A stretch of DNA of 64,000 nt, taken from the NCBI GenBank assembly GCA_023666425.1, contig JAMPCA010000006.1:1-64000 (forward strand), in the 5' to 3' direction. Source of the stretch: Muribaculaceae bacterium (lineage in GTDB: Bacteria > Bacillota > Clostridia > Lachnospirales > Lachnospiraceae). Shown one piece after another: positions 1 through 64,000 of the stretch (position 1 is its first letter; each line of letters starts with the position of its first letter). The notes beneath the pieces were generated by a model. The model saw only the letters and a program-made list of their open reading frames with translations. It was not told the origin of the DNA and did not search any database. The translations under genes and the position numbers were made by a program.

Positions 1-127
1 GCTGTGTACTTTAACAGCCGGCTGTCCCCCACATCCAGCATTTCATGGAGCGTCCACGGGCCGTCCCACGGCTTCGTCCCCCACAAGCGCCTCCCTGCAG
101 GGATGCATTGTAAGTAAAATAAATTCC
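1..127 (-). ncRNA. Possible structured transcript or leader running off the left edge
   Basis: Downstream of the minus-strand promoter at 134-161, the transcript would contain the motif GUGGGGGAC twice (plus-strand 24-32 and 76-84) and a shorter GUGGGAC at 63-69. Several copies are flanked by short complementary arms, for example CCGU/ACGG around the short copy and a GGAGCG/CGCUCC pairing joining about 47-52 to 88-94. A 28-codon reading frame also starts just after the promoter but lacks a ribosome binding site. I do not recognise the RNA family. It could equally be the 5' leader of a gene outside the window. Confidence 0.25.
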
Positions 128-133
128 ATGACT

Positions 134-161
134 ATTATACCACCCCTGCCGGAATTTGCAA
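134..161 (-). promoter_or_regulatory. Sigma-A-type promoter reading leftward
   Basis: On the minus strand TTGCAA (156-161) is followed after 16 bases by a consensus TATAAT (134-139). It overlaps the 3' end of the broken frame at 135-492 and would drive transcription out of the left edge through the G-rich repeated-hairpin sequence. Confidence 0.45.
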
Positions 162-492
162 CCGCCGGTGCTTCCGCCTCAGCAGATTAAACCGGTTTAT
201 CTCATCCATTACCAGAATCGTGGGTATTTCCGCCTTTACCAGACCATTCAGGGGAAGCTGGTTTCCAAATCCCATGCCAGTTGATAGATCTCCCCAGAGA
301 AGTGTTATATAATTAGCTGTTCCAATCTGATCCATTAAAGCTTTCCCACAATCCTTACTATTCAGTATATTTTCAGCCGCGTCATTTATAAAGACATAAT
401 TTGACGATTTTGCGCCAGTTATGTACTCTACAGTCTGATAGATGCCGCCATTTTTACCATTGGTTCCATTCTAATATCTTTTCTAAATTCAT
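135..492 (-). pseudogene. Frameshifted remnant of an unrecognised gene
   Basis: A minus-strand coding-like stretch (residues include YQTVEYITGAKSSNYVF and EIPTILVMDEINRFNLL) has no start codon in its own frame. A short frame beginning MMNLEKILEWNQW lies directly upstream, overlapping the stop region of the 495-896 gene, and is out of phase with it. This suggests one gene broken by a frameshift near 450-480. The tail merges into the promoter at 134-161, so the 3' end may also be lost. The family is not recognised. Its place directly behind the 495-896 gene suggests the two were once an operon. Confidence 0.3.
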
Positions 493-494
493 CA

Positions 495-896
495 TCACTC
501 AAACTCCTTTGAAAAATCTGGTTCCTCTATTTCCTCGATTTTAAACGGTTGTGTATGCCCTACGCTTAAAGCTTTTATTACTATTTCTAATAATTCCTTT
601 TTATATGGCTTGAGAGAAGCATCTGCTTGGAATTCAATAATATTTTTAACAACTCCCCAATTACAATCATCAGAACCTTCAATCCATCCATATGTTTCAA
701 CAAATGTCTTTTTACCCTTCCATATAAGAAGATAGCGTTCTAAATGTTCCAGTGAATTAAAGCCCACTTCTGTCCAATATATTTCATTTTCATAATCTAC
801 AACCCAGTGTGAATATTTACTTATTTTTAAACTCGGTGCATATTTTTTCACAAACTCCCATTTCTCCCGCGGTATCCTCTCATCAATAAATGCCAT
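495..896 (-). CDS. Hypothetical protein, 133 aa
   Basis: This is an acidic, soluble-looking protein rich in Trp and aromatic residues (WVVDYENEIYW, IEGSDDCNWGVV) with no signal peptide or membrane segment. The start at 896 is chosen because AAGGAGG lies about 8 bases upstream; an in-frame TTG further out at 941 has no comparable site. The family is not recognised. A coding remnant ends just upstream (913) and another follows downstream. Small acidic proteins beside decayed ORFs are often immunity proteins of lost polymorphic toxins, but that is inference from context only. Confidence 0.6.
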   Translation of the reverse strand: MAFIDERIPREKWEFVKKYAPSLKISKYSHWVVDYENEIYWTEVGFNSLEHLERYLLIWKGKKTFVETYGWIEGSDDCNWGVVKNIIEFQADASLKPYKKELLEIVIKALSVGHTQPFKIEEIEEPDFSKEFE

Positions 897-912
897 TTCA
901 TGTACCTCCTTG

Positions 913-1074
913 TTAATCAATTGCATTCCCATGTAAATCAAAAATTCTTACTTCTCCGTCCACTCTTACACAAACTGCATCTGTATCAGCCTCCTGACCT
1001 TTAATCGCATGGGTCAGTTTGTAATCTAAGATCACTCTGTTTCTATTCTTACCTGTGTTTTCATTTTTGCTTCA
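913..1074 (-). pseudogene. C-terminal remnant of a lost coding gene
   Basis: About 53 codons are open on the minus strand and end in TAA at 913-915, just before the ribosome binding site of the 495-896 gene. The peptide reads like genuine protein (NRVILDYKLTHAIKGQ, then VRVDGEVRIFDLHGN). An in-frame TGA stands immediately upstream and there is no start codon or ribosome binding site, so the 5' part is gone. It is not identified. Its position before a small acidic protein would fit the tail of a toxin gene, but this is speculative. Confidence 0.35.
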
Positions 1075-1086
1075 TTTCATCTTTCC

Positions 1087-1118
1087 AAAAAAGCCGCAAT
1101 GAACATACTCATTGCGGC
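1087..1118 (-). terminator. Rho-independent terminator
   Basis: On the minus strand a perfect 10-bp stem GCCGCAATGA/TCATTGCGGC with a 6-base loop is followed by TTTTTT. It lies downstream of the 1254-2216 gene and would end that transcript before the decayed region. Confidence 0.75.
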
Positions 1119-1253
1119 TGAACCATCATAAAATGTAACAAGTCTTACCCTCTTTCAAATTTCGTGTCTGCTCCGCCAAAATCTTATATTGCATATCCGC
1201 AGGATTCGTATATGCAAAGTTTGAAAGTTTACATAATCTTTAGGATAGTACCT

Positions 1254-2216
1254 TTAAAACGGCCAAACCTTCGCTTGTATATTGATTGGTACTCCTATCT
1301 CTTCATTCATCTCCGTCGAAAGGCAATACTCTCTCGGAATGGCGATATCCTTTTCTGTAAACAGGCGTATCTCTTTTTTCTCTGTGACCCCCAGCAGGCC
1401 CAGATACGGCTGCCCTAACGCAAAGACTTCTCCCCGATGATTGGGAATGCCTTTCCAGAACCACGCCTTGTTTTCCGGTTTTCCTCTTACAATGTCCCCA
1501 TAGAAGCCCTCAAATAATACCATCAATTCATATAAAACCTTTGTTAGAGAAGCTCTCCAGTTCTCATAGCAAAGCGCCTCCTCTAAAATGCATATGGAAA
1601 AACGGTTGCATTTCCATTGATTTATGTCGAATGCATCGCGATAAGCCTCGCTTATAAACACGCCCTGCACCGGCTTGCCTGCATACCATACCGGGTTCAC
1701 TTCCTCCTTCCAAAAATTCATAAATGCCTCCTTGCCTCCCACCTCATACTTATACTGCGGTGGCTCAAAAGCCCCATACCGACGCGGGAGGGCATTGGGC
1801 AAATATCTCTCAAACAGCGCAAGGAGCTCATTACCTTTATCATATATGGAGCTATCGGGATCCCCGTATACATTTAACCATGCGTCTCTTTTTTCCTTTT
1901 TAAACTCTATAGGTTGAATCGTCTTTCCCGCAGTTTTTTTCTTCTGCTCATCCAAAACAATTCCATCTCCCAATTGTGCAATCTCTTTTGCAAGCTTTGT
2001 TGCCTTCTTAATATATTTTTCATCGCCTGGATACGGTTCAATATGCAGCATGGTCATCCATTTGATTCCCTCAAAGGACAATTGCAGAAAAGCCGGAATA
2101 TCCTCCACTTCAACATGCACCGTTGCTGCGCAAAATATCAGCCCTCCATGAAACGGTATTTCCTTTTCACAAATATTGGGATTATTCCGTGTCCATATGG
2201 ATATATCATAACTCAT
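1254..2216 (-). CDS. Hypothetical protein, 320 aa
   Basis: This is a soluble protein beginning MSYDISIWTRNNPNI, with AAAGGAC ahead of the ATG. There is no signal peptide, membrane segment or obvious catalytic motif. Residues about 85-115 are lysine-rich and polar, and the C-terminal half is aromatic. The opening resembles small cytosolic proteins that accompany contact-dependent toxins, but no family can be assigned with confidence. It has its own terminator at 1087-1118, so it is probably transcribed independently of the decayed genes to its left. Confidence 0.6.
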   Translation of the reverse strand: MSYDISIWTRNNPNICEKEIPFHGGLIFCAATVHVEVEDIPAFLQLSFEGIKWMTMLHIEPYPGDEKYIKKATKLAKEIAQLGDGIVLDEQKKKTAGKTIQPIEFKKEKRDAWLNVYGDPDSSIYDKGNELLALFERYLPNALPRRYGAFEPPQYKYEVGGKEAFMNFWKEEVNPVWYAGKPVQGVFISEAYRDAFDINQWKCNRFSICILEEALCYENWRASLTKVLYELMVLFEGFYGDIVRGKPENKAWFWKGIPNHRGEVFALGQPYLGLLGVTEKKEIRLFTEKDIAIPREYCLSTEMNEEIGVPINIQAKVWPF

Positions 2217-2302
2217 TTTACATGTCCTTTCCTATTTATGTATAACATATTTAATTACGTCCTTAGATTTCCAATCAGCAGCTGCTCCCAATGAGGAAAA
2301 CG

Positions 2303-5300
2303 TCACTCCCTTACCACCGCATTGCCGCTGTAGCTGCCCCCGAATCGATCCAGCAGATAAACGGGTCCCTCATTATAATCGTTCCAGAACTCGCTGACCG
2401 TGCCCGCATTTTCAAATCTGCCTTCGCCCGTAAGTATGGCGTTTTTAAATGCCGCCGCACCATCGTTGCACAGCTCCCCGCCGGATGCCAGACAAAGTGT
2501 GGAGCCTGCAAACTCTGCCTGCCCATAATTCAAAAATCTGCCCTGCCATACATTCTCCATCGGGATCCAGCCGGTCAGAGTGAAATAGCCATTATTGGCA
2601 ATCTCACTCTCCCTATCCATCTGCAGATACGAGCATACGGCCATCAGACTTCCTCTCTCCCCGATATCGATCCGGCTTCCGGCAAGCTCCAGCGTAAGAA
2701 GCGAGCTCCACACGCCCCCCGCAATCGAGACGTCAGCATGTTCCAGCCTGCTGCTCATGCTGACAAGCCAGCCCCCCGAATCCACCGACACCGACGCTTC
2801 GGGCGCAAAGGCAAGCTCCTCTTCCATCACCATCACGCGCCCTTCGGTCTCTATGGCAAGCCCGCCACAGTCCGAAATCTGCCGGACGCAGACCGCCGCC
2901 GCATCCTGCACGGTGAGCGCCCCACCGGAAAGCGCCAGACTTCCGTAACAGATACAGGCGTTTTTCCCCTGCACCGTAATATCATTTCCCGCCGTCTCCA
3001 GCGTCTTTTCCGGCGCAATTGCCAGCTCCTTTGTGACCACAAGCTCCGATGTGAGCGCAATGTCATCTTCTGCCAGCACAAAACCGGCCGTATCATCTGC
3101 GAGCGCCGCCCGCAGCTCCCCTTCATTCGAAACGCGCCGTGCCCCTGCATTTTCATCGGCCGGGCAAAATGCGAGAATCGTACCGGAGTTTTCCGTGACC
3201 GCGTCCGCAAACTCCACTCTGCTGTGGGCAGAATAAAACATCACCCCCTCATTATTCAGCTGCGCGGTTTTCGACATCAGCAGCGACGCCGCTGTCCCCG
3301 CAGAGGGCGCATAATCCAGCGTGACAATTCCCCGGTTATGCAGCCTCGCGCTGTCCTCTTCCGCAATCACGCCGTACCCCCGCACTCTCGTGCGGTTCTC
3401 AAGGTATGAGTTTCCGAAGATTGCAATTCTGCCGTGGTTGATAACCTCCACGCCCCGGGAGAACGTCAGAAAAACATCGTCAGAACCCGTATATGCAGCA
3501 TCGTCCATTCGCAACTCTCCGAGATTTACAAACAGACGGTTCGCCATGTCCAGATAACTGCCGGTCTTCTCTATATGCTCCCCGGTGTGGGAAATCTCTC
3601 CCATATTATATAAATTCGCCTTATAAATCTGTGCCTGATTCGCCACGACCGAGCCGAAATTGATAATATTCCCGTCGCAGGCAATGTCACAGTAATCCCC
3701 TATAGAGCCGTAGTTGATCACATGGGAAATATTCTCCACGCCGTCGTCCGTCCAGTCCCCGGTCTGAAATGTCCCCGTGATGGTTCCGTAATTGATCAGG
3801 ACGTCTCCAGCAAAGCAGAGAGATCTGTCACGGCTGTCTGCCGCCGTGACCGTCACACCCTCGCGGATCAATACGTTTTTGTCAAAATACCGTGTCTGGC
3901 TGCTTAACGTGATGTCCTCCTCTATGACAATCGCCCTGACATAGGATTTCTCCTGCGCAGTTTTCAACTCTTTCTCCGTAGTGACGTGCGCAGCGTTCAC
4001 AAACAGTTCATTCTCACCGGCGGTCATGTACCACAGCCCGTCATAGCCCGTATCCGAAAAGCGGTGACCGGACAGCTCCGCCAGCCCGTCTTCTTTCACC
4101 AGGAAATTGTTCCCCTGCTCCAGCCATATGCCGGAACTTCCGCATAAAACGCCTCCGGCTTCCACCGACAGCAGGCCGGATCCTGAAATCTGCAAAAAAC
4201 CATTATTTTCCATTTCTCCCTCAAGCGTAATCATACCCCCGTCCTCCACGCGCAGATAAGCCGCAAGCTCGACGCTGGCATTCTTTCCAATCCGCAGCGG
4301 CTTCGTAAGCGTCAGGGTCTCTCCGGTGATCTCGATACAGCCCTCCCCGTCCCAGACAACAGCCTCCGCATCCCCCTCAACGGCCTCCCGGAGCGCATCG
4401 CCGTCCGCCTCCGCCAGATACAGCACACTGCCGGATACCTCCTCCGTCGCATCTGCCGGTGAAAAATCTGCCGCATTATTTCGAAAAGCCAGGAGCAGCA
4501 AAATCACAAGAACGGCTCCCGCGCCGCACAGTGCCGCGCGAAGGCTCCTTCCTGCACGCCTGCCGCCCGTGCCGGTGACCGGCGCAGGCGCTCCGGCATA
4601 GAGGGCGGCATAGAGATCATGCACGTTCTGGTAACGCATACGGGGGCGGACGCCCATGCCGTATAGCAATGCCTTCTCCTGGTTTTCTGTCAGATCAGCG
4701 CCGAGCTTTCCCGGCAGAACCAGCTCATCCTCATAGAGCCGGTCAAGCGCCTGCGCCGGAGCCTCCCCCGTCAGACAGTAGTACAGCGTCGCACAGAGCC
4801 CGTATACGTCCGTCCACGGCCCCTGCCCCCTGCGCTGGTACTGCTCAATCGGCGCAAAGCCGTGCTTGAGTGCGACCGTCATGGTCTCTGTACCTAAGAC
4901 AGACTCCCTTGCACAGCCAAAATCCAGAAGACGGATCTTCCCTTTTTCCAGCATCAGGTTGTCCGGGCTGATATCGCGGTGGATCAGCCCCTGCTCATGC
5001 ATGGCCTCAAGCGCAAAAAACAGCGGTTCCATCATATTGAAAAGCTCCCCCGCCGGAATCCGTCCGCCCCTTAAGCGCACCAGCTCCCTGAAGGTCGTGC
5101 CCTCCACATAATCCATCACGATGTACGCGGTGTTGTTTGTCTCAAAGAAATCCCGCACCCCCACAATCTCCGGCAGCTTATGCACCATCGCCATCGCCCG
5201 GGCCTCCTGCAGAAATTTTTCCCGCCCCTGCACAAAATCCTGCCCCTTTGCCCCGGCATGGGCATTCACCTCCGGGGAGATCTGCGCGTGTCTTACCGCC

Positions 5301-5545
5301 TGGTTTGACGGAAAATACTCCTTAATGGCAACTCTTACATCCAGGCGCAGATCGCGCCCAATGTAAGTGATGCCAAACCCGCCCTCCCCGAGCACGCGCC
5401 CGAGGAGATAACGCTCCTCCAGAACTGTGCCGGGGAGCAGATGATGCGGAGACGGCTGGCATTCCCCGGCGCCCATGCCGCAGACGCTGCAGCTTTTACC
5501 GTCCTCTATGGGAGACATACAATACGGACAAAATCGTTTACTCAT
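2303..5545 (-). CDS. Membrane Ser/Thr protein kinase with zinc ribbon and beta-helix exodomain
   Basis: The 1080-residue protein starts with a zinc ribbon (Cys6, Cys9, Cys19, Cys22). A Hanks-type kinase domain follows at about residues 45-310, with glycine loop GEGGFG, VAIKEY lysine, catalytic HRDISPDNLM and metal-binding DFG. One hydrophobic segment (GAGAVLVILLLLAF, about residues 340-355) should place the remaining 720 residues outside the cell. The exodomain is a run of short N/G-rich repeats (patterns such as VINYGSI and NNGYFTLTG) typical of a right-handed beta-helix, with no PASTA domains. It presumably senses an extracellular ligand and phosphorylates cytosolic proteins; no substrate is indicated. 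It sits alone between terminators, with no partner phosphatase nearby. Confidence 0.85.
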   Translation of the reverse strand: MSKRFCPYCMSPIEDGKSCSVCGMGAGECQPSPHHLLPGTVLEERYLLGRVLGEGGFGITYIGRDLRLDVRVAIKEYFPSNQAVRHAQISPEVNAHAGAKGQDFVQGREKFLQEARAMAMVHKLPEIVGVRDFFETNNTAYIVMDYVEGTTFRELVRLRGGRIPAGELFNMMEPLFFALEAMHEQGLIHRDISPDNLMLEKGKIRLLDFGCARESVLGTETMTVALKHGFAPIEQYQRRGQGPWTDVYGLCATLYYCLTGEAPAQALDRLYEDELVLPGKLGADLTENQEKALLYGMGVRPRMRYQNVHDLYAALYAGAPAPVTGTGGRRAGRSLRAALCGAGAVLVILLLLAFRNNAADFSPADATEEVSGSVLYLAEADGDALREAVEGDAEAVVWDGEGCIEITGETLTLTKPLRIGKNASVELAAYLRVEDGGMITLEGEMENNGFLQISGSGLLSVEAGGVLCGSSGIWLEQGNNFLVKEDGLAELSGHRFSDTGYDGLWYMTAGENELFVNAAHVTTEKELKTAQEKSYVRAIVIEEDITLSSQTRYFDKNVLIREGVTVTAADSRDRSLCFAGDVLINYGTITGTFQTGDWTDDGVENISHVINYGSIGDYCDIACDGNIINFGSVVANQAQIYKANLYNMGEISHTGEHIEKTGSYLDMANRLFVNLGELRMDDAAYTGSDDVFLTFSRGVEVINHGRIAIFGNSYLENRTRVRGYGVIAEEDSARLHNRGIVTLDYAPSAGTAASLLMSKTAQLNNEGVMFYSAHSRVEFADAVTENSGTILAFCPADENAGARRVSNEGELRAALADDTAGFVLAEDDIALTSELVVTKELAIAPEKTLETAGNDITVQGKNACICYGSLALSGGALTVQDAAAVCVRQISDCGGLAIETEGRVMVMEEELAFAPEASVSVDSGGWLVSMSSRLEHADVSIAGGVWSSLLTLELAGSRIDIGERGSLMAVCSYLQMDRESEIANNGYFTLTGWIPMENVWQGRFLNYGQAEFAGSTLCLASGGELCNDGAAAFKNAILTGEGRFENAGTVSEFWNDYNEGPVYLLDRFGGSYSGNAVVRE

Positions 5546-5583
5546 TCCTTCTTCCTGCTATGCTTTGTTTCATTTCATTTAAC

Positions 5584-5619
5584 AAAAACACTGCTACCTA
5601 CTCTCATAGATAACAGTGT
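5584..5619 (-). terminator. Rho-independent terminator after carB
   Basis: On the minus strand the arms ACACTGTTA and TAGCAGTGT pair around a 14-base loop and are followed by TTTTTGTT. The hairpin lies 30 bases past the carB stop codon and just upstream of the kinase gene start, so it separates the two transcripts. Confidence 0.7.
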
Positions 5620-5648
5620 CTTCTGCGGGTGCTTTCCTGCACCCGGAT

Positions 5649-8600
5649 TCACTGGCCTTCGCGCGCGCCCACCTGCGCGATATCCACCGGGGTGAGTCTG
5701 CCCCCTGCCATCTCCAGCGAGAGTGCCAGCGCATTGGCGGTATCCATGGCAGTGATACAGTATACACCGGTCTCAATGGCGTTGCGCCGGATCAAAAATC
5801 CGTCGCGATGCTTGTCGCCGTTGCCCTGCGTCGGGGTGTCAATTACTAAATCCAGCTTATGTCCCAGAATGAGATCCAGCACATTCGGAGACTCCTGCGA
5901 AAGCTTATTGACGCGGTTCGCCTTTACGCCGTGCTCATTCAAGTACTTCGCGGTGCTCCGCGTCGCATAAATGGTGTAGCCCAGCGCCGCAAAGCGCTTC
6001 GCTGCCTCCACTGCCTCCGGCTTGTCCGCATCCTTTACCGTCATAATCATCCGCTTATATTTGGGAAGCACGACCCCCGCCCCGAGGAAAGCCTTGTAGA
6101 GCGCCTCGTTGAAAGTCTTTGCAATGCCAAGGCACTCTCCGGTGGATTTCATCTCCGGCCCCAGGCTGATCTCCGCTCCCCTCAGCTTCTCGAAGGAGAA
6201 CACGGGCATCTTGATGGCAATGTAATCCGCCGCAGGCGCAAGCCCCGGCTCATAGCCCATGCCCCGTATCGTCCCGCCCATGATGATTTTTGCCGCGAGA
6301 TCCACGATGGGGATTCCCGTCACCTTACTGATATAGGGCACCGTCCGGGAAGAGCGCGGATTCACCTCGATCACATAGATTTCGTCGTCCATGTCGATAA
6401 ACTGAATGTTGATCATGCCCACCACATGGAGCGCCTTCGCCAGCCGCTTCGTGTACTCCACCAGCGTATCCTTCGCCTTCTCGCTGATGGAGTGGGCAGG
6501 ATACACGGAGATGCTGTCGCCGCTGTGTACCCCGGTGCGCTCGATATGCTCCATAATGCCCGGAATCAGAATGTCCGTGCCGTCGCAGATGGCGTCCACC
6601 TCGATTTCCTTTCCCATCAGATACTTGTCCACAAGAATCGGGTGATCCTGTGCAATCGTATTGATAATACCGATAAACTCGTCAATCTCCCCGTCGTTCC
6701 ACGCGATCTTCATGCCCTGGCCGCCCAGCACATAGGAAGGCCGCACCAGCACCGGATAGCCGATCCGGCTGGCCACTTCCTTCGCCTCCTCCGCGGTAAA
6801 TACCGTGCCGCCCGCAGCCCTTGGAATCTTTGTCTCCTCCAAAATGCGGTCAAAAAGCTCTCTGTCCTCGGCGGCATCCACGTCCTCCGCCTTTGTGCCA
6901 AGAATCGGCACACCCATCTTCATCAGAGCCTCTGTCAGCTTGATCGCGGTCTGTCCGCCGAACTGTACCACTGCTCCGTCAGGCTTTTCCACGTTCACAA
7001 TGGACTCCACGTCCTCCGCCGTCAGCGGCTCGAAGTAGAGCTTGTCCGCGATATCAAAATCTGTGGAAACCGTCTCCGGGTTGTTGTTCACAATGACCGT
7101 CTCCCAGCCCTCTCTCGCAAATGCCCATGTACAGTGCACGGAGCAAAAATCAAACTCGATGCCCTGCCCGATGCGAATCGGCCCGGAGCCCAGCACCAGC
7201 ACCTTTTTGGGCGGATGCGTCTCGGCCGCCTCGTTCTCGCTCCCAAAGACACTGTAATAGTAGGGCGTCTCGGCCGCAAACTCCGCCGCACAGGTATCCA
7301 CCATCTTGTAGGCCGCCACGATTCCGTTGTCGTAGCGCAGCCTTTTGATCTCACTCTCTTCTTTTCCGGTCAGCCGGGCGATCACGCTGTCGGGGAACTC
7401 GATGCGCTTGGCCTCCGCCAGAAGCTCCACCGTCAGTTCTTCCCCGCTGAGCCGCTTCTCCATCTCCACGAGAATCGCCACCTTGTCGATGAACCAGCAG
7501 TCGATTTTTGTAACCTCGTGTATTTTTTCGTAGCTGATTCCCCGGCGCAGAGCCTCGGCGATCACCCATATTCTTCTGTCGTCCACTACGCCGAGCTGCT
7601 CCAAAAGCTCCTCCCCGGTCAGTGTGGAAAAATCATAGGACAGCAGACAGTCTACATGCTGCTCCAGGGAGCGGATGGCCTTCATCAGCGCGCCCTCAAA
7701 ATTGTCGCAGATGCTCATCACCTCTCCGGTCGCCTTCATCTGTGTGCTTAGAGTGCGCTTCGCAGTCAGAAACTTGTCAAAGGGCAGGCGCGGAATCTTG
7801 ACCACACAGTAATCCAGCATCGGCTCAAAGCTGGCGTAGGTCTTTTTCGTGATGGCGTTCATAATCTCGTCCAGCGTATAGCCCAGCGCAATTTTCGCAG
7901 TCACCTTCGCGATGGGGTAGCCCGTCGCCTTTGAGGCCAGCGCGGAGGAGCGGGATACCCGCGGGTTCACCTCGATGACACAGTACTCGAAGGAATCCGG
8001 GTTCAGCGCATACTGTACGTTGCAGCCCCCGGTGATGGCAAGCTCATTGATAATATTCAGGGCGGAGCTCCTCAACATCTGGTACTCCTTGTCCCCCAGC
8101 GTCTGGGAGGGTGCCACCACAATCGAGTCTCCGGTATGTACGCCCACCGGGTCGATATTTTCCATATTGCAGACCGTGATGCAGTTGCCCGCGGCGTCCC
8201 GCATCACCTCGTACTCAATCTCTTTCCAGCCTGCGATGCAGCGCTCCACCAGCACCTCTCCCACACGGCTTAAGCGGAGCCCGTTCGTCAAAATGTCGAT
8301 CAGTTGCTGCTCATCGCGCGCGATGCCACCGCCGCTGCCACCCAGTGTAAAGGCCGGGCGCAGCACCACGGGATAGCCGATGGTATTCGTAAAGCGGATG
8401 CCCTCCTCCACGGAATGCACCACCTGCGAGGCGGCGCAGGGTTCCCCGATTTTTTCCATGGTATCTTTAAATGCCTGCCGGTCCTCCGCCTTAAAAATCG
8501 TCTCGGCGGTGGTGCCGATCAGCTTCACTCCCTGCTCCTCCAAAAAGCCGCATTCCGCCAGCTCCATGCCAAGATTCAGCCCTGCCTGCCCGCCGAGGGT

Positions 8601-8864
8601 CGGAAGCACACTGTCCGGCTTCTCCTTAAGGATGATCTCCTTTAACACAGGCAGCGTCAGAGGCTCGATATACACCTGATCCGCAATCTGCCTGTCCGTC
8701 ATAATCGTGGCGGGATTGGAGTTGACAAGACAGACCTCCACGCCCTCCTCCTTTAAGGAACGGCAGGCCTGCGTGCCCGCATAATCGAATTCGGCCGCCT
8801 GCCCGATGACGATTGGGCCGGAACCGATTACTAATACTTTTTTGATGTCATGGTTTCTTGGCAT
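5649..8864 (-). CDS. carB: Carbamoyl phosphate synthase, large subunit
   Basis: The 1071-residue protein has the normal family length and duplicated ATP-grasp architecture. The first carboxyphosphate half begins VLVIGSGPIVIGQAAEFDY (about residue 10), the second begins VLVLGSGPIRIGQGIEFDF (about residue 555), and the C-terminal MGS-like allosteric domain ends near DIAQVGAREGQ. It makes carbamoyl phosphate from bicarbonate, ATP and ammonia channelled from CarA, feeding pyrimidine and arginine synthesis. It begins on the last base of carA, so translation is probably coupled. No dedicated pyrimidine attenuator is visible; upstream genes recD2 and the GNAT abut carA. Confidence 0.97.
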   Translation of the reverse strand: MPRNHDIKKVLVIGSGPIVIGQAAEFDYAGTQACRSLKEEGVEVCLVNSNPATIMTDRQIADQVYIEPLTLPVLKEIILKEKPDSVLPTLGGQAGLNLGMELAECGFLEEQGVKLIGTTAETIFKAEDRQAFKDTMEKIGEPCAASQVVHSVEEGIRFTNTIGYPVVLRPAFTLGGSGGGIARDEQQLIDILTNGLRLSRVGEVLVERCIAGWKEIEYEVMRDAAGNCITVCNMENIDPVGVHTGDSIVVAPSQTLGDKEYQMLRSSALNIINELAITGGCNVQYALNPDSFEYCVIEVNPRVSRSSALASKATGYPIAKVTAKIALGYTLDEIMNAITKKTYASFEPMLDYCVVKIPRLPFDKFLTAKRTLSTQMKATGEVMSICDNFEGALMKAIRSLEQHVDCLLSYDFSTLTGEELLEQLGVVDDRRIWVIAEALRRGISYEKIHEVTKIDCWFIDKVAILVEMEKRLSGEELTVELLAEAKRIEFPDSVIARLTGKEESEIKRLRYDNGIVAAYKMVDTCAAEFAAETPYYYSVFGSENEAAETHPPKKVLVLGSGPIRIGQGIEFDFCSVHCTWAFAREGWETVIVNNNPETVSTDFDIADKLYFEPLTAEDVESIVNVEKPDGAVVQFGGQTAIKLTEALMKMGVPILGTKAEDVDAAEDRELFDRILEETKIPRAAGGTVFTAEEAKEVASRIGYPVLVRPSYVLGGQGMKIAWNDGEIDEFIGIINTIAQDHPILVDKYLMGKEIEVDAICDGTDILIPGIMEHIERTGVHSGDSISVYPAHSISEKAKDTLVEYTKRLAKALHVVGMINIQFIDMDDEIYVIEVNPRSSRTVPYISKVTGIPIVDLAAKIIMGGTIRGMGYEPGLAPAADYIAIKMPVFSFEKLRGAEISLGPEMKSTGECLGIAKTFNEALYKAFLGAGVVLPKYKRMIMTVKDADKPEAVEAAKRFAALGYTIYATRSTAKYLNEHGVKANRVNKLSQESPNVLDLILGHKLDLVIDTPTQGNGDKHRDGFLIRRNAIETGVYCITAMDTANALALSLEMAGGRLTPVDIAQVGAREGQ

Positions 8865-9934
8865 TACTGGTCTCCTTCCATCATCTGAATAAAGCGGTCA
8901 AACAAAAAGCTGGAATCCTGCGGACCCGGACATGCCTCCGGGTGAAACTGAACCGTAAAAATATTTTTCCCCACATAGGAAAGTCCCTCAATGGTGTTGT
9001 CGTTCACATTGATAAAGGCAGGCCTCGCCACTCTGGGGTCTAAACGGTCCATGTCCACCACATATCCATGATTCTGCGAGGAAATATATACCTTTCCGGT
9101 CGCTATATCCCGCACCGGATGATTGCCGCCCCGATGCCCGTATTTCATTTTATGGGTATCGGCGCCGGTTGCCAGCGCCATGAGCTGATGCCCCAGACAG
9201 ATGGCAAAAATCGGAACGTCGCTGGCGTAGAGCTTTTTCAGCTCCTCAATGACCCCGCCGCACGCCTTCGGGTCTCCCGGTCCGTTGCTCAGCATAATGC
9301 CGTCGGGCTGTGCCTCTAAAATCTCCTCTGCCGGTGTGTGTGCCGGATAGATCGTGACCTGGCAGCCCCTCTCGTTCAGGCAGCGCGCAATATTGTTCTT
9401 CGCGCCGAGGTCGAGAAGCGCGACCTTTTTCCCCCGCCCCTTTAAGACGGACTTCTCGGTGCAGGTCACAAGCTCCACCACATTCCCGGTCGTATATGCC
9501 TTAAGCCTCGGAAGGATTTCGTCCGGCACATAATTCTCATCGGTCGTGATCATGCCGTTCATCGTCCCCTTTTCCCGCAAAAGCTTCGTGAGCGCCCTCG
9601 TATCGATGCCCGCGATTCCCGGAATGTCGTATTTTTTAAGGTAATCCTGAATACTTCCCTCTGCCCTGAAATTGCTGTAGCTGCGGGAAAGCTCCCGGAC
9701 AATATAGCCATCCGGCCACGGACGCGCCGACTCCATGTCCGGCGTAATCCCGTAATTGCCAATCAGCGGGTAGGTCATCACGACCGCCTGCCCGGCGTAA
9801 GATGGGTCTGTGAGCACCTCAAGATATCCCGTCATCGAGGTGTTAAAGACAATCTCGCTGATGACCTCCCGGGTGGAGCCAATGCTCTGTCCTTTGAATA
9901 CCGTCCCGTCCTCCAATATCAAAAACGCTTTCAT
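8864..9934 (-). CDS. carA: Carbamoyl phosphate synthase, small (glutaminase) subunit
   Basis: This is a class I glutamine amidotransferase subunit that releases ammonia from glutamine for CarB. The N-terminal CarA domain starts MKAFLILEDGTVF. The amidotransferase triad is visible as the nucleophile Cys in CLGHQLMALATG and His/Glu in VQFHPEACPG. The start at 9934 matches the usual family N-terminus and has AGGCAGGG upstream. An in-frame ATG at 9976, overlapping the GNAT stop codon as ATGA, would add 14 residues and remains possible. It forms a tight carAB unit. Confidence 0.96.
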   Translation of the reverse strand: MKAFLILEDGTVFKGQSIGSTREVISEIVFNTSMTGYLEVLTDPSYAGQAVVMTYPLIGNYGITPDMESARPWPDGYIVRELSRSYSNFRAEGSIQDYLKKYDIPGIAGIDTRALTKLLREKGTMNGMITTDENYVPDEILPRLKAYTTGNVVELVTCTEKSVLKGRGKKVALLDLGAKNNIARCLNERGCQVTIYPAHTPAEEILEAQPDGIMLSNGPGDPKACGGVIEELKKLYASDVPIFAICLGHQLMALATGADTHKMKYGHRGGNHPVRDIATGKVYISSQNHGYVVDMDRLDPRVARPAFINVNDNTIEGLSYVGKNIFTVQFHPEACPGPQDSSFLFDRFIQMMEGDQ

Positions 9935-9972
9935 TGTTCGCCCTGCCTTTCCATTTCCCTTGTGTTTTCCAG

Positions 9973-10554
9973 TCATACGAGCGTGCTAACTATATAAATC
10001 GCTGCGATGACCATACTTAAACCGAGTCCTCCCACTGTCGTGCCGATGAGCCAGCCTGCGGGAACCGGTTTCGTCGCAAAGTGTACCTCGTGAATCGTCT
10101 TCGCCCGCATGGGCACATAGGACAGTGGATTCCCCGCCCCGCCGTTCTCCATGCCAAATCCCTGATTCTGGAAAAACCGGGACGTCCATGGAGGCATGGC
10201 ATTCACAGTGACGAAAGACAGCCCAAAGCGTTCTCCCGCATAGATCCGCATAGCACGAAGCAGCATTTTTCCATAACCCCGCCGCTGGTAGACGGGAAGC
10301 ACATACAACAGCGTAATATGACCCTCGCGCTGCATGGCGGACATGGCCACCATATGTCCCATCTCAAAGCTTCCCCAGAGCGTAAGCCGTCCCTGCTCCA
10401 TGAGCGTCCGCAGATTTTCCTCCTGCGTATACTCTTCAAAATATGTGATATCCTCCGGCCGCTGCAGCGATCTGCGCAGACAGTAATTAAACACTCCCTG
10501 CGCCAGCTTCACTGCCTCCGGCAGCTCACTTACGGTTAAAACTCTTACATTCAT
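9973..10554 (-). CDS. GNAT acetyltransferase with C-terminal membrane anchor
   Basis: This is a 193-residue GNAT-fold protein. The acetyl-CoA loop region reads LYVLPVYQRRGYGKMLL (about residues 90-107) and the distal motif is TSRFFQNQGFGMENG. The last 30 residues form a hydrophobic helix (WLIGTTVGGLGLSMVIAAIYIV), so the enzyme probably sits on the inner face of the membrane. The substrate is unknown. The gene overlaps recD2 by 4 bases upstream and touches carA downstream, which suggests co-transcription. Confidence 0.8.
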   Translation of the reverse strand: MNVRVLTVSELPEAVKLAQGVFNYCLRRSLQRPEDITYFEEYTQEENLRTLMEQGRLTLWGSFEMGHMVAMSAMQREGHITLLYVLPVYQRRGYGKMLLRAMRIYAGERFGLSFVTVNAMPPWTSRFFQNQGFGMENGGAGNPLSYVPMRAKTIHEVHFATKPVPAGWLIGTTVGGLGLSMVIAAIYIVSTLV

Positions 10555-12779
10555 CCTTCATTCTCCATCAAACGGTTTCTTAAACCGCTGTATCTCTTCT
10601 GCTCCGCATTGTTGACGATCATCTGGTTGAACGTCTCGTCATTCCCTACGATTGTAACACATTTTTTCGCTCTTGTAACCGCTGTATATAATAAATTTCG
10701 ATTCATCAGCATCTGGGGGCCGCTCAAAAGAGGAATTACCACCGCCGGATACTCTGATCCCTGCGATTTGTGAATCGTAATCGCGTAAGCCAGCTCCAGC
10801 TCCTCCAAAAGCTTATAAGGGTACTCCACCCGGCGTCCCTCGTCAAAGGAAATGGTCATGGTCTCCGAAAAATCATTGATTTCCTCGATAATCCCCATAT
10901 CCCCGTTGAAAATGCCCGTGCCTTTATCAATCGCCAGCCCGTACCGGCTTCTGATCTCCCACTCGAGCTGGTAATTGTTCTTCACCTGCATGACCTTATC
11001 CCCCTCCCGGAAAAGCGTGGAGCCGTATTCCCTCTCCCGCTTTCCCTCACCTGGAGGATTCAGGTACATCTGCAAAATCGTGTTCAGGCGCGCCACCCCG
11101 AGAAGCCCCTTGCGCATGGGCGTGAGCACCTGGATATCGTACTCCGTGGCGTCCACAAATCTGGGAAGCTTCTGCTTGACGAGCTGGAGCGTCACATTGA
11201 TGATCTTGTCTGCCTCATAGCGCTTCAAAAAGAAAAAATCCATGCTCTTGTTGTCCAGGGACACCGGCTCGCCCCGGTTAATCCTGTGGGCGTTCACAAT
11301 AATATCGCTGGTGCTTGCCTGTCGGAAGATTTTGGTCAGCTTCACCGTGTGGAAGCGTCCCGAATCAATCATATCCTTTAACACACTGCCGGGTCCCACA
11401 CTGGGCAGCTGGTTCACGTCCCCCACAAGAATGAGACGCGTGCCCGCAACCACCGCCTTTAAAAGCGCGTACATCAGGGATATGTCCACCATCGACATCT
11501 CGTCGATGATGATAACGTCTGTCTCCAGCGGATTCTGCTCATTGCGCTCAAAGCCCGCACTTCCCTCCACACCGCCGTTCAATTCCAGCATCCTGTGGAT
11601 CGTCCTCGCCTCAAATCCCGTCGTCTCGCTCATACGCTTGGCCGCCCGCCCCGTGGGCGCCGCCAGAAAGATATCCATCCCCTCCATCTCAAAATAGCGG
11701 ATAATGGTGTTGATGGTTGTCGTTTTCCCGGTTCCCGGCCCCCCGGTAATGATCAGCAGGCCATTCCGCACTGCCTCCTTCACCGCTTCCGTCTGGAGCC
11801 TGTCCAGATCCAGCTTTGTCTGCTTCTCAATCTGCCGCAGCCGCTCTTCAATCTCGATATCCGGCACATCATAGCTGACGTCGAGCTGCTTTAACATCGT
11901 GGCAGAGTTTGCCTCCATATAAAAAAAGGAGCTGGCGTAGATCTGCGTCACCTCTTCGGCCTGCCGCATAATGATTTTTCGGTCCATCGCCAGATTCATG
12001 TAGTGCCGCTCCACCTGCTCCGGCTCCACCTGCAGAAGCGCGGCCGCCCTCTGCGTCAGCTCCGGCATCGGAAGATAGGTATGCCCCTCCCCCGCCGCCT
12101 GCTGCAGCGCATACAAAATCCCGCTCCGTATGCGGAAGTCGGAATCTGTCCGAATCCCCACCCTTGCAGCGATCTCGTCCGCCGTGCGAAAGCCCACTCC
12201 CTCCACATCATCTGCCATGCGATAGGGATTCTCCCGCAGAATACTATAGATTTCCGCTCCATACGCCTTGTAAATCTTCACCGCAAGAGTGGTGCGGATC
12301 CCGTACTGCTGGAGAAAGAGCATCGCCTGACGCAGATCCTTCTTACTGTTGACCTGGTCGGCAATCTCCATCGCTTTCTTCTCACTGATCCCCTTGATCT
12401 CCGCCAGCCGCTCCGGCTCCTCCTCGATAATGCGAAAGCTGTCCTCCTTAAAACGGCGGACGATCCTTGCCGCCAGCGCCATTCCCACACCCCGGATGGC
12501 TCCCGAGCCAAGATAGCGCTCAATGGCAAGCGCATCCTGCGGCGCTTTTTCCTCAAAGCTCTCCACTTTAAACTGGCGGCCATAGGTGGGATGGTCGGTA
12601 AATTCCCCGTGAGCCTCCATGCTTTCGCCCTCCACAACATCAGAAAATACACCGACACAGGTAAGCTCCTCCTCTTCACAGATGAGCACCAGCACGGTGT
12701 ATCCATTTTCTGCATTGCGATATATAATATGGTCTACATAACCACAAATTGTCTCTTGTTCTCTCTCCCGGCTATTCAA
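10551..12779 (-). CDS. recD2: RecD2-type ATP-dependent DNA helicase
   Basis: This 742-residue SF1B 5'-3' helicase belongs to the RecD2 branch that works without RecBC. The N-terminal region carries an OB-like segment and helix-hairpin-helix repeats (IRGVGMALAARIV, IKGISEKKAMEIA, VEGVGFRTADEIA). The helicase core has Walker A GGPGTGKTTT (near residue 345), Walker B IIDEMSMVD, motif III VGDVNQLPSVGPG and the C-terminal motif AYAITIHKSQGSEYP. It likely acts in replication-fork or mismatch-associated repair. It overlaps the rod-protein gene upstream by 8 bases and the GNAT downstream by 4. Confidence 0.95.
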   Translation of the reverse strand: MNSREREQETICGYVDHIIYRNAENGYTVLVLICEEEELTCVGVFSDVVEGESMEAHGEFTDHPTYGRQFKVESFEEKAPQDALAIERYLGSGAIRGVGMALAARIVRRFKEDSFRIIEEEPERLAEIKGISEKKAMEIADQVNSKKDLRQAMLFLQQYGIRTTLAVKIYKAYGAEIYSILRENPYRMADDVEGVGFRTADEIAARVGIRTDSDFRIRSGILYALQQAAGEGHTYLPMPELTQRAAALLQVEPEQVERHYMNLAMDRKIIMRQAEEVTQIYASSFFYMEANSATMLKQLDVSYDVPDIEIEERLRQIEKQTKLDLDRLQTEAVKEAVRNGLLIITGGPGTGKTTTINTIIRYFEMEGMDIFLAAPTGRAAKRMSETTGFEARTIHRMLELNGGVEGSAGFERNEQNPLETDVIIIDEMSMVDISLMYALLKAVVAGTRLILVGDVNQLPSVGPGSVLKDMIDSGRFHTVKLTKIFRQASTSDIIVNAHRINRGEPVSLDNKSMDFFFLKRYEADKIINVTLQLVKQKLPRFVDATEYDIQVLTPMRKGLLGVARLNTILQMYLNPPGEGKREREYGSTLFREGDKVMQVKNNYQLEWEIRSRYGLAIDKGTGIFNGDMGIIEEINDFSETMTISFDEGRRVEYPYKLLEELELAYAITIHKSQGSEYPAVVIPLLSGPQMLMNRNLLYTAVTRAKKCVTIVGNDETFNQMIVNNAEQKRYSGLRNRLMENEG

Positions 12780-13119
12780 TGTTGTAGTTTCTCTTCATCT
12801 GCTCATAAAGCTGCTGTGTCAGGTTCTCTCCCACCTGATCCACGACAATGTCTGCGACCATCTCGATCGCCTTATCCATGTATATATCCTTATACTGGGA
12901 CATCGTAGAATCTTCGTCCTCGTCGTCGAAGCTCTCCTTGACCTCCTTTAACATCTGCTCCACAAAATAGGATTCGAAATCCTTGATGGCAGACTTAAAC
13001 TCCGCCTCCGTGGAATCTGCGGATATATTTTTGAGCGTACTCTGCAGCGAGTTCGCAGAAGCCGCTCCCGCACTCGTCTGCGCATTGCTGTATGTAGAAG
13101 AAATATTCGCTAAATCCAT
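12772..13119 (-). CDS. Flagellar rod assembly protein, FlgJ N-domain type
   Basis: This 115-residue protein matches the N-terminal rod-binding domain of FlgJ (FESYFVEQMLKEVKESF, then YKDIYMDKAIEMVADIVV near the end). It lacks the muramidase half found in proteobacterial FlgJ, as is usual in Firmicutes. It probably caps or stabilises rod subunits in the cell envelope. It lies 22 bases after flgG, in the order flgF-flgG-rod protein, and overlaps recD2, which ties a repair helicase to a flagellar operon. Confidence 0.85.
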   Translation of the reverse strand: MDLANISSTYSNAQTSAGAASANSLQSTLKNISADSTEAEFKSAIKDFESYFVEQMLKEVKESFDDEDEDSTMSQYKDIYMDKAIEMVADIVVDQVGENLTQQLYEQMKRNYNIE

Positions 13120-13141
13120 CTATGTCTCCTCCTCAGTTCCT

Positions 13142-13963
13142 TTAACGCTTCAACTGGTTCGCCGTATCCAGCATGGAATCCGCCGTCTGGATTGCCTTGG
13201 AATTCAGCTCATAGGCGCGCTGTGCGATGATCATGTTGACCATCTCGTCCGCCACCTGCACATTGGAGGCCTCCAGCCACTTATGGTGCACCTTGCTGAG
13301 CTTTAATCCCGGCGTCGTACCCTCCTGCATGGGATTGCCCGAGGCAGGGGTCGCCATCAGCTTCGTAGAAGAAAGCTTCTCAAGGCCGGCCGGATTATTA
13401 AACTGGTAAATGCCAAAGAACTGGTTCAGCGAAATCACATTGCCCGTGGTCTGATCCTTGTAGGAAATCGACCCGTTCTTGCCGAACACCATGGACTCGG
13501 AGCTGACGCCCTCGGGTACCACAATCTCATTCCCCTCTCTGTCAAGCACCGGACACCCTTCGGAATCCGCAAGAATCGTCCTGCCATCGGCGGTGATGCT
13601 CCATGTGAAGGCGCCGCTTCTGGTATAGTAGGTCTCTCCGTCGATGTCCCGCACTGCAAAAAAGCCGTCTCCCTCAATGGCAAAATCTGTATCAATCTCT
13701 GTATTGGTCAGAGATCCCTGCGTATACATGGACATGGTCGCCGCAACACGCGTTCCCAGACCCACCTGCGCGCCGACCGGCTTCTGCTCACCGTTGGCCG
13801 TAGTGGTTCTCGTCTGGAGCGTCTGGTATAAGAGAGACTTGAACTCTGTCCGCTCCGCCTTAAAACCCGTGGTATTTACATTCGATAAATTGTTGGCAAT
13901 GGTATCTACGTTTGTCTGCTCCGCAATCATTCCCGTGGCTGCGGTATAAAGTGCTCGCATCAT
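13142..13963 (-). CDS. flgG: Flagellar basal-body rod protein FlgG (FlhP-like)
   Basis: This 273-residue protein of the rod/hook/filament axial family has the N-terminal signature MRALYTAATGMIAEQ...NNLSNVNTTGFK and the conserved coiled C-terminus VQVADEMVNMIIAQRAYELN. The central domain includes AIEGDGFFAV and YTRSGAFTWS, typical of distal rod FlgG. It is exported by the flagellar type III apparatus and builds the distal rod. It follows the flgF-like gene after 43 bases. The Bacillus subtilis counterparts beside mbl are called flhO and flhP. Confidence 0.9.
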   Translation of the reverse strand: MMRALYTAATGMIAEQTNVDTIANNLSNVNTTGFKAERTEFKSLLYQTLQTRTTTANGEQKPVGAQVGLGTRVAATMSMYTQGSLTNTEIDTDFAIEGDGFFAVRDIDGETYYTRSGAFTWSITADGRTILADSEGCPVLDREGNEIVVPEGVSSESMVFGKNGSISYKDQTTGNVISLNQFFGIYQFNNPAGLEKLSSTKLMATPASGNPMQEGTTPGLKLSKVHHKWLEASNVQVADEMVNMIIAQRAYELNSKAIQTADSMLDTANQLKR

Positions 13964-14006
13964 AAGGCTTTCCCTCCTCTGTCAATCACTGTCAAAATGA
14001 ATCTCC

Positions 14007-14810
14007 CTAAGAAATCCGTCCTACACTGTTACATGCTTTTTCCAATGTACTGTCAATAGAGGTGATGACCTTCTGCCCCGCCTCGTATGCGCGCTGGATC
14101 GTAATCATATTCACCATCTCATTGATGACATTGACGTTGGATGTCTCCAGCACTCCCTGCTCGATTTTTGCATCGGTAGGGATGCGGTTGCCGCCATCGA
14201 GCAGATTGTAGAGGTTCTCCCCGTATTTTTCTATGTAATCGTAATTGTCAATGTCGGTCAGTCCAATCGTTCCCACGATCTGGTCATTCTGGATAATATA
14301 TCCAAGCTTGTTGACCTTGATCTCCGCATTCGGATCCAGCCGGATAAAATTCGCCTCATTCGGATCGCCGTTCGCCGCCCCCGTGGCATTCAGGACATAG
14401 TCGCCGTCCTTTGTCACAAGATAGCCATCTGTATTCACGGTAAAACAGCCGTCCCTCGTGTACTTCACCGTCGTATTTCCCTGCTTATCGGTAAATGCTA
14501 TCGCAAAAAATCCGCTTCCGTCAATCGCAAAATCCGTGGGATTGTCCGTCACCTCAAAGCTTCCCGGGGAGTAGTCCGTGTAGACCTGCCCCAGGTGGAC
14601 GCTGTAAGAGATCTCACCGATATTCCGTGCAATTCCATAGTCAGAGGTGTCTTTCAGCTTCACCGCCATCGCATCCGCAAAGGTACGGGAAGTCGTCCCC
14701 TCCTTCTTGTAGCCTGTGGTATCCGCATTCGCGAGATTGTTCGCCAGAATGTCCAGACGCTTCATCTCCGTCACCATTCCGGTATGTGCGGTATATAAGC
14801 CCTTAACCAT
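14007..14810 (-). CDS. flgF: Flagellar basal-body rod protein FlgF (FlhO-like)
   Basis: This 267-residue axial-family rod protein has N-terminus MVKGLYTAHTGMVTEMKRL followed by NNLANADTTGYKKEG. The central segment is AIDGSGFFAIAF and the C-terminal signature is VNVINEMVNMITIQRAYEAGQK. It is the paralogue of the next gene and is assigned to the proximal rod by gene order, so F and G could be swapped. No flagellar switch or export gene lies in the window, so the rest of the regulon is elsewhere. Confidence 0.88.
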   Translation of the reverse strand: MVKGLYTAHTGMVTEMKRLDILANNLANADTTGYKKEGTTSRTFADAMAVKLKDTSDYGIARNIGEISYSVHLGQVYTDYSPGSFEVTDNPTDFAIDGSGFFAIAFTDKQGNTTVKYTRDGCFTVNTDGYLVTKDGDYVLNATGAANGDPNEANFIRLDPNAEIKVNKLGYIIQNDQIVGTIGLTDIDNYDYIEKYGENLYNLLDGGNRIPTDAKIEQGVLETSNVNVINEMVNMITIQRAYEAGQKVITSIDSTLEKACNSVGRIS

Positions 14811-14925
14811 AGATTTCTCCCTTCAAATATACTTTAGAATTATATCGGCATTTATTCTTCAAAGCTTAACTGGAAAATACTGCCGGATATCTGCCTGATC
14901 CTCTTATTATAAAGAAGGCTTCCCT

Positions 14926-15921
14926 CTACTCGTCATCCCTCTTCCCGGCGAGGAACTCTACATATTTTCCGGTTCCAATCGCCACGCAGGTCATCGGATG
15001 CTCCGCCGTCATCGTATTGATGCCGGTCTTATCCTCGATCAGCTCCTCCAGTCCACGCAGCAGGGCTCCGCCTCCTGTCAGAACAATCCCACGGTCCGCC
15101 ACATCTGCCGCCAGCTCCGGCGGAGTCTTCTCAAGAACGGAATGCACTGCCTCGACAATCTGCAGGGTCGGCTCACGAAGCGCCTCCCCGGTCTCCTCAG
15201 AGGTCACGGAAATCGTCCTCGGCAGACCCGTCACCAGATTCCGCCCGCGCACGTCCATCGTATCATTCTGGGGCAGCGGGTAGCAGGTTCCAATCTTAAT
15301 TTTGATATCCTCTGCGGTGCGCTCACCGATCAGAAGATTGTGCTTTTTTCTCATATAGCGCACCAGCGCCTCGTCAAAATCATCTCCCGCAATCTTTACA
15401 GAGGTGCTGACTACGGAACCTCCCAGAGAGATCACCGCAATATCCGAGGTGCCGCCCCCGATATCCACGATCATATTCCCGCAGGGTCTTGCGATATCGA
15501 TGCCTGCGCCGATCGCCGCCGCGATGGGCTCCTCGATAATCTCCACCTCCCTGGCTCCCGCCTGATAGGTCGCATCCTCCACGGCCTTCTTCTCCACCTC
15601 GGTCACGCCGCTGGGCACGCAGACGCTGATCCTCGGCTTGCGAAAGCTCTTCTTCCCGAGCGCCTTGGAAATAAAATACTTGATCATCTTCTCTGTCACG
15701 GTGTAGTCAGAGATCACACCCTGACGCAGCGGACGAACCGCCACAATGTTGCCCGGCGTCCTTCCGAGCATCAGGCGCGCCTCCTCGCCGATCGCCTTAA
15801 TCTTATTCGTATCACGGTCAAAAGCAACCACAGATGGCTCCTTTAACACGACTCCTTTGCCTTTGATATATACTAAAATACTCGCGGTACCTAAATCAAT
15901 TCCGATATCTGATCCGATCAT
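14926..15921 (-). CDS. mbl: MreB/Mbl family actin-like rod-shape protein
   Basis: This 331-residue bacterial actin has the phosphate 1 loop IGIDLGTASILVYIKGKG, phosphate 2 loop IVDIGGGTSDIAVISLGG and adenosine loop GIVLTGGGALLRGLEEL. It polymerises under the membrane and guides lateral wall synthesis. Assignment to the Mbl branch rests on neighbours: an mbl-flhO-flhP order is known in Bacillus. It is the first gene after the promoter at 16018-16045, and flgF starts 115 bases downstream. Confidence 0.9.
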   Translation of the reverse strand: MIGSDIGIDLGTASILVYIKGKGVVLKEPSVVAFDRDTNKIKAIGEEARLMLGRTPGNIVAVRPLRQGVISDYTVTEKMIKYFISKALGKKSFRKPRISVCVPSGVTEVEKKAVEDATYQAGAREVEIIEEPIAAAIGAGIDIARPCGNMIVDIGGGTSDIAVISLGGSVVSTSVKIAGDDFDEALVRYMRKKHNLLIGERTAEDIKIKIGTCYPLPQNDTMDVRGRNLVTGLPRTISVTSEETGEALREPTLQIVEAVHSVLEKTPPELAADVADRGIVLTGGGALLRGLEELIEDKTGINTMTAEHPMTCVAIGTGKYVEFLAGKRDDE

Positions 15922-16017
15922 CCTCTATGTCCCTTTCCATTTCTACTATATACTTTATCCCGGTTCCGCGCATAAGCGCAAAACCGCAGTTAATCATATT
16001 TTGATACATACAGTATC

Positions 16018-16045
16018 ATTATATACAATAAATTCCATTTTTCAA
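16018..16045 (-). promoter_or_regulatory. Promoter of mbl and the rod-gene cluster
   Basis: On the minus strand TTGAAA (16040-16045), a 16-base spacer and TATAAT (16018-16023) form a sigma-A promoter about 95 bases before the mbl start. An imperfect palindrome GATACTGTATGTATC lies just downstream of the -10 box, where a repressor could bind. Confidence 0.6.
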
Positions 16046-16092
16046 ACATTTTTTTCGGAAGATAAAGGTTTTACCGGTTTTTTCATAAAAAT

Positions 16093-18927
16093 TTAAGAAA
16101 TATAGGGTTTTAAAAACTGTCCCGTATAGGACTCTGGTACGAGACACACCTCCTCCGGGGTTCCCCGGGCAATGACGGTTCCGCCGCCGTCGCCGCCCTC
16201 CGGCCCCATGTCAATGATATAATCCGCGGTCTTGATCACATCCAGATTGTGCTCGATCACCACGACCGTATTGCCGCCCTCTGAGAGCTTGCGCAGAATC
16301 TCTACCAGCTTGTGCACATCTGCAAAATGCAGGCCTGTCGTGGGCTCGTCCAGCACATAGATCGTCTTTCCGGTTCCCCTGCGGCTGAGCTCGGTCGCCA
16401 GCTTGATCCGCTGTGCCTCTCCGCCGGAGAGCTCTGTGGAGGGCTGTCCCAGCTTAATATAGGAAAGACCTACATCGTAGAGCGTCTGGATCTTGCGCAG
16501 GATGGACGGCACATTTTTGAAGAAATCCAGCGCCTCCTCCACGGTCATATCCAGCACATCGTAAATGCTTTTTCCCTTGTATTTAACCTCCAGCGTCTCT
16601 CTGTTATACCGCCTGCCGCCACAGACCTCGCAGGGCACATATACGTCGGGAAGAAAATGCATTTCGATTTTCAGAATCCCGTCGCCGCTGCAGGCCTCGC
16701 ACCGTCCTCCCTTCACGTTAAAGCTGAAACGTCCTTTCTTATAGCCTCTCGCCTTCGCCTCCGCCGTGGATGCAAACAGATCGCGAATCATGTCGAATAC
16801 GCCGGTATAGGTGGCAGGATTCGAGCGCGGCGTCCGGCCGATGGGAGACTGGTCGATATCAATGATCTTATCCAGCTGCTCCAGCCCCAGTATATCATCA
16901 TGCTCTCCCGGAATACAGCGCGCCCGGTTTAAGCTTCTCGCCAGATGCTTGTACAAAATCTCGTTGGTGAGGGAGCTTTTTCCTGAACCGGATACCCCGG
17001 TGACGCAGGTCATAATTCCAAGGGGAATCTCCACATCAATATTTTTTAAATTGTTCTCCCGCGCGCCTTTGATGGTGATATATCCCGTAGGCCTGCGCCG
17101 CTCCCCCGGCACCGGAATCTTCTTCCTTCCGCTCAGATAATCCCCGGTAATGGATCTTCTGCACTTCATAATGTCCGCCGCCGTACCCACGGCAATCACC
17201 TCGCCACCGTGTACGCCGGCCTCCGGCCCGATATCCACTATATAATCCGCGGCGCGCATCGTATCCTCATCGTGCTCCACCACAATCAGAGTATTCCCCA
17301 GATCTTTCAAATTCATAAGCGCGCGCAGCAGCTTATCGTTGTCCCGCTGATGCAGGCCGATGCTGGGCTCGTCCAGGATATAGGCGACGCCCACCAGGCC
17401 TGAGCCGATCTGCGTGGCCAGACGGATGCGCTGTGCCTCTCCGCCGGAGAGACTTGCGGTGGCTCTGGTCAGCGTCAGGTATTCCAGTCCTACCTCCTGC
17501 AAAAAGCCAACCCTCGCACGAATCTCCTTTAATATCTGTTCTCCGATATAGCGCTGCTGGTCGCTCAGCTCCATCTGCTGTAAAAAATCCATCAGCTCCC
17601 TGACTGACATCGAGGTGATCTCGTAAATATTCTGGCCGCTGACCGTCACCGCAAGAGAGGATTTTTTCAGTCTCTGTCCCCCGCACTCTGCGCAGGGCGT
17701 AATCCGCATAAACTGCTCATACTCCTGCTTCATGGTCTCCGAGCCGGTCTCCCGGTAACGCCGCTCCATATTGCGGATAAGCCCCTCCCAGTTCAGGTCA
17801 TAGACGCCCACCCCGCGCTGCCCTTTGTAATGTACCTTGAGAATCCGTCCGTCACCGCCATGGATCAGCATGTGGCGTATCTCTTTCGGAAGTTCCCTGT
17901 AGGGCGTATCCAGCGAAAAACCATAGCCCTCCGCCAGCGCGCGAAGGGTCGCGTTGGTATAGCTGGAAGGGTCTGTGCTGGACTGCCAGCCCATTGCCTG
18001 GATTGCCCCTTCCGAGAGCGCGAGCTTTTTATCCGGTATCATCAGCTCCTCATCAAACTCCATCTTATAGCCAAGGCCGTAGCAGACCGGACATGCCCCA
18101 AAGGGATTGTTAAAGGAGAAGCTTCTCGGCTCCACCTCATCGATGCTGATTCCACAGTCCGGGCAGGCAAAATTCTGGGAAAAATTCATCTGCTCCCCGT
18201 CAATAATATCCACGATTGCGCTGCCCTCGGAGAGTTCAAATACATTCTCCAGTGAATCCGCGAGACGCTTTTCGATCCCCTCTTTAATCACCAGCCGGTC
18301 CACCACAATATCAATATTGTGCTTGATATTTTTTTCCAGCGGAATCTCCTCGGACAGCTCATAGAGACTGCCGTCCACGATCACCCGGACATAGCCGCTC
18401 TTTTTGGCTTTTTCGAAAAGCTTCTGGTGCTCGCCCTTGCGCCCCCTTACCACCGGGGCGAGAATCTGTATCCGCGTCCGCTCCGGCAATGCCATAATCG
18501 CATCCACCATCTGGTCTATGGTCTGCTTTGTGATTGCCCGCCCGCATTTCGGACAATGCGGAATTCCGATGCGGGCATACAGCAGACGAAAATAATCATA
18601 GATTTCCGTAACTGTCCCCACGGTGGAACGGGGATTGCGGTTCGTGGACTTCTGGTCAATCGAGATGGCCGGGGGAAGTCCCTCAATGGATTCCACATTC
18701 GGCTTTTCCATCTGTCCCAGAAACTGTCTCGCATAAGAAGAGAGGGATTCCATATAGCGCCGCTGTCCTTCTGCATAAATGGTGTCAAATGCCAGCGAGG
18801 ATTTCCCGGAACCGGAAAGCCCCGTCAGAACCACAAACTCATCCCTTGGAATATCAATGTCGATTGATTTGAGATTATGCTCTCCCGCTCCCCGTATCTT
18901 AATATATTTTCGTGCCTTTTTTGCCAT
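16093..18927 (-). CDS. uvrA: UvrABC excision repair protein UvrA
   Basis: This 944-residue ABC-type DNA damage sensor has two nucleotide-binding halves: Walker [14 protein letters not shown] (about 36) with signature [13 protein letters not shown], and Walker [14 protein letters not shown] (about 645) with signature [13 protein letters not shown]. Zinc-binding pairs are seen at CPKC, CPDC with CPVC, and CEAC with CEVC. It loads UvrB at bulky lesions. It starts 22 bases after the uvrB stop codon, forming a uvrBA operon that probably shares the SOS-type control upstream of uvrB. Confidence 0.98.
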
Positions 18928-18949
18928 TTTTTCTTCCTGCCTTTATCCT

Positions 18950-20944
18950 TTATAAATCCCTCAGCATATTTTTGAGTGTAATCATCTTGTCGCGGTACTC
19001 CGCCGCCGCCTCGAAGTTCAGCTCCGTCGCCGCCTTTTGCATCTTCTTTTGAATGTCGGCGACCAGCTTCTCCAGCTCCTTTTTGCTCATGGATTCCGGA
19101 TCCTTTGCAAAATCCATCTCCTCCGCCGCCACCTTCTTCGAGATCGCAATCAGCTCCCGCACGGATTTCTGAATCGTAGTGGGCTGGATGCCATGCGCCT
19201 CGTTGTACTCCTGCTGCAGCCTGCGCCGCCGCTCGGTCTCCTCAATGGCCACGCGCATGGAATCTGTGATATTGTCGGCATACATAATGACATGCCCTTC
19301 GCTGTTGCGGGCCGCCCGGCCAATCGTCTGGATCAGGGACGTCTCCGACCGCAGAAAGCCTTCTTTGTCCGCATCCAGAATCGCCACCAGCGTAATCTCC
19401 GGTATGTCCAGTCCCTCCCGGAGCAGATTGATCCCCACAAGCACGTCAAACACATCGAGCCGCAGATCGCGGATAATCTCCGCCCGTTCCAGCGTATCAA
19501 TATCTGAGTGCAGATATTTGCATCTTATGCCAATCTCGTTCATATACTGGGTCAGATCCTCTGCCATGCGCTTGGTCAGCGTCGTTATAAGCACCTTATG
19601 ATGCGCCGCGGCCTCCCGGTTCACTTCCCCAATCAGGTCATCGATCTGCCCCTCCACCGGACGCACAAAAACTTCCGGGTCGAGAAGCCCCGTGGGGCGT
19701 ATGATCTGCTCTACCCGCAGCAACTCGTGCCCTTCTTCATAAACATTCGGCGTAGCGGACACGAAAAGCATCTGGTTAATTTTACTCTCAAATTCCTCGA
19801 AATTCAAGGGGCGGTTATCCAGCGCCGAGGGCAGGCGAAATCCGTAATCCACTAAGGTCTGCTTCCGTGAACGGTCTCCGGCATACATGCCCCGCACCTG
19901 CGGAATTGTGATGTGCGACTCGTCCACAATCATCAGAAACTCCTCCGGGAAAAAGTCTATGAGCGTCATGGGCGGCGTCCCCGGCGGCATGAGGTTTAAG
20001 TGCCTCGAGTAATTCTCGATGCCGGAGCAAAAGCCCGTCTCCCGCATCATCTCCACGTCGAAGTTCGTCCTCTCCGCAATCCGCTGGGCTTCAATCAGCT
20101 TGTCCTCTCCCTTGAAGAACTTTACCCTCTCCTCCAGCTCCTTTTCGATATTATTGCACGCCAGATTGATTTTATCCTGTGAGACCACATAGTGGGAGGC
20201 CGGAAAAATAATAGTGTGCTCCAGCGCACACTTGATTTCCCCGGTCATTACATCAATCTCGGTAATGCGGTCAATCTCGTCTCCGAAAAATTCTACCCGG
20301 ATGGCCCGGTCTGTATTATATGCCGGGAAAACCTCCACTACATCCCCATGTACGCGAAAAGTTCCCCGCTTAAAGTCCATCTCGTTGCGGCTGTACTGCA
20401 TGTCAATCAGGGCGCGGATCACATCGTCCCGCTCCTTCGTCATACCTGGCCGCAGGGACAGACTCATCCCCTCCCACTCGTCGGGACTTCCCAGACCGTA
20501 AATACAGGAGACGGAGGCCACGATAATAACATCCCTGCGCTCTGTCAGCGCCGCTGTCGCGGAGAGCCGCAGCTTGTCGATCTCGTCGTTGACCGCAGAG
20601 TCTTTCGCGATATAGGTATCCGACTGGGGCACATACGCCTCGGGCTGGTAGTAATCGTAATAGGAGACAAAGTATTCCACGGCATTTTCCGGGAAATATT
20701 CTTTGAACTCCCCGTATAATTGGGCTGCAAGCGTCTTATTATGGGATATGATGAGCGTCGGCATCTGTAATTCCTGAATGACATTTGCCATCGTAAATGT
20801 CTTGCCCGAGCCCGTGACCCCAAGGAGCGTCTGGAACTGGTTGCCCTCTTTAAATCCCTTCACCAGACCGGCGATTGCCTGCGGCTGGTCGCCGGTGGGT
20901 GCATACGGGGAGTGAAGTTTAAATCTTTTTTGTGACTCCTGCAC
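18950..20944 (-). CDS. uvrB: UvrABC excision repair protein UvrB
   Basis: This helicase-like subunit (about 664 residues) verifies damage and recruits UvrC. Visible motifs are Walker [14 protein letters not shown], the beta-hairpin [18 protein letters not shown], Walker B-like IVDESH, the C-terminal helicase motif TIGRAARN, and a terminal UVR domain around [17 protein letters not shown] start at 20944 is preferred because GGAGG lies 8 bases upstream; the in-frame TTG at 20959 overlaps that site. Confidence 0.97.
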
Positions 20945-21002
20945 AAATACCACCTCCAAAAATCGTAGTAAGAATGGATTCCTATTACACGAATTTTGGT
21001 TA

Positions 21003-21031
21003 ATTGTAGCATAATACTTTTCATTTGTCTA
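21003..21031 (-). promoter_or_regulatory. Promoter of uvrBA
   Basis: On the minus strand TAGACA (21026-21031), a 17-base spacer and TACAAT (21003-21008) form a good sigma-A promoter about 60 bases upstream of the uvrB start. Confidence 0.65.
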
Positions 21032-21039
21032 TACGCATC

Positions 21040-21053
21040 CAAACATTTGTTCA
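21040..21053 (-). promoter_or_regulatory. LexA (SOS) box-like site
   Basis: The minus-strand sequence TGAACAAATGTTTG agrees with the Gram-positive LexA consensus CGAAC-N4-GTTCG in all but two positions. It lies 9 bases upstream of the uvrB -35 box. uvrB is a classic SOS gene in Firmicutes, so damage-inducible repression by LexA is a reasonable inference. Confidence 0.6.
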
Positions 21054-21090
21054 TGTTTTGTGGCTGTTTCATCCATTAGACATAAAACAA

Positions 21091-21120
21091 GGGAGTTCCA
21101 TAACATTTCATGGAACTCCC
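21091..21120 (-). terminator. Terminator of the shortened PIN module
   Basis: A 12-bp stem GGGAGTTCCATG/CATGGAACTCCC (the AT-rich inner pair is weaker) is followed on the minus strand by TTGTTTTATG. It lies about 65 bases past the stop codon of the PIN gene and ahead of uvrB. Confidence 0.65.
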
Positions 21121-21183
21121 TCCTATCCCAGATACAGATTCAAGCACCTGCGTTTCCCATACAAACCGGTTTCATACTGCTTT

Positions 21184-21438
21184 CTAAACGCTAATAATGA
21201 ACGGCTCATTATAATATGGGAGCATACTATCGTGAGTCATAAATTCCATCCCCTCAGATTTTGCCTGAGCAAGCAGCATCCTGTCAAAAGGATCTTTATG
21301 TGCCGGAGAGCCCTGCTGCCTTACCAAAGTTTCCAACTCCGCAGAGTGTCTGTTGTAAACTGGCAGCGAAATGAAACCATTTGCTTCACAATCCAGTACA
21401 GCCCAAATAGCAATGTGCGTATCAAGTAAAATTTTCAT
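21184..21438 (-). CDS. PIN-domain (VapC-like) toxin, internally shortened
   Basis: The 84-residue product keeps the first PIN acidic motif MKILLDTHIAIWAVL and the C-terminal motifs HKDPFDRMLLAQA and THDSMLPYY of the VapC-type RNases. Family members are about 120-130 residues; here about 40 central residues, including helices carrying the second acidic residue, are missing between AVL and DCEANGFISLP. The reading frame was preserved by the deletion. The protein is probably inactive as a nuclease. It overlaps its partner gene as TGATG, the usual toxin-antitoxin coupling. Confidence 0.65.
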   Translation of the reverse strand: MKILLDTHIAIWAVLDCEANGFISLPVYNRHSAELETLVRQQGSPAHKDPFDRMLLAQAKSEGMEFMTHDSMLPYYNEPFIISV

Positions 21439-21689
21439 CAGCCATCCACTCCAAACATTTCTGCAATTTCAGCATTACATTCATCAATATCATGCCCATC
21501 CGCAATAAATTTCTGTCCTTTCATACTTCCAAGTCTGCGTACCTTTTTTGACCCTGCTTCATGGTTTATATCCACCGCCTTTGATTGTGCCGGCATCATA
21601 AAACGCTGTATCATTTCAAGAAGAAATCTCAAATTCTCTTCCGAAAGTTCATCCAAAGACTGTGTAATCTGTTTCTGCAATATTGACAT
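21438..21689 (-). CDS. Antitoxin partner of the PIN gene
   Basis: A small protein of about 83 residues, SILQKQITQSLDELSEENL at its start, with a Lys/Arg-rich middle (GSKKVRRLGSMKGQKF) and an acidic tail (DIDECNAEIAEMFG) typical of antitoxins that bind the toxin by their C-terminus. The start at 21689 is favoured because GGGAGGG lies 8 bases upstream; an ATG two codons earlier is almost inside that site. It precedes and overlaps the PIN gene, so the pair is read as a type II module even though the toxin is shortened. Confidence 0.6.
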   Translation of the reverse strand: MSILQKQITQSLDELSEENLRFLLEMIQRFMMPAQSKAVDINHEAGSKKVRRLGSMKGQKFIADGHDIDECNAEIAEMFGVDG

Positions 21690-21818
21690 ATACATCACCC
21701 TCCCTGTAAGCAATCAGATATCAATTTTCTGATTGAAAATATATTTTCCTTCTGAAATTTATTATAATTCCTTTCCGTCATTTTTACAACAAATTCCCCT
21801 CCGCGCTTACTGTCTTTC

Positions 21819-22253
21819 CTAAATCTGCTTCACAAAACAAATAATGCGGTTTGCTTCCGCAAATCCCATATGCATATGAAACGCAAAACTCCCATCATTA
21901 TCCAGCTCGCAATCACTCGCAAACTCCGCGCAGCCCTTTTGCTTTGCCCAGCTCTCGCATTGCGCCAGCAGCTCTCTTGCGCAGCCTTTTTTCCGATATT
22001 CCTCCCGCATAAAAATCCCCTCTAAATATCCAACCGGGCTGTCCTTTGTCCCCTCTACATAATCATGGCGTAATCCACATTGCGCGAATCCGACGGGCTT
22101 ATGATCAATACAATAAATAAAGAGCGCGCACTCCTCATTTTCCAGCATGGCCTCAAATTCTGCTGCTAATTCCTCCGCCGAATTGCTGTCCCACATCATT
22201 ACTGCCATTTCCGCAATACAGCCCGCGTCTGCTTTTTCTGCTTTTCTTACCAT
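21819..22253 (-). CDS. GNAT acetyltransferase of the AAC(6')-I type
   Basis: This protein of about 144 residues closely follows the pattern of aminoglycoside 6'-N-acetyltransferases: GFAQCGLRHDYVEGT, then SPVGYLEGIFMREEYRKKG for acetyl-CoA binding, then CAEFASDCELDN and FHMHMGFAE at the end. Such enzymes acetylate the 6'-amino group of kanamycin- or tobramycin-like drugs, but chromosomal relatives may have other substrates. The start at 22253 has GGAGCGGGAGG upstream; an in-frame GTG 21 bases earlier does not. It is divergent from xylB. Confidence 0.75.
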   Translation of the reverse strand: MVRKAEKADAGCIAEMAVMMWDSNSAEELAAEFEAMLENEECALFIYCIDHKPVGFAQCGLRHDYVEGTKDSPVGYLEGIFMREEYRKKGCARELLAQCESWAKQKGCAEFASDCELDNDGSFAFHMHMGFAEANRIICFVKQI

Positions 22254-22397
22254 CCTCCCGCTCCATTCTGACACTAAGCCGTGCTGTCCACAGAACAGCT
22301 TTCGGTCTGCATTTTATTTATTGTCTTTATTATCATAACATAGATTTTGCTTTTTCGGCAATGTTTTTGTAAGAAACAGAGTATACGCGGATTGTCG

Positions 22398-22426
22398 TTG
22401 TATTTGGCAGAAATATTTTATATAAT
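22398..22426 (+). promoter_or_regulatory. Promoter of xylB
   Basis: TTGTAT (22398-22403), a 17-base spacer and a perfect TATAAT (22421-22426) lie about 60 bases before the kinase start codon. No XylR-like operator was recognised around it. Confidence 0.6.
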
Positions 22427-22488
22427 AAAAGAAAGCTGTTACCACAAAATGACAAGAGATCAGGCAAGAGAAAGGTATGGTCACTGGG

Positions 22489-23973
22489 ATGAAATATATT
22501 GGCATTGATTTAGGGACTTCTGCGGTCAAGCTGCTGCTCATGGATGAGAGGGGAAACGTACTAAAAATCGTTTCGCGGACGTATCCTCTGTATTTTCCGG
22601 CACCCGGCTGGTCGGAGCAGAATCCCACGGACTGGTTTGCGGAAGTGATGGCAGGGCTGGAAGCTCTGACGGAGGGCTGTGACACATCGGAGATTGCGGG
22701 AATCGGCGTTGCAGGACAGATGCATGGCCTAGTGGTACTGGACAAAGACGATAAGATCATCCGCCCGGCAATTCTATGGAATGACGGCAGGACATTCCGG
22801 GAAGTGGATGAGCTGAATCAGTCCATAGGGGAGGATGCGCTGTTAAGGAACACCTCCAATATCGCCTTTGCCGGGTTTACAGCGCCGAAACTATTGTGGA
22901 TGAAAAAGAATGAACCGGAGCTTTTTTCACAGATTGATAAAATCATGCTTCCCAAAGATTATATCAATTACTGTCTGACCGGAGTGTTTGCGACGGAATA
23001 CTCCGACGCGGCAGGAACGCTTTTGCTGGACGTGCGGAATAAATGCTGGTCAGAGGATATGCTTGCAGTCTGTGGGATTACCGAAAAACAGCTTCCGAAA
23101 CTTTATGAGAGCTACGCGTCCATCGGCACGCTCAGGGCAGAGGCTGCACAGCGGCTGGGGCTTAAGAACGATGTGAAGGTGGCGGCCGGGGCAGCGGATA
23201 ATTCCGCGGCGGCTCTTGGAACCGGCACCGTGGGAGTGGGAAGCTGCAATATTTCCCTCGGAACCTCGGGAACCTTATTTATCCCCTGCAGCGATTACGA
23301 TGTGCAGGGAGGAAAGGCGCTGCATACCTTTCTCCATGCAGACGGCAATTATCATTTACTGGGCTGTATTCTGTCTGCGGCGTCCTGCAATCAATGGTTT
23401 ATGGAGGAGATTCTGCGGGAGACGGATTATGACAAAATCCAGCAGGAGATTCCCAGAGAAAAGCCTGGAAAAAACAGCGTCTTTTTCCTGCCCTATCTGA
23501 TGGGGGAGCGAAGTCCCATTAACGATACCGATGCAAGGGGAGCCTTTATCGGCATGAGCATGGACACCACCAGAGAGGATATGCTGCTGGCCGTTTTAGA
23601 GGGAGTGGGATTTGCACTGAGAGACTGTATCGAGATTGCCCGGAGGCAGGGAATTGTCATTACAAAAAGCACCATCTGCGGCGGCGGTGCGAAAAGCAGG
23701 CTCTGGCGACAGATCACCGCAGATATTTTAAATGTGGAGCTTACCACAGTGGCGGTCGAGGAAGGCCCCGCTTACGGCGCAGCCATTCTTGCGGCGGTGG
23801 CGTGCGGCGAGTATGCGGATATCGGAACATGTGTCGAGCAGACAGTGAGGCAGACAGAGACAATAAAACCGAACCTAAAAGCAGCGGCGGATTACGATGC
23901 ACAGTACCGGAAATACAAGCAGATTTATCCGGCTCTTGAGCCCGTCTTTAAAATTGCAAAAAGCTCCTTATAA
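22489..23973 (+). CDS. xylB: Xylulokinase
   Basis: This FGGY-family sugar kinase has about 494 residues. The first phosphate motif is YIGIDLGTSAVKLLLMD. The FGGY body includes GVAGQMHGLVVLD and AILWNDGRT, typical of xylulokinase, and the second ATP motif reads ICGGGAKSRLWRQITADI. It phosphorylates D-xylulose for entry into the pentose phosphate pathway. The start at 22489 gives the usual family N-terminus; an ATG at 22477 is in frame, and ribosome binding sites do not decide clearly. No xylA or xylose transporter is adjacent, and the gene is followed by decayed sequence. Confidence 0.9.
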   Translation: MKYIGIDLGTSAVKLLLMDERGNVLKIVSRTYPLYFPAPGWSEQNPTDWFAEVMAGLEALTEGCDTSEIAGIGVAGQMHGLVVLDKDDKIIRPAILWNDGRTFREVDELNQSIGEDALLRNTSNIAFAGFTAPKLLWMKKNEPELFSQIDKIMLPKDYINYCLTGVFATEYSDAAGTLLLDVRNKCWSEDMLAVCGITEKQLPKLYESYASIGTLRAEAAQRLGLKNDVKVAAGAADNSAAALGTGTVGVGSCNISLGTSGTLFIPCSDYDVQGGKALHTFLHADGNYHLLGCILSAASCNQWFMEEILRETDYDKIQQEIPREKPGKNSVFFLPYLMGERSPINDTDARGAFIGMSMDTTREDMLLAVLEGVGFALRDCIEIARRQGIVITKSTICGGGAKSRLWRQITADILNVELTTVAVEEGPAYGAAILAAVACGEYADIGTCVEQTVRQTETIKPNLKAAADYDAQYRKYKQIYPALEPVFKIAKSSL

Positions 23974-24013
23974 ACTGTATTTTACAGAAAGGAGGCGGAT
24001 TACGACTTTTTTG

Positions 24014-24220
24014 AATACAGGAGGCTGGATTAAAATTTTGATTGATCTGCATACGGCGCCTTATAGGTAAAACGGCTTGCCATGCGCTATGGAGAACGGA
24101 AAGCGCTCTGAGGCATCGAGATCTTAAATGAACCCATGACGGAAATCGTATGGGGACATGGGCAGGTGCATGGATTTTGGCTGGCTGAAAAAAGAGGATT
24201 TATAAGAGATCACAGCTTGT
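24014..24220 (+). pseudogene. Remnant of a GH5-like glycoside hydrolase
   Basis: Two out-of-phase fragments match successive landmarks of GH5 glucanases. The first reads GGWIKILIDLHTAPYR (compare the family's IDLHTAPGSQNG) and stops at TAA. The second, in another frame, reads GIEILNEPMTEIVW, the family's proton-donor Glu motif LNEP. About 70 codons between the motifs, plus both ends, are deleted. It lies 40 bases after xylB, so the ancestor may have belonged to a plant-polysaccharide locus. Confidence 0.5.
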
Positions 24221-24227
24221 CAATATA

Positions 24228-24517
24228 TTACTTTAAAATTTTCAAAAGCTGAATCAGCTCATAAGGCTCACGACCTACTGTTTCCGACAGCCTGCAGTCA
24301 AACTGCTGAAAACCTTTGCTTTGATAGAATGACAACAACTTTTCCTCATTCGATGTTTCCAAAAATACTACCATGCCTCCAGCTAAATATTGAATCTGCT
24401 GTATTTGTCTGATTGCCAGCCCAAGCAGCTCCTCCCCGGTAATACGCTCATTTGCACCATTTGTCCGTTTAAATACTCACGAATGTTGAAAACAATATAT
24501 TTACTTACTTCCTGCAT
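24228..24517 (-). pseudogene. Frameshifted GNAT-like toxin remnant
   Basis: The minus strand opens with MQEVSKYIVFNIREYLNG, then shifts frame near 24450-24470. An extra 8 bases would explain the shift, since deleting them restores NGANERITGEELLGLA. The rest reads LAGGMVVFLETSNEEKLL and FYQSKGFQQFD, the GNAT motif B, ending QLLKILK and TAA. The start overlaps the end of the 24501-24695 gene by 17 bases. GNAT proteins in such overlapping pairs are often toxins, so this looks like an inactivated toxin whose partner survives. Confidence 0.5.
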
Positions 24518-24695
24518 TCGTTTTCTTCCTTTTTTCCATAAATTTTGCTATATCCTTTGGGTCTGTCAAAAAAGTTGCATTGACCTTTATCGGAGGCGTC
24601 TGATCATTGGCAGACGCTTCTATTGCATCGGCAAACATCTCAACCTGCCTCTGACCTGATATAACAAAATTTTTCGTGATACTTGAAGTTGCCAT
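24501..24695 (-). CDS. Small antitoxin-like protein
   Basis: The 64-residue product begins MATSSITKNFVISGQRQVE and ends in a basic tail (FMEKRKKTNAGSK). The start at 24695 has AGGAGG about 8 bases upstream, so a longer in-frame ORF is not used. It is similar in style to small proteins encoded directly before GNAT-type toxins in Lachnospiraceae (from memory, not a search). Its 3' end overlaps the frameshifted GNAT remnant, so it is now probably an orphan antitoxin. Confidence 0.6.
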   Translation of the reverse strand: MATSSITKNFVISGQRQVEMFADAIEASANDQTPPIKVNATFLTDPKDIAKFMEKRKKTNAGSK

Positions 24696-24832
24696 AAAAA
24701 ACACCTCCTTTATTAGTACATGACTATGATTAGCCTGCAAATCATAGTATGACTTTTTCTTCACTCACACATACTTTCCTGCTTACATTTTATTATCTTA
24801 TGGCGGTTATTGCAACAAATTTTTTGGAATTG

Positions 24833-26380
24833 TTAATCGCTCAACAGCACGCGCTTTCTCTCAATCATCTCGTCAATTCTTGTGATATACTGGGCTACGT
24901 CCTTCACGTTCTCGCACCGCTTAATCGTCCCGTCCGGATATACCCGTTTAGTGATCGAGCCTGCGCCTAATGCCACGATGGTCTGCACTTCCTCCATAAT
25001 CAGCACGTTATAGATTCCTGCCTTGCCAGGCTTCGCGTAACCCACATTTTCCATGTTGCCCGCCATGCTCTTCTGCCGGTACAGATAATAGGGGAAAAGC
25101 CCCATCTGCTCACAGTATTGTGCACACAGTTCCATGTGCTCCTGCGTGTTGACCATCTGCATTTTCCCGTAACGCTCTTTCCGGATATTGAGCCGCGCCG
25201 CCCGCTTGACCGCCAGCGAATGCACCGTGACATTATCCGGGGCAAGCTTTGTGAGCGCCTCCATCGTATTACGCACATCCCCAAGCGTCTCCTCCGGCAG
25301 CCCGAGGATCAGATCCATATTGATATTGTCAAAACCAAGTTCTCTTGCAAGCTGAAAACTTTTTATGGTCTGCTCTACCGTATGGTGACGGCCGATCAGA
25401 TCCAGCGTCTCCTGCTTCATGGTCTGGGGATTGACAGAGATGCGGGTGATCCCGTGCCTGCGCAAAACCGCAAGCTTTTTCCTTGTGACAGAATCCGGCC
25501 GTCCCGCCTCCACCGTGAATTCCAGACAGTGCTTAAAATCAAAGCTGCACTTCAGCTTCCGCAGCAGACGGTCAAGCTGGTATGGCTCTAAGGTGGTGGG
25601 CGTGCCGCCTCCGATATAGACAGAATTCAGCTTTTTGTGGTATAGCTTTGCCGCCGCAAAATCAATTTCCCGCTCCAGCGCGTCCAGATAATCGTCCACT
25701 TTCCCACGCCACGCCGCCAGCGGGTAGGAGGTGAAGGAACAGTAGAGGCAGGTGCTTGGGCAAAACGGAATCCCTATGTAGAGGCTGTAGCCGTTCTCGT
25801 AATCCAGCGGATCCAAAAGTGCCTTTTCCCGCTTCGCGATATCTGTCGCAAGCCGGAGTTTCTCATCGGACACCAGATAAGAGGCTTTCATGGAAGCGGC
25901 TATCTCCGCGTCCTCCTTCCCTTCCTCCAAAAGCTTCCTTGCAAGCTTTGTGGGGCGGATTCCGGTCAGCGTGCCCCATGGCAGAGTTTTTCCACAATAC
26001 TCTGCAAGCAGCCCATAGAGCTGCTGCTTAAGCGCATTCTTTGTCGCGCTTCTGTCCGCACAGATGGGAAAACACACACGCCGCCCGCTCTCCGGGGAAG
26101 CCCCCTGTGCCACGCCGTCGCAGGCCACACCCGGAAGCTGCCGCCAGTACAGGGTCATCTCCGCCTCCCCGCAGGCCACCTCCAGTATATGGCTTGCCGC
26201 GGCCAGCTCCTCCTCTGTCAGGTCACCGGCCGTCCGGTGCATACACGCCACATTTTTCCCAGCAACCTCTTCCTCCGGACAAGTGTAATACAGCGCCACG
26301 TCCTCCTTCGGAAAAAACGCCTTTACCAGCGAATGCACATCATATTCAAAATCCGGCCGGTCAAAAAATACATAAATCAT
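24833..26380 (-). CDS. hemZ: HemZ-type radical SAM protein (coproporphyrinogen dehydrogenase family)
   Basis: This 515-residue HemN-like radical SAM enzyme has the iron-sulphur cluster motif CPSTCLYCSF (about residue 215) and the SAM-site signatures YIGGGTPTTL, FTVEAGRPDS and NMDLILGLPEE. The N-terminal 170 residues are the HemZ-specific extension. HemZ proteins are annotated as oxygen-independent coproporphyrinogen III dehydrogenases, but in anaerobes without a haem pathway they may act differently, and no other haem gene is in the window. The start codon overlaps the upstream MBL gene by 4 bases, so it is the last gene of the rel-MBL-hemZ unit. Confidence 0.85.
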   Translation of the reverse strand: MIYVFFDRPDFEYDVHSLVKAFFPKEDVALYYTCPEEEVAGKNVACMHRTAGDLTEEELAAASHILEVACGEAEMTLYWRQLPGVACDGVAQGASPESGRRVCFPICADRSATKNALKQQLYGLLAEYCGKTLPWGTLTGIRPTKLARKLLEEGKEDAEIAASMKASYLVSDEKLRLATDIAKREKALLDPLDYENGYSLYIGIPFCPSTCLYCSFTSYPLAAWRGKVDDYLDALEREIDFAAAKLYHKKLNSVYIGGGTPTTLEPYQLDRLLRKLKCSFDFKHCLEFTVEAGRPDSVTRKKLAVLRRHGITRISVNPQTMKQETLDLIGRHHTVEQTIKSFQLARELGFDNINMDLILGLPEETLGDVRNTMEALTKLAPDNVTVHSLAVKRAARLNIRKERYGKMQMVNTQEHMELCAQYCEQMGLFPYYLYRQKSMAGNMENVGYAKPGKAGIYNVLIMEEVQTIVALGAGSITKRVYPDGTIKRCENVKDVAQYITRIDEMIERKRVLLSD

Positions 26381-27006
26381 AGATAAGAATTGTACATCCT
26401 CTCACTCTCAATCGTGGTCGCCTCCCCGTGACCCGTATAGACCACGGTGCGTTCCGGCAGCACCAGCAGCTTTTCCTTTATGCTGCGGACAAGCTTCGCC
26501 ATGCTTCCCCCCTCAAAATCCGTCCGCCCCACCGAGCCGCAAAACAGCGTGTCCCCGGAAAACAGCGTATCCTCGTAGGGAAAATAATAACATGCACCGC
26601 CCACCGTGTGACCCGGCGTATGCAGCACCCGGATATGAAATCCTGCAAGGTCAAGCTCCTGCCCATCCTTCAAAAATATATCGGCCTGATAGACAGCACC
26701 CTCGCCCATCATCCAGCTCACATTGCTCTTCGGGTCTGCGAGCGTCTCCTTATCCGCTTCATGGATATAAATCTGCACCCCGAGCCCGGCCGCCAGCTCC
26801 TGCGCGCCCGCCGCATGGTCAAAATGCCCGTGGGTCAAAAGGATGGCTGCGGCTTTCAGCCCCTGCTCCCGCACACGCCCGGCAAGCTGCTTTGCGCCTG
26901 CCCCCGGGTCGATGACCAAAAGCTCCTTCGTCTCTTCGTTAATCACAAAATAACAGTTGGTCTGCACCGGGCCGACCACATACTGCTCCACCTTTAATTT
27001 GCCCAT
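26377..27006 (-). CDS. Metallo-beta-lactamase-fold hydrolase (glyoxalase II-like)
   Basis: This 209-residue enzyme has the metal ligands THGHFDHAAG, the downstream His in LHTPGHTVGG, the Asp in FSGDTLFCGSVGRTDF and the terminal His in YTGHGEATT. These are typical of small hydroxyacylglutathione hydrolase-like proteins in Firmicutes, whose thioester substrates are generally unknown. It abuts rel (shared base at 27006) and overlaps hemZ, an arrangement often seen in Clostridia. Confidence 0.88.
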   Translation of the reverse strand: MGKLKVEQYVVGPVQTNCYFVINEETKELLVIDPGAGAKQLAGRVREQGLKAAAILLTHGHFDHAAGAQELAAGLGVQIYIHEADKETLADPKSNVSWMMGEGAVYQADIFLKDGQELDLAGFHIRVLHTPGHTVGGACYYFPYEDTLFSGDTLFCGSVGRTDFEGGSMAKLVRSIKEKLLVLPERTVVYTGHGEATTIESERMYNSYL

Positions 27007-29345
27007 TATCCGGTTGTCCTCTCTATATCCATAACGCTCTCAATCTGCCTGATCTTCTCCACGATACGGCCAATCTGCTCCCGCCCCTTCGTGTGGAAGC
27101 CTACGTCGATCGTGGCGATTCCCTGCCTGCTGGTCTTGGAATTCATGCTGGCGATATTGATCTCCGCCTCCGTAAACACCTTGGTGATGTCCACCAGAAG
27201 CCCCGCGCGGTCGTGGCAGTATATCTTAATCTCCGCCCGGTAATCGCCCAGCTCCTCACCAGCGTCCGCCGCCCACTCCGCCTCAATCAGCCGCGCCCTC
27301 TCAAGCTCGGAGAGATTGATGACATTGATACAGTCCGTGCGGTGAATCGAAACGCCCCTGCCGCGGGTGACAAAGCCCACGATCTCATCTCCCGGCACCG
27401 GGCTGCAGCATTTTGAAAAATGCACCGCCACGTCGTAAAGCCCCTTCACAATGATCCCGCTCCTGCTGTGGGGCAGCCCCTGCTCCTGCTGCCGGTTCTC
27501 ATTCACCGTCTCCAGAATATCCGCGTCTGTCACCGGAAGCAGATGATCCTTTTTGTACTCCTCGTGCATACGGTTGACAATCTGGCTCTCCTTGATCCCC
27601 CCGTGGCCTACGGTGGCAAGGCAGGAATTCCAGTCCCGAAAACCGTACTTGTGCATGATTTTTTCCTGATACTCCGGCCTGTTGATATCCGGCAGATGAA
27701 TGCCGTGCGCCTTGGCATAAGAAGCGATCAGCTCTTTCCCGCGAAGGATATTTTCCTCCTTGAGCTCGCTCCTGAACCACTGGTTAATCTTATTCCTGGC
27801 CTGCGTGCTCCGCACGATATTCAGCCAGTCCCGGCTGGGTCCCCGGGAGTTCTGGGAGGTGATGACCTCAATGCGGTCTCCGTTGCGAATCACATAATCA
27901 ATCGGCACCAGCTTTCCGTTCACCTTTGCCCCCACCATCTTGTTGCCGACCGCCGAATGGATGCTGTAGGCAAAATCAATCGGGTTCGAGCCTCTCGGCA
28001 GATTCTTCACATCCCCGGAGGGCGTAAAGCAGAATACGGTATCGGAAAAAAGGTCTAAATCGCTTTTCAGCAAAGACATGAATTCCTGATTGTCAGAAAG
28101 ATCCTGCTGCCATTCCAGAATCTGGCGCAGCCAGCTCAGCTTCTCCTCCTCGGTCACTGTGGTGGAAGTGGCACTGCCGTTGCTTGCCTCCTTATATTTC
28201 CAGTGGGCGGCAATTCCGTACTCCGCCGTGCGATGCATATCGAAGGTGCGGATCTGGATCTCAAAGGGCTGGCCGCTGGGTCCGATCAGCGTCGTGTGCA
28301 GCGACTGGTACATATTCGGCTTCGGCATGGCGATATAATCCTTAAACCGCCCCGGGATCGGCTTGTACATCTCATGCATGATTCCCAGCGCCGTATAACA
28401 TTCCTTGATATCCTCCACAATAATGCGGATGGCAAAGAGATCGTAAATCTGGTCGATGGTCTTGTTCTGATTGACCATCTTCTTGTAAATGGAGAAAAAA
28501 TGCTTCGCCCGGCCGGAAATCTCCGCCCTGATACCGGCCTCCTCGATATGCGCCCGCACTTCGTCCACAAGCCCCTGCACATACTCGTCCCGCACATTCT
28601 TGCGCAGCACCACCTTTTCCACCAGATCATAGTAGGCCTCCGGGTTCAGATAGCGCAGGGCAAGATCGTCCAGCTCAATCTTAATCTTGCTGATACCGAG
28701 GCGCTGGGCGATCGGACTGTAAATCTCCTGCGTCTCCCTCGCGATGCGCATCTGCGCCTCCCTCGACTGGTATTTCAGCGTGCGCATATTGTGCAGGCGG
28801 TCGGCAAGCTTGATCAGGATCACGCGGATATCCTTCGCCATTGCAAGAAACATCTTGCGCAGATTCTCTGCCTGCATCTCCAGACGGTCGGCATTTTTCT
28901 CCCTGGGATCCTTTACATTGTCCGTCAGATGCAGATGCTGCATCTTGGTGACGCCGTCCACAAGAAGCAGAACCTCCTCGCCGAACTCCCTGCGCATCTC
29001 CTCCTCGGTCATAACGGTATCCTCAAGCACATCGTGCAGAAGGCCTGCCGCGATCGTCTCCCGGTCCATCTCCAGTTCCGCCAGAATAATAGACACGCAG
29101 AGGGGATGAATGATATAGGCCTCCCCGGACTTGCGCACCTGTCCCTTGTGGGCGTCCTCGGCTACCTTATACGCCTTTTCAATCAGAGAAAGGTCTGTGG
29201 AGGGATGATACTTGCGAACGCTCGCAATCAGCTCCCCATAGAGACTCTCCGGTGTGGAAAACTCTCTGATCGACTTAATATTTTCCGGCCCGGAGTGAAA
29301 CTCCTGCTCCAGTCGTTCCAGTTCTTCTGTAGAAAAATCCGCCAT
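27006..29345 (-). CDS. rel: Bifunctional (p)ppGpp synthetase/hydrolase
   Basis: This 779-residue long RelA/SpoT homologue has an HD hydrolase domain with GLLHDVLEDT (about residue 100), a synthetase domain with RFKDYIAMPKPNMYQSLHTT (about 325-345), a TGS domain starting VFCFTPSGDVKNLPRG, a Zn-finger region with CCSPVPGDEIVGF, and a C-terminal ACT domain. The HD motif is intact, so both synthesis and hydrolysis are likely. It controls the stringent response at the ribosome and leads the rel-MBL-hemZ unit. Confidence 0.96.
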   Translation of the reverse strand: MADFSTEELERLEQEFHSGPENIKSIREFSTPESLYGELIASVRKYHPSTDLSLIEKAYKVAEDAHKGQVRKSGEAYIIHPLCVSIILAELEMDRETIAAGLLHDVLEDTVMTEEEMRREFGEEVLLLVDGVTKMQHLHLTDNVKDPREKNADRLEMQAENLRKMFLAMAKDIRVILIKLADRLHNMRTLKYQSREAQMRIARETQEIYSPIAQRLGISKIKIELDDLALRYLNPEAYYDLVEKVVLRKNVRDEYVQGLVDEVRAHIEEAGIRAEISGRAKHFFSIYKKMVNQNKTIDQIYDLFAIRIIVEDIKECYTALGIMHEMYKPIPGRFKDYIAMPKPNMYQSLHTTLIGPSGQPFEIQIRTFDMHRTAEYGIAAHWKYKEASNGSATSTTVTEEEKLSWLRQILEWQQDLSDNQEFMSLLKSDLDLFSDTVFCFTPSGDVKNLPRGSNPIDFAYSIHSAVGNKMVGAKVNGKLVPIDYVIRNGDRIEVITSQNSRGPSRDWLNIVRSTQARNKINQWFRSELKEENILRGKELIASYAKAHGIHLPDINRPEYQEKIMHKYGFRDWNSCLATVGHGGIKESQIVNRMHEEYKKDHLLPVTDADILETVNENRQQEQGLPHSRSGIIVKGLYDVAVHFSKCCSPVPGDEIVGFVTRGRGVSIHRTDCINVINLSELERARLIEAEWAADAGEELGDYRAEIKIYCHDRAGLLVDITKVFTEAEINIASMNSKTSRQGIATIDVGFHTKGREQIGRIVEKIRQIESVMDIERTTG

Positions 29346-29404
29346 CTGCTCACCTGCTTACACGAAACAATCCAATCCCCGCAAATATATTAGACTATTA
29401 TATT

Positions 29405-30313
29405 TTATTTTCCTATTAAATGCAATACATATCTTCTTGTCCTTTTGCCGGAAATATCTGTATTTTCTAAGAAGGAAAAGCCAAGACGCTCCGCCAGCGC
29501 CACCGAGGGAAGATTTTCCTCCTCCGTCAAAAGATTCAGTTTTTCACATTCCAGATATCTGCGGGCGTAGGCAATGATCGCAGAGCATACCTCTGTGGCA
29601 ATCCCCCTCCCCTGCCAGTCCGGGTGAAGCAGATAGCCCAGCTCCAGCTCCACCCCCTGCGGGTACTCCCGGTTTTCCAGCCCCGCCCTGCCGATCAGCG
29701 CGCCGCTCTCCTTCTCGAAAACCAGCCACATGCCATAGCCATGATAACGGTACATATGCGCAATATAATTTCTCTGGTACTCCATCTCCTCCTCCAGGGG
29801 ATACAGAGGCTCAATATAGCCCGGAAGATACTCCCCGTTTTGCCCCATGCGGCAGGTGATTCCCGGCGTGTCGTACAAGTCGGTCAGCTCACCGATATCC
29901 TCCGGCGCCAGCTCCCGGATCACACAGCGCTTCGTCCTTGTAATGACCCACGGGATATGATGGTATCTCTGAAAAACGCGGAGGAGAAACTCCCCGTCCA
30001 CCTCCTCAAAACCCTCGATCACCATTCCCGCCCCCGCATAGCTCTGGTTGGGGTAAGCCTCGTCCACATAGGCGCAGGCTGCCATCTGCAGGGCATTCGC
30101 CGCCAGAAGCTCCGCGTCATTCGCCGCCAGAAGCAGACACTCCGAAGGGGAAAGGCCGCGGGCGCACAGAGCCCACGCAAGCCGCCCCGCGGAAAGCTCT
30201 TCCTCCGGCAGGATATAGAGCGGCACGTCCCCCGTATCCAGCGCTATTTTATCCGGTTTTCCATTTCCTGCAAAAATCCCCCGCAGAGCGGGGGAACGGC
30301 TATAGTCGTACAT
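29405..30313 (-). CDS. GNAT acetyltransferase, RimJ/RimL-like C-domain
   Basis: A 302-residue protein. The C-terminal 170 residues are a GNAT domain that starts VITRTKRCVIRELAPEDIG, has acetyl-CoA loop LGYLLHPDWQGRGIATEV, and ends with NLPSVALAERLGFSFLEN. The N-terminal 130 residues (LYILPEEELSAGRLAWAL, then LAANDAELLAANALQMA) form a separate domain that I do not recognise. The target is unknown. The gene starts 3 bases after the cyclophilin stop and is probably in the ddl-murF-cyclophilin transcript. Confidence 0.8.
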   Translation of the reverse strand: MYDYSRSPALRGIFAGNGKPDKIALDTGDVPLYILPEEELSAGRLAWALCARGLSPSECLLLAANDAELLAANALQMAACAYVDEAYPNQSYAGAGMVIEGFEEVDGEFLLRVFQRYHHIPWVITRTKRCVIRELAPEDIGELTDLYDTPGITCRMGQNGEYLPGYIEPLYPLEEEMEYQRNYIAHMYRYHGYGMWLVFEKESGALIGRAGLENREYPQGVELELGYLLHPDWQGRGIATEVCSAIIAYARRYLECEKLNLLTEEENLPSVALAERLGFSFLENTDISGKRTRRYVLHLIGK

Positions 30314-30316
30314 AGA

Positions 30317-30835
30317 TCAGCACTTCTCCGGTTCGGGATAATCCGTCCCGAAGCAGTCCACCGTGACCGTCTGCATCGCCTGCGTTTCCAGCGGACGGTC
30401 GTTATAATCGGTCGCTGTCTCCGCGATGCGGTCCACCACATCCATGCCCTCGATTACTTTTCCAAATGCTGCGTAAGCACCGTCCAGATGGGGCGAGTCC
30501 TTGTGCATGATAAAAAACTGGCTGCCCGCGGAATCCGGCATCATGGAGCGCGCCATGGACAGCACGCCTGCGGTATGCCGCAGCTCATTTTTTACACCGT
30601 TTTGGGCGAACTCACCCTTAATCCCGTAGCCCGGGCCGCCCATGCCGTTGCCGTCGGGATCTCCGCCCTGAATCATAAATCCCCGGATTACGCGGTGAAA
30701 GACCAGCCCGTCATAAAAGCCCTTCTTTACCAGACTTATGAAGTTGTTCACCGTGTTCGGCGCAATCTCCGGGTAAAGCTCCGCCTTAACCACGCTTCCG
30801 TCCGCCATCGTAAATGTCACAATTGGATTTGCCAT
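30317..30835 (-). CDS. Cyclophilin-type peptidyl-prolyl isomerase
   Basis: This 172-residue cyclophilin core has no signal peptide, so it is cytosolic. Catalytic and binding motifs are VFHRVIRGFMIQGGDPDGNG and GSQFFIMHKDSPHLDG, followed by AFGKVIEGMDVVDRIA. It catalyses cis-trans isomerisation of prolyl bonds in folding proteins. It shares one base with the murF stop codon upstream, so expression is coupled to wall-precursor synthesis. Confidence 0.95.
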   Translation of the reverse strand: MANPIVTFTMADGSVVKAELYPEIAPNTVNNFISLVKKGFYDGLVFHRVIRGFMIQGGDPDGNGMGGPGYGIKGEFAQNGVKNELRHTAGVLSMARSMMPDSAGSQFFIMHKDSPHLDGAYAAFGKVIEGMDVVDRIAETATDYNDRPLETQAMQTVTVDCFGTDYPEPEKC

Positions 30836-32283
30836 TATTCATTCCTCTCCTTCTTTAATATATCCACTATCCTCGCAAAATTCATAAAATGGGAAGCCTT
30901 TACCAGAACCGTGTCGCCGCTTTTCACAAAAGCGGCCAGCTCCGGCAGCAGCTCCTCCACATCCGGATAGTAATGTACCTCACAGTGTGCGCCCTCCGCG
31001 GCTGCTGCATACTCCCCGGCCAGCTCTCCCGCGGCAAAAAGCACTTCAATCCCGCTCTCTGCGACCGCCTCTCCGACTCTGCGGTGCAGCCTGCGCTCGT
31101 CAGCCCCAAGCTCGCCCATATCCCCCAGCACCGCAATCCTGCGCCCCTTCTCATGCGCCAGAACGCCAATCGACGCCCGCATGGAAACCGGGTTTGCATT
31201 ATAGCAGTCGTCGATGATCCTCACACCGTCTTTTTCGATTAAGTTGGAACGCCCTGCAAGGGTCTGCACCGAGGCGATGCCCTGCGCAGCCTCCTCCAGC
31301 GAAAGCCCCAGCGCAAGCCCCACAGCCGCGCCCGCCAGCGCGTTATATACATTGTGCTCGCCCGGCAGCGGAATATGCACCGCCCGCTCCCCCTGCGGTG
31401 CATGGATCACCGCACGCATTCCCTCTAAGCCCAGATTCTCTATGTCCGTGGCATAGACAGACTTTTGCGCCATGCGCACGCCATCCCCGGAAAGCTGCGC
31501 CTCTGCGCCGATTCCATAGAACACCGCCGGCTTCCCGTTCACGACCGTCTTCGTGCAGAGTTTGTCGTCGTCCCCGTTCAGAATGACCGTGCCGGACTCC
31601 ATATGCTCAAAAACTTCTGTCTTTGCTGCAAGGACGCCGTCCCTGTCCTTCAGCTGTTCCAGATGGCAGAGGCCGATATTTGTGATCACGCAGATATCGG
31701 GACGCGCCATCTCCGCCAGTCTGTGCATCTCCCCAAAATCCGAGATCCCCAGCTCCAGCACGGCCGCCTCATGCTCCCTCTTAATACGGAAGATCATAAG
31801 CGGAACGCCAATCTCATTATTGTAATTCTTTTCCGTTTTCAGTACCTTGTATTTCTGCGCCAGCACCGAGGCAACCATCTCCTTTGTGCTGGTCTTTCCC
31901 ACGCTCCCGATGATTCCCACGACCGGAATGGAAAGCTGTCTCCGGTAAAAAGCCGCCAGCTTTTTTAATGCCTCCGTACTGGATGCCACCCGGATATAAG
32001 GGCCAGCCGGATCGTCGAGCGTCTTCTCCGAGAGTACCGCCAGCGCGCCCCTCGCAAACACCTCCGGAATATAGTCATGGCCGTCCACCCGCGCGCCCAC
32101 AATGGCCACAAACAGACTTCCCGGCAAAACATCGCGGCTGTCCCGCACGACAGACGTTACCATATCCTGCAGGCGTGAGGCCTCTCCCACATACACTCCG
32201 CCGCAGGCCTCTGCAATATTCTCAAGCGTCATGCCTGCAAGCGGCTCTCCCTGCACACACGGCTTACCTTCCCGCTCCATCAT
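30835..32283 (-). CDS. murF: UDP-MurNAc-tripeptide D-alanyl-D-alanine ligase
   Basis: This 482-residue Mur ligase joins D-Ala-D-Ala to the UDP-MurNAc tripeptide in the cytosol. The P-loop is GIIGSVGKTSTKEM (about residue 125), the substrate loop is TEKNYNNEIGVPL, and the C-terminal domain contains DCYNANPVSMRASI. It overlaps ddl by 4 bases, so the enzyme that makes the dipeptide and the one that uses it are translated together. Confidence 0.96.
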   Translation of the reverse strand: MMEREGKPCVQGEPLAGMTLENIAEACGGVYVGEASRLQDMVTSVVRDSRDVLPGSLFVAIVGARVDGHDYIPEVFARGALAVLSEKTLDDPAGPYIRVASSTEALKKLAAFYRRQLSIPVVGIIGSVGKTSTKEMVASVLAQKYKVLKTEKNYNNEIGVPLMIFRIKREHEAAVLELGISDFGEMHRLAEMARPDICVITNIGLCHLEQLKDRDGVLAAKTEVFEHMESGTVILNGDDDKLCTKTVVNGKPAVFYGIGAEAQLSGDGVRMAQKSVYATDIENLGLEGMRAVIHAPQGERAVHIPLPGEHNVYNALAGAAVGLALGLSLEEAAQGIASVQTLAGRSNLIEKDGVRIIDDCYNANPVSMRASIGVLAHEKGRRIAVLGDMGELGADERRLHRRVGEAVAESGIEVLFAAGELAGEYAAAAEGAHCEVHYYPDVEELLPELAAFVKSGDTVLVKASHFMNFARIVDILKKERNE

Positions 32284-33338
32284 ATTCCCTCCCGTTTTTT
32301 CAGAGAAATCTCAATGATTTTTTCACACAGCGCGCCGTAATCCATACCGACAGCCGCCGCCTCCTGCGGAAGCAGGCTGGTGGGCGTCATACCCGGCAGC
32401 GTGTTGACCTCCAGACAGAAAATCTCTCCCTCTTCGTTCAGCAGAAAATCCGCGCGCGAATAAGTGTCAAGCCCGATGGCAGCCGCCACCATTTCCGCAT
32501 ACCGCTGCATCTGCGCCGCCGTCTCCTCCGGCAGCTCCGCGGGGCAGGTCTCCACCGCGCTGCCCGCCTTATATTTGTTCCTATAGTCGTAAAAGCCCTC
32601 GATGGGCGCAATCTCGATGACCGGGAGCGCGCGCCCCTCCATGACTCCCACAGAGAACTCCCTCCCGCCTATGTACTCCTCGACCAGAAGCGAGTCTTCC
32701 CACTGAAACGCGGCATCCAGCGCCGCCCGGAATTCCGCCGCATCCCTTACGATGGTCACGCCGATGCTGGATCCCCCGCAGTTGGGCTTGACCACGCAGG
32801 GAAGACAGATGGGAAGCTCTGCGACATCCTCCTGCCTCTTAGCTTTTTCCATGGTAACGCTTCTCGGAACGGGCACCCCCGCCTCCGCAAACAGCTTCTT
32901 CGCCAGCTCTTTGTTCATGGCGATGGCGCTTCCCAGATAATCGCTTCCCGTGTATTTGATTCCCAGCAGATCAAACGCCGCCTGCAGCTTGCCGTTCTCC
33001 CCGTTTTCCCCGTGGAGCGCCATAAATACAATGTCCGCCATCTGGCACAGGCGAATGACATTCGGGCCGAAAAAGCAGTCCGACTGATCCTTCCTCGACG
33101 CCTTCACCGCCGCAAGATCCGGGGCAGTCTCCGGGATATCTCCCGGCCGGATACTCATCTCCTCCGCCCGCTCAAAAGCACCCTCCAGCTCCATCTCCGC
33201 CTCGGCATAGCCCATAAATACGTCCAGCAGAATCACTCTGTGCCCGTTTTTCCTCAGGGCGGCCGCCACCATGCTCCCGGTCTTAAAAGACACGTCCCGC
33301 TCGGTGCTCAGGCCCCCCGCTAACACAACAATATCCAT
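32280..33338 (-). CDS. ddl: D-alanine-D-alanine ligase
   Basis: This 352-residue ATP-grasp ligase has the N-terminal motif VLAGGLSTERDVSFKTG, ATP-binding segment PCVVKPNCGGSSIGV, and FLLNEEGEIFCLEVNTLPGMTPTS for Mg and the second D-Ala. A tyrosine-versus-phenylalanine call in the active site, which separates D-Ala from D-lactate ligases, needs alignment. It is the first gene of the ddl-murF-cyclophilin-GNAT unit and has its own promoter. Confidence 0.93.
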   Translation of the reverse strand: MDIVVLAGGLSTERDVSFKTGSMVAAALRKNGHRVILLDVFMGYAEAEMELEGAFERAEEMSIRPGDIPETAPDLAAVKASRKDQSDCFFGPNVIRLCQMADIVFMALHGENGENGKLQAAFDLLGIKYTGSDYLGSAIAMNKELAKKLFAEAGVPVPRSVTMEKAKRQEDVAELPICLPCVVKPNCGGSSIGVTIVRDAAEFRAALDAAFQWEDSLLVEEYIGGREFSVGVMEGRALPVIEIAPIEGFYDYRNKYKAGSAVETCPAELPEETAAQMQRYAEMVAAAIGLDTYSRADFLLNEEGEIFCLEVNTLPGMTPTSLLPQEAAAVGMDYGALCEKIIEISLKKREGI

Positions 33339-33376
33339 ATGTATACTCCTTATTTTCGTGTTCCCTGTTCTGCTCT

Positions 33377-33406
33377 ATTATAAGCTTCTTACCGGCACAA
33401 ATACAA
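33377..33406 (-). promoter_or_regulatory. Promoter of ddl-murF
   Basis: On the minus strand TTGTAT (33401-33406), an 18-base spacer and a perfect TATAAT (33377-33382) lie about 40 bases upstream of the ddl start codon. Confidence 0.6.
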
Positions 33407-33461
33407 GTATGAGATAAGATTCCCGCACTTTTTTTATGTTTTTTAGCACCTATTGATATGC

Positions 33462-33492
33462 GAAAAAGGAAGCCGGCAGTTCCCCGGCTTCC
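33462..33492 (-). terminator. Rho-independent terminator
   Basis: A 9-bp G/C-rich stem GGAAGCCGG/CCGGCTTCC with a 7-base loop is followed on the minus strand by TTTTTCG. It lies about 45 bases past the stop codon of the 33537-33809 gene and separates it from ddl. Confidence 0.75.
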
Positions 33493-33536
33493 AAAGCATA
33501 AATTCAGGTTGTCAAATTATTATTGCTGCGCGAATC

Positions 33537-33809
33537 CTAATGTCCGGCGGCTGCCTGCCGATTCCTCTCAAGCTGCCGCATGAGCAGAACCATCTGCTCA
33601 AAAAACTTTCTTCCAAAATAATTGCTCTCCGTCAGACAGCCTCCATACCCGTACAGGGTATTCTTAAGCTCCTGCGTCTCTGACAGCTCCACCTCAAAAA
33701 TAAAACTCCTCAATAGCTGCATCCGGTCATCGTCGAGTGTCAAAAGCCACTCCTCGAGCCGTTCCATAAAATCGTCCCTGCAAATCATTGCCTGAAGGTA
33801 ACGCCCCAT
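33537..33809 (-). CDS. Hypothetical protein, 90 aa
   Basis: This small, predicted mostly helical protein (MERLEEWLLTLDDDRMQLLRSF) has no membrane segment or known motif and ends in a basic QLERNRQAAAGH tail. It has its own terminator and sits between hpf and ddl. Function unknown. Coding is supported by its amino-acid composition and its fit between hpf and a terminator. Confidence 0.55.
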   Translation of the reverse strand: MGRYLQAMICRDDFMERLEEWLLTLDDDRMQLLRSFIFEVELSETQELKNTLYGYGGCLTESNYFGRKFFEQMVLLMRQLERNRQAAAGH

Positions 33810-33967
33810 CGTGTTCTTACTGTAAATTGCCTTCGTCCTCCTATGTCATATTCCCAATTTATACTAGAAGCTGTCCCCACCAGCTTCCGTCCACCAGCGT
33901 AATATAAGGAGCGCAGGACTGTCAAGGAGTTTTTATTTTTTCTTAGTTGCTAAGAAGAAACCCGGCG

Positions 33968-34498
33968 TCAGCACTCCGGCTCGATCAGTCCGTAGGTGCT
34001 GCCCTTTCTTCTGTAGACGACATTGACCTCGTCCGTCTCAGCGTTGCGGAATACGAAGAAATCATGCCCGGTCAGCTCCATCTGGATGCAGGCGTCCTCC
34101 GGATACATCGGCTTCATGCCGAAACGCTTCGTGCGGACGATCCGTATCTCCTCATCGTTCTCCTCTTCTGCCTCCACAAAATCGTTCTGGAAGCTGCTCG
34201 CCGCGTTCATCTTCTTGGAGACCAGCTTCGTGCGGTACTTTTTGAGCTGCCGCTCAATGACCTCCTCCACCAGATCAATGGAAACATACATGTCGCTGCT
34301 CACCTGCTCGGAACGGATAATATGCCCCTTGATCGGGATCGTGACCTCAATCTTCTGCCGATCCTTCTCGACGCTTAAGGTGACAAAGGCGTCTGTGTCC
34401 TGTGCAAAATACTTCTCAAGCTTGCCGAGCCTCTCCTCCACGGCCGACTTGAGCCCCTCCGTAAGTTCAATGTTCCTTCCTGTGATTGTGATTCTCAT
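33968..34498 (-). CDS. hpf: Ribosome hibernation-promoting factor, long form
   Basis: This protein of about 176 residues has an N-terminal S30AE/YfiA fold (MRITITGRNIELTEGLK, then VEERLGKLEKYF) that binds the 30S decoding region, and a C-terminal dimerisation domain (KRFGMKPMYPEDACIQMELTGHDFFVF) of the long form that pairs ribosomes into 100S particles. The start at 34498 has AAGGGG about 8 bases upstream; a longer in-frame ORF lacks a site. It is monocistronic and follows the 286-bp palindromic element. Confidence 0.95.
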   Translation of the reverse strand: MRITITGRNIELTEGLKSAVEERLGKLEKYFAQDTDAFVTLSVEKDRQKIEVTIPIKGHIIRSEQVSSDMYVSIDLVEEVIERQLKKYRTKLVSKKMNAASSFQNDFVEAEEENDEEIRIVRTKRFGMKPMYPEDACIQMELTGHDFFVFRNAETDEVNVVYRRKGSTYGLIEPEC

Positions 34499-34587
34499 GC
34501 TGCCCACCCCTTTGCTGTGTATTTGATATCTGCGCGCCGCGGTTCGTATTCTGCTGTGAAGCGCGCGCACGCTTGTACCATGTCTCC

Positions 34588-34616
34588 ATTATATCACAAG
34601 GCTGAAAAATCGAAAA
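34588..34616 (-). promoter_or_regulatory. Probable promoter of hpf
   Basis: A perfect minus-strand TATAAT (34588-34593) lies about 90 bases before the hpf start. Seventeen bases upstream stands only a weak TTTTCG (34611-34616), so another sigma factor could be involved. Confidence 0.4.
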
Positions 34617-34636
34617 GAGCTTTATCTATTTTTCCG

Positions 34637-34922
34637 CAGAAATCAAATGTATTATGACAAATGGCTGCGCGCGTGAAAGAGCTTCCAAGCTGTCGGCTCC
34701 GACAAATGGATTTTCTAAATGTTCTGAGAAAATACCTCCACAGTTTACGCGACCACCCGCAATTCGCCGTCGTGGCTCAGTGCGGGCTTCGCGGGACATC
34801 CGTGTCCCGCAATCGCTGACCTGCGTACAGAACCTTAAGAAAATCCAATTTCCCATCGCAAAGACAGCTTGGAAGCTCTTTCACGCGCGCAGCCATATGC
34901 CAAAAACCACATTTGATTTCTG
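34637..34922. repeat. 286-bp imperfect palindromic (MITE-like) element
   Basis: The two ends are inverted copies of each other: CAGAAATCAAATGT at 34637 matches the reverse of ACATTTGATTTCTG at 34909-34922, followed inward by a long near-perfect arm (ATGGCTGCGCGCGTGAAAGA, then GCTTCCAAGCTGTC). Weaker pairing continues (AAATGGATTTTCT against AGAAAATCCAATTT), and the centre carries a compact hairpin GCGGGACA-TCCG-TGTCCCGC. A 76-codon minus-strand ORF lies inside but is probably a by-product of the repeat. No target duplication or transposase was identified. It begins 2 bases after the ABC-F stop codon and ends upstream of the hpf promoter. Confidence 0.7.
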
Positions 34923-34924
34923 TG

Positions 34925-36895
34925 CTATTTCCCGTTATTCTGCTCCAGCAGTTCCAGCTGGCTCGAAAGCTCCTCCCACACCTCCATATCCGCCGCGACA
35001 GCAGCCTCCATGCTGTCAATCTCCTGCTGTATCTCTGTGAGTTTCGAATAGCTGGACTGGTATTCGGGCCGCAAAAGTTCCTCCTTCAGCGCCGCCAGCT
35101 TCTCCTCCTTTGCGGCAAGCTCCGTCTCCGCCCTCTCGATTTTTCTCTCCAGCTTTGAGCGCTCCTTGCCCGGGTTGTTGTACGGCTTTTTCCCGGAAAA
35201 CTCTGTGCGGTTTTTCTCCAGACCGCCGTTTATGCTGATTAGTCCCCCGAAGGGCGATGCATTCCTCCCGCTGCCGGTCTCTGCCGCTTCCCTGTCCAGC
35301 TTCTCCTGATACTCATCGTAACCAAACTGGTACTGGTGGGTCGTGCCATCTTCAAACACGAGAAGCCGGGTCGCTACTTTTTTTACAAAATAGCGGTCGT
35401 GGGAAACAAAAATCAGCGTGCCCGTAAAGTCGGTGAGCATACTCTCCAGCGTCTCCTTCCCCACGATATCCATGTGGTTGGTCGGCTCGTCCAAAACCAG
35501 CACATTCGGCCTGCGCTTCAATATTTTGCACAGCGCCAGGCGCACCTTCTCCCCGCCGGAGAGCATATCAATATTTTTAAACACATCGTCGCCGGTGAAT
35601 AGAAAGGCACCGAGAGCGCTGCGCGCCTCCGTCTCGGTCAGATTCGGAAATTCGTCCCAGTAATCCTCAAGAACCGTCCGGCTTCCCGAGTACATGGCCA
35701 TCTGCTGGTCGAAATAGCCGATGCGCACATTTACCCCGTAATGGTAATCGCCGGATATGGCCGGAAGCTTATCCACCAGCGTCTTTAGCAGCGTGGATTT
35801 GCCAAGGCCGTTTCCTCCTAAAATGCCGAGCTTATCACCTTTTTTAAGCTCAAGGCTCACCGTGGAGAGCGGGCGGTCATAACCGATCGCCAGCTCCCGC
35901 ACCGAGAGCACATCGTTGCCGGTCTCCCTCTCGGGCTGGAAATTCGCGTGGAAGGTTCTCGTGTCAAAGCGGTCGGGCGGCTCCAGCTTCACCATATGCG
36001 CAATCGCCTTCTCCTTGGAGTGCGCCATCGACACCTTGGTCGGCTTATTCTTGAAGCGGTCTATCATGCGCTGCAGCCGGGCAATCTCTTTCTGCTGGGC
36101 GTTGTAATCCTTCATCAGTTTTTCGTAATTTTCCTTTTTGCGCAGCATAAAATTCGAATAGTTGCCGGGATAGCGCTTTGCCGTGCCGTACTCAATCTCA
36201 TAGACCACATCTACGATATTGTCTAAAAACATCCGGTCGTGGGAAACAATGACCACCGCCCGCGGATAATTTTTCAGGTAAGTTTCCAGCCATTCAATCG
36301 TCGTAATGTCCAGATGGTTTGTCGGCTCGTCCAGAAGCAGAATGTCGGGCTTTGATAAAAGCAGCTTGATAAACGCAATTTTTGTCTGCTGTCCGCCGGA
36401 AAAATCCGAGAGCGGCTTTTTCCTCTCTTCCTCAGAGAAGCCGAATTTGCGAACCAGCACCTCGTATTCCTTTTCGAAATAATAACCGCCGTCCTCCTTG
36501 AACCGCTCCTCCATGGCTGTATACTTTTCCACCATCTGCTTAGAGTAATCGGTCTCGAGGGACGCGGCCAGCTCCTCCAGCTCCCGCTTACGCCGCTCCA
36601 TCGGGGCGAAGGATTTGCGAATCTCCTGCTCCAGGGAGATGGAGACGTCCTCAAAGGCGATCTGCTTTAAATAGCCGATCTGCGGATTCCCCGCCTTCGC
36701 GATAAAAATGTCCTCATCGCTGTCTCTTTTTTCCAGCTCTACCTCGCCGTTGATCAGCCGCAACAGCGTCGTCTTGCCACAGCCGTTGCGCCCCACCACC
36801 GCGATTTTTTCTGTATTTCTTATCTCAAAATTGATATCATATAAGATGGCATCGTCACCGAAGGTAACGCCGCCATGCGAAATCTGGTATAACAT
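34925..36895 (-). CDS. ABC-F family ribosome-associated ATPase
   Basis: This 656-residue protein has two ABC domains and no membrane part. Domain 1 has Walker A GRNGCGKTTLLRL and signature FSGGQQTKIAF; domain 2 has Walker A GGNGLGKSTLLKT and signature LSGGEKVRLALCK. Between them is the P-site tRNA interaction linker (NFMLRKKENYEKLMKDYNAQQ), and the C-terminus is a coiled coil (LERKIERAETELAAKEEKLA). ABC-F proteins act in translation, and some protect ribosomes from antibiotics; the general plan is closest to housekeeping YdiF/YfmR types. The palindromic element lies just past the stop. Confidence 0.88.
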   Translation of the reverse strand: MLYQISHGGVTFGDDAILYDINFEIRNTEKIAVVGRNGCGKTTLLRLINGEVELEKRDSDEDIFIAKAGNPQIGYLKQIAFEDVSISLEQEIRKSFAPMERRKRELEELAASLETDYSKQMVEKYTAMEERFKEDGGYYFEKEYEVLVRKFGFSEEERKKPLSDFSGGQQTKIAFIKLLLSKPDILLLDEPTNHLDITTIEWLETYLKNYPRAVVIVSHDRMFLDNIVDVVYEIEYGTAKRYPGNYSNFMLRKKENYEKLMKDYNAQQKEIARLQRMIDRFKNKPTKVSMAHSKEKAIAHMVKLEPPDRFDTRTFHANFQPERETGNDVLSVRELAIGYDRPLSTVSLELKKGDKLGILGGNGLGKSTLLKTLVDKLPAISGDYHYGVNVRIGYFDQQMAMYSGSRTVLEDYWDEFPNLTETEARSALGAFLFTGDDVFKNIDMLSGGEKVRLALCKILKRRPNVLVLDEPTNHMDIVGKETLESMLTDFTGTLIFVSHDRYFVKKVATRLLVFEDGTTHQYQFGYDEYQEKLDREAAETGSGRNASPFGGLISINGGLEKNRTEFSGKKPYNNPGKERSKLERKIERAETELAAKEEKLAALKEELLRPEYQSSYSKLTEIQQEIDSMEAAVAADMEVWEELSSQLELLEQNNGK

Positions 36896-36908
36896 ATGCT
36901 CCTTCCCT

Positions 36909-38237
36909 CTATCTGCCCTGCATTGCAGAAATACAGGTTACAAACTGTTCTGCCGTCCGGCCGGAGATACCGCCGTGGCTCAGCTCCCATTTATTTGCCT
37001 CCGCCATAAGATCTTCGTCGCTCATGCAGATCCCCGCCCTGCGCGCCAGATGGAGCACAATGTCAAAATACTCCTTCTGGGTCGGCTTCGAGTAATTGAT
37101 GGTGACGCCGAAGCGGTGCACCAAAGAAAGTTTCTCCTCCATGGTATCCGACTGGTGCATCCCATTTTGTATCTTAACATCATCGCGGTCGCTCCAGTTT
37201 TCTTTGATCAAATGTCTGCGGTTCGACGTCGCATAAATCAGAATATTGCCGGGTCTTGTCTCCACACCGCCCTCGATGACCGCCTTTAGGAATTTGTACT
37301 CAATCTCAAACTCCTCAAACGACAGATCGTCCATATAGATGATAAAGCGGTAATTGCGGTTTTTAATTTGCCCAATCACTGCCGACAGATACTGGAACTG
37401 ATGCTTGTAAATCTCTATCATGCGCAGGCCGTCCCTGTAGTACTGGTTGACGATCGCCTTGATGCTTGTGGATTTGCCGGTGCCGCTGTCCCCGAACAGA
37501 AGCACGTTGTTGGCCTTTTTCCCCTGCACGAACGCCTCCGTGTTCTCGATCAGCTTCTTTTTCTGGAGCTCATAGCCGACAAGGTCGTCCAGCATGACCG
37601 CATCCATATTGTTGATCGGGCGGAAGACAATGCCCGCCGGCGTCTCATCTATGCGAAACGCCTTATTGAGTCCGAACATTCCCACTCCATAGTCCCTGTA
37701 AAATTCGGTCACCGCATCAAAGAACGCCTTTTCATCTCCAGCCTCCTCCAGCCTTTTACTTAAGGCCTGCACCTTTTCGCTGACATTCCGGTTGTACATC
37801 AGATCCTTTTTATGGATGGCACGGTAATCGGAAATCCGGGAAAAACAGTCGATTCCCAGATCCCTCTCAATCGGGCCAAAATCGTAGTCGAACAGCTCCT
37901 TAAATATCTGAAAATCTTTCTGCACCAGCCCGTTGACACTCCCCTCGCCCGCTCCCGTCTTCTCGCAGGTAATACTGAAAGGATTCTCGCTCATCATCAG
38001 CACAAAGGTGAGATAATTGTGCCAGAGATTATCATCAAAACCGTAATCCGTCGCCACCCGCAAAATACGCTTGACCTGCGTGTGGATATCCTGAATCAGC
38101 TGCAGCTTCTCCACCGCGGAAAAGCCCTCCTCCCCGCGCTGACTCTCATAGCGCGCAAAAAGCTCCCCCATCTGCCGGAGTATGCTCTCTTTTCCCAGAT
38201 CTCCGTACATCAGCAGCTGTGCAATCTGTTTATACAT
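36909..38237 (-). CDS. DUF815-family AAA+ ATPase
   Basis: This 442-residue protein has P-loop NVLLFGDSGTGKSTSIKA (about residue 250), Walker B-like RFIIYMDDLSFEEFE and arginine-finger region ATSNRRHLIKENW. These match the DUF815 family of single-ring AAA+ proteins, common in Clostridia and of unknown function. The N-terminal half is helical and family-specific. It precedes the ABC-F gene by 13 bases, so the two may be co-transcribed. Confidence 0.85.
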   Translation of the reverse strand: MYKQIAQLLMYGDLGKESILRQMGELFARYESQRGEEGFSAVEKLQLIQDIHTQVKRILRVATDYGFDDNLWHNYLTFVLMMSENPFSITCEKTGAGEGSVNGLVQKDFQIFKELFDYDFGPIERDLGIDCFSRISDYRAIHKKDLMYNRNVSEKVQALSKRLEEAGDEKAFFDAVTEFYRDYGVGMFGLNKAFRIDETPAGIVFRPINNMDAVMLDDLVGYELQKKKLIENTEAFVQGKKANNVLLFGDSGTGKSTSIKAIVNQYYRDGLRMIEIYKHQFQYLSAVIGQIKNRNYRFIIYMDDLSFEEFEIEYKFLKAVIEGGVETRPGNILIYATSNRRHLIKENWSDRDDVKIQNGMHQSDTMEEKLSLVHRFGVTINYSKPTQKEYFDIVLHLARRAGICMSDEDLMAEANKWELSHGGISGRTAEQFVTCISAMQGR

Positions 38238-38350
38238 ATTCTGCTCCTCCCTGATTGCTGTAAAGGTATCTTTGCTATTTTACCACAACCGAATATATAT
38301 TTCTATCCATTTTTCTTCTTGAGTTTCCATTTCTTTGTCTGCCTAAGAGG

Positions 38351-38500
38351 TCAACTTAAGGCTGAGTTGATGGTATGCCGGACATATGGGGATATTCTAT
38401 TTTTCCAACCTGCAAAATTAAGATTTACCACTTCTTGCGGGGATGTCAAGTCTGCTGATAACTCATAACTCTTGCCTTTTAAATCTACAACGATTCTGCC
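38351..38500 (-). pseudogene. Coding remnant in the 38.24-38.59 kb gap
   Basis: About 49 codons on the minus strand read like the tail of a real protein: GRIVVDLKGKSYELSADLTS followed by PQEVVNLNFAGWKN and SPYVRHTIN, ending TGA at 38351-38353. An in-frame stop lies directly upstream (38501-38503) and there is no start or ribosome binding site. The family is not recognised. The rest of the gap holds only AT-rich sequence and the promoter at 38520-38548. Confidence 0.35.
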
Positions 38501-38519
38501 TTAAGCGCAAAAATCTTTG

Positions 38520-38548
38520 TTGTGCTTTTTATGGTAAAACGGTATAAT
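38520..38548 (+). promoter_or_regulatory. Promoter of the PIN module at 38.6 kb
   Basis: TTGTGC (38520-38525), a 17-base spacer and TATAAT (38543-38548) lie about 40 bases before the PIN start codon. Confidence 0.65.
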
Positions 38549-38590
38549 AAAAATAGGCAGAACAGTTTATAAACAGAACAGAGGTGTTGG

Positions 38591-39076
38591 ATGGAAAGAC
38601 TAAAGGTATATTTGGATACTTCGGTGGTGAGTTATCTTGATCAGGAAGATGCCCCGGAAAAAATGCAGGATACATTGGCACTTTGGGAATTATTTAAGAA
38701 AAACATCTATGAAGTTTATGTATCTGATATTGTTTTTAGAGAAATTGACAGATGCAGTGAAGAGAAATTAAATATTCTTCTGGACTATCTGAATCAGATT
38801 GAATATAATGAAGTGGAAACGGATAGTAACACTATCAAGCTTGCCGAAAAATTCATAGATTTTGGGATACTTAAGAAAAAAAGTTTTGATGATTGCCAGC
38901 ATATAGCTGCTGCAATTATTGCAGGATGTGATGTAATTATTTCATGGAATTTCAAGCATATTGTTAATGTAAAGACAGTGAAAGGCGTAAAAGTAATTAC
39001 GACTCTTGAAGGATATAAGGATTTGCTGATTTATCCGCCATCTGTTTTACTGGAAGAAGGTGATGACGATGAGTGA
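38591..39076 (+). CDS. PIN-domain ribonuclease (VapC-like toxin)
   Basis: This 161-residue PIN protein has the first acidic motif KVYLDTSVVSYLDQ, a middle Glu in VFREIDRC, and the late acids in FDDCQHIAAAIIAGCDVIISWNF. All expected PIN carboxylates seem present, unlike the shortened copy at 21184. It probably cleaves RNA unless neutralised by its partner. It overlaps the 39069-39242 gene, with toxin first and antitoxin second, the reverse of the usual VapBC order. A ribosome binding site (GAGGTG) precedes the ATG. Confidence 0.8.
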   Translation: MERLKVYLDTSVVSYLDQEDAPEKMQDTLALWELFKKNIYEVYVSDIVFREIDRCSEEKLNILLDYLNQIEYNEVETDSNTIKLAEKFIDFGILKKKSFDDCQHIAAAIIAGCDVIISWNFKHIVNVKTVKGVKVITTLEGYKDLLIYPPSVLLEEGDDDE

Positions 39077-39242
39077 ACCAATAATAAGTGAAAGGTTTGA
39101 TGTTGATGACATCAGGAAGATACGAGAATATAATTCTTTAAGACATATTCAGATGACACCCGATGAAATTATTGCAGAGACAAAAAAAGGGGCTGAAAGA
39201 ATCAGGAAGATGCTTCAGGAACGCAAATGTGTGAAAGCATAG
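39069..39242 (+). CDS. Putative antitoxin of the PIN module
   Basis: The 57-residue product is MSEPIISERFDVDDIRKIRE, then MTPDEIIAETKKGAERIRKM, ending in basic residues. It is short and highly charged, as expected of an antitoxin, but no DNA-binding fold is clear. The start at 39069 has GGTG about 8 bases upstream; an earlier in-frame ATG at 39060 is possible. It overlaps the PIN gene by 8 bases. Confidence 0.6.
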   Translation: MSEPIISERFDVDDIRKIREYNSLRHIQMTPDEIIAETKKGAERIRKMLQERKCVKA

Positions 39243-39685
39243 TATAAATAAAGAGGAATTTCATGCTTGTACTTTATAAGGAATAATACGGAATGAATGG
39301 GAACATTAAAAATAGAAAATCACATTATTCTGCATATATAAATCTCATATCTTATCTGTCCTTTCTTTGCTAATCGAATTTACGGAGAAATTAAGAAAGC
39401 ACCGGATATCTTGTGCCCTTATTTTTGCCCTTATGAGAGTTCGTAACATGAGGAAAAAGGATATAAACAAGGGAAAGCGTAAGGGCAAACTCACTTGCTA
39501 TAAGTTTTGCATTTTCAAGGGTTTGCAAACCTTTTGAAGATAAGATATAACAGTTAATAAATGCTATAAAAAGTGTCTTATCAGAATTCCGGGTTTTGTA
39601 AACAGGGTAAAACAATAGCCAGAGGTGAGACAGATGAAAATAGCGATTTCTATAATGCAATTATGAAGGAGAGGAGGTTGAACGC
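39243..39685. other. AT-rich gap without a gene
   Basis: No convincing gene is visible in 443 bases. It holds a near-palindrome CAAGGGTTTGCAAACCTTTTG (39516-39537) and three GCCCTTA or AAGGGCA repeats around 39410-39490. A minus-strand frame of 89 codons runs through it but has no start signals, and a plus-strand frame of 35 codons (MRVRNMRKKDINKG) shares the same DNA. The repeats could be the edge of an integrated element, but no integrase is present. Confidence 0.3.
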
Positions 39686-40444
39686 ATGAAATATTCGGAT
39701 GAAAAAGAAATGATTGTATATTTAACGAGCCATATCGGCGGTTCATACAAGAAGAATGGTTTAAGAATTCCCACCCGGTTAAGCGCAGAGAATGGCTTGT
39801 CAGACAATTTACAAAAACACTGGAAAGATAACTCAAAAGTTTTGATAATCAGTGCAGATGCAGACGATACAGAAAAAAATGACAGTACATTACATATTTT
39901 TAAGACAGCGTTCCCTATGAGCGGATTATCAATTTCCCAAATGCATATATGCGATAAAAGAAACGAACATCTTGTGGCTGAAATTGCCCATTACGATGTA
40001 CTTATACTCGCCGGCGGACATGTTCCGACACAAAATAAATTTTTTGCAAGAGTCCGTTTAAAAGAATATATGAAAGAATTTGATGGAATTTTCATCGGCA
40101 TTAGTGCAGGAACAATGAACAGCGCAGAAGTTGTATACGCACAGCCTGAACTGGATGGTGAAAGCATTGATAAAAATTACGAAAGATTTTTACCGGGATT
40201 AGGGATTACAGAATTAATGATTTTACCACATTATCAGGATATAAAAGACGATATTTTAGACGGAAAACGATTATTTGAAGATATCACTTATCCGGATAGT
40301 TATGGAAGAAAATTTTACGCACTGGAAGATGGCAGTTATTTCGTTATCGAACATCAGACGACCACTTTATTTGGCGCGGCATACCTTATCAAAGACGGAG
40401 AAATAAAGCAGATTTGCGAAAATGGTAAAAGCATATTATGCTAG
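39686..40444 (+). CDS. Peptidase S51 (dipeptidase E-like) protein
   Basis: This 252-residue protein has the class I amidotransferase-like fold of peptidase E. The nucleophile elbow is FIGISAGTMN with Ser as nucleophile, preceded by VLILAGGHVPTQNKFF, and the C-terminal third carries LPHYQDIKDD with the likely catalytic His. Family members cut Asp-X dipeptides or act on other small amides. A strong ribosome site GGAGAGGAGG precedes the ATG. It is 55 bases upstream of the adenylyltransferase gene. Confidence 0.8.
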   Translation: MKYSDEKEMIVYLTSHIGGSYKKNGLRIPTRLSAENGLSDNLQKHWKDNSKVLIISADADDTEKNDSTLHIFKTAFPMSGLSISQMHICDKRNEHLVAEIAHYDVLILAGGHVPTQNKFFARVRLKEYMKEFDGIFIGISAGTMNSAEVVYAQPELDGESIDKNYERFLPGLGITELMILPHYQDIKDDILDGKRLFEDITYPDSYGRKFYALEDGSYFVIEHQTTTLFGAAYLIKDGEIKQICENGKSILC

Positions 40445-40499
40445 CCTGTGGTAAGAATTATCACGCTGCATTTCGACAGGAAAAAGAGGAGGTTTCACT

Positions 40500-41375
40500 A
40501 TGCGAACAGAGAAGGAAATGTATGACCTGATTATCAATACGGCAAAAGAGGACGAGCGCATACGGGCAGTCTATATGAACGGTTCCCGGACCAATGTAAA
40601 TGCTCCAAAGGATATCTTTCAGGATTACGATATCGTTTATGCCGTCACCGAAACCAGGCCGTTTTATGAGGATAAATCATGGATAGACCGTTTCGGGGAA
40701 CGGCTTTATATGCAGTGCCCCGACGAGTGTGACAAATCTTTGGGACTGGAAGTGGACTTTGAAAAATGCTATGGCTGGCTGATACAGTTTGCAGACGGTA
40801 ATCGTCTTGACCTGCACGTTGAACTTTTGGATAAGCTTGATATCCTGGACGACAAGTTATGTAAGATTTTACTTGACAAGGACGGAATACTCCCGGATAT
40901 TCCAGAAGCTACCGATGTTGATTTTCATGTAAAAAAGCCCTCGGAAACAGAGTATCTTGCCGCATGCAACGAATTCTGGTGGTGCTTAAACAATGTAGCA
41001 AAAGGATTATGGAGGAATGAACTTCCATTTGCTCACGATATGTTAAACGGAATAGTAAGACCACAACTCATAAAAATCCTGTCATGGAAAATTGGTAATG
41101 AGACGGATTTTTCTGTAAGCGTGGGAAAATCCGCAAAATATATGTATAGATGGCTTGCACCGGAGGTATGGGAAAAATTCCTGCAAACTTATGGCGGAAC
41201 GACGTCGGAGCAGGTGTGGAATTCTGTAATGATCATGTGCGGCCTTATGGACGAAATCGCCCCCGAAGTTGGAGAAACACTTGGATTCCAATATAATTAC
41301 ACCGAGGCCAAAAATTCGAGATATTATCTTGAATCAGTGAGAAATCTTCCTGCAAATGCTGCACAGATTTTTTAG
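40500..41375 (+). CDS. aadE: Aminoglycoside 6-adenylyltransferase, ANT(6)-like
   Basis: This 291-residue protein matches the streptomycin 6-adenylyltransferase family (ANT(6), AadE, about 300 residues). The nucleotidyltransferase motif is YMNGSRTN followed by FQDYDIVYAV with the metal-binding Asp pair, a third Asp is in NRLDLHVEL, and the family segment is EFWWCLNNVAKGLWRNELPFAHDM. It would inactivate streptomycin by AMP transfer from ATP. GAGGAGG lies ahead of the ATG. Divergence from clinical alleles cannot be judged here. Confidence 0.85.
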   Translation: MRTEKEMYDLIINTAKEDERIRAVYMNGSRTNVNAPKDIFQDYDIVYAVTETRPFYEDKSWIDRFGERLYMQCPDECDKSLGLEVDFEKCYGWLIQFADGNRLDLHVELLDKLDILDDKLCKILLDKDGILPDIPEATDVDFHVKKPSETEYLAACNEFWWCLNNVAKGLWRNELPFAHDMLNGIVRPQLIKILSWKIGNETDFSVSVGKSAKYMYRWLAPEVWEKFLQTYGGTTSEQVWNSVMIMCGLMDEIAPEVGETLGFQYNYTEAKNSRYYLESVRNLPANAAQIF

Positions 41376-41475
41376 TTTTGACGCGTGCAATCCGCGCTGC
41401 CAGAGCCCCTGGAGATTGCATTTCATTGCGAACACTGTTCTTTTAAGGATTATGGTACAAAGCGGAGGTAGAATC

Positions 41476-42162
41476 ATGGACATAACATTGCATTATCAAG
41501 AAAAAGGCAACGGTGAACCTTTTATTTTTTTGCATGGAAACGGAGAAAACGGCTCCTATTTCAGACATCAAACAAATTATTTCAGCGAAAAATACCGGGT
41601 AATTGCTTTAGACACAAGGGGGCATGGTCAATCCCCAAGAGGTACGATGCCTTTTACTATTCAGCAATTTGCCAGCGACTTATATGATTTTATGACAGAG
41701 CTTCGACTTTCAAATGCAGTGATTCTGGGTTTTTCAGATGGGGCAAATATTGCCATGAAATTTGCACTGAAACACCCGGACATGGTAAAGGCTCTGATAC
41801 TGAATGGAGGAAACCTAAATACAAAAGGTGTAAAAAGCACGACACAGATTCCCATCGAGATCGGATACAGGGTGGCAAAACGATTTGCTTCTAAATCGCC
41901 AGAGGCAAAAATGAATGCGGAAATGCTTGGCTTAATGGTGAATGAACCGAACATTGCGCTGGGCGAACTGTCGAAAATAACAGCTCCCACCCTTGTTATT
42001 TGCGGAACAAAGGATATGATTAAGGAATCCCATACAAAAAAGATTGCGAAAAACATACCGAATGCAAAGCTGGCAATTATTGAAGGCAATCATTTTATTG
42101 CAAGAAAGCGCCCCGCCGAATTCAATCAGGAAGTAGAAAAATTTTTGCAGGAAATTCGATAA
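41476..42162 (+). CDS. Alpha/beta hydrolase
   Basis: This protein of about 228 residues has the oxyanion region PFIFLHGNGENGSYF, nucleophile elbow ILGFSDGANIAMKFA (Ser in GFSDG), Asp in PTLVICGTKDMI and catalytic His in IEGNHFIARKRP. The triad is complete; the substrate is unknown. The start at 41476 is chosen for GGAGG 8 bases upstream; a longer in-frame ORF overlaps the adenylyltransferase end and lacks a site. Confidence 0.85.
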   Translation: MDITLHYQEKGNGEPFIFLHGNGENGSYFRHQTNYFSEKYRVIALDTRGHGQSPRGTMPFTIQQFASDLYDFMTELRLSNAVILGFSDGANIAMKFALKHPDMVKALILNGGNLNTKGVKSTTQIPIEIGYRVAKRFASKSPEAKMNAEMLGLMVNEPNIALGELSKITAPTLVICGTKDMIKESHTKKIAKNIPNAKLAIIEGNHFIARKRPAEFNQEVEKFLQEIR

Positions 42163-42170
42163 GAAACCCA

Positions 42171-42704
42171 TTAGGGCGCGGTGCTTTTCTTCGGGACGAA
42201 AAACGAGTCCCTATATGCTTTTTCCATTTTTAGGAGCGCAATCTTTTTATCAATGCCCCCGGCATATCCGGTGAGGCTTCCGTTTCCGCCAACCACTCTG
42301 TGGCAGGGGACGATAATAGATATGGCATTGCGCGCCACGGCGCCGCCGACCGCCTGCGCCGACATTCCTGCAAGTCCTCTTTTCTCTGCGAGCTGCCCGG
42401 CAATCGCCCCATATGTTGTCGTCTGCCCGTAAGGAATCCGGTTAAGGATTTCCCACACCTCATTTTGGAATGCGCTGCCCGTAAAATGAAGCGGCGGCTG
42501 AAAGCCCGGCTCTTTTCCTGAGAAATAAATGTCAAGCCACTTTTTTGCCCGCTCAAATACAGGCAGCTCTTTCTCTTCATTCTCCTTATCCAGAGAGCGT
42601 GCAAAATATTTCTGCCCTTCAAACCATAAGCCTGTCAGACCGATTTCGTCTGCCGCCAGTATAATTCCGCCAAGCGGCGACTCATATTTACCCGTGTATT
42701 GCAT
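42171..42704 (-). CDS. ogt: Methylated-DNA-protein-cysteine methyltransferase
   Basis: This 177-residue suicide repair protein has the acceptor Cys in IIVPCHRVVGGNG, helix-turn-helix region YGQTTTYGAIAGQLAEKRG, and C-terminal GYAGGIDKKIALLKMEKA. It transfers methyl groups from O6-methylguanine to itself. It converges with the hydrolase gene, their stops 8 bases apart, and is not part of an operon. Confidence 0.95.
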   Translation of the reverse strand: MQYTGKYESPLGGIILAADEIGLTGLWFEGQKYFARSLDKENEEKELPVFERAKKWLDIYFSGKEPGFQPPLHFTGSAFQNEVWEILNRIPYGQTTTYGAIAGQLAEKRGLAGMSAQAVGGAVARNAISIIVPCHRVVGGNGSLTGYAGGIDKKIALLKMEKAYRDSFFVPKKSTAP

Positions 42705-42851
42705 TTTCCCGCCTCATATTTTAATTCTGCCATTCGAACTCGGCGTGTTTTTTGTTGTTCCTAACTTCATTTGTTTAAGTTTCACGCAAATCCTCACAAA
42801 TTGACAATCTATTTTTGAAATATTACGCAGTAAAAGCCTATTTTGAAAATA

Positions 42852-43157
42852 TCAGTATAAATCATGTTTCTTAATCATTATACATTTTGTATCCTCATCA
42901 AAAACAAACTCTACAATCCACGGCATAACATTTTTGATTTTTCAAAATCGTTATACCCGAAAGAATGGTCATAATAATTAATAATCGTACTTAACGCAGT
43001 TCCATGACTTCCTACTGCAAACATCAATATGCTTATCTGCCAGAAATTTAGTAACCAATTTTCTATCTTCCATTCCTTTTGAAGATAATTCCCGAAGAGC
43101 GTCATTATGATTATTATAATTTGGCTCTGCATGACGAACGAAATATACTTTAGTCAC
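42852..43157 (-). pseudogene. Histidine phosphatase with a large internal deletion
   Basis: The minus strand starts with GAGGAGG and a GTG codon, giving VTKVYFVRHAEPNYNNHND, the RHxE motif of the phosphoglycerate mutase-like family, then LSSKGMEDRKLVTKFLADKH. After a break it resumes as GSHGTALSTIINYYDHSFGY, the family's late His motif, and ends MPWIVEFVFDEDTKCIMIKK. About 80-90 central residues are missing and the pieces are in different frames. A second frameshift lies near FEKSK. Confidence 0.65.
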
Positions 43158-43211
43158 TATAATACCTCCTCAAATTTAATTACATGTATATCCTGATTCT
43201 TTGTGTAAACC

Positions 43212-43697
43212 TCAATAGAACTCCAACAGTTTTTCATTTATTTCATCTATGTTTTCTTTCCGCGCCTTTAGTTCAGAATAAAATCGAATCTCACCAATTT
43301 CTTCCTTATCCTGCCTTTTTTCTTCAATCGTTTGAACTGCCTCTCTATCAAGGGTAATTCCATACAATCCACCGTATTCTTCATGCCAGTCTTTCACCCA
43401 GTAATCAGGCGGCATATCATAATGCACAATTCCCAAATACTCAAAATTTACATTACGGATTCCAAGCTCTTCTTCACATTCGCGCACAATACATTCACGG
43501 AGACTCTCCCCCGCTTCCATGCGTCCGCCAAACGTCTCCCAGTCACTTCTCCATTTATGCCACCCCAGCAAATAGTCACCTTCTATTTTCACGATCACTA
43601 ACGCATGGTTTAAATTCGCAAATTTTTCTATCGCTTCATTTTCACTAACATTTATTCTTTCTATAATTGCCGCACCATTCTCTGCCTTAAAAATCAT
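43212..43697 (-). CDS. Nudix hydrolase
   Basis: This protein of about 161 residues has a complete Nudix box, GGRMEAGESLRECIVRECEE followed by LGI, which binds Mg and hydrolyses nucleoside diphosphate-linked compounds. The substrate is not defined. The ATG at 43697 is placed after GGAGGAG with about 10 bases spacing; an in-frame GTG at 43715 lies on the site itself. It is divergent from the SPFH gene. Confidence 0.85.
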   Translation of the reverse strand: MIFKAENGAAIIERINVSENEAIEKFANLNHALVIVKIEGDYLLGWHKWRSDWETFGGRMEAGESLRECIVRECEEELGIRNVNFEYLGIVHYDMPPDYWVKDWHEEYGGLYGITLDREAVQTIEEKRQDKEEIGEIRFYSELKARKENIDEINEKLLEFY

Positions 43698-43808
43698 CCA
43701 GGCACTCTCCTCCACAACTTCTTCTCTAATTTAATTATACCGCTTCCAGCTTCCGCTTACAACAAACATAATTTCATAAATTTTCGTTTTGCCAAAAAGA
43801 AATTTTTG

Positions 43809-43837
43809 TTGACATATCAATTTCTATCTGATATTAT
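43809..43837 (+). promoter_or_regulatory. Promoter of the SPFH gene pair
   Basis: A perfect TTGACA (43809-43814), 17-base spacer and TATTAT (43832-43837) lie about 40 bases before the start codon, with AAAGGGG as the ribosome site. Confidence 0.75.
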
Positions 43838-43879
43838 AATGATATCAAATTTATACATGTACCAGAAAGGGGATATACT

Positions 43880-44908
43880 ATGACAGAGAAAATTTATGTG
43901 ACTAAAAGGAATGGATTTCGCGCGCTGTTCCTGCTTCTGCTTCTTTTAGCCGCCGGAATCGCGGCGACAGTTTTTGGCGCGATAGGACTGGACCACAAAG
44001 TTCCATGCAGCGCGCTGCTTTTTGTGGCGGGACTCATTGCGATTGTCTGCTTTTTCATTCTTCTCGCCGGCTTCAAGGTTCTCAAGCCGCAGGAGGCGCT
44101 GGTGCTGACGCTGTTCGGAGACTATAAGGGAACGCTCCGGGAGCCGGGCTTTTACTATGTAAATCCCTTCTGCTCTGCGATCAATCCCGCCTCGGCCACC
44201 AAGCTTGCCCAGAGCGGCGACACGCACAGCTCCACGGGATCGGGCACACTCACCCTCACCAGCGAGTCAGTTTCCGTCAATCCCGATACGATTGGGAAAA
44301 AAATCTCTCTAAAAGCAATGACCTTAAACAATGGCCGCCAGAAAATCAACGATTGTCTGGGCAACCCGGTGGAGATCGGCATCGCCGTCATCTGGCGTGT
44401 GACGGATACCGCAAAGGCTGTTTTCAATGTGGACAATTATAAGGAATATCTGTCTCTGCAATGTGATTCCGCTCTGCGCAATATCGTCCGCATCTATCCT
44501 TACGATGTGGCGACAAACGTGGACACCACCGGAGACGGGCAGGCGGACGAGGGAAGCCTGCGTGGTTCTGCGGAGGTTGTGGCTGAGCGCATCAAGCAGG
44601 AGATTCAGAATAAAGTGAGCGATGCGGGACTGGAAATTATCGAGGCGCGCATCACCTATCTGGCATATGCGCCGGAGATTGCCTCCGTTATGCTGCAGCG
44701 TCAGCAGGCTTCGGCAATTATTGACGCCCGGAAAATGATTGTGGACGGCGCAGTGGGCATGGTAGAAATGGCTTTAGAGCGACTGAATGAAAAGCAGCTC
44801 GTGGAGCTGGATGAGGAGCGTAAAGCCGCAATGGTTTCCAATCTGCTGGTAGTCCTCTGCGGCAATCACGACGCCCAGCCGGTCGTGAATTCCGGGAGTC
44901 TGTACTGA
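43880..44908 (+). CDS. SPFH/stomatin-like membrane protein
   Basis: This 342-residue protein has two hydrophobic segments at about residues 13-35 ([19 protein letters not shown]) and 42-65 ([20 protein letters not shown]). The SPFH domain then begins [23 protein letters not shown] and runs through [13 protein letters not shown] to [16 protein letters not shown] and a helical tail. Such proteins form membrane scaffolds, often with a protease partner, though none is adjacent here. The following gene starts inside its stop codon. Confidence 0.88.
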
Positions 44909-45105
44909 TGGCCGCTAAAAAGCAGGTTCCCCTCCGGCTGTCGGAAAAGCTGTACGCAGATATCGCCGCATGGGCGGAGGACGATTTCCGCTCTGTCAAC
45001 GGACAGATCGAGTATCTGCTGTCCGAATGCGTCCGGCAACGGAAAAAGGACGGGAAATATGTGTCCGAGCGGCTCGACGAGCCGCCGGAGCTGGATCTGC
45101 ATTAA
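44908..45105 (+). CDS. Arc-like ribbon-helix-helix protein
   Basis: The 65-residue product AKKQVPLRLSEKLYADIAAW followed by FRSVNGQIEYLLSECVRQR has the length and pattern of an Arc/MetJ ribbon-helix-helix repressor (beta strand then two helices). It overlaps the SPFH stop as TGATG, so the two are translationally coupled. It may regulate the pair, but no operator was identified. A terminator follows 25 bases downstream. Confidence 0.75.
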   Translation: MAAKKQVPLRLSEKLYADIAAWAEDDFRSVNGQIEYLLSECVRQRKKDGKYVSERLDEPPELDLH

Positions 45106-45129
45106 GCAATATAGTGGTACGTTTTCCCT

Positions 45130-45173
45130 ACTCCGATGAAAAATGTTATCAAATTTCATCGGAGTTCTATTTT
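45130..45173 (+). terminator. Terminator of the SPFH-Arc operon
   Basis: The arms ACTCCGATGAAA and TTTCATCGGAGT form a perfect 12-bp stem with a 12-base loop, followed by TCTATTTTA. Confidence 0.75.
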
Positions 45174-45223
45174 ATGGTACCGTTTTGGCACCGCTTACGA
45201 CATTTTCACTGTTGCAAAATTTC

Positions 45224-45255
45224 AAAAAGGGCTTCCCGATTTCTCGGAAAGCCCC
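45224..45255 (-). terminator. Terminator belonging to a lost tuf gene
   Basis: On the minus strand GGGCTTTCCGA and TCGGGAAGCCC pair (one mismatch) around a short loop and are followed by TTTTTGAAATTTTG. It lies 22 bases past the stop codon of the EF-Tu remnant and is in the right place and orientation to be that gene's natural terminator. Confidence 0.65.
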
Positions 45256-45277
45256 ATAAAATCTAGCTTTTCACTAA

Positions 45278-45358
45278 TTACTCAACAATCGTAGCAACCC
45301 TTCCAGACCCTACTATGCTGACACTCTCACGGATTAGGTTGGGAGAACCCTTTGTAAC
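45278..45358 (-). pseudogene. tuf: 3' remnant of an elongation factor Tu gene
   Basis: About 26 codons on the minus strand read KGSPNLIRESVSIVGSGR, VATIVE and TAA. EF-Tu proteins end ...KGLRFAIREGGRTVGSGRVATIVE or very similar, so the spacing and the terminal VGSGRVATIVE match exactly while the middle has decayed. No upstream EF-Tu sequence is present. The piece and its terminator suggest a junction left by recombination with a tuf locus. Confidence 0.6.
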
Positions 45359-45420
45359 AAATGGCGTGTTTTTATAATATAAAATATAGATCGTATTCTT
45401 TTTGGGATATCATTCCTTCT

Positions 45421-45473
45421 TTTTGGGTAGTTTGGGGTAATTATCGGGTATTACTACCCAAAACTACCCAAAA
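45421..45473. repeat. Inverted GGGTAGT repeat downstream of the AlbA_2 gene
   Basis: TTTTGGGTAGTTTGGGGTAA at 45421 is mirrored by TTACTACCCAAAACTACCCA ending at 45473, giving a long imperfect hairpin made of two copies of TTTTGGGTAGT on each arm. It touches the stop codon of the AlbA_2 gene. It has no T-run, so it is either an unusual 3' hairpin or a site bound by a protein. Two further TTTTTGGG copies lie just to the left. Confidence 0.5.
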
Positions 45474-45475
45474 GG

Positions 45476-46876
45476 TCATTTTACTCTCCAATAACCTCCA
45501 CGAGGAGTTCCTATATGCTCAATCAATCCCTTGTTTTTCAACTTTTTCAAATGATATTTTACCCCATCTTCCGAAATCATTAACATCTTTGATAATTCTT
45601 TCCTTGAAATTTTAGGATTTTTACGCAGAGCATTGAGAAACACCTCTTCCGTATGTTGAACAAATTCTTCAACTCTTTGAGCCGTCTCGTCCCCTTCATA
45701 TCCACTCTTCATATCATTCCCATAATTCAGATTTTTCAATATAACCGTAAATTCAACTCGGGACGAGATAAATTGCGGCATCTTGCTTTCATCATAGTTA
45801 TTTGCATTTTTGTATGCATTTATTATTTTTGTAAGTCCGCTGCCTTTACGTTCCATATATCCCAACCGCTGAAATACATCTGCCAAAATAGGATTTCTTC
45901 TCGTTGACGGAATCGCATCAATGATACGGTCCTGTACCAGAGTGCCATCCATCATTCCTCCAGGCGAATATATCACCATACGATCATCAAACATGTCTAT
46001 ATGAACTTCGCTGCCATTGACAAGATAATCCCGATGTACCAATGCATTGACCAAGGCTTCAAAATAACTTCGTTCGCAATATTCCGGCATATCAATTCTT
46101 GAATCAGCTGTCTTTTTCCACATAGTTTTCATGTTTCGTTTTATAAATGCAGTTCCTTCATTCAAAAGACTGATCAAGCTGCCTGAATATTCCGCATCAT
46201 CAATCGCATCAACCACACCACCACCTTTATCCAAGCCGTTCCATCTGGTACAGAAAACTCTCGACCACCTGATAGGCGAGTTATCCGCCATCAACGCGCC
46301 TGCATTTGTCAATTTTCCTTTATCATCCACTAAACCAAATGATATCAATTTTTTATCATCCAAACTTTCTCCTGTCCATGATTTATACCTTTCGCGCAAT
46401 TTACTAAATGCATAATCCGATACTCTATAAATTGTACTCAATGCATCATAAGAAAAATTCTTTCCACGCAATACAAGCCTCTTCAATTCTGTTGCATCCG
46501 CTTTTACACTCTCGTTCCCCAAACGGACATACGCTTCCATGACTCCATCTGCCGAATAATAATACGGAGTTTCCTCCCCCTGTCGAATGCTTAACAAAAT
46601 TAAAGTCTTATTATCTTCAGTTCTGAAAAAACTAAGATGAAATTCTGGAATCGGATCAAGACGTGTCTTTATTTGTTCACTAATAATCTCCGCATCCTTT
46701 TCAGCATCAGAAAGACCTATTATTTCATTATCATTCGATATGCCAAAAATCAACATACCGCCTGCTCCATTAGCAAAAGCACTAACACTTTTGCACCAAC
46801 TTTTTGGTTTCTTTACTTCTAGCGCAACCTTTTTATCATAATCTGTAGCCTCGCCAATAATCTCTTTAGGATTCAT
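45476..46876 (-). CDS. AlbA_2/Schlafen-type ATP-binding protein with winged helix
   Basis: This 466-residue protein has an N-terminal AlbA_2 (divergent Schlafen) domain, YDKKVALEVKKPKSW, then SAFANGAGGMLIFGISND. A GHKL/ATP-binding-like C-terminal half follows (EALVNALVHRDYLVNGSEV and MERKGSGLTKIINAYKN). The last 60 residues form a winged HTH (KISRKELSKMLMISEDGVK). Such proteins are put forward as transcriptional regulators or defence factors. The start at 46876 has GGAGG upstream. Decayed methyltransferase and HEPN genes lie directly upstream, so it may belong to a dead defence island. Confidence 0.8.
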   Translation of the reverse strand: MNPKEIIGEATDYDKKVALEVKKPKSWCKSVSAFANGAGGMLIFGISNDNEIIGLSDAEKDAEIISEQIKTRLDPIPEFHLSFFRTEDNKTLILLSIRQGEETPYYYSADGVMEAYVRLGNESVKADATELKRLVLRGKNFSYDALSTIYRVSDYAFSKLRERYKSWTGESLDDKKLISFGLVDDKGKLTNAGALMADNSPIRWSRVFCTRWNGLDKGGGVVDAIDDAEYSGSLISLLNEGTAFIKRNMKTMWKKTADSRIDMPEYCERSYFEALVNALVHRDYLVNGSEVHIDMFDDRMVIYSPGGMMDGTLVQDRIIDAIPSTRRNPILADVFQRLGYMERKGSGLTKIINAYKNANNYDESKMPQFISSRVEFTVILKNLNYGNDMKSGYEGDETAQRVEEFVQHTEEVFLNALRKNPKISRKELSKMLMISEDGVKYHLKKLKNKGLIEHIGTPRGGYWRVK

Positions 46877-46932
46877 CCTGCCACCTCCGTTGCATCCTTT
46901 AAAGCCCCTCACTGTTCCTCTGCACTTTTCAT

Positions 46933-47130
46933 TCAGATTACTGCCAATCTGTCTCTTTCTGTAAAACGAGATAAATAAATCAACATCAATGAAGACTGGT
47001 CAAAAAAATCTGCCACTATTGACCTATAGACAAACTCTATTGTTCCACATGCTTTTATTAATGCATAATTTGTTAAATATAATTTTGCTTTATCAAGTGG
47101 GGGCAATTTGCACTTCCTGAAAAGAGTCAA
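46933..47130 (-). pseudogene. Truncated HEPN-like protein
   Basis: A 65-codon frame contains AKLYLTNYALIKACGTIEFV followed by YRSIVADFF, the pattern of the MAE_28990-type HEPN proteins that are found beside restriction and toxin genes. Neither the usual N-terminus nor the RxxxxH active-site tail is present, and the last residues look like unrelated sequence. It overlaps, in another frame, the end of the methyltransferase remnant. Confidence 0.4.
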
Positions 47131-47263
47131 ACAATGACATCTGGTGGTATTCTTCCTTTAAAACCCCCATAGGTACAGTTCCTTTCAATCCGTCCATCTG
47201 CCAAATATTCCAGCTTATAATATTAGCAATTTTTCGAAGTTCCGTCTTCTCTGGTTGCCTATG
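47093..47263 (-). pseudogene. C-terminal remnant of a restriction-type DNA methyltransferase
   Basis: This frame reads QPEKTELRKIANIISWNIWQ, then MDGLKGTVP and HQMSLFDSFQ, a pattern seen in the distal part of large restriction-associated methyltransferase proteins (from memory). It follows the truncated N-terminal part after only 4 bases but in a different frame, so at least several hundred codons have been deleted between them. Confidence 0.45.
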
Positions 47264-47266
47264 CCA

Positions 47267-47713
47267 TTATGGTGCTTCTCCACAGGTAATTTCCAATCGT
47301 CTTGAATCTATATATTCTTTCCAGGACTTTCCATCGGGGATCTTTATCTTTTCATCTATAGGAATCCATTCATGTTCAGCCTGTCGGTTAAAAACATCTT
47401 TGTAACCGAACCATTCTTCATCGCAAAAATTATTCATTTTATTACAGATCCAGGCTGGAGTAAACACTTCTGCGCTCTTTCTTGTACGCTGCGTTTGTTT
47501 CTCCATATCTTTCGATATTCGCGGCTGAATCATTCTATAATTCATATTTTTTAGCTGATTCTCTGTTATCTGACTTTTATCTGTGTATGCCTCTCCAAAA
47601 GACGCATAAGAATCGGTCGCCCATATAATATTCTTTTTTGTCGTCTTGTCCTGCAAAAGTATTCTTAATGCGGTCTGCACTGGATATGAACCCATCCGGA
47701 TTAAATTTTCCAA
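47267..47713 (-). pseudogene. N-terminal remnant of a restriction-type DNA methyltransferase
   Basis: A 148-codon frame with ALRILLQDKTTKKNIIWATD, then QRTRKSAEVFTPAWICNKMN and YIDSRRLEITCGEAP matches the N-terminal region of restriction endonuclease subunit M proteins. It stops at TAA in place of the catalytic domain and starts only with TTG without a good ribosome site, so both ends are lost. Confidence 0.55.
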
Positions 47714-47858
47714 TCCATTTGCCTCTTCCTATATTTTCCACTCTGCTTTTTTATTTTATTATGCAGTATTTTTATTGAAAAAGCAATAAATTTCATGAAA
47801 TCGGAGCTTGGAGGCAAAACGTGACCGGGAGAATAGAAGCGAAGGCAGACGCGCTTCC

Positions 47859-48662
47859 TTACTTTGCAGGAGCTACGACCACCTGTGCATTTTTACAGTA
47901 AGGATTCGTGCACTCCATCGCTTCTAATACCTCACCCGTCAGCGACATACCGTTCCAGACCACGTCCAGATTCTTTTCCTCCAGCTCCATGGCCTTTGCA
48001 TCCCATTCAATCTCTACAAACTGCACTTCTACACCCAGCTTTTGTGCAACCTTGCGCGCCATGTCCGCATCAAAGCCAACCCACTCGCCGGAGCCGTCCT
48101 GGTAATCCATGGGGGCAAAATCCGTAATCCCCACGATCAGCGTACCCTTGTCCTGAATGTACGCCACGTCGCTGTCAGCACCCGGCGTATATTCCGCCTC
48201 CTTTTGCGCAAGCAGCGCCTCCTGCAGGCCGTACTTCTCTGCCAGCGCCTCCATGGAGCCGTCGCTGTAGCTCTCATAGAACACCGCATTGATATAGGAG
48301 GCAAGATCGGAACCCTTTCTGCATCCCACACCATACTTTTCCGTAGTCAGCTCGTCCGTACAGATCATATCGGGATAACTTTTCCCCTCTCCAACCATGG
48401 CTCCCGCCATCAAAAGGTCGATAATCGCCGCGTCCGACGTCCCTGACGCCACCTCCATCAGCGCATCCGCCTGCGAGTCCACAGAATTGTATAAAACGCT
48501 CTTCGCTTTCGCCGCCTCTTCTCCCGCAGAGCCTGCCTCCACCGCATACACCAGCTCCGCGTCCGATTTCGTCCCCCGGCCGGAGCCATCCCCGCAGCCA
48601 CTTAAGGTAAAGCCAAGAACCAGTATTCCCGCCAGCACCAGTGCCGTTTTCTTTTTCATCAT
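47859..48662 (-). CDS. Amino-acid-type ABC transporter substrate-binding lipoprotein
   Basis: This protein of about 267 residues has signal peptide KKKTALVLAGILVLGFTLSG ending in lipobox LSGC, so it should be a membrane-anchored lipoprotein. The body has the family 3 periplasmic-binding fold with DKGTLIVGITDFAPMDYQ, VGFDADMARKVAQKLGVEV and VWNGMSLTGEVLEAMEC. No permease or ATPase gene is adjacent, which makes it an orphan. The start is placed at 48662 (GGAGG upstream); a codon earlier in frame is less likely. Confidence 0.88.
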   Translation of the reverse strand: MMKKKTALVLAGILVLGFTLSGCGDGSGRGTKSDAELVYAVEAGSAGEEAAKAKSVLYNSVDSQADALMEVASGTSDAAIIDLLMAGAMVGEGKSYPDMICTDELTTEKYGVGCRKGSDLASYINAVFYESYSDGSMEALAEKYGLQEALLAQKEAEYTPGADSDVAYIQDKGTLIVGITDFAPMDYQDGSGEWVGFDADMARKVAQKLGVEVQFVEIEWDAKAMELEEKNLDVVWNGMSLTGEVLEAMECTNPYCKNAQVVVAPAK

Positions 48663-48790
48663 CTTATCCTCCATCCGTTATTACGTCCTCACCCCAAATA
48701 GAATACCGTATTTGTATTTTAATAGGATACCATAATCACAGCCATATTTCTATCAAATTTTGATTTCATTTTCACTTTTTGATTTCTTTT

Positions 48791-48913
48791 CATTTCATTT
48801 GACTTCTTTTGCATTCTTTTTCACTTTTTTTCATTTCATTTGACTTCTTTTTAACTTCTTTTCACTTCTTTTCATTTCATTTGACTTCTTTTTTATTTCA
48901 TTTGACTTCTTTT
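48791..48913. repeat. Phased CATTTCATTTGACTTC array
   Basis: The 20-base unit CATTTCATTTGACTTCTTTT occurs at 48791, 48832 and 48873 with exactly 41-base spacing, and a nearly complete fourth copy starts at 48895. Degenerate half-copies (TTCACTTCTTTT, TTCACTTTTTTT) fill the intervals near 20-21 bases. The array lies in the divergent space between the lipoprotein and radical SAM genes. Two turns of the helix are about 21 bases, so the pattern keeps one face of the DNA aligned. Confidence 0.75.
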
Positions 48914-48979
48914 TTATTTCTTGGGATAATATTTAAATGATTGACGAATTATTATAAAAATTACAAGGAGACTCTGCCT

Positions 48980-49867
48980 ATGAAAATCTACACGCTGAAC
49001 CAATACCTCCGGGACACCTTTGGCGAAAAAGTATACAAGCTGGCAATAGACAGGGGATTTACCTGCCCGAACCGGGACGGCACGCTGGACACCAGAGGCT
49101 GTATCTTCTGCTCCGGCGCGGGCTCCGGTGAATTTTCCGGCGACCGGACAAAGAGCATCTCAGAGCAGCTTGCACTCGGGAAAAACCGGGTGGCAAACAA
49201 ACTCCGGGACGGAAAATACATCGCCTATTTTCAGGCATTCACGAACACCTACGCCCCCATTGAGCGGCTTGATACGCTCTACGGAGAGGCTCTTAAGCAC
49301 AAGGACGTCGTCGCGCTCTCCGTTGCCACAAGGCCGGACTGTCTGTCGGAGGACGTCGTTGCCCTGCTCGCCGAAAAGAACCGCCAAAAGCCCGTCTGGG
49401 TAGAGCTGGGACTGCAGACAATCCACGAAGAGACCGCCGCGTATATCCGCCGGGGCTATCCTCTTTCCGTCTTTGACGACGCTGTGCGCCGCCTAAAGGC
49501 CAGCGGCCTGCAGGTTATCGTCCATGTAATTCTGGGGCTCCCCTATGAGACAGAGACGCAGATGAAACAGACGGTTTCCTATGTGGGAAAAAGCGGGGCG
49601 GACGGCATTAAGCTCCAGCTCCTTCACGTTATCCGGGGAACCGACTTAGAGCGGGAATACCGGCTGGGGCGCTTTCAGACCCTCTCCCTCGAAGAATATG
49701 TCCGGCTCGTGGCTGACTGCCTTGCCCTGCTTCCGGAGGATATGGTCATTCACCGCATGACCGGTGACGGAGACCGGCGCACGCTGGTTGCGCCACTCTG
49801 GAGCACGGACAAAAAGCGGGTGCTCAACGCCTTGCACCGCGCTATTGCGGAGAAGGAAAGTGTGTAG
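48980..49867 (+). CDS. YhcC-like radical SAM protein
   Basis: This protein of about 295 residues of the TIGR01212 type has cluster motif Cys in FTCPNRDG and GCIFCSGAGSGEF (C-x7-8-C-x2-C spacing), then YFQAFTNTYAPIERLD and VELGLQTIHEETAAYIRRGY. The function of the family is not established. The start at 48980 has AAGGAG upstream and matches the usual N-terminus (KIYTLNQYLRDTFGEKVYKL). It is monocistronic and transcribed away from the phased repeat array. Confidence 0.88.
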   Translation: MKIYTLNQYLRDTFGEKVYKLAIDRGFTCPNRDGTLDTRGCIFCSGAGSGEFSGDRTKSISEQLALGKNRVANKLRDGKYIAYFQAFTNTYAPIERLDTLYGEALKHKDVVALSVATRPDCLSEDVVALLAEKNRQKPVWVELGLQTIHEETAAYIRRGYPLSVFDDAVRRLKASGLQVIVHVILGLPYETETQMKQTVSYVGKSGADGIKLQLLHVIRGTDLEREYRLGRFQTLSLEEYVRLVADCLALLPEDMVIHRMTGDGDRRTLVAPLWSTDKKRVLNALHRAIAEKESV

Positions 49868-49925
49868 GATTACCTTTTCTTTCAAACTGCTCCTACGCAT
49901 TTTTGTCTGAAAGATATTTATATGC

Positions 49926-50792
49926 CTAATCTTTCGGAAATTCTATTACAGCTCCCAAATCGGAGCTTTTTATCCATCCCTCTTTACCTATACTGTGGTC
50001 TACTACTTGGATATAAAGTACGCTCTTTATAAAACAAAATCTTTGCCAGTGTAGCATATCTCCTTTTTTGGCTGTAAACGCTTTTGTTTTTCCTCCTGCT
50101 TTGCTATAGAATGTTGTCTTTTTCTTTATGGTGCTGCTCCCAAAATAATCCTTCCCGAAACCGGCTCGAATCCCCCATACTGCACCGCTTAATGTTTTTG
50201 AGCAACTTTTCAGCTTACCATTTTTTAGCTTTAACTCACAATTTCCATAAAATTGACCAATTCCTTTTGCCTCTCCCCAAATGGGAAAATATATTGTTTT
50301 ATCTCCATATGTATGCACTCCCCCTTCTTTACAATCATAATAATCTAGTTCAATTCCACTATTACACGCGTCAATCAATTCTGTCGCATCCTGAACCTCC
50401 TGAAACTCTCCAGACTTATATTTACAGTAATACAAATCTGATCCCTTTGCAAAGTCTCCCACAACCACGAAGATATCCTGCGATTTATCAGAGATATCCA
50501 TATCCGTTATAAAAACTGCCCCCTCTATTTCATCTCCTCTCTCATTTAAATACCTCCACACATTCTCCCCATCTATATATAAGTCAAAATATTGTCCTGA
50601 GATGGTATACTTAATCTTCTCCTTTTTACCAACCCCGTCAAGCTGTACAGATACGGTCTTCTTGGGACTATCAACTATATATAGTTTTGATTCCTTTGCC
50701 CCACAAACCCTTGTTGGCATACTTGTGAAAACTGTTAATGTAAGACACATCGCCATAATTGCAGCAACCAGTTTACTTTTTCTTCTTATTCT
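49926..50792 (-). CDS. Secreted protein with SH3-like C-domain (paralogue A)
   Basis: This protein of about 288 residues has a signal peptide (KLVAAIMAMCLTLTVFTSMP) after a basic start, then a beta-rich domain. The last 65 residues are an SH3-like wall-binding fold (TFYSKAGGKTKAFTAKKGDM, then LYIQVVDHSIGKEGWIKSSD). It shares its layout with the next gene, including the segment VFITDMDISDKSQDIFVVVG. The start at 50792 has AGGAGG upstream. Confidence 0.75.
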   Translation of the reverse strand, partial: RIRRKSKLVAAIMAMCLTLTVFTSMPTRVCGAKESKLYIVDSPKKTVSVQLDGVGKKEKIKYTISGQYFDLYIDGENVWRYLNERGDEIEGAVFITDMDISDKSQDIFVVVGDFAKGSDLYYCKYKSGEFQEVQDATELIDACNSGIELDYYDCKEGGVHTYGDKTIYFPIWGEAKGIGQFYGNCELKLKNGKLKSCSKTLSGAVWGIRAGFGKDYFGSSTIKKKTTFYSKAGGKTKAFTAKKGDMLHWQRFCFIKSVLYIQVVDHSIGKEGWIKSSDLGAVIEFPKD

Positions 50793-50808
50793 CATATGAG
50801 TCCTCCTA

Positions 50809-51744
50809 TTATGCATGAAGTGTACCGTATCCCCACGTTGAAAATACACTTTCATCCGAATCCTTAATCCAGCCGGTTTTTCCCTTACTATTTTCCACCT
50901 GAATATACAAAGAATGATTCACATACTTATATTTTAGTACTTCAACTGTATCACCCTTCTTTGCACTAAACGCCTTTGTTGTTCCGTTCGCCTTTGTATA
51001 AAATGTTTTAGCGACCTGTAATTCTCCCGGTGTCGTAATTTCATTAATCTCACCTTGAATTGTGCTGCTTCCTGCAAATTTTTTATTTTTATATTTCAAA
51101 GTATAAGTTCCATGAAAATAGCCAAGTTGATTTGACATTCCACAAATACTGACATTCAATTTGTTATCTCCTCTGGTAAACAACAAATTTTGCAAGCCAT
51201 ACACCGTATGATATGGCCCCCATTCGTTACTCTTTGCCAAATCAGTCAGTTCACTATCCAAATATGATTTTAAATCCTGCCTTTTTACTATTGAACCACT
51301 TTCATAAGTACAGTAATCTATAACAAGAAGATCACCCGCATATTCATATTCTGATATTGCCACAAAAATATCTTTTGCTTTTTTAGTTTTATCCATATTG
51401 GTAACATAGACCTCGCCAATTGCAGGATTATCGCTTGTATCAATTTTGCATTCGTACACCTTGCTGTCATCAATATAAATGTAAAGAGTATTATGATACG
51501 TTGGCTTTTTCCAACTATTTAGATTAACTGTATCTTCTTCTGATAGCAGCTCAACGCGTACACTTTTTTCTCCTTTTTCCCCATTGAATCTAACCATTTG
51601 TGATTGCCCCGCTGTAATAAGATAACTAATCGGAACTGATTTCGCTTGTAATGTTTCTGGCATAAATATCACCGAACAAATAAAAGATAGCATTAAAAGA
51701 AATGATATTCCCTTTGCCTTAAATGTTTCTAAAAAAATTTTCAT
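50809..51744 (-). CDS. Secreted protein with SH3-like C-domain (paralogue B)
   Basis: This 311-residue secreted protein has a signal peptide (GISFLLMLSFICSVIFM) and the same order as its neighbour: beta-rich domain with VYVTNMDKTKKAKDIFVAIS, then C-terminal SH3-like segment KTFYTKANGTTKAFSAKKGD and LYIQVENSKGKTGWIKDSD. Identity with paralogue A is clear in the C-terminal third and weak elsewhere, so duplication is old. GGAGG precedes the ATG. It is 16 bases upstream of paralogue A. Confidence 0.75.
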   Translation of the reverse strand: MKIFLETFKAKGISFLLMLSFICSVIFMPETLQAKSVPISYLITAGQSQMVRFNGEKGEKSVRVELLSEEDTVNLNSWKKPTYHNTLYIYIDDSKVYECKIDTSDNPAIGEVYVTNMDKTKKAKDIFVAISEYEYAGDLLVIDYCTYESGSIVKRQDLKSYLDSELTDLAKSNEWGPYHTVYGLQNLLFTRGDNKLNVSICGMSNQLGYFHGTYTLKYKNKKFAGSSTIQGEINEITTPGELQVAKTFYTKANGTTKAFSAKKGDTVEVLKYKYVNHSLYIQVENSKGKTGWIKDSDESVFSTWGYGTLHA

Positions 51745-51829
51745 CTATTATTCCTCCATAAAATTGTGTAATCTCTCAGAATCCCTAAAACAGTCAATAG
51801 CAAGTATTCTCTTTTCCTTACATATTTGT

Positions 51830-53308
51830 TTATTTCACCGTAATTGTAACTGTCCGTGTCTTATAGCCAGCCCGACTTACCGTTACTTTAATTTTAGTAC
51901 CAGCTTTAAGCTTAGATGGTAATTTCACAGAGACATTTCCCTTTGAATTCGTATAGACTGTACAAGTCTTTTTACCATTTTTGAATATTTTCTTGTCACA
52001 TGATATTTTTACCTTGGCATTAGATATAGTCTTTATAGTGAGTGTCTTCTTATTTTTCTTAGCTGTAACCTTCAAATTCCCAATGCTTTTATCTGTCTTT
52101 ACCTCCGATACCTTTACACTGTATTGCTCGGTTGAAGCAGCCGTATATCCTAGCGAGCTGTTAACTCTAATGTAGTAAGTACCTGCAGACAATGTTTTTG
52201 TAATCTTATGTAAAGTTTGATTCCCATATATATTCACATTCGCTAGTTCTTCATAGCTGCCGCCGTATAAGTGCATGCACCAATAATTCCCACTATCCTT
52301 CAAATTAGGCGTTTTGATTTCTACCGCATAAGTTCCCGCTTTATTTATAGAAACTATAAAATAATCTTTCTCATAACTATATCCAGCGCTTACAACTCCA
52401 TGATATTCGGTGTTGAGCTGAATCATGTTTGCGGTCGTAAAGTCATTATTAAATTCCTTTTCCCACACATCAGATGCTGTATACCCGGCAGATATCGTAT
52501 AAGTATCTGTCGATACAGCTTCATAACTTACCGGACTCAGAACCTTGACATAATATATCCCTGATTTTATACCAATTGTCGGGGACTTAGTAGCAGAAAC
52601 ATTTCCAAATACTGGCTGGTTGCATAATTCCTCAAAGTTTTCATTGTACAAATACATATACCACGCCTGATTGCTGTGTCCCTGCAATGGATTTGAAAAA
52701 TTTAACGTCACATAGCCGTCTTTATCTGTCACAAATTTGTAATAATCAGACTCGGTACTAAAGCCTCTTGTAATTGAACCACAATATGCATGGTTGATCA
52801 ATATTTCCGTCGCATTTGTAAAATTATCATTCAGTTCCTTCTCCCAATCGGTAGAAGCCGTAAAGTTCACATTTAATGTATATACATCTGTCGAAGCCGC
52901 CTGATAGCTTATGGCACTATTTATTTTTACATAGTAAGTACCAGCTCCCAAGCCAATTTCCGCCGAGGTAGCTGACGTTTTATTTCCATAAACGCTTATC
53001 GCCCCGCATAATTGCTTGTACTCTGAATTATACAAATATACACTCCAATATGCCTTTGAGTCCTTTTGTTGTGGATTCGAAATATTCAATACAACATATC
53101 CGTCCTCCTGCAAGGTAAACCGATAATAATTCTGTTCACTAGCAAAACCTTTGTTTACGTTTCCATTGACATCCACATTAACAGAAATATCCACTGCATT
53201 CGAAAAATCATCTGCTCCTCGTACACTTGCGGAATCTGTTCCTATTACAACCAAGAACAAAACAAACGCCGTAATAATTTTTCCACACCAATGCCTCACG
53301 TTACTCAT
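51830..53308 (-). CDS. Secreted protein with three PPC-type repeats
   Basis: This 492-residue protein has a signal peptide, then three repeats of about 120 residues, each with an EKEFNNDFTTA or EKELNDNFTNA opening, a YYKF/YFIV segment, and a G-T-Y-Y-V/I-K/R-V/I-N closing strand (starting near residues 35, 155 and 275). This is the bacterial pre-peptidase C-terminal (PPC) fold. A C-terminal Ig-like domain of about 90 residues (SNAKVKISCDKKIFKNGKK to AGYKTRTVTITV) is Lys-rich. It has no catalytic domain, so it may be a surface adhesin or wall-binding protein. Confidence 0.78.
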   Translation of the reverse strand: MSNVRHWCGKIITAFVLFLVVIGTDSASVRGADDFSNAVDISVNVDVNGNVNKGFASEQNYYRFTLQEDGYVVLNISNPQQKDSKAYWSVYLYNSEYKQLCGAISVYGNKTSATSAEIGLGAGTYYVKINSAISYQAASTDVYTLNVNFTASTDWEKELNDNFTNATEILINHAYCGSITRGFSTESDYYKFVTDKDGYVTLNFSNPLQGHSNQAWYMYLYNENFEELCNQPVFGNVSATKSPTIGIKSGIYYVKVLSPVSYEAVSTDTYTISAGYTASDVWEKEFNNDFTTANMIQLNTEYHGVVSAGYSYEKDYFIVSINKAGTYAVEIKTPNLKDSGNYWCMHLYGGSYEELANVNIYGNQTLHKITKTLSAGTYYIRVNSSLGYTAASTEQYSVKVSEVKTDKSIGNLKVTAKKNKKTLTIKTISNAKVKISCDKKIFKNGKKTCTVYTNSKGNVSVKLPSKLKAGTKIKVTVSRAGYKTRTVTITVK

Positions 53309-53508
53309 CTTTAATCCCTCCTAATTCTCAACTAAAACCTCTCACAGTAAACGTCTCAATTTTTTCCTATTTCCAAAACATACACATACCTTTTAATTCA
53401 CACAATGCACCTCTCTTCCATCACTCTGCATATATTTGATTGAAGGACTATTCTCCAATACTTACAAAATTTATTCATCTAAATACGCATGTATTTAAAG
53501 ACATTCTA

Positions 53509-55062
53509 TTACTTATTTTTATTCATTTTCCTGTAAGCCTTCTGCACCTTGTAGCCATGATATACCTTATAAATTTTCAATACCGGATATGATTTTTCTG
53601 TCACTTTCGGATAAGCGCTTTTATCCCAATTCATCTTTGTTGTTTCGCAATATTTGTTCTTTCCCCATAGAAAAAAGAATAATTCTCCTGATCTCCAACT
53701 CCCCTGTGTATCAACAATATACCACTTTTTATCTATTTGAACCATATTCCATTGATGCTCTGGATTATATGAAATTTTATTAGCATGTACATATCGACAC
53801 TTGACTCCCATTCCGTCGCAAAGTGCTTTATATGCCCTTGCGTATCCAGAGCATTGTGCTTCATGGTATCCCTTAGAATTTGTGTATACCAATGCTCCCC
53901 ATGCTGTATTTGCACCATTATCGCTCCACGAAGCCGCATAAACACACTTCCCTTCCAAATATAATTGTGCAATCATCGCTTTCTCTATGTCACTCATATC
54001 CGAAGTAATGTAAGTATCACAAAATTTCTGCACCGCAGCCCTGACCTCTGCCAATTTTTTGCTACTCAGGGAAGGACCATAAACAGATCCTGGCTTATAA
54101 TCCCCGCTTACTTTAGAGACGGTTACCTTTTCAAATGAAGCCTTATATCCGGTCTGATCCCATTCTGCAACAGCTTTCCCTTCATCAGTCTTTACAAAAG
54201 GTTTGACTGTGTAATAATAATTTTTCTTTTTCTTAATATTTCCATCATAGGCATATGTTTGACTTTCTCCAGATAAAGTTGCTATCCTTTTCCATTCTTC
54301 CTTCTTTGATTCCCTACGATATAACAGATATCCGGTCGCTCCCTTTACTTTTGACCAACCAATCCTCACCCTGCGATTCGCAACAATAGACACACTTTTG
54401 ATTTTTGTTGAACTAATAGTTGCTTTTGCTGATACCTCATTGTCACTAACTATCTTACTCGCCGCTTCAGGCACTCCATAAATCTTAAGCAGCATGTCTT
54501 CCTTCTCTGTCAAATCACATTCGAATGCATACCTCTCCTTTTCATCAGAAGCTTCTATAGTTTCTATTAATTGCTCATTTTCAAATATTAAAAACTCCTT
54601 AACGTTATCTTTTTGAGGTGCTTTCCACGTTAATGTCAAGCTCTGGTTCATATCTGATAAATTTTCAACATCGGGCCGATGATAGGAATAACTAAAAATG
54701 CGAATCATCTCCGAAGCGGATACAAACTGCACTTTATATGTATATTTTTTATTTGGGAGTACAGTTCTATCACAAAACTGATACTTTATCCTTTTCCCGT
54801 CAAAATTCGAGAGCTTACTGCATGGATCTACTACGCTGATACATCTGTAATCCTCATCTCCACTTTTACGAAACACAAAATAGAACCCTTCAACATTTTC
54901 ATTGATTTCCCACTTAACCTTTATTTCAGATTGAGAAGTTCCCTCCGCGCCAGTTAGTATAACAGCAAAATCCGACGGTGCCGCCGATACTGACTCTATA
55001 GGTAACATCCCCCATAATATTGTTGCTATAAATAGAATAAATCCTCTAACATATTTCTCCAT
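53509..55062 (-). CDS. Secreted transglutaminase-like protein with Fn3-like domains
   Basis: This protein of about 517 residues has a signal peptide (FILFIATILWGMLPIESVSA), three Fn3-like beta domains (about 35-125, 130-220, 225-315; the third contains VRIGWSKVKGATGYLLYRR), and a transglutaminase core. The triad is Cys in EAQCSGYARAYKALCDGMG, His in YNPEHQWNMVQIDKKWY and Asp in IVDTQGS. It could cross-link or hydrolyse surface proteins or peptides. The start at 55062 gives a normal signal. It leads the 50-55 kb cluster and faces the XRE regulator gene. Confidence 0.82.
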   Translation of the reverse strand: MEKYVRGFILFIATILWGMLPIESVSAAPSDFAVILTGAEGTSQSEIKVKWEINENVEGFYFVFRKSGDEDYRCISVVDPCSKLSNFDGKRIKYQFCDRTVLPNKKYTYKVQFVSASEMIRIFSYSYHRPDVENLSDMNQSLTLTWKAPQKDNVKEFLIFENEQLIETIEASDEKERYAFECDLTEKEDMLLKIYGVPEAASKIVSDNEVSAKATISSTKIKSVSIVANRRVRIGWSKVKGATGYLLYRRESKKEEWKRIATLSGESQTYAYDGNIKKKKNYYYTVKPFVKTDEGKAVAEWDQTGYKASFEKVTVSKVSGDYKPGSVYGPSLSSKKLAEVRAAVQKFCDTYITSDMSDIEKAMIAQLYLEGKCVYAASWSDNGANTAWGALVYTNSKGYHEAQCSGYARAYKALCDGMGVKCRYVHANKISYNPEHQWNMVQIDKKWYIVDTQGSWRSGELFFFLWGKNKYCETTKMNWDKSAYPKVTEKSYPVLKIYKVYHGYKVQKAYRKMNKNK

Positions 55063-55136
55063 TGCAATCCCTACTTTCAAATAGTAATGAGCCTTTTATC
55101 ATCAAAAAAGACTTTATTCTCTCCTCCGTGTAAATC

Positions 55137-55165
55137 ACTATAGCCCAAAATGGGCTAAATGTCAA
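55137..55165 (-). promoter_or_regulatory. Promoter of the transglutaminase locus
   Basis: On the minus strand a perfect TTGACA (55160-55165), 17-base spacer and TATAGT (55137-55142) form a strong sigma-A promoter. The spacer is occupied by operator copy 1 (55142-55156), so a protein bound there would block RNA polymerase. Confidence 0.75.
55142..55156. promoter_or_regulatory. Operator copy 1, AGCCCAAAATGGGCT
   Basis: A perfect inverted repeat AGCCCA/TGGGCT with a 3-base centre lies inside the spacer of the transglutaminase promoter. A second copy differing by one base lies 10 bases away (55167-55181). Both are presumed targets of the divergent XRE protein. Confidence 0.7.
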
Positions 55166-55166
55166 T

Positions 55167-55181
55167 AGTCCATTTTGGGCT
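55167..55181. promoter_or_regulatory. Operator copy 2, AGTCCATTTTGGGCT
   Basis: This is the same 15-base inverted repeat as copy 1 with one changed base, in the opposite orientation of its A-rich centre. It lies just upstream of the -35 box of the transglutaminase promoter and just before a TATACT (55186-55191) that may be the -10 box of the XRE gene. Centre-to-centre distance between copies is 25 bases. Confidence 0.65.
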
Positions 55182-55218
55182 TTCATATACTAAACGTATA
55201 TTATTGGGAGGTGCAAAT

Positions 55219-55446
55219 ATGCGATATGAACGAATAAGAAACTTAAGAGAAGACAGAGATCTGACCCAAAGTGCCATTGCAGAATACCTAAATATTGCCC
55301 AGAGAACTTATTCCCACTATGAAAATGACGAGCGCGCTATCCCACTTGAGCTGCTGTCCCGTCTTGCAGACTTTTACCAAACAAGCGTGGATTATCTGAT
55401 TGGCAGAACAAATGTGAAAAAGCCATATCCGAAGCCCTCTGAATAG
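55219..55446 (+). CDS. XRE-family helix-turn-helix regulator
   Basis: This 75-residue protein consists of little more than the XRE DNA-binding domain: RIRNLREDRDLTQSAIAEYL, then IAQRTYSHYENDERAIPLEL and ADFYQTSVDYLIGR. The start at 55219 has GGAGG 7 bases upstream; the longer in-frame ORF would run into the operator. It is divergent from the transglutaminase gene and probably binds both operator copies, repressing that locus and itself. Confidence 0.85.
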   Translation: MRYERIRNLREDRDLTQSAIAEYLNIAQRTYSHYENDERAIPLELLSRLADFYQTSVDYLIGRTNVKKPYPKPSE

Positions 55447-55545
55447 AATTTACGTCTTACCCCATTATTTTCTTTATATCAACCACATTCTGCTAACATT
55501 GGATAATTTTTATTGGCAGAGACCACTTCAAATATTTATGTCAAC

Positions 55546-55574
55546 AAAAAGAAGGCAGGGATGAAAATCCCTGC
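55546..55574 (-). terminator. Terminator of the restriction operon
   Basis: A perfect 8-bp stem GCAGGGAT/ATCCCTGC with a 4-base loop is followed on the minus strand by CTTCTTTTT. It lies about 50 bases past the vsr stop codon. Confidence 0.65.
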
Positions 55575-55625
55575 TTCCCAATCATACTGTTTTGCTTTAT
55601 GAGGGCACACTGAGAGACTTCCCTC

Positions 55626-56060
55626 CTAATCCAGTTCCACACGGCTGCTAAAAATTGTCTCCTCAATCACCTGCACACACTCGTCTACATTTTTCTTTAT
55701 TTCATCGCCCCAGAAGCGGATAACTGTCCAGCCCTGAAACAGCAGCTGTTTATTGACCTCATCGTCCCTTTCCCTGTTTCGGGAAATCTTTTGAATCCAG
55801 AACTCGCCATTATTGCTTTTTTCCAGCCTTGGCCTCAACACCTCCCAATCCTTCCCGTGAAAGAATTCTCCGTCACAAAAGATCACGATTTTGTATTTGG
55901 TCAAAACGATATCCGGTTTTCCCGGTAAGTATGCAACATTTTTTCTGTAACGGATGCCCTTTTTCCACAAGGCTTTTCTGAGCAGAATTTCAATCTTCGT
56001 GTCTTTCGATTTGATATGCTGCATATTTTTTCTACGCTGTTCTTTCGTCAGTACGTCCAT
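55626..56060 (-). CDS. vsr: Very short patch repair endonuclease
   Basis: This protein of about 144 residues has the Vsr opening DVLTKEQRRKNMQHIKSKDT, catalytic region GKPDIVLTKYKIVIFCDGEF (Asp in PDIVL), then FFHGKDW and GWTVIRFWGDEI. Vsr nicks at T:G mismatches made when 5-methylcytosine deaminates and usually accompanies C5 methyltransferases, as it does here. The start at 56060 lies 29 bases inside the end of the LlaJI-like gene, so it is the last gene of the operon. Confidence 0.9.
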   Translation of the reverse strand: MDVLTKEQRRKNMQHIKSKDTKIEILLRKALWKKGIRYRKNVAYLPGKPDIVLTKYKIVIFCDGEFFHGKDWEVLRPRLEKSNNGEFWIQKISRNRERDDEVNKQLLFQGWTVIRFWGDEIKKNVDECVQVIEETIFSSRVELD

Positions 56061-57309
56061 CTCTTTCACCCATAAAGGCAGACGGCACACTCTCTGTATG
56101 CCTGCTAATTTCTTCTGCCAGCTGCATGATCGCATTTCCATCCCGTCTCACATGTATTTGCATGAGATATTTTACATCAATCAATATTCCATGGATTTTC
56201 TCATAGCTCTTTTCATTATGCTTCCAGTCGCTTGTCGCTTCCCCGATCCATAAGGGATGATGATCCGTGTTCCAATCGTGATCCTTCACATTATAAGGCA
56301 TTAAAAAGGCATTATAGACCCTATAATTCTCTCCGTGAATTTCTCTGAATTTCTCCTGCTCCGCAATGTACTCCCCATATGTGATCTGCTTATGGACGGA
56401 AGTGGATCCGGGCAGATCGTCCATATTGTGTGTGACCCCGTATTTGTAATATTTTGCATCCAGTACATAGACGTTTCCCTGATACAGCATAATCGTATCC
56501 GGCCGCAAGGTGGAATTCCCATATACGCCGTCCCCTGTACTCCATTCCGTTTTAGGGAAATAGGCTCCTTTGGCGCTGATTCCGTAAACCCTGTCGATCA
56601 TCGCCTCCCATACATATTCAAAGCTATATGTGCCATACTGATAATTTTTATCCGCCCCATTGTCTCCCTGATACTTTACAACTGCCAGCATACTTTGAAA
56701 CAGCTTTCTGTTTTTATCATTAAATGTCTGTGACAATTTCTCTACTATTACGCTGGTAAATCGTTTTTCATTGTACTCTGTTCCCGGCCGTTCCGGTATG
56801 CGGCCGGAAAACAGCCAGCCTAATTTTGAGAAACTTTCATACACACAATACGCATGCACCCGGGTGATCATTTCGTCATTTTTGATGGAGTTCTTTTTGG
56901 TCACATAATCGAGATAAAAAACATCCGTCCCCTGAATATACGCCTTTTGCGTTTTAATGGTTCTGTTCCAGTCTGTCTTTCCACGCTTCGAAACGCTGTA
57001 TCTTACTTCTCTTTCTTTATAATATCCCCGCGCATAAAAATCATATAAGATAAACATATATGCCTGAAAAGGAAAACAGGTATCCTCATACTGTTTACGA
57101 TTCTTCAGCAGAGTGGATTCCTTTTTTGAAGTCGTCAGGCGAATCGTTTCCAACAGCAGCAGAATATCCCTTCTCAGTTCCTTATCATCTTCCGAAACAT
57201 CAAAACCCAGGGGAAAATTCACCGAAAAATCCCCATTTTCGCATTTCAACCCAACAAATGTGTCCGCTGTATTAACTTTGCATTTTTCTCTTATGCTAAA
57301 TCCGGACAT
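56032..57309 (-). CDS. LlaJI/McrC-like restriction nuclease subunit
   Basis: This 425-residue protein has a PD-(D/E)xK nuclease signature in the C-terminal half, LRPDTIMLYQGNVYVLDAKY (Asp in RPD, then DAK), as in LlaJI-family and McrC nucleases. The N-terminal 200 residues match the LlaJI type more than McrC. It presumably cuts DNA when activated by the McrB-like ATPase upstream, whose stop is 14 bases away. It is the counterpart of BsuMI YdjA. Confidence 0.85.
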   Translation of the reverse strand: MSGFSIREKCKVNTADTFVGLKCENGDFSVNFPLGFDVSEDDKELRRDILLLLETIRLTTSKKESTLLKNRKQYEDTCFPFQAYMFILYDFYARGYYKEREVRYSVSKRGKTDWNRTIKTQKAYIQGTDVFYLDYVTKKNSIKNDEMITRVHAYCVYESFSKLGWLFSGRIPERPGTEYNEKRFTSVIVEKLSQTFNDKNRKLFQSMLAVVKYQGDNGADKNYQYGTYSFEYVWEAMIDRVYGISAKGAYFPKTEWSTGDGVYGNSTLRPDTIMLYQGNVYVLDAKYYKYGVTHNMDDLPGSTSVHKQITYGEYIAEQEKFREIHGENYRVYNAFLMPYNVKDHDWNTDHHPLWIGEATSDWKHNEKSYEKIHGILIDVKYLMQIHVRRDGNAIMQLAEEISRHTESVPSAFMGERDGRTDERTA

Positions 57310-57323
57310 GCCAATCCCCCGCT

Positions 57324-58661
57324 CTATGATTCTCCGTCTGTATGGTTTTCCTGCGCCGCCCTCTCCGCCATTTTTCTGTATACCTCCGGATTGAGTACCG
57401 CCTCCAGCTTATCACCGGCGGCGGCTTCGTATGTATCTATGACGGCCTCCAGCGACTGACAGGTATCGCTAAAGATTTTTTCTCTGTCCATCTGAAAAGC
57501 GTCATCCCACAGATATTTCAGCACCTTTTCCGGAAATTTATCCACCGTCAGCTCGCTGGATTTTACAAAATATGCCCCCAGCCTCTTATCCTCAGAGCTC
57601 GCCATATCTGAATTGAGTTCTATGACCATCTCGTTTATGACGCTTGCAAAAATGCCCCATTCCACACGGGTTCCCTCCATCCTTTGCCCGGCATGTACCG
57701 CTTTCATAACGTCATTTTTGATATGGTGCATATTCCATCTTCGCTGAAACGCGGTATCCAGCGTAAATACATTCTGGTCTGCCGTATTCATCGTTGCCAG
57801 CACCCACATATTCGATGGTATCTTCACTTCGTGGTTTTCATTGCCATATACATGTACCGCCACTTCATAATTTGAAATTCCATATTCACTCTCGCCATAT
57901 TCCTCTGGCAGATATTTCGGATTGTCTTCTGTCTTCCGGTCTAACAGCTGAAAGATTTCCCCAAAAACCGCCGGCGCGTTTCCGCGGTTGATTTCCTCTA
58001 TCACCAGATAATACCTATTCTCCGGATGGTTGTATGCCTCTCCCAGAAGCCTCGTGAACGGCCCCGGTGTAAACACATATCTCAGTTTTTCGTTTTCCAC
58101 CCGCGGAAGGATCTGACCCACAAAGTCCGAATAGGTATAGTCCGGATGAAATACCACTCTCTCCATCTTACTGGCGTCGTCACAGTATTTTTCCTGTATT
58201 TCGTGGCTTTTTCCTGCTCCCGGCACGCCGTAGAGTAATACATTTTCCGCTCCCGTCAGCCTCGGGACAGCCACATGCTCTTTTGTCTCCCTGACGCCGG
58301 CAGACACAGCCGCTATCAGGCGCCTGTAGATCTCCGTGTATTTTTCTTCATCAATCTTAATCCATTCAGTTTCTTCTATGTCCCGGCTGATATCATCCTG
58401 CAAAATCTCCACCCCGTCTGCTACTTCAAACAGCTTCCGGAATTTTCGCTGACCGCCCGCCGTTCCCTTATGCTCCAAAACGATACTGACCTTCGCAACC
58501 GGCCTTCTCCTGTATACGAGCACCCGGTCGCCCGCCTCCAGTTTCTCCATGATATCTGAATGATTTTTCTTCTCCAATGAAAACAAAAAATCTTCCGCAG
58601 AATCCATAAGTGAAAATGTGTTAATAAAGGAATCTACGGATAAAATGTAATAATTTCCCAC
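57324..58661 (-). CDS. McrB-like AAA+ restriction ATPase with PUA/EVE-like N-domain
   Basis: This 445-residue protein has two parts. The N-terminal 115 residues (NYYILSVDSFINTFSLMDSA, then LEAGDRVLVYRRRPVAKVS) look like a PUA/EVE-type reader of modified or specific bases. The AAA+ part has Walker A YGVPGAGKSHEIQ, the McrB segment FHPDYTYSDFVGQI, Walker B YLVIEEINRGNAPAVFGEI and sensor ATMNTADQNVFTLD. McrB relatives hydrolyse GTP and drive DNA translocation; in this type of system they work with the LlaJI-like nuclease. It starts 3 bases after the 206-residue gene. Confidence 0.88.
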   Translation of the reverse strand: MGNYYILSVDSFINTFSLMDSAEDFLFSLEKKNHSDIMEKLEAGDRVLVYRRRPVAKVSIVLEHKGTAGGQRKFRKLFEVADGVEILQDDISRDIEETEWIKIDEEKYTEIYRRLIAAVSAGVRETKEHVAVPRLTGAENVLLYGVPGAGKSHEIQEKYCDDASKMERVVFHPDYTYSDFVGQILPRVENEKLRYVFTPGPFTRLLGEAYNHPENRYYLVIEEINRGNAPAVFGEIFQLLDRKTEDNPKYLPEEYGESEYGISNYEVAVHVYGNENHEVKIPSNMWVLATMNTADQNVFTLDTAFQRRWNMHHIKNDVMKAVHAGQRMEGTRVEWGIFASVINEMVIELNSDMASSEDKRLGAYFVKSSELTVDKFPEKVLKYLWDDAFQMDREKIFSDTCQSLEAVIDTYEAAAGDKLEAVLNPEVYRKMAERAAQENHTDGES

Positions 58662-58664
58662 TGT

Positions 58665-59285
58665 CTAACCCTCCATCTCAAAACAGTATTTTTTCCACCC
58701 ATAGAAATTTTTTAATTTTATGCCGCCGCCTCCGACGTCCAGCTCTCCAATTTCTTTTGCATGAAACTTTCCAAGAATACTCTCCCCGTCTATGCTTATA
58801 TCGTAAAAATCCGTGTTTTCAGGAGAATCATTTCTTTTCTTCCCGGAACATAAAAAGCGGACAGCCACATTCTCTCCCATTCCATCCGCCATGCTTTCAA
58901 AATGCGCCAGTCTGCCCGGCGTTAATATCTCAAATCCCTGCCTTTCTTTCTGGAATACAAGTGCATGATTATGTTTGCGGACGTACACCAGATATTTTAC
59001 ATGATCTGGCATACACCTCTTTTCAAATACAATTTCATCTCCCGCCGACAGATCCTTTGAACGGTAATACTGTCCCAGTCCTACGATTCGCTTTTCCCTT
59101 CCCACAGTATTCCGGACACTGATCGCTTCTCCTGTTTCCATATCTGTAAACACGACCGGCGCATCCACAGTTTCAAACAGATCTGTGATATCCAGATCAT
59201 TGGGAATCAGCACATAGGAATCGTTCGTCCCGGCCTTTCCAAGCTCTGTATTGTTCAGCTTCTTTAGTAACTGTATAACCTTCAC
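58665..59285 (-). CDS. Restriction-operon protein, possible B3-like DNA reader
   Basis: The 206-residue protein is KVIQLLKKLNNTELGKAGTN at the start, then a strand-rich core (VVFTDMETGEAISVRN, then RIVGLGQYYRSKDLSAGDEI). The pattern of strands and the L-x-x-GDEI turn resembles B3/EcoRII-N-type pseudobarrels that recognise DNA, and some LlaJI-type McrB proteins carry such a domain at their own N-terminus. No catalytic motif is visible. It lies between the second methyltransferase (23 bases away) and the McrB gene (3 bases away), so it is part of the operon. The fold is inferred by eye. Confidence 0.6.
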   Translation of the reverse strand: MKVIQLLKKLNNTELGKAGTNDSYVLIPNDLDITDLFETVDAPVVFTDMETGEAISVRNTVGREKRIVGLGQYYRSKDLSAGDEIVFEKRCMPDHVKYLVYVRKHNHALVFQKERQGFEILTPGRLAHFESMADGMGENVAVRFLCSGKKRNDSPENTDFYDISIDGESILGKFHAKEIGELDVGGGGIKLKNFYGWKKYCFEMEG

Positions 59286-59308
59286 GCCACCGCTCTCCTC
59301 TCTGTCCG

Positions 59309-60820
59309 CTACTCGAGATATTTTTTAATCACATGGGCAATGCCCCTCGCCATCATGGCAGGGACGGCATTTCCCACCTGCATATACGTCTTCAGATATG
59401 CCCCCAAAAATAAATAATCATCGGGAAACGACTGTACCCTGGCCGCCTCTCTTGGCGTGATTGCCCGGATCTGGTACGGGTGTATATGCGAATGGCAATC
59501 CATCCGTAAATGAGCCGTTATGGTACGGCATGGCCTGTCTGCAATGAGCTTATAATACTTGTCCTTGAAACAGTGATTCCTGTGCGCGTAAGGCATAATA
59601 TCTTTTATTTTATCATCGGTCGCATCGTCCCCCTGCTCAAGCCTTTTATATATCTCATAATTTACGTCACTGCAATACCTCGCCTTATGGTTATACACAT
59701 AGGGGATATCCCGCCCCATATTGATCAGCTTCAAATATGCATTATCATTCTTTTCATATGCATTTACATCTATTTTTTTACCGGTAATATTGCTGTCCGT
59801 CTCATTCATATTTTTTATCCGCGGAGCCTCCAGGGGCTTTATGTCGCGCAGGGCGTCCATGAGGATATATTTGTGGTTTGCTGTGCAGTTTTTCCTTATC
59901 TCTTCAAAAATTTTAGCCGGCGTTATGTTTTTTTCTTCCATCACATCGCTTCTGACGGCAATGTAGATCAGCCTTTCCCTCGCCTGCGCCACACAAAAAT
60001 CCTGCGAGTTCAGTATCTCATATTTCACCTTATACGAATACTCTCTGTCACCCTTTTTTACAACTAATTTTTCATAGTCCTCGACCACCTGCCCGGCGAC
60101 CTTTGACATCCCTTTCACATTTTCCATGACCACAATTTTGGGCGCTATCTGTTCCACTGCACGGACAAAATATTTGTAAAGCTTATTTCTTGGATCATCA
60201 ATCACGCGCTGTCTGTTTGCTTCGCTAAAGCCCTGACACGGCGGCCCGCCCACGACAACGTCCACCGGCTCGTCTATATACGCCTCCATATGGTCAACAA
60301 TTTCCTTGATATCGCCCTGGATCAGCCTGCCGGACGGTAATTCCGGGTGGTTATACCGGTATGTCTGAATGCACACATCTTCAATGTCATTTGCAAGCTT
60401 AACATGAAATCCCTCCTGCAGAAATCCGAGGCTGAGCCCTCCTGCGCCGCAAAAGAAGTCCACCAGTGAAAGGCTGTGCTTTTGCAAAACGCTCTCCTGA
60501 CACTCCTTTCTCTTTGAATTATACAATTTATCCAGTAAATCCCCTATATCGTTCCGGTTGGCTATGACAAAATTAACCGCTTCTGAAAACTTCCGGTAAT
60601 CCTTCCCCAGCACCCGTTCCAGCTCCGTACATTCCTCCCTGCGCGCAATGACGCCTATCTTTATAAGCTCCTGGATGTAATCCTCTGATTCGTCTGCCTT
60701 AAGCTCTAAATGGTTTCTCTCACAAAATACTTCCACCAGCCTTCTGTATATCTGCGTCAGCTCTATAAAAAATGCTTTTTCTTTTTTATCTTCTATTTTA
60801 CGAACAGACTTAAATATCAT
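59309..60820 (-). CDS. C5-cytosine DNA methyltransferase (M2) with N-terminal extension
   Basis: This 503-residue enzyme has motif I VDFFCGAGGLSLGFL (about residue 117), motif IV GGPPCQGFSEANR with catalytic Cys, motif VI IVVMENVKGM, motif VIII-like YIAVRSDVM and the late motifs RAITPREAARVQSFPDDY and QVGNAVPAMMA. The first 110 residues are an added helical domain not found in the partner. Together the two enzymes probably methylate one cytosine on each strand of an asymmetric site, as in LlaJI. Overlaps M1 by 11 bases. Confidence 0.92.
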   Translation of the reverse strand: MIFKSVRKIEDKKEKAFFIELTQIYRRLVEVFCERNHLELKADESEDYIQELIKIGVIARREECTELERVLGKDYRKFSEAVNFVIANRNDIGDLLDKLYNSKRKECQESVLQKHSLSLVDFFCGAGGLSLGFLQEGFHVKLANDIEDVCIQTYRYNHPELPSGRLIQGDIKEIVDHMEAYIDEPVDVVVGGPPCQGFSEANRQRVIDDPRNKLYKYFVRAVEQIAPKIVVMENVKGMSKVAGQVVEDYEKLVVKKGDREYSYKVKYEILNSQDFCVAQARERLIYIAVRSDVMEEKNITPAKIFEEIRKNCTANHKYILMDALRDIKPLEAPRIKNMNETDSNITGKKIDVNAYEKNDNAYLKLINMGRDIPYVYNHKARYCSDVNYEIYKRLEQGDDATDDKIKDIMPYAHRNHCFKDKYYKLIADRPCRTITAHLRMDCHSHIHPYQIRAITPREAARVQSFPDDYLFLGAYLKTYMQVGNAVPAMMARGIAHVIKKYLE

Positions 60821-62030
60821 GTGCTTCCTCTAATTTTTCCAATTTCTCTTTAATACATTTCGCAACAGCCTCCGCGAGCAGCGGCGGAACTGCATTTCCT
60901 ATCTGCTTAAACTGTTCTGTTCTTGGCCCCTCAAAAACAAAATCATCGGGAAATGACTGGATTCTGGCCACTTCCCTTACCGTAAAGGTTCTGCTCTGGG
61001 AACTGTCCGGATGTATGAACTGATTCCCATCTTTGTACAGATGCGCAATGATGGTTTTAGACGGCAAATCCCACCACTGCACGGCGTAGCTGTTTCCAAA
61101 AACTCTCTGTTTCTCATGGTTAAGATCCGGCCGGTTCACAAGAAGCTCCTGAAACGTCCAGTGGTTCGCACTCATTACCTCATACCGTTCCATATCTTTT
61201 TGGTTATGCTTTCTCGCCACATGATCGCGCAAAACCGTATCATCCTTTTTCCTGATAGTCTTTAAAAATTCATTGTCCCTTTTGGACACAAAGGCTGTTT
61301 CTGTCTCTCCCTGTCCCGGCCTTAGCGGCGGAAGCTCCCCTATCGCATCCCATACCGTTACATATTTTTTCAGTCCCTTTCGTTCCTCCCCGCTCATTTC
61401 CGGATCATAATGCGTTTTTATGATTCCTTTATACATCTCCTCCGGTTCCACCGCAAGATCCTTCCGCACGCCCATAATGATCACTCTTTTTCTAACCTGG
61501 GGAACGCCATAATTCGCTGAGTTCAGCACGCTGAGTTTTGCATCAAACTTCACCTTATAATTCTCACCCAATGCCGCAAGCACTTTATCCACAATGTGTT
61601 CTCCATTTATTTTGGCGGTAAGCATACCCGTTACATTTTCGAATACGAAAAATCCGGGTCTATAATGATTTAATACTTTTACATAGCTTTCAAACAGATA
61701 ATTTCTTGGATCATCCTTCATCGCATGATCATCTTTTGCCCTTCCAAGCGTGGAATACGCCTGGCACGGAGGCCCCCCGATAATGACGTCAACGCTCTGC
61801 CCCTTCACCGCACTGTCAATTCTTTCGATTATGTCTTCCCGGGTGATATCAAGCTCCAGTACCGCTTCCTCTGCATTATCATAGCCATAATGGTTCATTC
61901 TTGTCCTTAAAGTTTTACATGCTGTCGGATCAATTTCCACATGTGCAAGCGCATGAAATCCCTGCCTGTAAAATCCCTCGCTCAGGCCTCCGCAGCCGGC
62001 AAATAAATCTATAAAATTATATTCTTTCAT
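60810..62030 (-). CDS. C5-cytosine DNA methyltransferase (M1)
   Basis: This 406-residue enzyme has motif I IDLFAGCGGLSEGFY at the N-terminus, motif IV GGPPCQAYSTLGRA with catalytic Cys, motif VI FVFENVTGM, and late motifs FTVREVARIQSFPDDF and QIGNAVPPLLA. The target-recognition region lies at about residues 230-330. It is first in the restriction operon; its start (GAGGTG ahead of ATG) is 43 bases from the ABC exporter stop codon, leaving little room for a promoter, so methyltransferases may be read from the exporter transcript. Confidence 0.92.
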   Translation of the reverse strand: MKEYNFIDLFAGCGGLSEGFYRQGFHALAHVEIDPTACKTLRTRMNHYGYDNAEEAVLELDITREDIIERIDSAVKGQSVDVIIGGPPCQAYSTLGRAKDDHAMKDDPRNYLFESYVKVLNHYRPGFFVFENVTGMLTAKINGEHIVDKVLAALGENYKVKFDAKLSVLNSANYGVPQVRKRVIIMGVRKDLAVEPEEMYKGIIKTHYDPEMSGEERKGLKKYVTVWDAIGELPPLRPGQGETETAFVSKRDNEFLKTIRKKDDTVLRDHVARKHNQKDMERYEVMSANHWTFQELLVNRPDLNHEKQRVFGNSYAVQWWDLPSKTIIAHLYKDGNQFIHPDSSQSRTFTVREVARIQSFPDDFVFEGPRTEQFKQIGNAVPPLLAEAVAKCIKEKLEKLEEAHDI

Positions 62031-62073
62031 CCGTAAACACCTCTGTAACTACTATAACGGCAACCACATACCG

Positions 62074-63828
62074 CTACATCCTGCACATCCGGTAAAACGC
62101 GCCCTTCTTCTCCATCAGCTCCTCATAGCTTCCGATTTCTTTCAGTCCGCCCGGCTCGATCACGGCGATCCGGTCTGCGTTTCTCACCGTGGAGAGACGG
62201 TGGGCAACGATAAAGGTCGTGCGGTTCTCTGTCAGGCGGTCGGTCGCCTCCTGAATCGCCCGCTCTGACGCCGTATCCAGCGCGGAAGTAGCCTCGTCAA
62301 GAATCAAAAGCCTCGGCCTGCGGATAAACGCCCTGGCGATGGAGATGCGCTGCCTCTGCCCGCCGGAGAGATTGCCTCCATGCTCCTGAATATGGGTATC
62401 CAGTCCATCGGGAAGACTCTCCACAAGCTCCGTCAGGTTCGCGGCCTTTATCACCTCCGCAAGCTGCTCCTTTGTCACCTCTTCCATGCCGTAGGTAATA
62501 TTCTCCCGCAGCGTTCCGCTGAACAGAATCGGCATCTGCGGAACCACTGCGATGTGCTCCCGGTAGGCGTGCAGATCCAGCTCCTTCATATCCGTGCCGT
62601 CAATTTTTATTGTCCCCTCCGTCGCCTGCATAAATCCGATGATCAGATTGAGGATCGTCGTCTTTCCCGCGCCGGAAGCGCCCACAAAGGCGATCGTCTC
62701 CCCCGGCGGCACCAGAAAGCTCAGATTGGAAAATACCGGCTCCCGGCTGTCCCGGTAGCGAAAGCCCACACGGTCGAACTCCACCTGCCCCCGCACCTCT
62801 ATCCTTTTCCTGTTTGTCTGGGAAAGCTCCACATCCTCGCACAGCAGAATATCCCCGGCGGAGCTGACTGACTCCAGCCCCTTCGCGACCGTGGGAATCA
62901 GCCCCACGATGTTCGCAATGCTTCCCACGATACTCCCGAAATAGGTCTGATACATCGCCACGTCGCCAACGCTGATTTTGCCGCGGAGCGCCATAAAGGA
63001 GGTAAAGGTCAGACAGAATACCTGAAACACCTGAAAGGCCACCCAGCTCACAGAGCCGAAATAGGTCTGGATCATATCCAGATGAAAGCCCTTGTCCGCC
63101 ACCTGCTCCAGCCGCGCTTTCATCTTTCTGGTCTCCCGCTCTTCAAGCGCGTGGGCTCTCGTAACGGGAATCATTTCCACCATCTCCATGACAGACACGG
63201 ATGTCTCCTCCATTTCCTTTCGGAAATCTTTATTGTATCCTTTAATCTTTCCCCGAAAATGAACCATGATCAGCACGGCGATTGGCACCGTCCCAAGGAA
63301 GAATAAAAACACCACGACATTTTTGAAGATCACAATCACAAGGGCGGCCAGCACGTTGACCGCAATGCTTAAAAGTGTGATGAAAAACTGCGCGCTCAGA
63401 TTCTCGATCTGCTCCACATCCCGCATCACCTTCGACTGCAGACGCCCCGACTGCATCTGCGTGTGGTAGGTAATCGAGAGCTGCTGCAGCTTATGTACCA
63501 TGGCGCACCGCAGCTCCTTTTCCACCTGGCGGATCGCCTTCGCGTAAAAATAGGTATGGACATAGTTGGTCGGAATATTCTGCAGGATCATCACCAGCAT
63601 AAACACCGAATTCAAAATGATGCGCTTTACGGTATCCTCCCCGGGGTTTGTGATCGCATTGATCATGCTGGCAAGAATGATCGGCGAGATCCAGACCGGG
63701 GAATGCTTAATGATGAAGAAAATGATCGACCAGAACAGCTGCCAGTATTTCCCCCTGTACATGGCGATCAATGTCTTTAGGTTATTCCCCCTGTTTTCCT
63801 GAAATATCTTCTGGTAATCTGTTCCCAT
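62074..63828 (-). CDS. ABC exporter half-transporter (fused permease and ATPase)
   Basis: This protein of about 584 residues is a type I exporter. The N-terminal 330 residues have about six membrane helices (LFWSIIFFIIKHSPVWISPI, then VVVFLFFLGTVPIAVLIMV). The ATPase has Walker A VGASGAGKTTILNLI, signature LSGGQRQRISIARAF and Walker B LLILDEATSALD. Substrate is unknown; such proteins may export peptides, lipids or drugs as homodimers or heterodimers. A second half-transporter could lie beyond the window. The ATG at 63828 has GAGG about 8 bases upstream; a GTG at 63858 is in frame. Confidence 0.9.
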   Translation of the reverse strand: MGTDYQKIFQENRGNNLKTLIAMYRGKYWQLFWSIIFFIIKHSPVWISPIILASMINAITNPGEDTVKRIILNSVFMLVMILQNIPTNYVHTYFYAKAIRQVEKELRCAMVHKLQQLSITYHTQMQSGRLQSKVMRDVEQIENLSAQFFITLLSIAVNVLAALVIVIFKNVVVFLFFLGTVPIAVLIMVHFRGKIKGYNKDFRKEMEETSVSVMEMVEMIPVTRAHALEERETRKMKARLEQVADKGFHLDMIQTYFGSVSWVAFQVFQVFCLTFTSFMALRGKISVGDVAMYQTYFGSIVGSIANIVGLIPTVAKGLESVSSAGDILLCEDVELSQTNRKRIEVRGQVEFDRVGFRYRDSREPVFSNLSFLVPPGETIAFVGASGAGKTTILNLIIGFMQATEGTIKIDGTDMKELDLHAYREHIAVVPQMPILFSGTLRENITYGMEEVTKEQLAEVIKAANLTELVESLPDGLDTHIQEHGGNLSGGQRQRISIARAFIRRPRLLILDEATSALDTASERAIQEATDRLTENRTTFIVAHRLSTVRNADRIAVIEPGGLKEIGSYEELMEKKGAFYRMCRM

Positions 63829-63933
63829 AGCCCATCCTCTTTCTTTCTCCTGCTTCACATCCTTATCATACTAATATAGTGATTTCTTCCAATAATTTCA
63901 AGGATATTTTTATGTATATTTTTTTCAAACATC

Positions 63934-63961
63934 TTGACATTTTTTAAAATCATGGTATTAT
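63934..63961 (+). promoter_or_regulatory. Promoter reading out of the right edge
   Basis: A perfect TTGACA (63934-63939), 16-base spacer and TATTAT (63956-63961) point rightward. The gene it serves lies beyond the window; the exporter gene is read in the opposite direction. Confidence 0.6.
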
Positions 63962-64000
63962 TACAATTGTTACAGAAAAATTACAAAATCAGCAACTTTT

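Follow-up and report, generated by a model that had tools for sequence, protein, structure and literature searches.

A six-gene operon on the minus strand

Contig JAMPCA010000006.1 of a gut Muribaculaceae bacterium (GCA_023666425.1) carries a six-gene operon at positions 55626–62030 of the window, the 64,000-nucleotide stretch of DNA analysed here. The genes occur on the minus strand in the order M1-M2-S-B-R-Vsr:

60810..62030, minus strand: M1, C5-cytosine methyltransferase, 406 aa (PF00145, 1.9e-64; motifs)
59309..60820, minus strand: M2, C5-cytosine methyltransferase, 503 aa, with a ~115-aa N-terminal extension (PF00145, 2.8e-64, residues 118–500)
58665..59285, minus strand: S, predicted stand-alone B3-fold protein and putative DNA-site reader, 206 aa, GTG start (structure model)
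57324..58661, minus strand: B, McrB-like AAA+ motor, 445 aa, GTG start, predicted EVE-like N-domain at about residues 1–126 (AAA_5, PADLOC, model)
56032..57309, minus strand: R, LlaJI-family PD-(D/E)XK nuclease, 425 aa (PF09563, 1.5e-33)
55626..56060, minus strand: Vsr-type mismatch endonuclease, 144 aa (PF03852, 6.8e-33; TIGR00632, 138 bits)
55555..55574, minus strand: terminator-like hairpin 3′ of Vsr, an 8-pair stem with a T-rich tail (consensus match only; such sites were no commoner than in shuffled sequence)

All six reading frames lie on this strand and at these positions, each open with one terminal stop. Strand, frames and families thus agree with the original prediction of a LlaJI/BsuMI-like restriction operon with Vsr. 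The tight packing that it described is also borne out, with an 11-base overlap between M1 and M2 and gaps of 23, 3 and 14 bases separating M2 from S, S from B and B from R; R and Vsr overlap by 29 bases with the Vsr start chosen here. Because the order M1-M2-S-B-R recurs across loci that were recruited with S alone, the set is a genuine operon and not a chance cluster. An ABC transporter gene lies upstream of the operon.

In profile searches, M1, M2, B, R and Vsr match restriction or modification families and S matches none. The C5 methyltransferase motifs GGPPCQ, ENV, QVRKR and GNAVPP are found in M1, and motifs are present in M2 as well; across the 13 S-bearing loci compared, identity to the counterpart is 62–92% for M1 and 52–90% for M2. 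B matches AAA_5 (1.1e-12) and, over residues 129–421, the PADLOC REase_II profile (1.6e-100), with Walker A, Walker B and NxxD motifs in place (GVPGAGKS, VIEEIN, NTAD, RRW); its score against the McrB model is 60.5 bits, short of the 637 set as cut-off. R matches PF09563 (RE_LlaJI), is 39% identical to the pNP40 LlaJI nuclease, and has PDTI...DAK at residues 270/284, while a nuclease profile (A6) found no match among PDB sequences.

The Vsr protein scores above the TIGR00632 cut-off of 97.85 bits and aligns with E. coli Vsr (1cw0) at 5.5e-18. Its longest reading frame has 171 residues and opens inside R; we take 56060 as the probable start, instead of 56141, because the family match begins at residue 27 and a relative (L008) starts at a methionine matching the 144-aa start. 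If the catalytic positions of the E. coli enzyme are, as we presume, D51, T63, H64 and H69, then D51 and H69 are kept, with T63 replaced by C and H64 by D. The motifs expected to be intact are present in M1, M2, B and R, whereas Vsr departs at these two presumed catalytic positions; that the system is active is a prediction. At 12 of 17 scan loci we found no Vsr match in the available DNA, several of these being short contigs.

A pair of C5 methyltransferases had been read as pointing to an asymmetric recognition site, and two enzymes do fit one; a search for avoided words, however, gave no convincing target. We compared k-mers in host sequence (398,555 bases) and in 307,404 bases from another full-system genome (G1071) with those in 400,000 bases from three genus relatives with no M2 match. 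The palindrome GCATGC had an observed/expected ratio of 0.16 in the host and in G1071, and of 0.98, 1.05 and 0.68 in the three relatives; in whole-genome counts per base, the three full-system genomes were among the seven lowest of 60. In 16 other S-bearing loci pooled, 36 were seen against 62.2 expected (0.58), but unevenly: the word was low at L026 (0 vs 12.2) and L016 (0 vs 8.0), and not at L017 (4 vs 3.1), L019 (10 vs 5.9) or L022 (4 vs 1.6), nor in a genome with M1-M2-Vsr (G1056, 681 in 3.4 Mb). We do not claim GCATGC as the target site: 1,920 words were screened to pick it, the three genomes include a near relative of the host, and other genomes that lack the system are equally low. A second candidate, ACAGG, failed outside the host and G1071 (0.89 overall).

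Predicted folds of S and of the motor N-domain

S has no family in Pfam, NCBIfam or PADLOC (E up to 0.1), nor in PHROGs. Its structure model, with a pLDDT of 90, shows the B3 pseudobarrel fold. The best Foldseek match is the B3 domain at the N-terminus of H. pylori LlaJI.R1, followed by plant B3 domains; rows 1–23 are all LlaJI.R1 or plant B3-type proteins (the ARF and At1g16640 entries among them we take to be B3 domains), the UbaLAI B3 domain stands at rows 28 and 30, and a VIA structure comparison adds BfiI and EcoRII. At the level of sequence profiles the likeness is faint, with TEM1 B3 at E 0.8 and an EcoRII-N match at 0.0015 that is below the cut-off and belongs to the L025 homologue only, the S of the operon giving none. 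The presumed DNA arms, 31 of 206 positions, hold 11 of the 26 conserved positions (P 2.6e-4), a figure that is biased because the arm limits were drawn after the alignment had been seen. At three loci (L022, L029 and L032), HNH nucleases carry a fused S-like domain, as expected for a DNA-recognition domain.

On these models, S looks like the site-reading domain of a LlaJI motor made as a free protein. The extra protein had been described as reader-like, and its modelled B3 fold bears this out. Having the fold of the domain that is fused to the H. pylori LlaJI.R1 motor, it would be a detached reader rather than a new one.

Three other leads for S came to nothing. A relationship to STING was hinted at by phmmer (E 0.12) and was absent both with the S profile and among the fold matches listed; one match of the S profile (A1) fell inside an MnmE gene (G329); another, in a 300-aa gene with no Pfam match and no restriction genes in view (G759), was judged to be chance. 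No relative of S was found in the viral contigs or plasmids searched.

In the model of B, the N-terminal slot holds an EVE-like domain in place of B3. This region (~residues 1–126) matches EVE/PUA/YTH structures, YTH and EVE tying in the VIA list, and is predicted confidently in part, with a block of pLDDT 55–62 at residues 11–40. By sequence, the family profile of the domain also picks out a protein in which Pfam recognises EVE (G1052), so that the model and the profile together support the PUA/EVE-like N-domain of the original prediction. Both of its domain predictions are thus borne out in the models, with the qualification that S appears to be no mere addition but a detached LlaJI.R1-type domain.

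Co-inheritance of S with the EVE-like motor

Recruited with S alone, 11 of 17 loci have the order M1-M2-S-B-R; of the other six, five run off the end of their contig and one has a broken S, with no B or R match in the available DNA. An EVE-like motor adjoins intact S in 18 of 18 records (16 distinct loci). Conversely, neither S nor the EVE-like domain gave a match at E 0.001 in 41 LlaJI-type loci recruited by nuclease or M2 and not by S, 39 of which include a motor (without the filter, S reached E 0.043 at best and EVE 0.16), and neither was found at the best 80 of 105 viral-contig motor loci, which are partly on the same contigs. At one locus (L077), the motor combines an AAA part 65% identical to that of B with another kind of N-domain, one that includes HTH_73, and there is no S or EVE match; this suggests that S and the EVE-like domain are exchanged as a unit.

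In one relative (L076, from an assembly 84% complete), M1-M2-Vsr are kept and S, B and R are absent together, so S goes with restriction. The same genome encodes a distant S with an EVE-motor and a LlaJI nuclease (L154), and no M1, M2 or LlaJI methyltransferase match in the 15 kb searched. Both loci speak against S serving as a DNA-binding partner of the methyltransferases, with R or the EVE-like domain determining the specificity of restriction. That arrangement would suit the position of S directly after M2, and we think it very improbable: the methyltransferases occur without S at L076, S occurs with motor and nuclease and no adjoining methyltransferase match at L154, and the LlaJI nuclease showed no binding to the LlaJI site in published assays (PMC1459862).

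The joint absence at L076 also bears on whether S might be no restriction subunit at all but a transcriptional regulator with a B3 fold, setting the timing of operon expression in the manner of C proteins in other systems. Restriction-modification operons often carry regulators, and the majority of structural matches to S are plant transcription-factor domains. The closest Foldseek match is nevertheless a restriction subunit, S sits within the operon with 3 bases separating it from B, HNH nucleases carry fused S-like domains, and S is absent along with B and R from L076, which keeps both methyltransferases; we regard this role as improbable.

A third alternative gives the machine two modes, in which S reads the unmodified site (type II) and the EVE-like domain reads modified bases, so that the same motor and nuclease attack foreign-modified DNA (type IV), or in which it detects 5mC through the EVE-like domain and so holds back from cutting self DNA. 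McrB proteins commonly carry EVE-superfamily domains as readers of modification (PMC7641849, PMC12707154). The EVE-McrB motor found with our profile (Pfam EVE above cut-off) adjoins a PF10117 McrC gene, and the distant S-EVE-motor-nuclease set exists without an adjoining methyltransferase match. As regards an aromatic pocket for modified bases, however, the 126-residue domain of B has a single tryptophan, where the related G1052 protein reads YWWLNANPKIW, and its loop region is poorly predicted (pLDDT 55–62). Beside LlaJI-type nucleases, moreover, the EVE-like domain is seen only with S, a pattern more in keeping with coupling to S than with independent reading. Two-mode action is thus unlikely, though less so than either of the other roles for S.

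A probable detached specificity subunit and its relation to known systems

We consider it probable that the locus is a type II restriction-modification operon of the LlaJI type (McrBC-like) whose specificity subunit is detached. M1 and M2 would place 5mC on both strands of one recognition site; judging from fold and gene content, free S would read the unmethylated site and recruit the AAA+ motor B. The EVE-like N-domain would occupy the place of the B3 domain fused in H. pylori LlaJI.R1 and, in view of the strict co-occurrence, would probably work with S, as a dock or a second DNA contact. B, a predicted McrB-type ring whose use of GTP is assumed by homology, would by analogy with McrBC and LlaJI drive R to cut DNA, and Vsr would repair the T:G mismatches that arise from 5mC deamination.

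The C5 methyltransferase pair, McrB-like AAA+ motor and PF09563 nuclease place the operon among LlaJI/BsuMI-type systems. LlaJI itself (Lactococcus pNP40, GACGC/GCGTC; also H. pylori) likewise has two C5 methyltransferases, an McrB-like motor and a PF09563-type nuclease, its methyltransferases being 24–28% identical to M1 and M2. In LlaJI in the strict sense, however, the reader forms the N-terminal part of the motor R1 (585 aa in pNP40), whereas here the B3 fold is predicted in the separate 206-aa S and the motor N-domain is EVE-like. The H. pylori enzyme is reported to bind its recognition site via the B3 domain (PMC7680126). R1.LlaJI by itself binds its site, and no GTPase activity was seen with the purified protein in the study that described it (PMC1459862).

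BsuMI and LlaI have three-ORF restriction cassettes that include proteins homologous to the motor and the nuclease of LlaJI (PMC1459862), and since such cassettes are already known, the operon is a variant of these. Their motors have 343 and 337 residues, against 585 in R1.LlaJI and 445 in B with its EVE-like domain. We found a PF09563 match in the B. subtilis control genome, presumably BsuMI. BsuMI is reported to modify mCTCGARB (PMC7261158). The literature listings searched showed no earlier description of a detached-reader variant, LlaJI plus EVE domain returning a review only, and a census of McrBC systems defers methyltransferase-associated systems to separate publication (PMC11090510).

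In the accounts surveyed, the structural explanation for the switch of McrBC-like machines from methyl-dependent to site-specific, methyl-inhibited action is the B3 domain fused to the LlaJI motor, and what the third ORF does in the LlaI and BsuMI cassettes is left open. The operon would offer a testable variant of this known yet poorly understood class: with the reader as a separate small protein, recognition could be added, omitted or swapped in trans, and each step, from recognition through motor loading to cleavage, could be assayed by itself. Should S dock on the EVE-like domain, the two would be a natural specificity module already moved between motors by evolution. More tentatively, and with somewhat less than even confidence, we suggest that they make up a two-part cassette that confers specificity on LlaJI/McrBC-type machines and can be exchanged among them, in which the free B3 protein supplies sequence and the EVE-like domain couples to the motor or reads modification, used with its own 5mC methyltransferases in the operon and without any adjoining ones elsewhere (G1056, L154). 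With such a cassette the boundary between type II and type IV systems would become less distinct.

Other relatives differ in how the reader is carried. EVE-McrB type IV systems such as that of G1052 share with B an EVE-fold domain on an McrB motor, but have McrC, no LlaJI-type nuclease and no S; type IV McrBC systems also have no cognate methyltransferase, whereas M1 and M2 lie within the operon. In EcoRII, UbaLAI, BfiI and other enzymes with B3-type recognition domains, the B3 domain sits in the nuclease polypeptide, unlike the free S. PcaI of Pectobacterium (CCNGG) likewise restricts unmethylated DNA with McrBC-like machinery and has a C5 methyltransferase; it is reported to have a single, Dcm-like methyltransferase and a motor whose recognition domain is unrelated (PMC8989522), where the operon has two methyltransferases and S.

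Operon anatomy and surroundings

The operon occupies 55626-62030 of the window, with all six genes on the minus strand in the order M1 and M2 (C5-cytosine methyltransferases), S (a predicted B3-fold DNA-site reader), B (a McrB-like AAA+ motor with an EVE-like N-terminal domain), R (a LlaJI-family PF09563 nuclease) and Vsr (a mismatch endonuclease). Neighbouring genes overlap by 11 and 29 bases or are separated by gaps of 23, 3 and 14. All six reading frames are open, and every protein matched its expected family except the 206-aa S, for which searches of Pfam, NCBIfam, PADLOC and PHROGs gave no hit. The Vsr start is most likely at 56060, and one feature beyond the gene was identified by consensus match only:

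55574-55555, downstream of Vsr, terminator-like hairpin

The six genes have a GC content of 42–48%, against 48.6% for the window. An ABC transporter gene (62074-63858) ends 43 bases upstream of M1. Transporter gene and operon together align at 89% over 8.4 kb to L016, a locus in a Blautia MAG, so this arrangement is common to the Blautia relative. A small HTH_3 regulator gene (55159-55446) is convergent with Vsr. Elsewhere in the window lie a TwoAYGGAY RNA (RF01731; 34694-34861, minus strand, 106 bits) and a streptomycin adenylyltransferase-family gene (40500-41375; PF04439, 1e-116), the latter within a region of low GC content that carries plus-strand genes.

Rarity of S and its pairing with an EVE-like motor domain

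An alignment scan for S across a collection of 84,980 species returned 17 loci, a lower bound because the pattern scan depends on short exact peptides. Their record titles include Blautia, Roseburia, Hespellia, Thomasclavelia, Clostridium sporosphaeroides and Flavobacteriaceae, among others. The complete M1-M2-S-B-R set is present in 11 of the 17, one of which (L019) has an interrupted R gene; a contig end interrupts five more, and in the remaining locus, L032, the S frame is broken and B and R were unmatched in the sequence examined. Vsr was matched in five (L016, L018, L020, L022 and L023). At L026:4805-7600, M1 and M2 form a single 932-aa frame. Within the family S is rare (3/299 genomes, host included), and in the genus it occurs in 4/60, again counting the host, one being a distant copy. 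In two order samples (392 and 295 genomes) and a phylum sample (299), S was found in the host only, other matches being judged chance.

Together with three records from the genus, the scan gave 20 S-related records. S is intact in 18, and in all 18 the adjacent gene encodes an EVE-like motor domain; the other two are L032, with its broken S, and L076, from which the module is absent. Since L074 and L075, whose contigs match those of L016 and L020 in length, duplicate them, the pair stands in 16 distinct loci. Both profiles were built from S loci, so detecting both there is by construction; the presence of an EVE-like motor at every S-recruited locus is not produced by profile construction. Neither S nor the EVE-like domain was matched in 41 LlaJI-type loci recruited via the nuclease or M2 (filtered profile search, E 1), 39 of which have a motor match; unfiltered, the best E values were 0.043 (S) and 0.16 (EVE-like), at positions judged chance. 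Neither was matched in any of 80 viral-contig motor loci at E 0.001 (the best 80 of 105, many being the same contigs). In the genus the EVE-like profile matched 5/60 genomes: the four bearing S and G1052, where an EVE-McrB motor adjoins a PF10117 McrC gene and S was unmatched.

Loci with absent or exchanged parts

At L076:8623-11782, in the congeneric genome G1056 (contig C54), M1, M2 and Vsr are kept and S, B and R are absent, with 21 bases from the M2 match to the Vsr match. S thus tracks restriction, and Vsr tracks methylation. The assembly has a completeness of 84%, and its sole S match is a distant copy on contig C7 (L154:5463-10136), accompanied by an EVE-like McrB motor (AAA part 37.5% identical to B) and a PF09563 nuclease (3.2e-53). 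This S is 280 aa long, with 29% identity to S across 124 residues. Before the set comes one protein resembling YjbR plus O6-methylguanine methyltransferase; M1, M2 and both LlaJI methyltransferases were unmatched within the 15 kb examined. An ABC transporter gene resembling that upstream of the window operon adjoins it.

A sister LlaJI-type system in genome G1067 (L077:266-6240) has a motor AAA part 65%, a nuclease 54% and a Vsr 75% identical to those of the window. Its motor carries a different fused N-terminal part, containing HTH_73; another methyltransferase occupies the M1 position, M2 is 49% identical, and a profile search of the locus found neither S nor an EVE-like domain. The specificity parts therefore change jointly, with motor core, nuclease and Vsr kept. 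S-like N-terminal domains also occur as fusions to HNH nucleases, within S operons or beside them (L022:12177-13331, L029:8300-9004 and L032:8257-8973).

Proposed mechanism, precedent and target

The anatomy, co-inheritance and joint absence of S, B and R are observed; the folds come from models. In the proposed mechanism, M1 and M2 would protect one site, which S would read when unmethylated; the EVE-like domain may couple S to the motor or add a DNA contact, B would drive R, and Vsr would repair deaminated 5mC. By analogy with McrB, we assume that B uses GTP; the study of R1.LlaJI, the LlaJI motor, reports no GTPase activity for the purified protein (PMC1459862).

Three-ORF restriction cassettes are described for LlaI and BsuMI, whose motors (337 and 343 aa) align full length with R1.LlaJI (PMC1459862), and the detached reader therefore has some precedent in gene layout. 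McrBC-like type II systems with paired methyltransferases were grouped in 2008 (PMC2614495). A search omitting most subscription journals found no published description of a free B3-fold reader paired with an EVE-like motor; what seems new is the free reader's identity and its strict pairing with that domain.

Conservation was computed across 14 S-family systems. A large part of the putative target-recognition segments is well conserved (20-residue block means of 0.57–0.93 for M1 residues 241-340 and 0.66–0.91 for M2 residues 321-440), and two S loops, putative DNA arms whose limits were set after viewing, average 0.80 and 0.73 versus 0.53 and 0.52 elsewhere. This conservation makes one common target likely across S-family systems. 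Avoidance scans of genomes for under-used target words identified no site. In the samples from the host genome and from G1071, a second genome with the full system, GCATGC occurs about six times less often than expected, an observation not tied to the operon.
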